This document shows positions 1-33,364 of a stretch of DNA of 33,364 bases, piece by piece. The DNA comes from Candidatus Stoquefichus sp. (GTDB lineage: Bacteria > Bacillota_I > Bacilli_A > Erysipelotrichales > Coprobacillaceae). Made by a program: the position numbers and the translations under genes. The notes under the pieces are model-generated. The model saw nothing but the letters and a program-made list of their open reading frames with translations, searched no databases and was not told the origin of the DNA. Within the stretch, counting starts at the first letter, position 1. Every line of letters starts with the position of its first letter. Location of the stretch: contig JAETUM010000027.1 of NCBI GenBank assembly GCA_021768625.1, positions 1 through 33,364 on the forward strand, read 5' to 3'.

Positions 1-3
1 GAA

Positions 4-27
4 TGTAGTATCAATACTACACTTTTT
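4..27 (+). terminator. Rho-independent terminator of a gene left of the window
   Basis: An inverted repeat (arms 4-11 and 14-21, so about 6 bp of stem with a 4-nt loop) is followed by CTTTTT at 22-27. It most likely ends transcription of a plus-strand gene lying left of the window; no coding frame reaches it here. Confidence 0.55.
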
Positions 28-42
28 CAGCTTGCACAAATG

Positions 43-82
43 AAAAACCAGAAGACAATATTTATTTGATATTGTTTCTGGT
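43..82 (-). terminator. Strong hairpin, terminator-like on the minus strand
   Basis: The arms at 47-61 and 69-82 form 14 base pairs with one bulged G at 54. Read on the minus strand the stem is followed by TTTTT (the A-run at 43-47). No minus-strand gene lies just to its right, so the RNA it ends would be non-coding or very short. It lies directly downstream (minus strand) of the 97-114 repeat. Confidence 0.5.
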
Positions 83-96
83 AAAAATATTGTCAT

Positions 97-114
97 CTTA
101 ACTTAATGACATTG
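97..114 (-). repeat. 18-nt repeat, left copy
   Basis: The minus strand reads CAATGTCATTAAGTTAAG, identical to plus-strand 33249-33266 at the other end of the window. After a 6-nt gap in this copy the match continues with ATGAC. Both copies are followed within about 20 nt by a terminator-like hairpin. This looks like a dispersed repeat or the end of a mobile element; its nature is not known from this window alone. Confidence 0.6.
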
Positions 115-138
115 GAACTTAAACATTCTTAATGTAAT

Positions 139-169
139 AAAAGGACCTTAAATAATGAGGTTCTTTTAT
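139..169 (+). terminator. Hairpin with U-rich tail before the queT promoter
   Basis: The arms at 139-148 and 158-167 pair over 10 bp including one G-U pair, with a 9-nt loop; the 3' arm ends in TTTT. It probably insulates queT from upstream transcription. Confidence 0.5.
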
Positions 170-191
170 GCTTTTATAGAATTTTTAAGAA

Positions 192-220
192 TTGACATAT
201 AAAAAAGTTTATTATATGAT
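192..220 (+). promoter_or_regulatory. Promoter of queT
   Basis: A perfect -35 TTGACA at 192-197 and a -10 TATGAT at 215-220 are separated by 17 bp. Transcription would begin near 226-228, leaving a leader of about 68 nt before the queT start codon. Confidence 0.75.
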
Positions 221-249
221 GAACTCAGTAAATGAGTTAAAAATATGAT

Positions 250-270
250 AGATGGCTATCCATCTTTTTT
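250..270 (+). terminator. Attenuator-like terminator in the queT leader
   Basis: AGATGG at 250-255 and CCATCT at 260-265 form a tight hairpin with a 4-nt loop and run into TTTTTT. It lies between the promoter and queT, so it would stop transcription before the gene unless an alternative structure forms. A second small hairpin (222-227 with 233-238) precedes it, but part of that stem may lie upstream of the start of transcription. Confidence 0.55.
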
Positions 271-294
271 GTTTTATGAGAGAAGGAAATAGAT

Positions 295-774
295 ATGAAG
301 AGGATATTAAATATCAATATTATGGTTATTAATGCGATGATAGCTTGTGTATATGCAGCTTTAACAATTTTTTTAGCACCTATTTCCTATGGTGCTATTC
401 AAATGAGAATATCAGAAATATTGGTGTTGTTGACATTTTATAATAAAAAATACATTCCAGGATTAGTTACTGGATGCTTTATAGCAAATATAGCATCTCC
501 TATGGGATTATGGGATATGTTATTTGGAACTTTAGCAACATTATTAGCATGTATTGGAATATATAAATCTAATCATTTATTTTTAAGTGCGCTTATTGGA
601 GCAGTAATAAATGGACTTATTATAGGTGGTGAGTTATATTTAATATTACAGTTACCATTTGTGATAAATGCTATTTATGTTTTTATTGGAGAATATGCTG
701 TTTTGATGATAGGAGCTTTATTATTTCAAGTTATTGAGAAAAATAGTGAATTTATGAAGAAATATATTTTATAA
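295..774 (+). CDS. queT: QueT family queuosine-precursor transporter
   Basis: This 159-residue, very hydrophobic protein is recognised as QueT, the substrate-binding membrane (S) component of an energy-coupling-factor transporter for queuosine precursors such as preQ1. About five membrane segments are visible. The N-terminal stretch with PISYGAIQMRISE and the later IASPMGLWDMLFGT are typical of the family, and the length is normal. The ATG at 295 follows a purine-rich GAAGGA at a suitable distance. The gene has its own strong promoter and a terminator-like hairpin in the leader, so regulation by attenuation is likely. The ECF ATPases and T component are not in this window and would be shared from elsewhere. 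Confidence 0.88.
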   Translation: MKRILNINIMVINAMIACVYAALTIFLAPISYGAIQMRISEILVLLTFYNKKYIPGLVTGCFIANIASPMGLWDMLFGTLATLLACIGIYKSNHLFLSALIGAVINGLIIGGELYLILQLPFVINAIYVFIGEYAVLMIGALLFQVIEKNSEFMKKYIL

Positions 775-838
775 AAAGTTTGAAAGGGACATATTAAATA
801 CATAAAAAGCACTTAATATATATATGAGAGGTGGAAAA

Positions 839-1993
839 ATGAAGCTAACAGGAAAGATGAGAGACTTAACTTTAAAAAATGCTATGATTTTATCATCATA
901 TATTGCGTTATTGATTTTAGGAGTTATCTATTTTAAAAATATTTTATTTTTTATTGGAAAGATATTTGATATTATTCAACCATTTATTTTAGGATTTGTA
1001 CTGGCTTTTATTTTAAATATTCCAATGAAATTCCTTATTAAAAAATTGCCAATACAAGATGAAAAAAGGAAAAAAATTGTTTCTGCAATACTATCTGTGT
1101 TTTTATTTTTCTTTATTGTTTTTATTGTCGTAATTATTGTTATGCCACAAGTCATAGACAATATTAAGTCATTTGTTGAAAATTTACCAAATGCTTTAAA
1201 ACAAATAGAAGAATGGATAGATTATCTATTATCACAAGTGCAGTTATCACCAGAAGTTGTTACAAAAATAGAAGAATTTCAAACAGATTTTGGAAATACT
1301 ATTATTAGTAAATTTACTTCATGGGTACCAAGTATTGCTATTGGTTTTACTCATTTTACATCAAAAATTGTTAATATATTTATGGGTCTTGTTATGGCAA
1401 TATATATGCTGTTCTCTAAAGATAAGCTTATAAGACAAATGGAGAAATTGGGACAAGCATTTTTAAAAGAAAATCAAATGAATCAATTAAAATCTGGTAT
1501 ACATTTAGTATCTACAACTTTTGAAAACTTCTTAGCAGGACAATTGACTGAATCAATAATTATTGGTGTATTATGTTACATTGGTTGTATCTTCTTAGAT
1601 ATACCATATGCCTCTATTGCTGCAATTGTTATTGGATTTACAAATGTTATTCCATATTTTGGACCTATTATTGGGGCTGCACTTTCATCAATTCTTATTT
1701 TCTTTGTTTCTCCAATTAAAACAATTATATTTTTAATATTTAGTACTCTTTTACAACAATTTGAATCCAATTTAATATATCCACATGTTGTTGGAGGATC
1801 TATTGGATTATCAGCGTTATGGGTACTATTTGCAGTAAGTGTAGGTGGAGGATTGTTTGGAATACCTGGTATGATATTCGGATTACCAACGTTCTCTGTT
1901 GTGTATGAGTTATTGCGAAGATGGACTAATCAACGTTTAAAAGAAAAAGAAAAGTTAAAAAGGGAACAAGTAGAAGAGACTGTACCAGAATAA
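839..1993 (+). CDS. AI-2E family (UPF0118) membrane transporter
   Basis: The 384-residue product belongs to the AI-2E/TqsA-like permease family (PF01594). It shows paired N-terminal membrane helices, a soluble stretch at about residues 105-170, then several helices with the family's conserved segments NVIPYFGPIIGA and PHVVGGSIGLSALWVL. The charged C-terminal tail is Lys/Glu-rich. Members export small solutes; the autoinducer-2 label is historic, and some relatives are Na+/H+ antiporters, so the substrate is unknown. I chose ATG 839 because GAGAGGTGG sits 4 nt upstream; the ATG at 824 lies upstream of that site and has no ribosome site of its own. The gene may be read from the queT promoter, since no terminator lies between them. 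Confidence 0.82.
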   Translation: MKLTGKMRDLTLKNAMILSSYIALLILGVIYFKNILFFIGKIFDIIQPFILGFVLAFILNIPMKFLIKKLPIQDEKRKKIVSAILSVFLFFFIVFIVVIIVMPQVIDNIKSFVENLPNALKQIEEWIDYLLSQVQLSPEVVTKIEEFQTDFGNTIISKFTSWVPSIAIGFTHFTSKIVNIFMGLVMAIYMLFSKDKLIRQMEKLGQAFLKENQMNQLKSGIHLVSTTFENFLAGQLTESIIIGVLCYIGCIFLDIPYASIAAIVIGFTNVIPYFGPIIGAALSSILIFFVSPIKTIIFLIFSTLLQQFESNLIYPHVVGGSIGLSALWVLFAVSVGGGLFGIPGMIFGLPTFSVVYELLRRWTNQRLKEKEKLKREQVEETVPE

Positions 1994-2033
1994 TATGATT
2001 ATGAGATTTATTTAAGTTTTATTTTATTGTAAT

Positions 2034-2071
2034 AAAAAAGACGATGTTATTTGTATAACACTGTCTTTTTA
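2034..2071. terminator. Bidirectional terminator between convergent genes
   Basis: The arms at 2039-2050 and 2055-2066 pair over about 12 bp with one mismatch and a 4-nt loop, flanked by A-run and T-run on the two sides. It serves the permease on the plus strand and the aminopeptidase on the minus strand. Confidence 0.75.
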
Positions 2072-2080
2072 TTATGTTTT

Positions 2081-3835
2081 TTAAATTGCTCTTGTGTATT
2101 GTTTTAACCATACTTGTTCTTCGTCTGTTAGATATGGAGATATTGTTTGATAAACAGTTTGATGATAATTATTAAGCCATTGCTTTTCTTTATATGTTAA
2201 AAGAGAAACATCAATACCATCTAAATCAATAGGAACAAGTGTTAAGACTTCAAAATGTAAGAATTGTCCATATTCATTTTCATTACCTTCTACACAAAGA
2301 AGTTCATTTTCTAAACGAATTCCATATTGACCCTCTAAATAAATACCAGGTTCATCAGTAACAATCATACCTGCTTCAAATACACACTCTTCTCCTTGAA
2401 ACTTAGGACGTGGACGAATACCATGAGGGCCTTCATGTACATTTAAGAAATGACCAACACCATGACCAGTTCCACATTGATAATCTATATCCTCGCTCCA
2501 CATTGGTTGTCTGGCTAAAATATCTAAGTTTTGTCCAGTGCATCCATATAAGAATGAAGCATTTTGTAATGCTAACATACCTTGAAGAACCATTGTAAAA
2601 TGTTTCTTTTGAATATCAGAAACTTCTCCTAAAATATATGTTCTTGTCATGTCAGTTGTTCCATCTAAATATTGAGAACCACAATCAATCAAAAGCATAC
2701 CATCTTTATCAATAGCAGAATGATCTTCTTTAGTTGCATGATAATGCATTAATGCTGCATTTTCATTAAAAGCACAGATTGTTGTAAAACTTGAATCTAT
2801 AAATAATTCTTGTTGTTCTTTAAATTCAAGAATTTTATCAGCAATACTTACTTCATTCATTTCAACTTTTCCATAGTTTTGTTTTAACCAATACATAAAT
2901 TTAGTTGTAGCAATAGAATCTTTTAAATGAGCATTTTTTGTATTCTTGATTTCTATTTCATTCTTAATAGCCTTAAAAGCTTGTGATGGATTCATTCCAT
3001 CAACAATTTCACAAGATATTTGATTAAATAATTGATAATTAACAGAAACAGTATTTAATAAAGTTCTTCCCTTTAAAGATGTAACATCATCATAAATTTG
3101 TGAATAATCCTTAATAATAACATTTTCATTTTTATAAAAATCAATCATATTTTGATTATATGCTTTTGACTGTAAATAAAGATAAGATTGATCTAATGTT
3201 ATTAATGCAAAAGCTAATGCAGTAGGAGAAGATGGAATATCACTTCCTCTTAAATTAAAAATCCAAGCAATATCATCTAAAGTTGTAATGACATGAGACT
3301 CACAGCTATTCTCTTTCATATACTCTTGAATAATTTCAATTTTTTCATGAGTAGATAAGCCATGATATTTTATATCATAGATATAAGCTTCCTGACATGA
3401 TCTAGCAGGCCTGTCAGTCCAAAAATCTTGTAATAAGTCAATACATTGAATTTGATAATCTTTATCAATTGTTTCTTCCATTTGTAAAACGAACTGACAG
3501 TTCATAGTTTGTCCATCGAAAGCAATAACATCTCCATCTTTAATATCTTGATTTAAGAATTCTAATAAAGTAGGAACACCTTTTTGAGCCATTTTCATTA
3601 ATGTAATACCATCTTCCAATTGTTTAGCTGCTTGAATAAAGTATCTTCCATCAGTCCATAAATAAGCAGCATCTTGTTTAACAAGTAGAGTACCTGCACT
3701 ACCATTAAATCCACTTAAGTATGCTCTTGCTTGATAAAATGCTCCAACATTTTCAGATTGATGATCATCATCAGTTGGAACAATATAATAATCAATATTT
3801 TTTTCTTTTAATAATTTTTGAAATTCTTTTATCAT
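2081..3835 (-). CDS. Xaa-Pro aminopeptidase (M24B, three-domain type)
   Basis: This 584-residue cytoplasmic metalloprotease removes N-terminal residues preceding proline. Two creatinase-type N-terminal domains occupy roughly residues 1-300 and the M24 catalytic domain about 305-520, followed by a C-terminal extension as in eukaryotic APP1-like and many Bacillota enzymes of 590-600 residues. Metal ligands are intact: Asp near 382 and 394 (LLIDCGSQYLDGTTDMTRT), His near 458 (GTGHGVGHFLNVHEGP), and Glu near 494 and 509 (DEPGIYLEGQYGIRLENE). The ATG at 3835 follows AGGGTGAT on the minus strand. It is monocistronic, ending at a shared bidirectional terminator. It fits the peptide-utilisation theme of the window. 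Confidence 0.92.
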   Translation of the reverse strand: MIKEFQKLLKEKNIDYYIVPTDDDHQSENVGAFYQARAYLSGFNGSAGTLLVKQDAAYLWTDGRYFIQAAKQLEDGITLMKMAQKGVPTLLEFLNQDIKDGDVIAFDGQTMNCQFVLQMEETIDKDYQIQCIDLLQDFWTDRPARSCQEAYIYDIKYHGLSTHEKIEIIQEYMKENSCESHVITTLDDIAWIFNLRGSDIPSSPTALAFALITLDQSYLYLQSKAYNQNMIDFYKNENVIIKDYSQIYDDVTSLKGRTLLNTVSVNYQLFNQISCEIVDGMNPSQAFKAIKNEIEIKNTKNAHLKDSIATTKFMYWLKQNYGKVEMNEVSIADKILEFKEQQELFIDSSFTTICAFNENAALMHYHATKEDHSAIDKDGMLLIDCGSQYLDGTTDMTRTYILGEVSDIQKKHFTMVLQGMLALQNASFLYGCTGQNLDILARQPMWSEDIDYQCGTGHGVGHFLNVHEGPHGIRPRPKFQGEECVFEAGMIVTDEPGIYLEGQYGIRLENELLCVEGNENEYGQFLHFEVLTLVPIDLDGIDVSLLTYKEKQWLNNYHQTVYQTISPYLTDEEQVWLKQYTRAI

Positions 3836-3927
3836 ATTTTATCACCCTACATAACTTTAACATAATTTTAGATAAAAGATAAGAATTATGATAAAATAAG
3901 AGAAATATTTTATATAAAAAGTGAATG

Positions 3928-3943
3928 CAACTTCAAGTTGACA
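3928..3943 (+). promoter_or_regulatory. Palindrome overlapping a TTGACA box upstream of the XRE gene
   Basis: CAACTTCAAGTTG at 3928-3940 is a perfect 6-1-6 palindrome whose right arm runs into TTGACA (3938-3943). No good -10 lies 17 bp away, so the promoter assignment is weak, but the palindrome is a plausible operator for the regulator encoded about 70 nt downstream. Confidence 0.35.
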
Positions 3944-4009
3944 AAAAGCAAGACAATGTTGGTAGAGGTTATCATATATATTGTGTATGGTTAAAGAGAG
4001 GTGAAAAGT

Positions 4010-4894
4010 ATGAATTTTGGAATGAAATTACAATTATTAAGAAAAGAGAAAGGAATGTCTCAAGAAGTATTAGCAGAAAAGCTTAATGTTTCAAGACAAG
4101 CAGTCAGTAAATGGGAAACAGGTGAAGGATATCCAGAAGTTGAAAAATTAATCTTAATGAGTTCTTTATTAAATGTTTCATTAGATTATCTTATGAAAGA
4201 TACAAACGAAACGAATCTTCAAAATCAAGAAAAGTATTTTTGTTCTCATCAAGAAATCATGGAATATATAAAATATAAAAAATCTTTTGCGTTAAAAGTA
4301 GCATTAGCAGTTGCAATTATTATATTATCTGTCATCATACCTATACAATTAGATGGTTCATCATTATCAACATTTCAAATGTTAATCATGATAGCTATAG
4401 CAGTAGGGATTCTTATTATTGCAGGGTTGTCATCAGAAAAATATAAGAAATTAGAAAAAGAAGAAATTAATATGAGCTATGAAGATTTACGAACATTACA
4501 AGAACAATATATAAAGTTTCAATCAAGATTTAGAATTATTATTGTATTTGCAGTATGCCTTATTATCGTATCAGTGGCTATTGTTACTCTTTTATCAGAT
4601 AAGTCAGGATTCATAGAGAAAATAGGAATTACACAATTATTATTATGTGGTGCTATTTCTGTGTTTTTATTTATCATTATAGGAATTGAGAATAGTATGT
4701 ATCAATTTCTTATTCAAAACCATGAGTATATTATCAAAAAGGAAGAAGAGGATTCTTCATTATTTGCATTAACAATGCCTTTAGCAGCAATGATATATCT
4801 TATGTTAGGTTTTATATTTGAGTATTGGCACCCAGGATGGATTATTTTTCCATTAACAGCTATCATAACAATGATATTAGAAAAGTATAAATGA
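4010..4894 (+). CDS. XRE-family regulator with multi-span membrane domain
   Basis: Residues 2-60 form a classic XRE/HTH_3 DNA-binding domain (LRKEKGMSQEVLAEKLNVSR, then QAVSKWETGEGYPEVEKL). After a linker the protein has five or six hydrophobic segments between about residues 85 and 290, broken by a charged stretch at about 145-170. It is therefore a membrane-anchored transcription factor, 294 residues long. Its ligand and targets are unknown. ATG 4010 is preferred over the in-frame GTG at 4001 because the ribosome site GAGAGGTG overlaps that GTG. A palindrome lies upstream (3928-3940). pepF begins 60 nt downstream on the same strand but has its own TATAAT. Confidence 0.82.
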   Translation: MNFGMKLQLLRKEKGMSQEVLAEKLNVSRQAVSKWETGEGYPEVEKLILMSSLLNVSLDYLMKDTNETNLQNQEKYFCSHQEIMEYIKYKKSFALKVALAVAIIILSVIIPIQLDGSSLSTFQMLIMIAIAVGILIIAGLSSEKYKKLEKEEINMSYEDLRTLQEQYIKFQSRFRIIIVFAVCLIIVSVAIVTLLSDKSGFIEKIGITQLLLCGAISVFLFIIIGIENSMYQFLIQNHEYIIKKEEEDSSLFALTMPLAAMIYLMLGFIFEYWHPGWIIFPLTAIITMILEKYK

Positions 4895-4920
4895 TGGTAA
4901 AAAACTTTTTGTTTTAAGTG

Positions 4921-4926
4921 TATAAT
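4921..4926 (+). promoter_or_regulatory. -10 box of pepF
   Basis: TATAAT directly preceded by TG lies 28 nt before the pepF start codon. No clear -35 is visible 16-18 bp upstream, where the sequence is A-rich. Confidence 0.45.
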
Positions 4927-4953
4927 AGATTTATATATGAAAAGGAGAAGTTT

Positions 4954-6699
4954 ATGGATAGAAAGTGGGATTTAAAAAAATTATATACATCGTTTGAGGA
5001 TAAACAATTAATTCAAGATATTGAAGAAGTTAAAGTATTATTAGAAGATTTTAAAAAGTATCCAGAATTAGAAAATACTGAAGACAATTTAATTCAATAT
5101 CTTAAACAAGAAAATATGTTAAATAACAAAGTAGAACGATTGTTTTCATATGTTAATCTTGTTATGAATGCTGATACAACAAATCATAAAGCTATCAAAT
5201 ATGCTTCTATTTTAGAAGATATGTTAGCAACATTTGCAGATACAGATGCAAGAATTCAAAAGTGGGTAGCAAGTTTTGATTTTCAACAATTTCAAGATCA
5301 GTATATTTTAGAACACTTATATATTTTAAATGAAATGAAAGAACATAATCAATATTTGTTAGATAACCAAGGAGAAGCTGTTCTAGCAAGTATGAAAATT
5401 AATGGATCATCTGCATGGTCTAAATACAAAGATCAACTCATATCATCAATGACAGTATTCATGGATAACCAAGAATATCCATTAACAGAAGTTTTAAATA
5501 TGGCTTATTCAAAGGATAAAGATATAAGAAAAAAGGCTTATAAAGCTGAAATACAATCTTACCAGCAAGTTGAACAAGGTGTAGCCTCTGCATTAAATGC
5601 AATTAAAGGAGAAGCAATTACAGTTGCTAGACTAAGAGGGTATGAATCTGTTTTGCAAAGAACATTAGTTGATTCAAGAATGACACAAAAAACACTTGAT
5701 GTTTTACTTTCAACAATACAAAAATCATTACCAATGTTTGAAAAATACTTTCAGACAAAAGCTCAACATTTAGGATATACAAATGGATTACCTTGGTACG
5801 AAATATATGCTCCTATAATAGATATTCATAACGAATATTCATATGAAAAAGGATGTGATTTTGTCATTGAACAATTCAATTCCTTCTCTAAAAATTTAGG
5901 AGATTATGCGAAAATGGTTATTCAAAATAATTGGATTGATGTTTATCCTAGACAAGGGAAAGTTGGTGGAGCATTCTGTCAAAATCTTCATTGTATTCAG
6001 GAAAGTCGTTTTTTATTAAATTATGGAAATGATTTTAGTGATGTGATTACAATGGCACATGAACTTGGTCATGGCTTCCATGGTCATTGTTTAAATGCCC
6101 AAACTGCACTCAATGCAGAATATCCAATGCCAATTGCTGAAACAGCATCAACATTTTGTGAAACAATAGTGAAGAAGGCAGCCTTAAAAACAGCAACTCC
6201 ACAACAACAACTCATGATTTTAGAAAATGAGTTATCTGATTGTGCTCAAGTTATTGTTGATATTTATTCAAGATTTTTGTTTGAAAGTCGTTTTATCCAA
6301 AAGAGGGAAAATGGTCCATTAAGTGTTGATGAAATTAAAGAATTAATGATTGAAACACAAAAGGAGGCTTATGGACATGGGTTAGACCATAATGAATTAC
6401 ATCCATATATGTGGACATGGAAACCTCATTATTATGAAGCAGATTATGCTTTCTATAACTTTCCATATGCTTTTGGTTTATTACTAGCTAAAGGTCTATA
6501 TGCTTTATATCAAAAGCAAGGAGAGAGTTTTGCTTCGACTTATGAAAGATTTTTATCATTGACAGGAAAGATGAGTTTAGAAGATGTAGGAAAAAGCGTT
6601 GGTATTGATTTACAGGATGAAAATTTTTGGCAAGATTCAATTAATATGATTGCTGAAGATTTAGAACAATTTTATTGTCTTTTAAAGCAAATATCTTAA
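4954..6699 (+). CDS. pepF: Oligoendopeptidase F (M3 family zinc peptidase)
   Basis: The 581-residue protein is a cytoplasmic M3B endopeptidase that cleaves short peptides, usually those brought in by oligopeptide transporters. The thermolysin-like zinc site HELGH is at about residues 369-373 within ITMAHELGHGFHGH, and the third ligand Glu lies in the following helix (PIAETASTFCETIVKKAAL). The N-terminal MDRKWDLKKLY is typical of family starts. Length is normal for PepF (about 600). ATG 4954 is preceded by AAGGAG at good spacing; an upstream extension to 4918 would run back through the TATAAT box and is unlikely. A strong terminator follows immediately. It fits the opp genes and peptidases elsewhere in the window. 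Confidence 0.93.
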   Translation: MDRKWDLKKLYTSFEDKQLIQDIEEVKVLLEDFKKYPELENTEDNLIQYLKQENMLNNKVERLFSYVNLVMNADTTNHKAIKYASILEDMLATFADTDARIQKWVASFDFQQFQDQYILEHLYILNEMKEHNQYLLDNQGEAVLASMKINGSSAWSKYKDQLISSMTVFMDNQEYPLTEVLNMAYSKDKDIRKKAYKAEIQSYQQVEQGVASALNAIKGEAITVARLRGYESVLQRTLVDSRMTQKTLDVLLSTIQKSLPMFEKYFQTKAQHLGYTNGLPWYEIYAPIIDIHNEYSYEKGCDFVIEQFNSFSKNLGDYAKMVIQNNWIDVYPRQGKVGGAFCQNLHCIQESRFLLNYGNDFSDVITMAHELGHGFHGHCLNAQTALNAEYPMPIAETASTFCETIVKKAALKTATPQQQLMILENELSDCAQVIVDIYSRFLFESRFIQKRENGPLSVDEIKELMIETQKEAYGHGLDHNELHPYMWTWKPHYYEADYAFYNFPYAFGLLLAKGLYALYQKQGESFASTYERFLSLTGKMSLEDVGKSVGIDLQDENFWQDSINMIAEDLEQFYCLLKQIS

Positions 6700-6723
6700 G
6701 ACTATGGGTTCATAGTCTTTTTT
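6698..6723 (+). terminator. Terminator of pepF
   Basis: AAGACTATG (6698-6706) pairs perfectly with CATAGTCTT (6711-6719) around a GGTT loop, followed by a run of T. The stem begins inside the pepF stop codon. Confidence 0.85.
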
Positions 6724-6762
6724 CTAACAAAGAAATTTTTATGTGCATTTTTTCATTTGTAG

Positions 6763-6768
6763 TATAAT
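6763..6768 (+). promoter_or_regulatory. -10 box of the EIIB-like/acetyltransferase pair
   Basis: A TATAAT lies 19 nt upstream of the start codon at 6787, just after the pepF terminator. The -35 region is T-rich without a good match. Confidence 0.5.
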
Positions 6769-6786
6769 AATGAAGAGGTGAAAGCT

Positions 6787-7389
6787 ATGGATGATTTTTT
6801 TAGAAATGAAAATATAGAGATATTCAAAAAATGGATTTACTTTCAAATTTTAAATAATCAAAAATTGCTTTTGGAATCATATGATGATTGTCATTATAAA
6901 ATGTGTTATAAAGATAAAGTAGCATACTTAGTGATATGGCCTCAAGGTATTATAGAAGAAACAATGAGTCAAGGCGATAAGATATTATTTTATTTACATT
7001 ATCAATTTTATAATTTCTATTTTGCAAAAGATTTATTTTATCGTATGATAGATAAACTGACAGAAGAAATAGTAATATTAGATAGAAATATATTATTATG
7101 TTGTACAAGTGGAATGACAACAAGCTTTTTTGCAGATAAAATGAATAAGTATTGTCAACTTAATCAAAAACTTTATCATTTTCAAGCAACATCAATATAT
7201 AATTTAGATGAATTATATCAGAATTATCAATTTATTCTTATTGCACCACAATTAAAATATAAAATTGCTGAATTAAGTTCAAAGTATACATCAGCATCTA
7301 TTCAAAGTATAGATTCTCTCGTTTTTGCAACTTATGATTGTCAATCATTATTAAAACAAATAGAAGACTTTTATGAAGGAGAAGTATGA
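6787..7389 (+). CDS. Orphan protein: unknown N-terminal domain plus PTS EIIB-like domain (paralogue A)
   Basis: This 200-residue protein has two parts. Residues 1 to about 100 form an aromatic-rich domain I do not recognise, with WPQGIIEETMSQGD and FYLHYQF as its clearest segments. Residues about 102-195 resemble the lactose/cellobiose-type PTS EIIB fold: a beta strand leading to LLCCTSGMTTSFFADKM, which matches the Cys-x-x-G-Met-Ser-Thr-Ser phospho-cysteine loop, then LIAPQLKYK matching the family's GPQ segment. No EIIA or EIIC gene is near, so a regulatory or sensory role is more likely than transport; this is inference. It is paralogous to 15796-16419. ATG 6787 follows GAAGAGGTG, and the stop overlaps the next gene's ATG, implying coupled translation. 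Confidence 0.7.
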   Translation: MDDFFRNENIEIFKKWIYFQILNNQKLLLESYDDCHYKMCYKDKVAYLVIWPQGIIEETMSQGDKILFYLHYQFYNFYFAKDLFYRMIDKLTEEIVILDRNILLCCTSGMTTSFFADKMNKYCQLNQKLYHFQATSIYNLDELYQNYQFILIAPQLKYKIAELSSKYTSASIQSIDSLVFATYDCQSLLKQIEDFYEGEV

Positions 7390-7964
7390 TGAGTGAAAAA
7401 CAAAAAATGTTAGCAGGACATCTTTATCAGCCTTATAGTGAAGAGTTATATAAAGATAGAGAATATTGTAAAGGTATGTTATTTGAATACAATCGTTTAA
7501 ATCCTTTAGATAAGAACAACAGAGATCTAATTTTAAAGAAGTTATTAAACTGTAAAGGTGAATTATGTATAGAACAACCTTTTTATTGCAGTTATGGTTA
7601 TAATATTTCTATTGGTGTTAACTTTTATAGTGATGTCAACTTAACTATTTTAGATAAAGCTTCTGTTCAAATTGGAGATAATGTCATTATTGGGCCAAAT
7701 GTAAATATTTATACATCTAGCCATCCTTTTCATGAAGTTGAGAGAATGAGAGGACTAGAGTACGCAAGGCCTATAGTGATATATGATAATGTATGGATAG
7801 GGGGAAATGTGACAATATTACCTGGTGTCAAAATAAATCAAGGAGCTATTATTGGTGCAGGGAGTGTCGTGACTGATGATATTCCACCTTATGTTATTGC
7901 TGCAGGAAATCCATGTCGTGTTATTCGCTCCATTACACAAGAAGATGTGCATAAACAATGGTAA
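7386..7964 (+). CDS. Sugar O-acetyltransferase (maltose/galactoside type)
   Basis: The 192-residue protein is a left-handed beta-helix acetyltransferase of the Maa/LacA/NodL group, which moves acetyl from acetyl-CoA to sugars. The N-terminal MAC domain (MLAGHLYQPYSEELYKDREYCKGMLFEYN) is followed by hexapeptide repeats. The catalytic His lies in SSHPFHEVERMRGLEYARP, and the C-terminal GNPCRVIRSI is typical. It overlaps the stop of the EIIB-like gene by 4 nt (ATGA), so the two are co-translated. A second ATG at 7389 is equally well placed to the AAGGAG at 7376-7381. The substrate cannot be told. A hairpin terminator follows. Confidence 0.9.
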   Translation: MMSEKQKMLAGHLYQPYSEELYKDREYCKGMLFEYNRLNPLDKNNRDLILKKLLNCKGELCIEQPFYCSYGYNISIGVNFYSDVNLTILDKASVQIGDNVIIGPNVNIYTSSHPFHEVERMRGLEYARPIVIYDNVWIGGNVTILPGVKINQGAIIGAGSVVTDDIPPYVIAAGNPCRVIRSITQEDVHKQW

Positions 7965-7999
7965 AAGAAGATGAATCGTTAAGAATTCATCTTCTTTTT
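7965..7999. terminator. Bidirectional terminator holding a stop codon in its loop
   Basis: GAAGATGAAT (7967-7976) pairs with ATTCATCTTC (7985-7994), with A-run and T-run outside. The stop codon of the minus-strand TfoX-like gene (7979-7981) lies in the loop, so the right arm is also coding sequence for that gene. Confidence 0.8.
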
Positions 8000-8308
8000 C
8001 TTTTTTGAACGAGGAATAGGTGTTACGGATTCTAAAATAGAAATAACATTCTTGCATAATTCGGTGTTATCAATATCTAAAATATAATGTTCCTTTGCAC
8101 CATCATATGGAAAGCCTGTAGAAGAATGAATCATTTCATTTTGAATACAATCAAGCATTTTGATATAAACAGTATTATCACAAACTAATAAAATAGGTTT
8201 GTCATTTACATAAACCATATATTCTCCAAACATCTTTCGATAACGAATTTCCTCGATATTTTTAATTTGTTCGCATACATATTCAATATATTCTACTGTT
8301 GTTGCCAT
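7979..8308 (-). CDS. TfoX/Sxy N-terminal domain protein
   Basis: The 109-residue protein consists only of the TfoX N-terminal domain (PF04993). Recognisable pieces are the IRYRKMFGEYMVYVNDKPI segment near residues 20-40 and the aromatic/Lys positions that follow. In Proteobacteria the full-length TfoX/Sxy drives competence; stand-alone N-terminal domains in Bacillota have no established role, so competence should not be assumed. The C-terminus is strongly basic (PRSKKKKKMNS). The start overlaps the end of the upstream deacetylase gene by 16 nt, so both are probably one transcript. Confidence 0.75.
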   Translation of the reverse strand: MATTVEYIEYVCEQIKNIEEIRYRKMFGEYMVYVNDKPILLVCDNTVYIKMLDCIQNEMIHSSTGFPYDGAKEHYILDIDNTELCKNVISILESVTPIPRSKKKKKMNS

Positions 8309-9051
8309 GATGTCTTCATTCTAATATCTGAGTAGTTAATAAGTTGGATATGTTTTTCTTTTATATAGTTTATAACTTCTGGAGACCTTAATATATCTAA
8401 TTCTTTCATTCTTAAAGTTGTATAACTAGACATATCGCAAAGCCTTTGATCAAGAAGAGCTGGATGACACATGATTTCTATAGTTCCAGAATATGTATTG
8501 AGAAGTTTCATAAAATAATCTAAATTCATGTTTTTATTGTAGAAAGTAATATCACAAGGAACATATTCATAATGATTTATGATTTGTTCTTCTTGGCGAA
8601 TAGGAAGATTATATTCTTTAGCTAATCTCTTCACAACGTTGTGATGCCAAGGAAGTAGATGAACATGATGATGTGAATCAATATGTGTTGGCTTTTTACC
8701 AGCAACTTCAATAAACTTTTCTATCTGTGCTTTCCATTCCTTATATAATTCTTCTTCATCAGCGTGAGGATCACCATCTTCATAATCACAAGGACGTCTA
8801 AAATTTCCATTTTCATCTGTATAAGATTGAGCTCCATCAATAAGAGGTTTACCAACTGTTAAAACAAGATGAATACCTATTCCTAATTGAGGGAATCTCT
8901 TTGCCTCATTTAAGGCAAATTCGGCATAAGGCATATTCATCATACAAGTTGTAGATGTTAAAATACCCTTTTGGTGTGCTAATAATATACCAATTGTTGC
9001 TCCTTCACTCATTCCAAAATCATCAGCATTGACAATTAATTTATCTATCAT
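8293..9051 (-). CDS. ChbG/HpnK (YdjC-like) carbohydrate deacetylase
   Basis: The 252-residue protein is a YdjC-family metal-dependent deacetylase acting on N-acetylated oligosaccharides, such as chitobiose in E. coli ChbG. Metal and catalytic motifs are present: the N-terminal VNADDFGMSEGATIGI, GIGIHLVLTVGKPL near residue 60-75, and HIDSHHHVHLLPWH near 125. Length is normal. The ATG at 9051 has a strong AAGGAGG site. A TATAAT on the minus strand (9079-9074) precedes it. It could act on chito-oligosaccharides or host mucin-type sugars; no PTS or glycosidase gene beside it narrows this down. Confidence 0.9.
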   Translation of the reverse strand: MIDKLIVNADDFGMSEGATIGILLAHQKGILTSTTCMMNMPYAEFALNEAKRFPQLGIGIHLVLTVGKPLIDGAQSYTDENGNFRRPCDYEDGDPHADEEELYKEWKAQIEKFIEVAGKKPTHIDSHHHVHLLPWHHNVVKRLAKEYNLPIRQEEQIINHYEYVPCDITFYNKNMNLDYFMKLLNTYSGTIEIMCHPALLDQRLCDMSSYTTLRMKELDILRSPEVINYIKEKHIQLINYSDIRMKTSWQQQ

Positions 9052-9135
9052 TTCGTTTTCCTCCTTTTTCTTTATTATAATAAATATATTTATAAAAGAA
9101 AATCATTTCATTTGTATTTGTTCTAAAAATCTTCT

Positions 9136-9163
9136 TTGTAGTTTTAAAATATTGCTATATAAT
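9136..9163 (+). promoter_or_regulatory. Promoter of the aroE operon
   Basis: A TTGTAG (9136-9141) is separated by 16 bp from TATAAT (9158-9163). It would give a leader of about 45 nt before the TTG start of aroE. Confidence 0.6.
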
Positions 9164-9212
9164 AGAAAAAGAGTAAGTTCCAATGAGTTTATAAAAAGGA
9201 GATGATGAGTTC

Positions 9213-10076
9213 TTGGAAAAAAGAGTCAAAAATAGTATTACAGGATATACAGGATTATATGGAATTGTTGCCAATCCTATCAAACATTCTTTTTCACCGA
9301 TGATGCATAATACAGCGTTTCAAACCTTAGGAATTGATGATGTTTATTTAGCATTTGAGGTTAATGAGAGTCAATTAAGTGACTTTATAACAAGTGTAAG
9401 AACTTTAAATATTAAAGGTTTTAATGTATCTATGCCTTATAAAATAAAGATAATGGATTATTTAGATGAAATAACACAAGAGGCAAGGTTGTGTCATGCT
9501 GTTAATACAGTGAAATATGAAAATAATCGATTTATTGGTCATATAAGTGATGGAAAAGGCTTTTTTATGTCTTGTGAAGAAAAAGGATGGTTTATTCAAA
9601 ATCAAAAAGTTGTTGTTTTGGGTGCAGGTGGTGCTGCTTGTGCGATTATTGTTGAAGCTGCTTTACAAGGTGCTAAAGAAATTATTGTTTATAATCGTAG
9701 TGATAAACCTTTTATAAGGGAATTGAATGAAAAAATAGAATGCCCTATTGTATTAAAATCATTAAGTCATCTTGATGAATTAAAAGAAGATTTAAAAGAT
9801 ACATATTTATTAATTCAAACAACAAATGTTGGAATGGCACCCAATAGTGAGGGATGTCTAATACCTGATGAAAGTTATCTGCCAAAACAATTAAAGGTAG
9901 CTGATATTATTTATAACCCAAAGGAAACAAAGCTTTTAACAATGGCTAGAAAAAAAGGACTTGAATATATGAATGGAGAAGGTATGATATTATATCAAGG
10001 AGCTGTTTCTTTTGAATTTTGGACAAAGCAAAAAATGCCTATTAAAGAAGTTAAGAAGGCATTAGAAATGGAGTGA
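9213..10076 (+). CDS. aroE: Shikimate dehydrogenase
   Basis: This 287-residue enzyme reduces 3-dehydroshikimate with NADPH in aromatic amino acid synthesis. The N-terminus carries the substrate site (GIVANPIKHSFSPMMHN, then FNVSMPYK with the catalytic Lys). A SDGKGF segment holds the conserved Asp, and VVLGAGGAACAI is the nucleotide-binding loop. The start is a TTG at 9213, 11 nt after AAGGAG (9196-9201). Two ATG codons lie closer to that site (9202, 9205) but read a different frame that stops after 33 codons. No other aro genes are nearby; the downstream genes rdgB and trmL overlap or abut it, forming one operon. A quinate/shikimate dehydrogenase variant cannot be excluded. Confidence 0.88.
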   Translation: MEKRVKNSITGYTGLYGIVANPIKHSFSPMMHNTAFQTLGIDDVYLAFEVNESQLSDFITSVRTLNIKGFNVSMPYKIKIMDYLDEITQEARLCHAVNTVKYENNRFIGHISDGKGFFMSCEEKGWFIQNQKVVVLGAGGAACAIIVEAALQGAKEIIVYNRSDKPFIRELNEKIECPIVLKSLSHLDELKEDLKDTYLLIQTTNVGMAPNSEGCLIPDESYLPKQLKVADIIYNPKETKLLTMARKKGLEYMNGEGMILYQGAVSFEFWTKQKMPIKEVKKALEME

Positions 10077-10081
10077 TAGAG

Positions 10082-10666
10082 ATGAAAGAAATTATTGTAG
10101 CTTCTACTAATGAAGGTAAAATTAAAGAAATAAAAGCAATGTTAAGTGAAATAGGAATAGATGTAAAATCTATTAAAGATGTTTTTGATAAAGATATTGA
10201 TATTGAGGAAAATGGACAAACATTTAGAGAAAATGCTTTGATCAAAGCACAAACGATTTGTGATTTGATTCATAAGCCAACATTAGCGGATGATTCAGGA
10301 TTAGAAGTGGATGCAATGGATGGGGCACCAGGTATCTATTCAGCAAGATTTATGGGTCATGAAACAAGTTATGATGTTAAAAATCAAGCAATTATTGATG
10401 CAGTGAAAGGGAAACAAAGAGGCGCTAGATTCGTCTGTGCCATGGCATTATGTGTTCCTAATGAAGAACCTATATTAATTGAGGAATATTTCAATGGAGA
10501 AATTTATGATAGAATTGAAGGAGAAAATGGCTTTGGTTATGATCCTATATTCTATGTTCCTGAACTTGGGAAAACTTCTGCATCATTAACATTAGAAGAA
10601 AAGAATCAATATTCTCATCGTGCCAAAGCACTTAAAAAATTATATCAAATTTTAAAGGAGAAATAA
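10082..10666 (+). CDS. rdgB: XTP/dITP diphosphatase (non-canonical purine NTP pyrophosphatase)
   Basis: The 194-residue protein is a Ham1/RdgB family enzyme that hydrolyses ITP, dITP and XTP to keep deaminated purines out of nucleic acids. Diagnostic segments are the N-terminal IIVASTNEGKIKEIKAML, LADDSGLEVDAMDGAPGIYSAR in the middle, NGFGYDPIFYVPE, and the C-terminal SHRAKAL. Length is typical. I chose ATG 10082, which has GGAGTG 6 nt upstream; the in-frame GTG at 10073 lies within that ribosome site. The gene begins 5 nt after the aroE stop and 2 nt separate it from trmL. Confidence 0.94.
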   Translation: MKEIIVASTNEGKIKEIKAMLSEIGIDVKSIKDVFDKDIDIEENGQTFRENALIKAQTICDLIHKPTLADDSGLEVDAMDGAPGIYSARFMGHETSYDVKNQAIIDAVKGKQRGARFVCAMALCVPNEEPILIEEYFNGEIYDRIEGENGFGYDPIFYVPELGKTSASLTLEEKNQYSHRAKALKKLYQILKEK

Positions 10667-10668
10667 GA

Positions 10669-11175
10669 ATGAATCATATTGTTTTAGTTCATCCAGCAAT
10701 TCCACAAAATACTGGAAATATTATGAGAACATGTGTTGCGACTCATTCCAAATTACATATTATTAAACCAATGGGCTTTTCTTTAGATGACAAACATATG
10801 AAAAGAGCAGGATTAGATTATATTAAAGATTTAGATATGCAAATATATGAAAATTGGGAAGAATTTACTTCTTTCAATTCAGGCGATTATCACTTTTTTA
10901 CACGATATTCTAAGTTATGTTATAGTGATCAAATATATGTTTCTAAGCATGATCAATATCTTATATTTGGGCATGAACATGATGGTATTCCTCATGATAT
11001 TTTAAAAGATCATCTTAGTGAATGTGTTCGTATTCCAATGGATGGAAATGCACGTAGTTTGAATTTATCTAATTGTGTTGCTATTGGAATATATGAAGCG
11101 TTACGTCAACAGGATTTTAATCATTTATCTAAAGTAGAGGTACAAAAAGGTGAAGACTTTATTTACAACGAATAG
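10669..11175 (+). CDS. trmL: tRNA (cytidine/uridine-34 2'-O)-methyltransferase
   Basis: This 168-residue SPOUT methyltransferase (YibK/CspR type) methylates the wobble ribose of certain tRNA(Leu) species using S-adenosylmethionine. The N-terminal IVLVHPAIPQNTGNIMRTC, the FGHEHDGIP segment and the knot motif with IPMDGNARSLNLSN and VAIGIYEALRQ are all typical. It starts with ATG 2 nt after rdgB, with AGGAG upstream. The last 26 nt overlap the start of the next gene, so translation is probably coupled. Confidence 0.93.
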   Translation: MNHIVLVHPAIPQNTGNIMRTCVATHSKLHIIKPMGFSLDDKHMKRAGLDYIKDLDMQIYENWEEFTSFNSGDYHFFTRYSKLCYSDQIYVSKHDQYLIFGHEHDGIPHDILKDHLSECVRIPMDGNARSLNLSNCVAIGIYEALRQQDFNHLSKVEVQKGEDFIYNE

Positions 11176-11806
11176 AAAGAAAGATATTGTTTTATCATTC
11201 ATTTTAACAATATTTATTATAACTCTATCAGTTGTACTTACTGTATTTTTTAAGCAACTTTATTATTTTGATATTGATTATTTGAATATTCCAGCTATAT
11301 CAGGTGTTTCTAAAGATATTATTCAAAAAAATTATGATATATTGATTCAATATCAGAGTATCTTTTTTAGAGGTACACTTGATTTGCCAGATTTTGTTAT
11401 GTCTACAACAGGACGTATTCATTTTGAAGAGGTTAAAAGAATTTTTGATATGATTCAAATTCTTTGTGCTGTGACAGGAGTCATCTCTGCTATTATGATT
11501 TATCGTAATGTTAAAGAAAAAGAATATCGTTATCTAAAATTAACGACAATTTTCTCTATTGTTATTCCAACAGTATTAGGTTTTCTAGCAAGCCTTGACT
11601 TTGATAGAGCGTTTGTTATTTTTCATAAAATATTCTTTAGAAATGATTATTGGATATTTGATAGCATAAGTGATCCAATTATAACAATTTTACCAGAAAC
11701 ATTTTTTATGCATTGTTTTATGATGATTGTTATATTAGTTATAATGATGAGTGCTATATGTTATATCATTTATCGTAAAAAAGAAAAGGAAATATTAAAA
11801 CATTGA
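11150..11806 (+). CDS. TIGR01906-type integral membrane protein
   Basis: The 218-residue protein has four predicted membrane helices: about residues 12-36, 105-122, 132-148 and 180-208. Between the first two lies an outer loop with the family's recurring pattern of isoleucine/tyrosine repeats and an FFRGTLDLPDF-like segment, followed by HFEEVKRIFD. This matches TIGR01906, a family of unknown function found mainly in Bacillota. The start is taken as GTG 11150 (GAGG 9 nt upstream), inside the 3' end of trmL; no better start is available. It is the last gene of the aroE operon and runs to within 5 nt of the convergent HAD gene. Confidence 0.72.
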   Translation: MKTLFTTNRKKDIVLSFILTIFIITLSVVLTVFFKQLYYFDIDYLNIPAISGVSKDIIQKNYDILIQYQSIFFRGTLDLPDFVMSTTGRIHFEEVKRIFDMIQILCAVTGVISAIMIYRNVKEKEYRYLKLTTIFSIVIPTVLGFLASLDFDRAFVIFHKIFFRNDYWIFDSISDPIITILPETFFMHCFMMIVILVIMMSAICYIIYRKKEKEILKH

Positions 11807-11811
11807 TGTTA

Positions 11812-12408
11812 TTATAAAACACCAAAGTTTTTTAATTCCTTTTTTAAATCTGTATCAAATTTAAATTGAATACCATTAATTCCAATATCTTGACCAATAA
11901 AAACATTTGCTAATGAATCATCAATAAATAAAGATTCATGGGCATTTAAGTGATAACGATCTAAAAGTAATTGATATATTTTATAACTAGGTTTAATGAT
12001 ATGCTCATAAGCAGAAATAACTTTTCCATCAAATAAGCCAAAGAAATGATATTTCTGAAACATTTCTTCAATAGCTTCTTTATGAAAGTTAGATAAAATA
12101 TATAATGAATAACCTCTTTCTTTTAATTGATAGACAATATCAATATTTTTTTCTATAGGAAGCATCATTTTTGTCCAATTTTCTAATACAAAAGTAATTT
12201 CGTTTTGATAGTGTGGATATTCGTAAGCAAGTTTTTCAGCAACCTCAGTTATAGTCATATGACCTAAGTCTAGTTGTATCCAATCATCACTACAAAATAT
12301 AATTGTCATTAAATCTTCCATCGTTTTTTTATCATAATATTGATTTAAGAATTCTTCGGGATGGAACGATAACAAGACATTCCCAATATCAAATATAATG
12401 TTTTTCAT
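11812..12408 (-). CDS. HAD-superfamily phosphatase (YihX-like)
   Basis: The 198-residue protein is a HAD subfamily IA hydrolase. Motif I is IIFDIGNVLLSF, the DxGN variant seen in YihX (alpha-glucose-1-phosphatase) and relatives; motif II is LSNFHKEA; motif III Lys lies in IIKPSYKIYQLL; motif IV is LFIDDSLANV. A helical cap domain occupies residues about 15-80. All catalytic positions are present, so it should be active; the substrate, probably a phosphosugar, is not determinable. I chose ATG 12408 with GGAG 9 nt upstream; the frame continues to a TTG at 12423, which has no ribosome site. It converges on the aroE operon. Confidence 0.82.
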   Translation of the reverse strand: MKNIIFDIGNVLLSFHPEEFLNQYYDKKTMEDLMTIIFCSDDWIQLDLGHMTITEVAEKLAYEYPHYQNEITFVLENWTKMMLPIEKNIDIVYQLKERGYSLYILSNFHKEAIEEMFQKYHFFGLFDGKVISAYEHIIKPSYKIYQLLLDRYHLNAHESLFIDDSLANVFIGQDIGINGIQFKFDTDLKKELKNFGVL

Positions 12409-12520
12409 GTTATTAAACTCCAATCAGATAATTTTTATGCATATTACGTATTTTAACATAGGGATATTTATGTGAAAAGTATTTTTTAATAATCTATATT
12501 CCTTACAAAAATGTTTTAAG

Positions 12521-12546
12521 TCAAAAAAAGACCTTATAATAAGGTC
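12521..12546 (-). terminator. Terminator of the perR-rbr unit
   Basis: GACCTTA and TAAGGTC (12530-12546) form a short hairpin, followed on the minus strand by seven T residues (12523-12529). It lies just past the rubrerythrin stop codon. Confidence 0.8.
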
Positions 12547-12552
12547 AATTAA

Positions 12553-13140
12553 TTATTTTTCAAAAAATGTATAAACTTCAAAATGAGCTTGAGGATGATC
12601 ACAAGCAGGACATCTTTCAGGTGCCTCCAACGCTTCTGTAACAAAACCACAGTTATTACATTTCCATAATACTCTTTCTTCTCTTTTGAAAACAACATCA
12701 TCTTCAATATTTTTTAATAGTTTTAAATATCTATCTTCATGCATTTTTTCGGCTTTAGCGATAGCTAGGAAAATTGCAGCAATTTCGTTAAAACCTTCTT
12801 CTTTAGCAACTTCAGCAAATGAAGGATACATATCTGTCCACTCTTCATTTTCACCTGCAGCTGCAGATTTTAAACATTCAGCAGTTGTTCCCATCATAAC
12901 AGGGAAGTTACCTTCTGTATAAACAGTTTCACCTTTTAATTCAGTGTTTAATAACTTCATTAATCTTTTGGCATGTTCTTTTTCTTGATTTGCTGTTTCT
13001 TCAAAGATATTTGCAATTTGTACATATCCTTCTTTTTTAGCAATAGAAGCAAAATAAGTATAACGATTTCTTGCTTGAGATTCTCCAGCAAAAGCGTGGA
13101 TTAAATTATGAGCTGTTTTTGAGTTTTTTAATGTAGGCAT
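12553..13140 (-). CDS. rbr: Rubrerythrin
   Basis: This 195-residue non-haem iron protein reduces hydrogen peroxide in anaerobes. The four-helix ferritin-like domain (about residues 1-145) carries the di-iron ligands in [47 protein letters not shown], and [12 protein letters not shown] rubredoxin-like C-terminal domain carries two CxxC pairs, CNNCG near 160 and CPACD near 177. The ribosome site AAAGGAGG is very strong, consistent with high expression. It lies 15 nt after perR with no terminator between, so both are one transcript under the perR promoter and probably derepressed by peroxide. Confidence 0.95.
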
Positions 13141-13155
13141 AATATAGCCTCCTTT

Positions 13156-13560
13156 CTATGATTTCTTTTTCAAACAATTTTGACAAGTTCCATGAAATAC
13201 AATATCAATATTATGAATATGCTCATCACTTTCTTTTTGAACTTTATCAATAAAAACAGAAATAAGAGATTCATCTAAAAATAAATCCTTAATTTCACCA
13301 CATTCATCACAAATAAGATGATAGTGAGGAGTTATTCTTGCATCAAAATGGACAACACCATCACCGATATCTAATCGAAGTATTTTCTTTTGATTTGCTA
13401 AAAGATTAAGATTACGATAAACTGTTCCCAAGCTAATATCTGGGATAATTTTTTTAACATTCATATAAATACTATCTACACTAGGGTGGCTCATGTCATT
13501 TTTCAAAACTTCGTAAATGATTTCTCTTTGTTTTGAATATCGCATTTTTGTCTCAGACAT
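13156..13560 (-). CDS. perR: Peroxide-responsive Fur-family repressor PerR
   Basis: The 134-residue protein is a Fur-family winged-helix regulator. The DNA-binding part includes HPSVDSIYMNVKK and the recognition helix SLGTVYRNLNLL. Regulatory metal ligands expected for PerR are visible: HP near residue 26, HFD near 73 and HYH near 79. The structural zinc site is formed by CDEC and CQNC pairs. The Asp after HF (rather than the Glu of Fur) and the adjacent rubrerythrin favour PerR over Fur or Zur. The ATG at 13560 has AAGGAG 8 nt upstream. A candidate PerR box covers the start of transcription, pointing to autoregulation. Confidence 0.85.
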   Translation of the reverse strand: MSETKMRYSKQREIIYEVLKNDMSHPSVDSIYMNVKKIIPDISLGTVYRNLNLLANQKKILRLDIGDGVVHFDARITPHYHLICDECGEIKDLFLDESLISVFIDKVQKESDEHIHNIDIVFHGTCQNCLKKKS

Positions 13561-13576
13561 ACTTCTCTCTCCTTAT

Positions 13577-13591
13577 TAATAATGATTACTA
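13577..13591. promoter_or_regulatory. Candidate PerR box
   Basis: TAATAAT-G-ATTACTA is a 7-1-7 inverted repeat with one mismatch between its arms. It matches the known Bacillota PerR box TTATAATNATTATAA at 11 of 14 defined positions. It lies just downstream of the perR -10, where repressor binding would block transcription of perR-rbr. Confidence 0.6.
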
Positions 13592-13593
13592 TT

Positions 13594-13621
13594 ATTTTAT
13601 CATAATTTTCTACATTGTCAA
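13594..13621 (-). promoter_or_regulatory. Promoter of perR-rbr, inside the end of the upstream gene
   Basis: On the minus strand TTGACA (13621-13616) and TAAAAT (13599-13594) are 16 bp apart. The -35 box lies within the last codons of the YlbJ-like gene, whose stop is at 13610-13612. Confidence 0.65.
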
Positions 13622-14527
13622 ATATTGTATGATACAACATAATAAAAATGAACATATTCCATGAATAAGTCTATCTTTAAAATACTTTGGAAAAGAGTAA
13701 GGAATGCCTTCAAGAATGTTATCAACTTGCATTAATACAGATAAACCAGAAAAAGAGAGAAAGAAACAAACACATGGATTAACAAAGAAAGATTGAAATT
13801 GTAAAAGTTGTATAGATCCTGAACTAAATTCTAAACACCCTTGAATAACACTTAATATAAATGCATTATCAATAAATGAATTTAGACTGTATCCAACAAA
13901 TTGAAAAACAAGCATATATCCTAAAATAAAAATAAAAGCATTTAATGAAGAAAGAATACTCTTTTTTAAAGCTTCAACAAAAGTCATATGAGGATTTTTG
14001 AGATGAAAAAGTACATTATCAAATTTCATAAACTGTATATGATCTTTGTAAAAAAGAGCTTTTATAAGACTAGGAATGATATGACACGTATATAACATAA
14101 GTGATTGAGATAATGGTAAATTTAAAGAAACAAAGATAAAACTTAATGATGAAAACGAAGCAATAGATAAAAGATGTTGTAATTGATGAAGGTTAATATA
14201 GCCTAAATCATATGATTCTCTAATAATCTTTGCATTTGTTGGATAACCACAAAAAAATGAAACAAAATATAATGATGACATATGTGGCGAAAGATGAAAT
14301 AGAGGAGTAAAAAGAAATTGAATAAAATAACTGAGTAATTGAAAAAGACCTAAAGATAAACATAAAGAAATTAAAATCATGAATGGCAATAATGATGGTA
14401 AAAGATTATTCATGACAATTTGTATAACATTCATAGAAATCTTCACGATTTGAAACATATTAATAAAAGAAAAGATTGTTGTAAAAAAAACAAGAAACAG
14501 AGTAAAATAATAGTTGGCTTTTTTCAT
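13610..14527 (-). CDS. YlbJ-like membrane protein (nucleoside-recognition/Gate domain)
   Basis: The 305-residue protein is almost wholly hydrophobic, with about eight membrane segments. The pair NNLLPSLLPFMILISLCLSL and FFCGYPTNAKIIRESYDLGYI, followed by LLSIASFSSLSFIFVSL, matches the sporulation integral membrane protein YlbJ and its relatives with a Gate domain. B. subtilis YlbJ is about 400 residues, so this version is shorter, but it has a good start (ATG after AAGGAG) and no sign of a frameshift. Its role may be spore-related or the transport of a small molecule; neither is shown here. It is divergent from hflX with 33 nt between start codons. Confidence 0.7.
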   Translation of the reverse strand: MKKANYYFTLFLVFFTTIFSFINMFQIVKISMNVIQIVMNNLLPSLLPFMILISLCLSLGLFQLLSYFIQFLFTPLFHLSPHMSSLYFVSFFCGYPTNAKIIRESYDLGYINLHQLQHLLSIASFSSLSFIFVSLNLPLSQSLMLYTCHIIPSLIKALFYKDHIQFMKFDNVLFHLKNPHMTFVEALKKSILSSLNAFIFILGYMLVFQFVGYSLNSFIDNAFILSVIQGCLEFSSGSIQLLQFQSFFVNPCVCFFLSFSGLSVLMQVDNILEGIPYSFPKYFKDRLIHGICSFLLCCIIQYLTM

Positions 14528-14560
14528 AGAGACTCCTTATAATAAAAAAGAGGTGATATC

Positions 14561-15787
14561 GTGAAAGCAATACTTGTTGGTGTTGAATACGATCATATGA
14601 ATTATGATCTTAATATATCAATGAATGAATTAAAGGATTTATCATTTGCTTGTCATATTGAGGTAAAAGATATTGTTATTCAAAAGTTAACAAAGATTTC
14701 GCCACAATATTATATTGGTAAAGGCAAAGTATTTGAAATAAAAGCTATGTTAGATAATCATGATGTTATCATTTTTAATGAAGAGTTGTCACCACTTCAA
14801 GTGAGAAATTTAACAGATATATTAGATGTAGAAGTAAGTGATCGTAGTGATTTAATACTACGAATCTTTGAATCACGAGCACAGACAAAAGAAGCAAAGT
14901 TACAGGTTCAAATTGCAAGATTACAATATTTACTACCTAGACTTGCTGGGATGAAAGAAGAACTTTATTCACAACAAGGAGGTTCTGGTTTTAGAGGTAG
15001 TGGGGAAAAGCAAATTGAATTAGATCGTCGTATTATTCATAGACAGCTTTTATCAGCACGAAGAGAATTAGAAATTATTGTTAAACAAAGAGAAACACAA
15101 AGACGACTGAGAAAAAGAAACCAAGAAAAAGTTGTTTGCTTAGTAGGTTATACAAATAGTGGAAAATCTTCTTTGTTGAACTATTTTACAGATAAAAAGG
15201 TTTTTCAAGAAGATATGCTTTTTGCATCGCTTCAAACAGCATCAAGACAAGTTATGTTAAAAGGAAAATACTCTATTGTTATGAGTGATACAGTTGGATT
15301 TATCAATCAATTACCACATCACTTAATTCAGGCATTTCGTTCAACATTGGCAGAAGTCAAAGAAGCAGATCTTTTGATTCATGTTATAGATTCTTCTTCT
15401 TATTATGCTGATCAACAGATTGAAACAACTTTAAATGTGTTAGAAAGTTTAGGTGTAAAAGATACACCAATGATTTATGTTTATAATAAAATTGATAAAA
15501 ATCAATATTCTCTAGTTCAACCTCAGGAACCCTATATATATATTTCTGTTAAAGAAAAAATAAATCTTAATGAACTTGAAGATTTAATTGTACAAACTCT
15601 CTTTAAAGATTATGAATTAATAGAACTATTTATTCCTTATCATCAAGGAACAATTTTTCAAGAAATCCAACAAAAGTATGAATTGATTAAAGAAGAGTAT
15701 TTGGATGAAGGAATATATATTTCATTTTTTATTGATAAAAGAGATAAACATTTATATGAAAATTATATTTATCAAAGAATAAACTAA
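14561..15787 (+). CDS. hflX: GTPase HflX
   Basis: The 408-residue protein is a ribosome-associated GTPase that splits stalled 70S ribosomes. The N-terminal HflX domain (about 1-120, with YYIGKGKVFEI and IIFNEELSPLQVRNL) leads through the glycine-rich QQGGSGFRGSGEKQIELDRR linker to the GTPase domain. G1 is GYTNSGKSS near residue 196, G3 is DTVGFI, G4 is NKID. The start is GTG 14561 with AGAGGTGAT 5 nt upstream; no nearby in-frame ATG is better placed. It ends at a terminator shared with the minus-strand gene 15796-16419. Confidence 0.94.
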   Translation: MKAILVGVEYDHMNYDLNISMNELKDLSFACHIEVKDIVIQKLTKISPQYYIGKGKVFEIKAMLDNHDVIIFNEELSPLQVRNLTDILDVEVSDRSDLILRIFESRAQTKEAKLQVQIARLQYLLPRLAGMKEELYSQQGGSGFRGSGEKQIELDRRIIHRQLLSARRELEIIVKQRETQRRLRKRNQEKVVCLVGYTNSGKSSLLNYFTDKKVFQEDMLFASLQTASRQVMLKGKYSIVMSDTVGFINQLPHHLIQAFRSTLAEVKEADLLIHVIDSSSYYADQQIETTLNVLESLGVKDTPMIYVYNKIDKNQYSLVQPQEPYIYISVKEKINLNELEDLIVQTLFKDYELIELFIPYHQGTIFQEIQQKYELIKEEYLDEGIYISFFIDKRDKHLYENYIYQRIN

Positions 15788-15810
15788 AAGCAGGATTATA
15801 CCTGCTTTTT
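15786..15810. terminator. Bidirectional terminator after hflX, stop codon in its loop
   Basis: AAAGCAGG (15787-15794) pairs with CCTGCTTT (15801-15808) around a 6-nt loop and is followed by T-run. The stop codon of the minus-strand EIIB-like gene (15796-15798) lies in the loop. Confidence 0.85.
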
Positions 15811-16419
15811 GTCCAGATTATTTTTTATTGTTTGTAATATAGCATGAAAATTTTTCGTTGCATAATCAGTGGGATCAATGCAATATATTGGTTTATGAAA
15901 CTGATTCAAAAGCTTAGCATGTAAATGAGCAACCTGTGGTGCTAAATATAAAACATCAAATTCACATTTTTTTAATTCTTCCAATGAAAGAGAAAGAATG
16001 GATATGGGGAGATTACCCATTTTACATGCTTCTTGAATTTCTTCAGCAAAAACAGCACTTGATAAACCTCCTGTACAACAAATTGCTATTTGTTTTATCT
16101 TTTGATAATTATGATGAATAAGTATATTATAAAATTCTTGGAATAATTCACAAGCGTAGGACAACTCAACAATAGAATAATGAAGGTAAAAAACTTGTTC
16201 GCCACTGTTTCTTTGTATTTCTTCTTCTACGATACCATTTTCCCAAATCATAACTTTACCAATTACTTCTTTCATTTGAAAAGTAAGTATGCGAGTACTT
16301 GAATCAGAGAAAGTCGTTTCAAAAGAAACTTGATGACTTTTATATGTAGAATGATTCAAAGAAATCCATTGATAAAATAATATAGGATATAATGAACGAT
16401 AAAACTCTTGAAAAATCAT
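15796..16419 (-). CDS. Orphan protein: unknown N-terminal domain plus PTS EIIB-like domain (paralogue B)
   Basis: The 207-residue protein has the same two-part plan as 6787-7389. The N-terminal half has MIWENGIVEEEIQ and EQVFYLHYSI, lining up with WPQGIIEETMSQ and ILFYLHYQF of paralogue A. The C-terminal half has AICCTGGLSSAVFAEEI, resembling the phospho-Cys loop of lactose/cellobiose EIIB proteins, YLAPQVAHLHAKL at the GPQ position, and IYCIDPTDYATKNF where EIIB proteins have an Asp-x-x-Tyr segment. Sequence divergence from A is high, so this is an old duplication. ATG 16419 is chosen because AAGGTGAT lies just before it; the frame extends to 16449. It is divergent from the phosphatase/RpiR operon. 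Function unknown. Confidence 0.7.
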   Translation of the reverse strand: MIFQEFYRSLYPILFYQWISLNHSTYKSHQVSFETTFSDSSTRILTFQMKEVIGKVMIWENGIVEEEIQRNSGEQVFYLHYSIVELSYACELFQEFYNILIHHNYQKIKQIAICCTGGLSSAVFAEEIQEACKMGNLPISILSLSLEELKKCEFDVLYLAPQVAHLHAKLLNQFHKPIYCIDPTDYATKNFHAILQTIKNNLDKKQV

Positions 16420-16514
16420 AATATCACCTTCTTTTTTATCATATCTCAATTCAAAAAAGGAGTCATACTTTTTTCTTGAAAAGAAAATATTTTTGAAAAT
16501 AAAAGATGCTTTAG

Positions 16515-16543
16515 TTTATTATATATAATAAATATGCTAAAAT
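16515..16543 (+). promoter_or_regulatory. Promoter and 18-bp palindrome of the phosphatase/RpiR operon
   Basis: TTTATTATATATAATAAA (16515-16532) is a perfect 18-bp palindrome. An extended -10, TGCTAAAAT, lies at 16535-16543, so the palindrome covers the -35 region and most of the spacer. This is a typical repressor position; the RpiR regulator encoded in the operon is the obvious candidate. AT-rich palindromes can arise by chance, so confidence is moderate. Confidence 0.5.
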
Positions 16544-16561
16544 AAAATATGGTGAGGATAT

Positions 16562-17323
16562 ATGGAAAAAAGAATATTTGTTATATCGGATCTCCATGGA
16601 CAATTTGTTTTATTACAATTGTTATTGGAAAGAATTGGTTTTACAGATAATGATGAATTATATATTTTAGGTGATATTATGGATAGGGGACCTAATAGTA
16701 TAGATATTTACTATTTTGTTCAAGCTATGGATAATATTCATATGATTAAAGGTAATCATGAGATTATGATGCGTCAATCTATGGCTGCCGCTTTAAAATA
16801 TAATGATTTAGATTCTGAAAGATCAAATCCATATCGCTTGTGGAAACAAAATGGAGGATTAAAGACTATTAATAGTATAAGAGAATATTTGCAAAAAGAT
16901 TGTATTCCTTATGAAGAATACTTTGATTTTAAACGTACTTTTATAAAGGAATTAATAACTTTTATAGATTCTTTACCAAGTTATATTGAATTAGATTTTC
17001 AAGGAAAACACTATGTTATGGTGCATGCAGGAGTTGATCCTGAACTACCTATTGAAGAGTGCGATGAAGAAATTTTAGCATGGATAAGAGAATATTTCTA
17101 TTTTAATGAAGCTAATCCTGATTACACATATATTTTTGGACATACACCATGTTGTTTTATTAATGATGACCATTCTTTTGATGTTTGGTATGACCCAGAC
17201 TATCATAATAAAATTGGAATTGATGGTGGATTAGCTGTTGGAGAAAAAGGACAACTTAATTGCCTATGTTTAAACGATGGTTCAGTAACAGTTATTAAAT
17301 ATGGGGAGGGACAACTCAAGTGA
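16562..17323 (+). CDS. PPP-family metallophosphatase
   Basis: The 253-residue protein has the full PPP-family signature: SDLHGQ at residues 9-14, GDIMDRG near 40, GNHE near 66, VMVHAGV near 157 and FGHTPC near 193. This is the ApaH/PrpE/lambda-phosphatase fold, acting on phosphoproteins or bis-nucleosyl polyphosphates with two metal ions. All ligands are present, unlike the phosphoesterase at 18136-18951. ATG 16562 follows GGTGAGG. The stop overlaps the start of the RpiR regulator by 4 nt (GTGA), so phosphatase and regulator are made together. Confidence 0.88.
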   Translation: MEKRIFVISDLHGQFVLLQLLLERIGFTDNDELYILGDIMDRGPNSIDIYYFVQAMDNIHMIKGNHEIMMRQSMAAALKYNDLDSERSNPYRLWKQNGGLKTINSIREYLQKDCIPYEEYFDFKRTFIKELITFIDSLPSYIELDFQGKHYVMVHAGVDPELPIEECDEEILAWIREYFYFNEANPDYTYIFGHTPCCFINDDHSFDVWYDPDYHNKIGIDGGLAVGEKGQLNCLCLNDGSVTVIKYGEGQLK

Positions 17324-18135
17324 GAAGTGCGTTTTATAATTTAGTTAATTTCATTAATATGACAAATATTCATGATGTGTTTTGGAGTGCTGCGAAAATT
17401 ATTCTTCAAAATATATATAAGATCCCCAATTGCACAATTACAGAAGTAGCAAATATGTGTTATGTTTCTACAGCAACAATATCTCGTTTGTGTCGAAAAC
17501 TTAATTATGAATCATTTGCAGATTTTAAAAATGATGTAACAAATAATTTGAATTTTTTTAATCAAGATGTGAAAAGATTATATTTTGATCACCAATTACC
17601 TGCAAAAGAGACAATTAATGATGGTAAAGAAATTTTTAATAACCACTTTCAAAATGTTATTCATAATCTTCAAGATACATTTGATAATATAGAATATGAG
17701 GATTTGATGAAAATTGTAGATAAAATTCATGATGCTCATAGAATATGTTTTGCAGGAAACTTTTTTACTCAATCTGTTTCTATGCAACTTCAAATAGAAT
17801 TGTCTTATTTAGGAAAAGATTGTGTTTCTATGTATCCCCTAGAACAACAAAAAGAAATTTTTAAAACATTGGATAAGAATGATTTGATTATTGTCTCATC
17901 AATAGCGGGAGGATTCTTTGCAGATCATCCTGATGCTATACGAGCTATTACAAGATGTCCTGCATATACTATTGCAATCACACAACTAGAGACATTTGCA
18001 TATAGTGATAAAGTTGATATGATTTTAAAGGTAGGAAACAATCATCATTCATTAATTGGTAAATTTTCTATCACTTATATATTTGAAGTTTTAGAAGCAT
18101 TATATCATTTGAAATATGGATCAAAAAACAAGTAA
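17320..18135 (+). CDS. MurR/RpiR-family transcriptional regulator
   Basis: The 271-residue protein has an N-terminal RpiR helix-turn-helix (residues about 1-80, with TITEVANMCYVSTATISRLC then RKLNYESFADFKNDV) and a C-terminal SIS phosphosugar-binding domain (about 105-265, with ICFAGNFFTQSVSMQLQIEL and DLIIVSSIAGGFFADH). Such regulators sense phosphorylated sugars. The GTG start at 17320 has GGGAGGG 9 nt upstream and overlaps the phosphatase stop, so translation is coupled. Likely targets are its own promoter, which carries a perfect palindrome, and perhaps the divergent EIIB-like gene. The stop codon lies inside the terminator stem. Confidence 0.87.
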   Translation: MRSAFYNLVNFINMTNIHDVFWSAAKIILQNIYKIPNCTITEVANMCYVSTATISRLCRKLNYESFADFKNDVTNNLNFFNQDVKRLYFDHQLPAKETINDGKEIFNNHFQNVIHNLQDTFDNIEYEDLMKIVDKIHDAHRICFAGNFFTQSVSMQLQIELSYLGKDCVSMYPLEQQKEIFKTLDKNDLIIVSSIAGGFFADHPDAIRAITRCPAYTIAITQLETFAYSDKVDMILKVGNNHHSLIGKFSITYIFEVLEALYHLKYGSKNK

Positions 18136-18154
18136 CTATGAGTTACTTGTTTTT
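18123..18154. terminator. Bidirectional terminator spanning both stop codons
   Basis: Thirteen perfect base pairs (18124-18136 with 18142-18154) around a 5-nt loop, with A-run and T-run ends. It includes the stop codon of the RpiR gene (18133-18135) and that of the minus-strand phosphoesterase (18136-18138), which abut. Confidence 0.92.
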
Positions 18155-18951
18155 AATGTTATAAATTGTATTTCATTTCTCGCAAAAAGTTTATATGGAA
18201 AAGATGTTGGACCAGAAAAACCATTAGAAACAATGAGAGTTGAACCAGATTTTTCATATACACCATGATTATAAGTCATTGCTCCCTCCATAGAAGTGAT
18301 AGCACCATAGAATGGAATATAAATAGACCCACCATAACTGTGTCCAGATAATTGTAAATCAACACTTCCTTGATGTTGAGAAAAACTATCTGGTTGATGT
18401 GTGACACATAAAATCATATCTTTTTTATTTGTTTTAAATTTAGAAATATCTTTATCTTCTTGACATCCAATCATTGTAAAAGAAGCATCTTTATAATAAA
18501 TAGTACGTGCTTCATTTGTAATGACTTCAAATCCACCATTATTCAAAACCTCTGAAACTTCTAGAGAAGTATTTTGATCTTTATCTCCTAATATAGCAAA
18601 TTTTCCATATTTACATGAAATCTTCTTTAATGCTGCGGATATTTCTTTTGTATTAAATACAGGTCCATCATAAAGATCTCCACCAAATATAATCATATCA
18701 AAAGGATAACTATTTAATTCTTCAATAGCTTTATTTAACTTTGTTAAATTTTCTTTGTTATTAAGGTTTAAATCACTAATAAATGCAATCTTAAAGCCAT
18801 TTAATTGTGATGAAATATTTTTATGGGTATATTCATATTTTTTAAAACCATAATCATTTGGTGAAAGAAAGTAACCATATCCTCCAAATATAACAATACT
18901 AAAAATAATAATAATTAAGATAAGTCGTCTAATAAATTTAAAGATTTTCAT
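18136..18951 (-). CDS. Degenerate membrane-anchored metallophosphoesterase (YkuE-like), probably inactive
   Basis: The 271-residue protein has one N-terminal membrane anchor (residues about 8-28) and a calcineurin-like phosphoesterase fold most like YkuE/YaeI. Several metal ligands are changed: the usual DLH is DLN (ISDLNLNNK), GNHD is GDKD (AILGDKDQ), and GHTHGG is GHSYGG. The GGDLYD motif and the THQP histidine remain. Loss of three ligand positions suggests it no longer hydrolyses phosphoesters by the normal mechanism. It overlaps the RNase J stop by 4 nt (ATGA) and has only a weak ribosome site, so its translation depends on RNase J translation. The reading frame is intact, so this is not a decayed gene. 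Confidence 0.78.
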   Translation of the reverse strand: MKIFKFIRRLILIIIIFSIVIFGGYGYFLSPNDYGFKKYEYTHKNISSQLNGFKIAFISDLNLNNKENLTKLNKAIEELNSYPFDMIIFGGDLYDGPVFNTKEISAALKKISCKYGKFAILGDKDQNTSLEVSEVLNNGGFEVITNEARTIYYKDASFTMIGCQEDKDISKFKTNKKDMILCVTHQPDSFSQHQGSVDLQLSGHSYGGSIYIPFYGAITSMEGAMTYNHGVYEKSGSTLIVSNGFSGPTSFPYKLFARNEIQFITLKTSNS

Positions 18952-20699
18952 ACCTTTTTATTCATAATAACAGGGATAATCATTGGATTTCTTTTTGTTT
19001 TTTGATAAAAATATGGTCCAAGAGTATCTCTAATAGTATTCTTAATTTCACCAAAAGTTGTTTTTCTTTTTAATAATGTAGTTAAATGACGACCCACTAA
19101 CAATTCAGCTTCTCTTATCATTTCAGTACTATCTTTCATATATACAAATCCACGTGACATAATAATAGGCTTATTCAATAAGCAACCAGAACGCGAATCC
19201 ATAGATATAAGAACAGAAACCATACCATCTTCACTTAAAATTTGTCTATCTCTTAAAACTGCAGTAGATAATCCACTAATATCATTACCATCAACATATA
19301 TATCATCAACATGTATACGTGGTCCTAATCTTGCTTCTTCATTTCTTAAAAGAATAGAATCTCCATTTGATAATACAAATGCATTTCCTTTTGTTAAACC
19401 AACTTCTTCAAAAAGTTTAGCATGAATTTTTAACATACGATATTCTCCATGAACAGGGAAAAAGTACTTAGGTTTTGTTAAAAGTAACATCAGTTTTTGT
19501 TCTTCTTGTGAAGCATGTCCCGAAGTATGTAAATTATTGATTGCTTCATTTGTTAAAACACGAGCACCAGCACGATAGAGTTTGTTAATAACTTTACTAA
19601 CACTTCCAGCGTTTCCAGGAATTGGATTTGATGAGAATAAAACTGTATCTCCAGGTTTAATAGAAATTTGACGATGTGTACCATTCGCAATACGACTTAA
19701 AGCAGCAAGAGCTTCTCCTTGGCTTCCTGTACATAAAATAAGAATTTCATTATCAGGGACTCTTTTAGCTTCGTCGTTTTTTATAAAGAAACGATCTGGA
19801 CACTTGATATATCCAAGTTTTCTAGAAACTTGAATATTGTTTTCCATTGAACGTCCAAAAACTAATATTTTTCGATTAAATTTAACAGCTGCATCAATAA
19901 TCTGTTGTACACGATGTACATTAGAAGCAAATGTCGCAACAATTAATCGTCCCTCAGTTTTTCTAAATTCTTCTTGAACACTATAAGCAACTTGTTTTTC
20001 ACTAATAGAGAAGTTTGGAACTTCAGCATTTGTAGAGTCGCTAAGTAATAATGTAACTCCAGTTTCTCCTAAAAATGACATAACTTGAAAATCAGCAGGA
20101 TCACCAACTGGTGTTAAATCAAACTTAAAATCTCCAGTAGAAACAATTCTTCCATTTGGTGTATTTATAATAATCCCTAATGATTCAGGAATAGAATGAT
20201 TTGTTTTGAAAAAACCGATATTAAAATATTTTGTTTTAATTTGATATAAATTATCTATTTGAATAAGGGTTGTTGCATTTGTTAAACGTTTTTCTTCTAA
20301 TTTTCTTCTAATCATTGCACAAGCAAGAGGAGAAGCATATATAAACTGAATATCAACAACTTGTAATAAGAATGGAATACCTCCAATATGATCTTCATGT
20401 CCATGTGTAATAAGTAAACCTTTAATTTTTCTTTGATTACGTTTTAGATAGGAATAATCAGGAATAACATAATCAATTCCAGGTAGCCCATCTTCGGCGA
20501 ATTTAACACCTGCATCGATAATAATGATTTCATCATCATGCTCTATACAATACATGTTTTTTCCAATTTCGTTAAGTCCTCCTAAGGCAAAGACTTTTGT
20601 ATCTTGTATGTGGTTTGTATTATGTTTTATATTCGATTTTCTATTTTTATTATAGGGTCCTCTTTTTTGAGGATGTTGTTTTTGAGGCATATTAGCCAT
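18948..20699 (-). CDS. rnj: Ribonuclease J
   Basis: This 583-residue metallo-beta-lactamase/beta-CASP nuclease has 5'-3' exonuclease and endonuclease activity in mRNA decay and rRNA maturation. A basic, disordered N-terminal tail (about residues 1-32) precedes the core. The zinc motif HGHEDHIGG is near residue 100, and later motifs include STGDFKFDLTPVGDPADF, LLSDSTNAE, LILCTGSQGEALAALSRIANG, SGHASQEE and PVHGEYRML. A C-terminal domain completes the family length. Whether it is J1 or J2 cannot be told. The start is ATG 20699 after AAGGTGA, with an extended -10 (TGGTATAAT) on the minus strand at 20736-20728. The next gene overlaps its stop. Confidence 0.95.
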   Translation of the reverse strand: MANMPQKQHPQKRGPYNKNRKSNIKHNTNHIQDTKVFALGGLNEIGKNMYCIEHDDEIIIIDAGVKFAEDGLPGIDYVIPDYSYLKRNQRKIKGLLITHGHEDHIGGIPFLLQVVDIQFIYASPLACAMIRRKLEEKRLTNATTLIQIDNLYQIKTKYFNIGFFKTNHSIPESLGIIINTPNGRIVSTGDFKFDLTPVGDPADFQVMSFLGETGVTLLLSDSTNAEVPNFSISEKQVAYSVQEEFRKTEGRLIVATFASNVHRVQQIIDAAVKFNRKILVFGRSMENNIQVSRKLGYIKCPDRFFIKNDEAKRVPDNEILILCTGSQGEALAALSRIANGTHRQISIKPGDTVLFSSNPIPGNAGSVSKVINKLYRAGARVLTNEAINNLHTSGHASQEEQKLMLLLTKPKYFFPVHGEYRMLKIHAKLFEEVGLTKGNAFVLSNGDSILLRNEEARLGPRIHVDDIYVDGNDISGLSTAVLRDRQILSEDGMVSVLISMDSRSGCLLNKPIIMSRGFVYMKDSTEMIREAELLVGRHLTTLLKRKTTFGEIKNTIRDTLGPYFYQKTKRNPMIIPVIMNKKV

Positions 20700-20727
20700 A
20701 ATTTCACCTTTCTTTCTTTTTATTTGT

Positions 20728-20736
20728 ATTATACCA
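20728..20736 (-). promoter_or_regulatory. Extended -10 promoter of RNase J
   Basis: On the minus strand TGGTATAAT forms a full extended -10, about 28 nt before the start codon. A TTGACA upstream is only 6 bp away from the -10 and cannot act as its -35. Confidence 0.6.
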
Positions 20737-20829
20737 CTTTGTCAACATTTTATAAAAAATGAACAAAAATGACAAGTCATTCTTATATGTTTTTATATGA
20801 ATATTGTTTTATTATAATTTTATCGCTTT

Positions 20830-20855
20830 GATAATAATACTTAGTATTATTTATC
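20830..20855. repeat. Long AT-rich palindrome between RNase J and degV
   Basis: GATAATAATACT and AGTATTATTTATC face each other around a single T, with at least nine contiguous complementary pairs. It lies about 95 nt upstream of the RNase J -10 and has no T-run, so it is not a normal terminator. It may be an operator or an RNA-processing structure. Confidence 0.45.
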
Positions 20856-20937
20856 AATATGTTTATGGAAAACAAAGATAAATATAACATCTTTTTTTAG
20901 ATTATACTAGTATAATTCGCATATATTTTGAATTATA

Positions 20938-20965
20938 TAAAAAATCATCCTTATATGAGGATGAT
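20938..20965 (-). terminator. Terminator of degV
   Basis: ATCATCCT (20944-20951) pairs with AGGATGAT (20958-20965); on the minus strand the stem is followed by TTTTTTAT. It lies directly after the degV stop codon. Confidence 0.85.
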
Positions 20966-20972
20966 CTAAATA

Positions 20973-21845
20973 TTAAAGTATTTTTTTACAAGCAGCTAAG
21001 GCAAGTGAGTGAGGACCAATGTGACAAGCAACACTTAATGAAAGTGGGTCACACATAATTTCATGTCCAGGGAAAGCTTCCTCTACTTGTTTTTTAAACT
21101 CTAAAGCTTGTTCTTTGTCATATGTATAAGCAACCATAAGACGTGTATTTGCAAAATCTTCATTTTCAGGATCAATTCTATCTTTTAAATCTTTCATAGT
21201 TGCATCAATCATAATTTGTCTTGCTTTGATCATGGTACGTGTTTTTTGAAATGAATCAAGCTTTTCACCTTGAATTGTAAGGATAGGTTTGATTTTTAAT
21301 AAACCACCTAAAGCAGCAGCAGCTGGAGTAACACGACCTCCTTTTTTTAAATACTCTAAAGTATTAACGGTAATATAGATAGTGGCATTCATTTTATTTT
21401 CCATAAGAATATCATGAATTTCTTGACCACTCTTTCCTTGTTTAGCAAGTTCAATAGCATCATAGACATCCCATTTTTGGGTAACAGAGATACGTTGTGA
21501 ATCAACAACAAAAACTTTATCTTTATATTCATCTTCTTGAGCTAACATCAAAGCTGTTTGACAAGAACCGCTTAATCCACTAGACATAGGTATATGAACA
21601 ATCTGATCATATTCTTCTAGTATAGTATTAAAAAAATGAGTGACTTCCCCAACGGCAGGTTGTGAAGTAAAAACTTCTGCATCATTCATTAATTTATTAT
21701 AAAACTCATCTTGAGTGAGATTAATATCTTCTAGATATTCTTCTTGATCAATGGTAAAAGGCATTGGTAAAACAAAGATACCAAGTTCTTTACCTTCTGC
21801 TTGGGTAATACCACTATTACTATCGGTCATTATAGCAACTTTCAT
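20973..21845 (-). CDS. DegV family fatty-acid-binding protein
   Basis: The 290-residue protein is a DegV/FakB-type fatty-acid carrier, which presents fatty acids to a FakA kinase in Bacillota. The N-terminal VAIMTDSNSGIT, TSQPAVGEV, the PMSSGLSGSCQTA segment and the lysine/glycine-rich YLKKGGRVTPAAAALGGLLKIKPIL are family hallmarks, and ACHIGPHSLALA near the C-terminus holds the conserved His. No FakA (DAK) gene is in the window. The ATG at 21845 has a strong AAAGGAGG site, and a TTGCAT-16 bp-TAAAAT promoter on the minus strand (21913-21886) precedes it. Confidence 0.92.
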   Translation of the reverse strand: MKVAIMTDSNSGITQAEGKELGIFVLPMPFTIDQEEYLEDINLTQDEFYNKLMNDAEVFTSQPAVGEVTHFFNTILEEYDQIVHIPMSSGLSGSCQTALMLAQEDEYKDKVFVVDSQRISVTQKWDVYDAIELAKQGKSGQEIHDILMENKMNATIYITVNTLEYLKKGGRVTPAAAALGGLLKIKPILTIQGEKLDSFQKTRTMIKARQIMIDATMKDLKDRIDPENEDFANTRLMVAYTYDKEQALEFKKQVEEAFPGHEIMCDPLSLSVACHIGPHSLALAACKKIL

Positions 21846-21885
21846 AAGTATCCTCCTTTATTGATAATCATATTTAGACATATTT

Positions 21886-21913
21886 ATTTTATCTTATTTA
21901 TGAAATAATGCAA
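21886..21913 (-). promoter_or_regulatory. Promoter of degV
   Basis: On the minus strand TTGCAT (21913-21908) and TAAAAT (21891-21886) are 16 bp apart, about 40 nt upstream of the degV start codon. Confidence 0.55.
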
Positions 21914-21964
21914 CTATTTTATAAATATTGAGTATAATATAACTGGAATTTTATTGTATTTTAT

Positions 21965-21970
21965 TATAAT
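21965..21970 (+). promoter_or_regulatory. -10 box of the mechanosensitive channel gene
   Basis: TATAAT lies 21 nt upstream of the ATG at 21992. Another TATAAT is at 21933-21938. Neither has a strong -35. Confidence 0.45.
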
Positions 21971-21991
21971 ATTGCCTTAGGAAGTGAGATT

Positions 21992-22795
21992 ATGCGAAAC
22001 TTTGATTTTATGAATTATTTTATAAATAAAGGACAACCTTTATTAGATGCTGTCATTGCATTCGTTATTGGATGGTATGGAGCAAAGATATTATTGTATA
22101 TTGTTATAAAAATGTTGAAGAAATCAACGATTGATCCTATTGTTATTTCATTTATTAAATCTGTGCTTAATGTTGCTTTGAAGGTTTTGGTAATTGTGAC
22201 ATCCATTGCACAACTAGGGGTCAATATTTCTTCTTTGGTTACTGTGCTAGCGACTGCAGGTGCTGCTATTGTTTTAGGACTTAAAGATTCAATGAGTGGA
22301 GTTGTTTCAGGGATTGTTATATTAATGACAAAACCTTTTGTCAAGGGTGATATTATAGAAGTGAATGGATATATAGGAAAAATAGAAGAAATTCAGATGT
22401 TATATACTTTTTTGATTACCTTTGATAATAAGATGGTTGTTATCCCAAATAATGAATTATCTTCTTCGACATTTGTCAATTACTCACATGAAGATATAAG
22501 ACGTATAGATATGACTTTTGATATCCATTATGATAGTGATGTGGAAAAGGCTAAAGCAATTATATTAGATGTTGTGGAAAAGCATACTCTTGCGTTAAAA
22601 GAACCAGAAGCTTATGCAAGGGTTTCTCAATACAAGGATAGTGCTATTTCAATAGCTTTACGTGTATGGGTAAAGACAGAGGATTTTTATGTTTTAAAAG
22701 ATGATTTAATGGAAGAAATAAAAAGAGAGTTTGATAATAATAATATTGCAATTCCATATCAACAAATAGATATACATGTTCATAATCAAAAATAG
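21992..22795 (+). CDS. Small-conductance mechanosensitive channel (MscS family)
   Basis: The 267-residue membrane protein opens under membrane tension to release solutes in osmotic downshock. Three helices occupy residues about 18-42, 50-75 and the pore helix 80-115, which shows the Gly/Ala-rich LATAGAAIVLGLKDSMSGV pattern. The beta domain follows with FVKGDIIEVNGYIGKIEEI and VVIPNNELSSSTFVNYS, then an alpha/beta C-terminal domain. Length matches E. coli MscS (286). ATG 21992 follows GGAAGTGAG. A terminator overlaps the stop codon, so the gene stands alone. Confidence 0.92.
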   Translation: MRNFDFMNYFINKGQPLLDAVIAFVIGWYGAKILLYIVIKMLKKSTIDPIVISFIKSVLNVALKVLVIVTSIAQLGVNISSLVTVLATAGAAIVLGLKDSMSGVVSGIVILMTKPFVKGDIIEVNGYIGKIEEIQMLYTFLITFDNKMVVIPNNELSSSTFVNYSHEDIRRIDMTFDIHYDSDVEKAKAIILDVVEKHTLALKEPEAYARVSQYKDSAISIALRVWVKTEDFYVLKDDLMEEIKREFDNNNIAIPYQQIDIHVHNQK

Positions 22796-22820
22796 TATTG
22801 CCTATGTGATACTATTTTTT
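22788..22820 (+). terminator. Terminator of the MscS gene
   Basis: The arms at 22788-22798 and 22809-22820 pair over about 10 bp around a 10-nt loop and end in TTTTTT. The stem begins inside the last codons and the stop codon. Confidence 0.8.
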
Positions 22821-22839
22821 AGTTGATGTTTTTTTGGAT

Positions 22840-22863
22840 TAATAGTGTATGCTATTATTTTTT
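22840..22863 (+). terminator. Second hairpin terminator, in tandem
   Basis: TAATAG (22840-22845) pairs with CTATTA (22852-22857) and is followed by TTTTTT. It lies 20 nt after the first terminator and before the opp leader; it may be a backup that insulates the opp operon. Confidence 0.6.
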
Positions 22864-23120
22864 GAAAGTCGACTTGATATGAAACAGACTTATAAAATAT
22901 TCAATTGATTTTATATTTAATTCTGATATAAATGTATACAATTAAAAAAAATAGTATGTTTTTTTTAGAAAAAGGCAAAAAATACGAGTGAAATTTACAA
23001 AAACAAAAAAATAAGTTGATTTTAATTCATATTTTATGTATTCTATTTATATTAAAGATATATTTTTATTGAATAAAAGTAAAAATATAGGCTTTGAATA
23101 ATGAAAGGTATGATATAAAA
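22864..23120 (+). other. Non-coding leader/control region of the opp operon
   Basis: This stretch holds no gene. An inverted repeat, TATAAAAT (22891-22898) and ATTTTATA (22908-22915), overlaps a TTGATT (22905-22910) which is 16 bp from an extended -10 TGATATAAA (22924-22932). A second possible promoter is TTGATT (23016-23021), 17 bp, TATTCT (23039-23044). The first promoter would give a leader of about 180 nt, which is unusually long, but I see no recognisable riboswitch or terminator in it. Confidence 0.45.
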
Positions 23121-24038
23121 ATGGCTAAGTATTTATTAAAGCGTATACTAATTGGTATCGTTACATTGTTTGTTTTATCCAGTGTCACTTTCTTCTTGAT
23201 GAAAGCAACACCTGGTTCTCCTATTAGTAGTGAGAAATATAAAACACCTGAAGCTATGCAAGCAGCAATAGAAAAATATCATTTAGATAAACCAGTCATA
23301 GAACAGTATGGAATTTATATGAACGATTTATTACATGGTAACTTAGGAGAAAGTATGGTCTCTGAAGGAAGAACTGTTGCTTATTTTATTGGTAATGGAT
23401 TCCCAGTTACTGCAAAAGTTGGTTCTATTGCATTTGTAATAGCACTTGTTGGGGGAATTTCTTTAGGTACAGCAGCTGCTTTATCTGAGAAAAAATGGGT
23501 TAGTAATTTATGTATGTTTGTTGCAACAATTGGAGTGAGTATTCCTTCATTCTTAATTGCAATGTTATTGATTTTAGTGTTTGGGGTAACCTTACACATA
23601 TTCCCGTTTGTTGGTCTGCGTACACCAGCAAACTATGTAATGCCAGTTATAGCGTTATCTTTGTATCCAATTTCAATGATTTCGCGTTTAACTCGTAGTA
23701 GTATGATTGAAGTTATGAAGCAAGACTATATTATTCTTGCACGTTCAAAAGGAACACCTTATAAAAAGGTTGTTATTAAGCACGCTATTAAAAATGCAAT
23801 GCTTCCAGTAGTTACATATGCTGGACCAATGTTTGCGTTCTTATTAACAGGAAGCTTTGTTGTGGAAACAATATTCTCAATTCCAGGATTAGGTTCTACA
23901 TTCACATCTTGTATTATGAACAGAGATTATCCTGTTATTATGGGAGTAACAATTTTCTTAGGTATTTTGATTATTACGTTTAACTTGATTACAGACGTTA
24001 TTTCTGCTTCAATTGATCCAAGAATTAAATTAAAGTAA
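23121..24038 (+). CDS. oppB: Oligopeptide ABC transporter permease OppB
   Basis: The 305-residue protein is the first membrane subunit of a peptide importer. The N-terminal MAKYLLKRILIGIVTLFVLS helix is typical of DppB/OppB, followed by six helices in all and the EAA-type cytoplasmic loop (YIILARSKGTPYKKVVIKHAIKNA) that contacts the ATPases. The C-terminal FVVETIFSIPGLGS and YPVIMG segments are family hallmarks. I chose ATG 23121; an in-frame TTG at 23094 adds nine unusual residues. AAAGG lies 12 nt upstream, a weak placement. First gene of oppBCDFA. Confidence 0.93.
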   Translation: MAKYLLKRILIGIVTLFVLSSVTFFLMKATPGSPISSEKYKTPEAMQAAIEKYHLDKPVIEQYGIYMNDLLHGNLGESMVSEGRTVAYFIGNGFPVTAKVGSIAFVIALVGGISLGTAAALSEKKWVSNLCMFVATIGVSIPSFLIAMLLILVFGVTLHIFPFVGLRTPANYVMPVIALSLYPISMISRLTRSSMIEVMKQDYIILARSKGTPYKKVVIKHAIKNAMLPVVTYAGPMFAFLLTGSFVVETIFSIPGLGSTFTSCIMNRDYPVIMGVTIFLGILIITFNLITDVISASIDPRIKLK

Positions 24039-24050
24039 GGAGGAGATTAC

Positions 24051-24983
24051 ATGGATCTTAAAAAAGATGAATTAAAATTAACTCCGGATTTATTTGAAAA
24101 ATTGGATGAAAATGAAAAAAATGCGGAGAAGATTGCATATGAAAGTAAAACATATTTTCAAGATGCATGGGTCCGTTTTAAACAAAATAAATTGGCTCTT
24201 GCAGGATTATGCTTTATTATTTTCATGGTAGCGTGTTGTATTATTATTCCTATCATTTCACCATATACTTATGATGGTCAAGATATGACAAATAGTAATG
24301 CAGGAATGTCTATGGCTCATTTAATGGGTACTGATAAATTCGGAAGAGATATTTTAGTACGTATTATGTGTGGTGGACGTATTTCATTGAGCGTTGGTGC
24401 TATCGCAGCTTTAATTGCTTTAGTTATCGGAATTATTTATGGTGGTATTTCTGGATATGTAGGTGGAAAAGTTGATATGGTTATGATGCGTTTTGTTGAT
24501 ATGATGTATTCTATTCCAGATATGTTATATATCATCATGATTGTTGTTGTGCTTGAACCAAGTATGTTTTCTATCTTATTAGGTATTTCAATATCATCAT
24601 GGATGGGAATGGCAAGACAAGTCAGAGCACAAGTTATGACTTTAAAAGAACAAGAATTTTCACTTGCTGCATTTGTACTTGGAGCAAGTAAATCAAGAAT
24701 TTTATTTAAACACTTGATTATTAATAGTATGGGACCTATTATTGTATCTGTAACAATGTTAGTTCCTAGTGCAATATTTAATGAAGCTTTCTTAGGTTTC
24801 TTAGGAATTGGACTTTCTGCTCCTCAAGCAAGTTGGGGAACATTAGCTAATGATGCTCGTCAAATTATGATGGCATATCCTATGCAAGTTGTTTGGCCTG
24901 TATTAGCAATTTGTTTAACAATGTTAGCATTAAACTTTATTGGAGATGGATTAGGAGATGCTCTTGATCCAAAGAAAAAGTAG
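24051..24983 (+). CDS. oppC: Oligopeptide ABC transporter permease OppC
   Basis: The 310-residue second permease subunit has a soluble N-terminal tail of about 50 residues ending in AWVRFKQNKLALAG, a membrane helix, the periplasmic-side HLMGTDKFGRDILVRIM motif, and five further helices. The EAA loop is EFSLAAFVLGASKSRILFKH, and EAFLGFLGIGLSAPQASWGT near residue 250 is diagnostic of OppC/DppC. AAGGAGGAG precedes the ATG. It lies 12 nt after oppB and 11 nt before oppD. Confidence 0.95.
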   Translation: MDLKKDELKLTPDLFEKLDENEKNAEKIAYESKTYFQDAWVRFKQNKLALAGLCFIIFMVACCIIIPIISPYTYDGQDMTNSNAGMSMAHLMGTDKFGRDILVRIMCGGRISLSVGAIAALIALVIGIIYGGISGYVGGKVDMVMMRFVDMMYSIPDMLYIIMIVVVLEPSMFSILLGISISSWMGMARQVRAQVMTLKEQEFSLAAFVLGASKSRILFKHLIINSMGPIIVSVTMLVPSAIFNEAFLGFLGIGLSAPQASWGTLANDARQIMMAYPMQVVWPVLAICLTMLALNFIGDGLGDALDPKKK

Positions 24984-24994
24984 GTGAATAAAAT

Positions 24995-26002
24995 ATGGCA
25001 ATGTTAGATATAAAACATTTATCAACAGTGTTTAGTACTGAAAATGGGACTGTACAGGCAGTCAGAGATGTGACACTTCAAGTTGAAAAAGGAGAAATTC
25101 TTGGAATTGTTGGAGAATCAGGATCAGGTAAATCTCAAACTATGTATTCAGTTATGGGGTTATTGGCATCTAATGGACGTGTCGCTGAAGGAGATATCTC
25201 AATTGATGGTAGAGATATTTCACCAAAGAATTATTCAAAAAAAGAATATGATAAAATTATGTCGGATATAAGAGGAAATGAAATGGCAATGATTTTCCAA
25301 GATCCAATGACATTCTTGAACCCAGTTTTGACAATTGAAGATCAATTGATAGAACCAATTTTAAATCATAATGATATTTCTAAAAAAGAGGCATCTGAAA
25401 GAGCAATTGAATTAATGAGGAAGGTTGGAATTCCTTCACCAGAACAAAGAATTAAACAATATCCATTTCAATTCTCTGGTGGAATGCGTCAAAGAATTAT
25501 TATTGCGATGGCATTAGCATGTAATCCAAAGGTTATTATTGCTGATGAACCAACAACTGCTCTTGATGTAACAATTCAGGCACAAGTATTAGATTTAATT
25601 GCAAATCTTAAAGATGAAATTGATTCAAGTATTATTATGATTACACATGATTTAGGTGTGGTTGCAAGCATTTGTGATCGAATTGCGATTATGTATGGTG
25701 GAAAGATTGTGGAGATAGGGACAGCAGATGAAATTTTCTATGAACCTAAACATCCATATACAAAAGGATTGTTATCATGTATTTCTAATCCTGAGGAAAA
25801 GGAAAAGAAAGAACTTCATCCAATTCCTGGATCACCACCAGATTTATTGAATATTGGAAATTGGTGTCCATTTGTGGATAGATGTGAAAATGCTATGAAG
25901 GTTTGTAAAATGTCTATGCCTGATGAACAAGAATTTAGTAAAACTCATTATTGTTCATGTTGGTTGACTCATCCTTTAGCTAAAGAAGGGGCGGATGAAT
26001 AA
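24995..26002 (+). CDS. oppD: Oligopeptide ABC transporter ATP-binding protein OppD
   Basis: The 335-residue ATPase has Walker A GESGSGKS near residue 41, a Q-loop in AMIFQDPMTFLNPV, the ABC signature FSGGMRQRI near 158, and Walker B VIIADEPTTALD near 178. The C-terminal oligopeptide/dipeptide extension contains a cysteine cluster (CPFVDRCENAMKVC and CSC), which in several homologues binds an iron-sulphur cluster. Its stop codon overlaps the oppF start by one base (TAATG). Confidence 0.95.
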   Translation: MAMLDIKHLSTVFSTENGTVQAVRDVTLQVEKGEILGIVGESGSGKSQTMYSVMGLLASNGRVAEGDISIDGRDISPKNYSKKEYDKIMSDIRGNEMAMIFQDPMTFLNPVLTIEDQLIEPILNHNDISKKEASERAIELMRKVGIPSPEQRIKQYPFQFSGGMRQRIIIAMALACNPKVIIADEPTTALDVTIQAQVLDLIANLKDEIDSSIIMITHDLGVVASICDRIAIMYGGKIVEIGTADEIFYEPKHPYTKGLLSCISNPEEKEKKELHPIPGSPPDLLNIGNWCPFVDRCENAMKVCKMSMPDEQEFSKTHYCSCWLTHPLAKEGADE

Positions 26003-26985
26003 TGGCTAATCCTATTTTAGAATTAGAAAATTTAAAGGTATACTTTAATGTTGGTGGAGGTTTTCTTAAGAAAAAAGATGTTGTTAAAGCTGTTGATGGG
26101 ATTTCTTTGAAAATCTATCCTGGTGAGACTTTTGGACTTGTCGGAGAATCAGGTTGTGGGAAATCAACAACAGGACGAGCAATTGTTAAAATTAATCAAC
26201 CAACAGAAGGTAAAATTCTTGTTAATGGAGAAGATATTACAATAATTAAAGGTGCAAATTTGAAAAAATTCAAACAAGATGTTCAAATGATTTTCCAAGA
26301 TCCATATGCAAGTTTGAATCCACGTATGACAGTTGGAGAAATTATTAAAGAGCCAATGGATATCCATGGTATTTATAAAACAAATGAAGAAAAAGAGAAG
26401 AGAGTGAGAGAATTATTAGAATTGGTTGGATTAAAGCCAGACCATATTCGTAGATATCCTCATGAATTCTCAGGAGGACAAAGACAGAGAATTGGGATTG
26501 CAAGAACACTTGCGTTAAATCCTAAATTCATTGTTTGTGATGAGCCGATTTCTGCGCTGGATGTATCTATTCAGGCGCAAGTTATAAACTTGCTTGAAAA
26601 AATTCAGGCAGAGATGGGAATTTCCTATCTATTTATAGCTCATGATTTGAGTATGGTTAAACACATTTCAGATCGTATAGGTGTAATGTATTTGGGAAAC
26701 TTAGTGGAAGTAGGAGATAGTGATGAATTGTATAACAATCCATTACATCCTTACACAAAAGCACTTTTGTCATCTGTACCTATTCCAGATCCAAGAGTTG
26801 CTAAAAGTAGGGAGAGAATTGTTTTACAAGGTGAATTACCTAGTCCTATTAACCCACCTTCAGGATGTGTGTTTAGAACACGTTGTCCGAAGGCTATGGA
26901 AAAATGCTCTCAATGTAAGCCTGAACTAAAAAAGGTAAAGGATCGTATGGTAGCATGTTTCCTATATGATGGTGATAAAGAATAA
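26002..26985 (+). CDS. oppF: Oligopeptide ABC transporter ATP-binding protein OppF
   Basis: The 327-residue partner ATPase has Walker A GESGCGKSTTGRAI near residue 50, the Q-loop QMIFQDPYASLNPRM, signature FSGGQRQRIGIAR and Walker B FIVCDEPISALDVS. The C-terminal extension also carries a Cys cluster (GCVFRTRCPKAMEKCSQC). Its start overlaps the oppD stop by one base, so the two are translationally coupled and probably form the heterodimer of the importer. Confidence 0.95.
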   Translation: MANPILELENLKVYFNVGGGFLKKKDVVKAVDGISLKIYPGETFGLVGESGCGKSTTGRAIVKINQPTEGKILVNGEDITIIKGANLKKFKQDVQMIFQDPYASLNPRMTVGEIIKEPMDIHGIYKTNEEKEKRVRELLELVGLKPDHIRRYPHEFSGGQRQRIGIARTLALNPKFIVCDEPISALDVSIQAQVINLLEKIQAEMGISYLFIAHDLSMVKHISDRIGVMYLGNLVEVGDSDELYNNPLHPYTKALLSSVPIPDPRVAKSRERIVLQGELPSPINPPSGCVFRTRCPKAMEKCSQCKPELKKVKDRMVACFLYDGDKE

Positions 26986-27002
26986 GAAAGGAGAAAAACA
27001 CA

Positions 27003-28634
27003 ATGAAAAAATTATTAGGTTCTTTATTATGCTTAGCAATGGTAGTTGGACTTACTGGTTGTGGAGATGGTGGAAGTGATCGTGCAGACAAAACAACACT
27101 TCGTACTGCTAAAGGTGGAGACATCGAAGTTATGGATCCTGCTATCGTAGATGACTCAGTAACTGCTAACGTATTATGCCAAATGTATGAAGGATTATAT
27201 AAGTTGGACAAAGATGGAAATGCTGTTCCTAATGTAGCAGTTGATATGCCAACAATCAGTGAAGATGGTTTAACTTATACAATCAAATTAAATGAAGGGA
27301 TTAAATGGAGCGATGGTCAACCATTAAAAGCTGGAGATTTCGTTTATGCATGGAAACGTGCAGCTGCAATGGGAACTGGAACTGCATATTATTCTCAATT
27401 CATTAACAAAATCAAAAACGGTGGTACTGGTAAAGCTTTAAAATCTATGGATGATTTAAAAGATTTCGGAGCTGTAGCTAAAGATGATACAACTATCGTT
27501 ATCACATTAAAACAAAAATGTGCTTACTTTACATCTTTATTAACTAACACAGTATTCTACCCAGTACGTCAAGATGCTGTTGAAAAAGATGGAGCTAATC
27601 CATTAAAGAGTGTATGGTCTAATAGAACTGAAACTCCAGTTAATGGTGCTTTCTATGCAAGCAAGATTGATTCAAAAGATGAAGTTGTTTTAACTAAAAA
27701 TAAAAATTATCGTGCTGCTGATGAAGTTTCATTAGAAACTATCTCAATCAAAGTTATGTCAGATTCAAGTTCACAAACAAGTGCATTCCAATCTGGTGAA
27801 ATTGATTGGGCAGATACAATCAACCTTGATACAGTTAATGCTGATGAAAGTTTAAAATCTAGCATTTATGCTATCGAACCATTTGTATGTAATTACTATG
27901 TATTAATGAATGCTGGTGATGAAAATACTAGAAAAGAATTAAAAGATCCAGAAATCAGAGCTGCTTTCGCAATGGCTATTAATCGTGAAAACGTTCTTAA
28001 AGCATCTGGTAAAGGTGATTATGCTTATGAATTAAATAACTTAGTTCCTAAAGGAATTCCTGATACAACTGGAGATTTCACTACTAACAATGGTAACAAA
28101 TGGTCTGGTGGATATAACTTAGCTGAAGCTCAAAAGATTATGAAAGCTAAAGGTTATAGTGAAAACAACATGTTGAAATTATCATATAGTTATAATGATG
28201 TTCCTATGCATAAAGATGTTGCTCAAGCTATGCAAGCTTCATTAAAAGAAGCTTATATTGATTTAGAATTAAAGACTGCTGAGTTACAAACATTCTTCTC
28301 TAATCGTGATAAGGGTGAATTTGAAACTTGCCGTCATGCTATGACTGCTGACTTCTTAGATCCAATGGCTTACTTATCAATGTATTATGGTAAAGATACT
28401 GCTGCTAATACTGTTGATGATAAGAAATATGAAGATATGATTGATGCAGCAGAAAAATTAGATGGTGCAGATCGTTTCGCTAAATTAGCTGAAGCTGAAA
28501 AATATTTAGTTGAAAATCATTATGTAGTACCTTTATTTGGATATACTGATCCATTCTTAAAGGCTGCTGATCTTGAAGGTGTAACTTCTTCACCAGAAGG
28601 ACATTTTGATTTAACTAGAGCTAAATTTAAATAA
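27003..28634 (+). CDS. oppA: Oligopeptide-binding lipoprotein OppA
   Basis: The 543-residue extracellular substrate-binding protein (SBP_bac_5) delivers peptides to OppBCDF. A lipoprotein signal peptide ends in the lipobox LTGC with Cys20. The mature part starts with a Gly/Asp-rich linker; LRTAKGGDIEVMDPAIVDD, YEGLYKLDKDGNAVP and LTYTIKLNEGIKWSDGQPL are typical. It lies 17 nt after oppF with AAAGGAG. Codon choice differs from its neighbours, with more ATC, AAC, TTC and GCT, as expected for an abundant protein. A strong terminator follows. Position last in the operon is uncommon but not rare. Confidence 0.94.
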   Translation: MKKLLGSLLCLAMVVGLTGCGDGGSDRADKTTLRTAKGGDIEVMDPAIVDDSVTANVLCQMYEGLYKLDKDGNAVPNVAVDMPTISEDGLTYTIKLNEGIKWSDGQPLKAGDFVYAWKRAAAMGTGTAYYSQFINKIKNGGTGKALKSMDDLKDFGAVAKDDTTIVITLKQKCAYFTSLLTNTVFYPVRQDAVEKDGANPLKSVWSNRTETPVNGAFYASKIDSKDEVVLTKNKNYRAADEVSLETISIKVMSDSSSQTSAFQSGEIDWADTINLDTVNADESLKSSIYAIEPFVCNYYVLMNAGDENTRKELKDPEIRAAFAMAINRENVLKASGKGDYAYELNNLVPKGIPDTTGDFTTNNGNKWSGGYNLAEAQKIMKAKGYSENNMLKLSYSYNDVPMHKDVAQAMQASLKEAYIDLELKTAELQTFFSNRDKGEFETCRHAMTADFLDPMAYLSMYYGKDTAANTVDDKKYEDMIDAAEKLDGADRFAKLAEAEKYLVENHYVVPLFGYTDPFLKAADLEGVTSSPEGHFDLTRAKFK

Positions 28635-28641
28635 AAAGTTG

Positions 28642-28668
28642 AACAGGTGTCTTTTGACACCTGTTTTA
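28642..28668 (+). terminator. Terminator of the opp operon
   Basis: AACAGGTGTC (28642-28651) pairs perfectly with GACACCTGTT (28656-28665) around TTTT, followed by TTTTA. The TTGACA in its loop and right arm may also be the -35 box of the next gene. Confidence 0.88.
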
Positions 28669-28680
28669 ATATGTTATAAT
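28654..28680 (+). promoter_or_regulatory. Promoter of the M24 peptidase gene, overlapping the opp terminator
   Basis: TTGACA (28654-28659) lies within the terminator hairpin; an extended -10 TGTTATAAT follows at 28672-28680. The 15-bp spacing is short, but the extended -10 could compensate. Confidence 0.55.
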
Positions 28681-28704
28681 AAGCGAAGAAAGGATGTGCG
28701 AAAT

Positions 28705-29931
28705 ATGAAAATTAAATCAACAAGAGAGCAAAATGAAATTAAAGATGTCTGTCTTAAGGAAAGATTAGAACTAATTGTCCCTAAAGTTTTAAAAGATTCA
28801 AAAGCTGATATGTGGATTGTTGCAAGTAAAGAATATCATGAAGATTTGGTTTTTGATTCTATAACACCAGCAAGTTATCTAACGGCTAGACGTATTACAA
28901 TGTTAGTATTTGTCAAAGATGGTAATGAAGTTAAGAGACTATCATTAAGTATGCCTGATGGTGCACTAAATAGTTTTTACCCACAATATTGGAAGTTTGG
29001 GGAAGAAGAACAAATGGAAGCATTGAATCGTTTATTAGTAGAATATGATCCAAAAAATATTGCTATTAATATATCAGAAGATCATACATATGCAGATGGT
29101 TTAAGCTATGGGTTATATCAAACTTTCTTAAAAGAAGTAAAAGCACCTTATAATGAAAGATTTATGGTAGATCCAATGATCCCAATTAAAATAATGGAAA
29201 TTAGAACACCCACTGAATTTACATTATATCCTGAATTAATGGATTTAGCATTCTCAGTTATTGAGGAGGCATTTAGTTTAAAAGTCATTGAACCAGGAAA
29301 AACAACTTGTCAAGATGTTGAATATTTTATGATGGATAAAGTTACACAAAGTGGGTTACAATATTGGTTCTCTCCTACTATTGACTTGCAAAGAGAAGGT
29401 CATGATGGAGTCATTTATGAAGGTGTTATAGAGAAAGGTGACTTATTACATTGTGATTTTGGTATAAAATATCTTAATTTATGTAGTGATACACAAAGAC
29501 TTGCGTATGTTGCTAAAGATGATGATGAAGATATTCCTCAATGGATGAAAGATGGGTTTAAAGTCAATAATCGTTTCCAAGATATTGTTGGCGAATGTAT
29601 GGCTGATGGAAAGAGTGGAAATGATGTTTTAATGGATGCATTGAATAAAGCACATGAAGAAGGTATTGATGCATGCTTGTATTCTCACCCATGTAATATT
29701 TATGGACATGGTCCAGGAACAACTATTGGTTTATGGAACAATCAAAATCCTATTCCTATTAGAGGAGATATTCTTATGTCATATGATACTGTCTATGCTT
29801 TAGAATTAAATATTAAATACATACATGATGGTATTCAATATACAATTTGTAGTGAAGAAACAGTTTCATTTACAAAAGATGGATTAACATTCTTATATCC
29901 AAACAGAGATAAGATTTATTTTATAAAATAA
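28705..29931 (+). CDS. M24 family metallopeptidase
   Basis: The 408-residue protein has the pita-bread M24 fold in its C-terminal half. Predicted metal ligands are all present: Asp near 250 (HCDFGIKY), Asp near 261 (CSDTQRLAYV), His near 335 (IYGHGPGTTIGLW), Glu near 367 (YALELNI) and Glu near 384 (SEETVSF). The N-terminal creatinase-like domain (residues about 10-160) is diverged. It may be a Xaa-Pro peptidase or another aminopeptidase; it is only distantly like the three-domain enzyme at 2081-3835. ATG 28705 has AAAGGA about 10 nt upstream; an upstream reading-frame extension runs back through the opp terminator and is rejected. Being next to opp supports a role in peptide breakdown. Confidence 0.83.
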   Translation: MKIKSTREQNEIKDVCLKERLELIVPKVLKDSKADMWIVASKEYHEDLVFDSITPASYLTARRITMLVFVKDGNEVKRLSLSMPDGALNSFYPQYWKFGEEEQMEALNRLLVEYDPKNIAINISEDHTYADGLSYGLYQTFLKEVKAPYNERFMVDPMIPIKIMEIRTPTEFTLYPELMDLAFSVIEEAFSLKVIEPGKTTCQDVEYFMMDKVTQSGLQYWFSPTIDLQREGHDGVIYEGVIEKGDLLHCDFGIKYLNLCSDTQRLAYVAKDDDEDIPQWMKDGFKVNNRFQDIVGECMADGKSGNDVLMDALNKAHEEGIDACLYSHPCNIYGHGPGTTIGLWNNQNPIPIRGDILMSYDTVYALELNIKYIHDGIQYTICSEETVSFTKDGLTFLYPNRDKIYFIK

Positions 29932-29933
29932 AA

Positions 29934-29968
29934 AAAAGAAGAATGATTTTAACTTCATTCTTCTTTTT
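29934..29968. terminator. Bidirectional terminator between convergent genes
   Basis: GAAGAATGA (29938-29946) pairs with TCATTCTTC (29955-29963), with A-run before and T-run after. It serves the M24 gene and the minus-strand aminotransferase, whose stop codon lies at 29967-29969. Confidence 0.85.
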
Positions 29969-31187
29969 ATAAACCTTTTTCTTTTGCAAGTTGAATAAGA
30001 CAATCTTTAATTTTTAAGAACGCTTCCTTTGCCTTTTGATCATCTGCTAAACAAGCATGGACGATTCTCAAATATCCTTCACCTTGTGTTCCATAAGGAG
30101 TTCCTTCATTAACAGAAATGTGAGCATGTTTTAATAAATATGCAGCTACCTCTTGACTTGTACCAAGTTTGGAAATATCTAACCAAGAAAGAATACCACT
30201 TTCTGGCTTAATAACTTTCACATGAGGAATAGAAGAGAAAACTTCATAAGCTATATTCCTTCGTCTTAATAAACGTTGATGATATTCTTCTAAAATACTC
30301 TCATCTTGTAAGGCTGTAATAGCAGCTTTTTGAGCCAATGTATTTGTAGCACCTAATACATTAACAGTTCCTCCATAATAAACATCCATTAATTGATCAT
30401 CTGCAACAATATATCCAACTCTTAAACCAGATAATCCTAATCCCTTAGAAATCGAAAAAGTAGTAATAGTTCTTTCAAACATCCCATCGATTGTCATTGG
30501 TGCAATCATTTTGTTATCATCATAAATATGATCTTCAAAAGCTTGGTCACATACAAGAACTAAATCATATTTTTTGATAAAATCACATAAGTCGGTTAAT
30601 GATTTTTTATTAAAAACTGTTCCAGTAGGATTATTTGGATGTGTGATAACTACCATTTTTGTATTCTTTGTAACACGTTTTTCAAACTCTTGAATATCTA
30701 TTTGATATCCATTTTCTGGATATAGTGGAACATGAACGGCTTTTGCTCCACAAAGTTTTGCATTTAAAAAGTTTGATGGATAACTTGGATCTGGAATCAA
30801 AACTTCATCACCTTCACTTAAGAATGGTAACATAGCATATAATAAACCAGAATCAGAACCAGGTGTAATTAAAATGTTACGACTTGGATCAAGTTCCAAA
30901 TGATAATTCTTTTTAATTCTCTGTGCAATAATTTCCCTTAATTTTCTATCTCCCATAGGCATAGTATAATGTGAAGGGAAACCGCTCTTGATTTCATCAA
31001 TCATGGTTTTCTCAACAGATGCAGGTATAGATGGATCAGGAAAGAAAGGATCTGCCCATGACATCATTGTATAACCTTGTGCAATAAGATTTCCAACATT
31101 TTCTCCCACATCAGCTTTTGTAACTTTTGTAAAAAGACCGCCTTGTAAATCTCCAAAACGATGATTCATTTTATCTTTAACACTCAT
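29967..31187 (-). CDS. Class I/II pyridoxal-phosphate aminotransferase
   Basis: The 406-residue enzyme has the fold type I signature. Early residues include SHYTMPMGDRKLREIIAQRI and PGSDSGLLYAMLPFLSEGDEVLIPDPSYPS. VVITHPNNPTGTV carries the conserved Asn, LVCDQAFEDHIYDD the Asp that contacts the PLP ring, and FSISKGLGLSGLRVGYIVA the Schiff-base Lys. Length is typical. The amino donor is not predictable; being coupled with pepT suggests a role in using amino acids freed from peptides. AAAGGAG precedes the ATG, which lies 11 nt inside the end of pepT. Confidence 0.9.
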   Translation of the reverse strand: MSVKDKMNHRFGDLQGGLFTKVTKADVGENVGNLIAQGYTMMSWADPFFPDPSIPASVEKTMIDEIKSGFPSHYTMPMGDRKLREIIAQRIKKNYHLELDPSRNILITPGSDSGLLYAMLPFLSEGDEVLIPDPSYPSNFLNAKLCGAKAVHVPLYPENGYQIDIQEFEKRVTKNTKMVVITHPNNPTGTVFNKKSLTDLCDFIKKYDLVLVCDQAFEDHIYDDNKMIAPMTIDGMFERTITTFSISKGLGLSGLRVGYIVADDQLMDVYYGGTVNVLGATNTLAQKAAITALQDESILEEYHQRLLRRRNIAYEVFSSIPHVKVIKPESGILSWLDISKLGTSQEVAAYLLKHAHISVNEGTPYGTQGEGYLRIVHACLADDQKAKEAFLKIKDCLIQLAKEKGL

Positions 31188-32415
31188 TGCTTTTCTCCTT
31201 TACATTATTTGAAATTAATTTCAATAAAACTTCAACTTGTTTTTCCATCATTGTAAGAGATACAAATTCATATGGGCCATGACAATTATATCCGCCTGTA
31301 CCTAAGTTAGGACATGGAAGCCCCATATATGTTAATCTAGCACCATCAGTTCCACCACGAATAGGGATAGTATTTGGTTCAATACCACAATCAGATAATG
31401 CTTGTTTTGCATAATCAACTATATACATATGATCTAACATATGTTCTTTCATATTTAAATAACTTTGTTCAATCTTAACTTCAACAATAGCATATCCATA
31501 TTTTTTATTTAAGAAATCAGCAATATCATTAAAATTTTGACATTGTTTTTTAGCAAGTTCTAAGTCGTGGTTTCTAATGATATATTCCATTGTTGTTTCT
31601 TCACAGTTACCATTTAAATCATGTAAATGATTAAATCCTTCATAGTCAGATGTAGATTCAGGTCTTTCATGGACAGGAAGTAAACTATCAAACTCATATG
31701 CGACTCTTAAAGAGTTAATCATTTTATTCTTTGCATATCCAGGATGAATGCTCCTTCCATGAATATAAACTGTTGCACTAAATGCATTAAAGTTTTCATA
31801 TTCAAGTTCTGCAATATTACCACCATCTATTGTATAAGCATAGTCGGCATTAAACTTTTGAACATCAAAGCAATCAGTCCCACGTCCAACTTCCTCATCA
31901 GGAGTGAATGCTATTTTTATATCGTTATGTTTGAACTCAGGATGTTGCTGAATGTATTGAGCAACTTGCATAATAATAGCAATACCAGCTTTATCATCAG
32001 CTCCTAAAAGAGTTGTTCCATCAGTAGTTATTAACGTATGATGTATCAATCCTAATAAGTCAGGAAACTCTTGAGGATCTAGTACGAGTTTTTTTTCTTT
32101 ATTAAGGAGAATGCAGTCTCCCTGATAATTTTCGATGATATTTGTATGAATATCTTTACCAGAAGCATCTGGTGAAGTGTCCATATGGGCAATAAATCCA
32201 ATCACGTCGCCTATATTTCCATTGTTTGAAGGAATTGTTGCATAAACAATTCCAGATGGATCTAGTTCAACTTTTTTAATTCCCAAGGAAATAATTTCAT
32301 CTTTTAAGTATTCAGCAAGCTTTAATTGCTTTTGTGACGAAGGGGTCGTATTTGATTGTGGATCAGATTGAGTATCAAAACTCACATATTTTAAAAATCT
32401 TTCTTTTATATTCAT
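31177..32415 (-). CDS. pepT: Tripeptide aminopeptidase (peptidase T)
   Basis: The 412-residue M20B zinc enzyme removes the N-terminal residue of tripeptides. Visible motifs are GFIAHMDTSPDASGKD (first His and Asp), LLGADDKAGIAI (bridging Asp), AFTPDEEVGRGTDCFD (catalytic Glu), YTIDGGNIAELEYENF, and the C-terminal IPIRGGTDGARLTYMG with the final His in GGYNCHGPYE. Length is standard for PepT. The start codon is ATG 32415. The minus strand carries TATAAT at 32444-32439. Its end overlaps the aminotransferase start by 11 nt, so both are co-transcribed and probably coupled. Confidence 0.95.
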   Translation of the reverse strand: MNIKERFLKYVSFDTQSDPQSNTTPSSQKQLKLAEYLKDEIISLGIKKVELDPSGIVYATIPSNNGNIGDVIGFIAHMDTSPDASGKDIHTNIIENYQGDCILLNKEKKLVLDPQEFPDLLGLIHHTLITTDGTTLLGADDKAGIAIIMQVAQYIQQHPEFKHNDIKIAFTPDEEVGRGTDCFDVQKFNADYAYTIDGGNIAELEYENFNAFSATVYIHGRSIHPGYAKNKMINSLRVAYEFDSLLPVHERPESTSDYEGFNHLHDLNGNCEETTMEYIIRNHDLELAKKQCQNFNDIADFLNKKYGYAIVEVKIEQSYLNMKEHMLDHMYIVDYAKQALSDCGIEPNTIPIRGGTDGARLTYMGLPCPNLGTGGYNCHGPYEFVSLTMMEKQVEVLLKLISNNVKEKSNEC

Positions 32416-32438
32416 TTTATAACCTCGCTTTCTTTTCT

Positions 32439-32476
32439 ATTATACATGGAAAATTGATATTTATCTATGCTATAAT
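32439..32476. promoter_or_regulatory. Divergent promoters of pepT and the nitroreductase
   Basis: The minus strand has TATAAT at 32444-32439 for pepT. The plus strand has an extended -10 TGCTATAAT at 32468-32476 for the nitroreductase. The two -10 elements are about 25 bp apart back to back, so RNA polymerase binding at one may interfere with the other. Confidence 0.55.
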
Positions 32477-32497
32477 AAAACAAAGGAGAAGATAATT

Positions 32498-33232
32498 ATG
32501 AATCAAACAATTAAAGAACTATATGCACGTAAATCAGTAAGAGTTTATACTGATGAACCAATTACTAAAGAAGAAAAAAGAGTGATATTGGAATCTGCTT
32601 TACAGGCTCCAACAGCTGGAAATATGGCATTGTATTCAATTATAGATGTACAAGATCAAGCAATAAAAGATGAACTTGCAAAAAGATGTGATAATCAACC
32701 ATTTATTGCAAAAGCGCCACTTGTTTTAATTTTTTTAGCTGATTATCAAAAATGGTATGATATGTTTAAAGAATACACACCAAATGTTCCAAAACTAGAG
32801 GAATCAGACTTATTTTTAGCGACACAAGATTGTATTATTGCTGCTCAAAATGCTGTTGTTGCTGCTGAGTCTATGGGAATTGGGTCATGTTATATTGGAG
32901 ATATTTTAGAAAACTTTGAAGACAATCAAAAGTTATTGAATTTACCAAAATATGCAGTACCATATGTCATGGTTGTTTTTGGAAGACCTACTCAACAACA
33001 ACAAAATCGACAAAAACCACAACGTTTTGACTTAAAAGACATGGTTCATGTTGATGGGTATCAACAAAAATCATTAGAAGAAACAAAACAAATGTTTATG
33101 AAACAATCTCATAAAACAGAAGAAGAATTAGGGAAATATATAGAAAGCTTTGCAAAAAGAAAGTTCTATGCAGATTTTAGAGAAGAAATGAATCGTTCTG
33201 CAAGAGCAATATTAAATCACTGGATAAAATAA
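32498..33232 (+). CDS. Nitroreductase-family flavoprotein (NfsA/NfrA-like)
   Basis: The 244-residue protein is an FMN-dependent NAD(P)H oxidoreductase. The N-terminal LYARKSVRVYTDEPITKEEK and ALQAPTAGNMALYS carry the FMN phosphate and ring contacts. CIIAAQNAVVAAESMGIGSCYIGDI is the family's middle helix and GPQ-like turn, and YVMVVFGRPTQQ follows. Length and the long C-terminal helical part match the NfsA/NfrA branch, which reduces quinones, nitro compounds or flavins. ATG 32498 follows AAAGGAGA. Its physiological substrate is unknown. Confidence 0.88.
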   Translation: MNQTIKELYARKSVRVYTDEPITKEEKRVILESALQAPTAGNMALYSIIDVQDQAIKDELAKRCDNQPFIAKAPLVLIFLADYQKWYDMFKEYTPNVPKLEESDLFLATQDCIIAAQNAVVAAESMGIGSCYIGDILENFEDNQKLLNLPKYAVPYVMVVFGRPTQQQQNRQKPQRFDLKDMVHVDGYQQKSLEETKQMFMKQSHKTEEELGKYIESFAKRKFYADFREEMNRSARAILNHWIK

Positions 33233-33248
33233 AAGACTATCATTTGAT

Positions 33249-33277
33249 CAATGTCATTAAGTTAAGGATTTAATGAC
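33249..33277 (+). repeat. 18-nt repeat, right copy, with a small inverted repeat
   Basis: CAATGTCATTAAGTTAAG (33249-33266) is the exact reverse complement of 97-114. Within this copy GTCATTAA (33253-33260) and TTAATGAC (33270-33277) form a perfect 8-bp inverted repeat with a 9-nt loop. The left copy has a 6-nt deletion in the loop and right arm. A terminator follows 4 nt later. Confidence 0.65.
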
Positions 33278-33281
33278 TGTT

Positions 33282-33314
33282 GAGGAATACATAAAAATGT
33301 ATCCCTCTTTTTTT
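33282..33314 (+). terminator. Terminator downstream of the nitroreductase and the repeat
   Basis: GAGG-A-ATACAT (33282-33292) pairs with ATGTAT-C-CCTC (33297-33307) with one mismatch and an AAAA loop, then seven T residues. The last 50 nt of the window after it hold only a TTGACA (33339-33344) that could be the -35 of the next gene. Confidence 0.85.
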
Positions 33315-33364
33315 ATTTTAAATTTTACAAAAAAAGCATTGACATCAACACAAAAGTATGCGGC

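Follow-up and report, generated by a model that had tools for sequence, protein, structure and literature searches.

What does an EIIB-like protein of the PTS do when it is encoded away from transport genes and directly before a sugar acetyltransferase? The question is raised by P0001, a gene for a protein of 200 amino acids (ATG 6787, TGA 7387-7389, as read from the open reading frame) in a 33,364-nucleotide stretch of DNA from Candidatus Stoquefichus sp., the whole of which was analyzed here and is referred to as the window. The original prediction described P0001 as an orphan two-domain protein, with a C-terminal half resembling a lactose/cellobiose EIIB and an N-terminal half of no recognizable kind, and proposed that it senses the PTS phosphorylation state and acts together with the acetyltransferase. 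Here we lean toward the reading that P0001 is a non-transport, regulatory EIIB through which a partner sensor, either a ROK protein or the Maa/LacA-type acetyltransferase (Maa), is informed of the PTS phosphorylation state. The features discussed are collected in Table 1. Of greater interest than P0001 alone is the family to which it belongs.

Table 1. Coordinates of the features considered in the window
Feature	Coordinates	Strand	Basis or remark
Terminator-like hairpin of M3 peptidase gene	6698..6719	+	between M3 peptidase gene and the 6787-7964 pair
P0001, short family member (TriTu-like + EIIB(Lac/Cel))	6787..7389	+	profile, conservation, predicted fold
P0001 TriTu-like domain (residues 1-97)	6787..7077	+	predicted helix-five strands-helix
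P0001 EIIB(Lac/Cel) domain (residues 99-200)	7081..7386	+	PF02302, match to 1h9c
Maa/LacA-type hexapeptide acetyltransferase	7386..7964	+	profile, alignment; overlaps stop of P0001
Bidirectional terminator-like hairpin	7963..7998		end of P0001-Maa unit
YdjC family gene	8293..9051	-	convergent with P0001-Maa pair; in conserved synteny
P0002, second short member, both domains	15796..16449	-	real start may be a later ATG
Calcineurin-like phosphoesterase	16562..17323	+	divergent from P0002; arrangement recurs at P0002 orthologs
RpiR-type regulator	17320..18135	+	in divergent unit with P0002 and calcineurin-like phosphoesterase

The likeness of the C-terminal half to EIIB, first seen in the motifs LLCCTSGMTTS (residues 103-113) and APQ (residues 153-155), is borne out by profile and by predicted fold. 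PF02302 matched residues 101-168 in a profile search (E 2.2e-8; 35.1 bits against a cut-off of 23.6), PDB sequences of chitobiose and cellobiose EIIB matched P0001 with E values of about 5e-6, and PF02302 was found in all 60 aligned family members at E 0.1 or better. The original prediction had staked its claim on an EIIB fold, and this fold was obtained: in an AlphaFold2 model built from P0001 and 59 relatives (mean pLDDT 89.6), residues 97-200 had phospho-EIIB chitobiose as their best structural match (1h9c; Z 17.6, rmsd 1.6 over 104 residues), with Cys106 at the end of a predicted strand (100-106), in keeping with the position of the phospho-Cys at the end of strand 1 in this fold. Across 109 family members Cys106, Pro154 and Gln155 were invariant and Thr111 varied once (108/109), so the phospho-acceptor site of the family is under strong constraint. 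Cys106 is the predicted phospho-acceptor, and we infer that it is phosphorylated. P0001 shares with the Lac/Cel (chitobiose) EIIB family the profile, the fold, a P-loop of the form C-x2-G-x-T with its phospho-Cys, and the APQ motif. Unlike that family, it carries an N-terminal TriTu-like domain, is encoded without EIIA or EIIC nearby, and belongs to a family whose members are fused to sensor-like proteins or paired with them. No open reading frame for an EIIA or EIIC is visible anywhere in the window, in line with the original remark that no such gene is near, and P0001 is in this respect not encoded in the manner of a transport subunit.

The N-terminal domain was harder to place. In the AlphaFold2 model it consists of a helix, five strands and a further helix. 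TriTu (PF24689) was its commonest Pfam match, obtained for 7 of 42 members (best E 7.2e-5), and these matches, although weak, extended across nearly the full length of the TriTu profile. The best-scoring protein of the window was P0002 with 23 bits, below the cut-off of 27, and a search of the whole genome with PF24689 returned no match. Fold searches used whole-protein models, in which the N-terminal domain was folded together with the rest, and their matches were dominated by EIIB and ROK. We rejected the idea, raised at the outset as one that would undo the prediction, that the domain is itself a known PTS component, since no such component appeared among its matches in Pfam, PHROGs or PDB sequences. 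The domain is best called TriTu-like, a likeness that is distant, was seen in paralogs of P0001 and is below the Pfam cut-off; our guess is that it serves as a protein-binding or dimerization module. TriTu itself is an immunity protein to an EF-Tu ADP-ribosylating effector (PMC10469887). The P0001-family domain shares with it the weak near-full-length profile match, but differs in scoring below the cut-off, in being fused to EIIB and in having no toxin partner in sight.

The description of P0001 as an orphan holds for transport genes but not for the protein family. Orthologs with 50-59% identity occur in several genera, more distant ones have 30-37% identity, and pairwise dN/dS among the close orthologs was 0.03-0.16; orthologs, paralogs and purifying selection together rule out a chance open reading frame or a plain orphan gene. 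P0002, the second short member in the window, matched P0001 by BLASTP with E 1e-16, and the genome as a whole holds six full-length members, of which two are short and four long, and one broken short copy. The broken copy (L020:2518-2889, C109) is truncated or frameshifted; a free intact EIIB gene adjoins it and an RpiR regulator is near. P0002, its divergent phosphoesterase and the RpiR regulator form a divergent unit spanning 15796-18135 that recurs in related genera: the loci inspected (L040, L124, L162-L165, L167-L169) have the P0002 ortholog and a calcineurin-like phosphoesterase gene in divergent orientation, and in about half of these an RpiR regulator followed the phosphoesterase, as in the window.

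Beyond this genome, a scan of public genomes yielded 79 further family loci, mostly from Erysipelotrichales, including the Coprobacillaceae genera Kandleria, Eggerthia, Faecalibacillus, Thomasclavelia, Longibaculum and Sharpea; some Hungatella-like, Selenomonadaceae and Coriobacteria records outside Erysipelotrichales also carry family loci. Within a class-wide sample, full-length matches were almost confined to Coprobacillaceae, the taxonomic family of the window, where all 16 listed genomes were positive. No viral relatives were found by fold at E 0.001 or better, and no plasmid match reached 60% identity, with Borrelia PTS IIB/IIA genes as the top matches. Member lengths are bimodal, about 200 amino acids in short forms and about 470 in long forms. 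Most short members group in one clade (34 sequences, support 0.97) when a tree is built from the two domains common to short and long forms; this clade contains stand-alone and split kinds alike. In two Selenomonadaceae loci (L032 and L041) a short member is followed directly by tandem family genes, two of them long in L032. The P0001 family is large and apparently undescribed.

The long forms connect the family to ROK proteins. PF00480 (ROK) matched all 38 long members scanned (best E 6.6e-17), and residues 219-464 of a long-form model superimposed on the ManNAc kinase 6jdc with Z 23.9 and rmsd 2.5 over 233 residues. The DxGG[TS] motif that binds ATP phosphate was present in none of 72 long members, and the position of the ROK catalytic Asp was occupied by Asp in 54 and by Asn in the other 18, whereas conserved Asn residues and an AGE motif were retained. 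Given the missing motif and the replacement of the catalytic Asp, the long-form ROK domain is more likely, judged from its sequence, to be a sugar sensor than a kinase. The absence of a CxCGxxGC zinc motif from the long members was discarded as evidence, as two true ROK kinases used as controls also lack it. Eight split loci (L022, L031, L074, L077, L091, L120, L122 and L125) have a separate ROK gene downstream of a short member. Three of these ROK genes were scanned, and all three matched ROK and HTH_24, the latter above cut-off in only one. Some genomes fuse the two parts and others encode them side by side, so that the EIIB protein and ROK very likely act together. The repeated occurrence of the EIIB module together with ROK sensors or regulators strengthens the sensing role that we infer for P0001; counting against this role is that no ROK gene lies beside P0001 itself.

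A small P-loop protein resembling BrxF (PADLOC E 5e-21) is encoded directly downstream of a long TriTu-EIIB-ROK gene at L012:5056-5484 (C109) in the genome of the window, and such neighbors occur at nine further loci including L045, L061, L063, L067 and L079; no other BREX gene was noticed nearby. BrxF-like neighbors of long members numbered 9/84 versus 0, seemingly a strong enrichment, but most of the loci share synteny and it was set aside as functional evidence.

At the locus of the window the partner gene is Maa. Its reading frame of 192 codons has two possible starts, ATG 7386, which overlaps the P0001 stop by 4 nucleotides (ATGA), and ATG 7389, which overlaps it by 1. The 4-nucleotide overlap originally reported fits the first of these and recurs as an ATGA junction at five orthologous loci (L101-L104 and L113), with ATG 7389 as the alternative. 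Terminator-like hairpins upstream of P0001 and at the close of the Maa gene delimit the pair, and P0001 and Maa are therefore probably expressed as a single two-gene transcript. The ACETYLTRANSFERASE pairing, with Maa directly downstream of P0001, was found in 11 of 20 orthologous loci from six genera (window counted), which supplies the survey of related genomes that the original prediction had proposed. These 11 loci are not independent events, as the segment is syntenic (YdjC, AroE, RdgB and TrmL). In the other nine loci Maa is missing and PAP2 or unrelated genes stand in its place. PAP2 phosphatase genes follow Maa in L113, L116 and L119 and follow the P0001 ortholog without Maa in four other loci; genus g7 and L112 have neither. 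Upstream of several P0001 orthologs (L101-L107, L130-L136) lie genes resembling GH1 6-phospho-beta-glucosidases, and in most of these loci YdjC, a putative carbohydrate deacetylase, is convergent downstream. An independent pairing occurs in the same genome (C134): the end of another Maa gene lies 12 nucleotides ahead of a long member, and the same run of genes includes a free EIIB and an RbsD/FucU gene. Two of the three Maa genes of this genome adjoin family members.

The Maa of the window has PF12464 (Mac cap) and PF00132 (hexapeptide repeats) above cut-off and aligns over its length with LacA and Maa structures, with its His113 at LacA position 115, the established catalytic His. Of the paired Maa proteins, those of the window and L101-L103 have His at this position, those of L104-L107 have Tyr, and those of L113, L116 and L119 have Thr. 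This His was lost in 7 of 11 paired Maa proteins (window counted) against 0 of 13 unpaired ones checked; the Fisher p of 0.001 makes this look stronger than it is, as only about two loss events are implied. The His-less paired genes are under purifying selection, with dN/dS of 0.02-0.08. Catalytic His lost and purifying selection kept, these proteins are probably no longer normal acetyltransferases, as far as sequence allows us to judge, and yet still needed. The Maa of the window's species may be active, and possibly an ordinary enzyme. Compared with the galactoside and maltose O-acetyltransferases LacA and Maa, the window protein shares the full-length alignment and the His equivalent, whereas its orthologs in the same gene pair have Tyr or Thr instead. 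Overall, what the original prediction saw in the sequence is correct and its interpretation is supported in part: the Maa link is conserved, but a plain joint action of P0001 with an acetyltransferase is weakened by the loss of His in two lineages and by the nine loci without Maa.

Several other explanations of these data deserve consideration. P0001 could serve a unit for sugar salvage or detoxification, in which phosphatases (PAP2, HAD or calcineurin-like) dephosphorylate PTS sugar phosphates that cannot be metabolized. Maa would then acetylate the dephosphorylated sugars, and the EIIB protein would switch the enzymes on or off. Genes for sugar-phosphate enzymes are common next to family members: HAD genes made up 7 of 84 adjacent same-strand genes of family members against 19 of 873 others (p 0.005, in counts that take in syntenic relatives), PAP2 and metallophosphoesterase genes recur as neighbors, and the window Maa keeps its catalytic His. 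Several paired Maa proteins, however, have lost that residue, and neighbors differ widely among paralogs; we regard this explanation as unlikely. A role in immunity or as an antitoxin between competing bacteria, marked by the TriTu-like domain, would fit with TriTu as the commonest Pfam match of that domain. The score is nonetheless below cut-off, no toxin gene was recognized beside P0001 in the window, where the neighbors are mostly metabolic, and PADLOC returned no match for P0001 or P0002, so that we give this role hardly any credence.

P0001 could also be a functional transport EIIB that carries an extra domain and serves a distant EIIC in trans. Its phospho-site and fold are intact, and eight EIIC and two Lac-type EIIA (PF02255) matches lie elsewhere in the genome, outside the window. 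Free EIIB genes are, however, numerous in this genome and several adjoin PTS genes, P0001 has no EIIC or EIIA near it, and neither the fused TriTu-like domain nor the ROK fusions would be expected of a transport subunit. This makes the explanation rather improbable. More improbable still is that the family acts as a soluble phosphotransferase, in which the phospho-Cys of EIIB replaces ATP as donor to a sugar held in the ROK fold. A ROK domain that lacks DxGG[TS] but keeps its conserved Asn residues and AGE motif would suit such a reaction; the Asn at the catalytic position in a quarter of the long members (18/72) would not, and short members including P0001 have no ROK domain at all. To our knowledge, there is no precedent for phosphotransfer from EIIB to a ROK-held sugar in a soluble protein.

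We return to the regulatory reading, in which P0001 passes the PTS state to a partner. From the computed domain content, predicted fold, invariant phospho-site, family size, fused and split forms, gene pairing and loss of a catalytic residue in the partner, phosphorylation, partner binding, the direction of the effect and its output might be pictured as follows. A soluble Lac/Cel-type EIIA, for which the two Lac-type EIIA proteins of the genome are candidates, would phosphorylate the EIIB domain of P0001 on Cys106, and the domain would lose its phosphate during import of the matching sugar. The phosphorylation state would alter the binding of P0001 to a partner sensor, or its action on it, this partner having the fold of a sugar-handling enzyme and binding a sugar-related ligand. 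In most of the family the partner would be the ROK domain, fused or as an adjacent HTH-ROK regulator; at 6787-7964 it would most likely be the co-translated Maa.

Two known systems bear on this proposal. In E. coli the ROK repressor Mlc is bound and sequestered by dephosphorylated EIICB-Glc (PMC3901232), and by analogy a contact between EIIB and ROK is plausible in the P0001 family. In both cases an EIIB domain meets a protein of the ROK fold, which in the P0001 family is fused or encoded side by side. In contrast to EIICB-Glc, the EIIB of the family is soluble, of the Lac/Cel type and fused to a TriTu-like domain; in contrast to Mlc, the long forms have no recognized HTH, and P0001 itself adjoins Maa rather than ROK. 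The PRD regulators (MtlR, ManR, LicR and CelR) offer a second likeness in their non-transport use of EIIB to read the PTS state, as described for the EIIB-like domain of MtlR (PMC3217849). They differ in their EIIB class, which is Gat-like in MtlR and Lac/Cel in the P0001 family, and in their domains, as Pfam scans of P0001, P0002 and one long paralog gave no match to PRD or HTH. Regulatory EIIB domains in PRD regulators and the binding of a transport EIIB by Mlc are already known, and the P0001 family would join them as a regulator that uses an EIIB domain to follow the PTS state. We found no report of a ROK-EIIB fusion or of a link between EIIB and an acetyltransferase in the open-access literature.

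In conclusion, we tentatively suggest, as a possibility somewhat short of an even chance, that gut Coprobacillaceae possess a new PTS signaling module in which a TriTu-like and EIIB protein reads PTS phosphorylation and controls a sensor derived from a sugar enzyme that is dead or losing its activity. For most copies this would be a ROK pseudokinase, and for the branch represented in the window a Maa protein that is turning into a pseudoenzyme. In annotations the family is probably concealed by labels such as "PTS IIB" or "ROK family protein". The paired Maa proteins that lose a catalytic residue under purifying selection provide a testable case of an enzyme turned sensor. If the proposal is true, the family would parallel the Mlc-EIIB contact in fused or operon-encoded form, without membrane sequestration, and would represent a new coupling of sugar uptake to response, with EIIB hard-wired to a ROK sensor. 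It would add a layer of signaling to many genomes of gut Firmicutes, with several copies in each.
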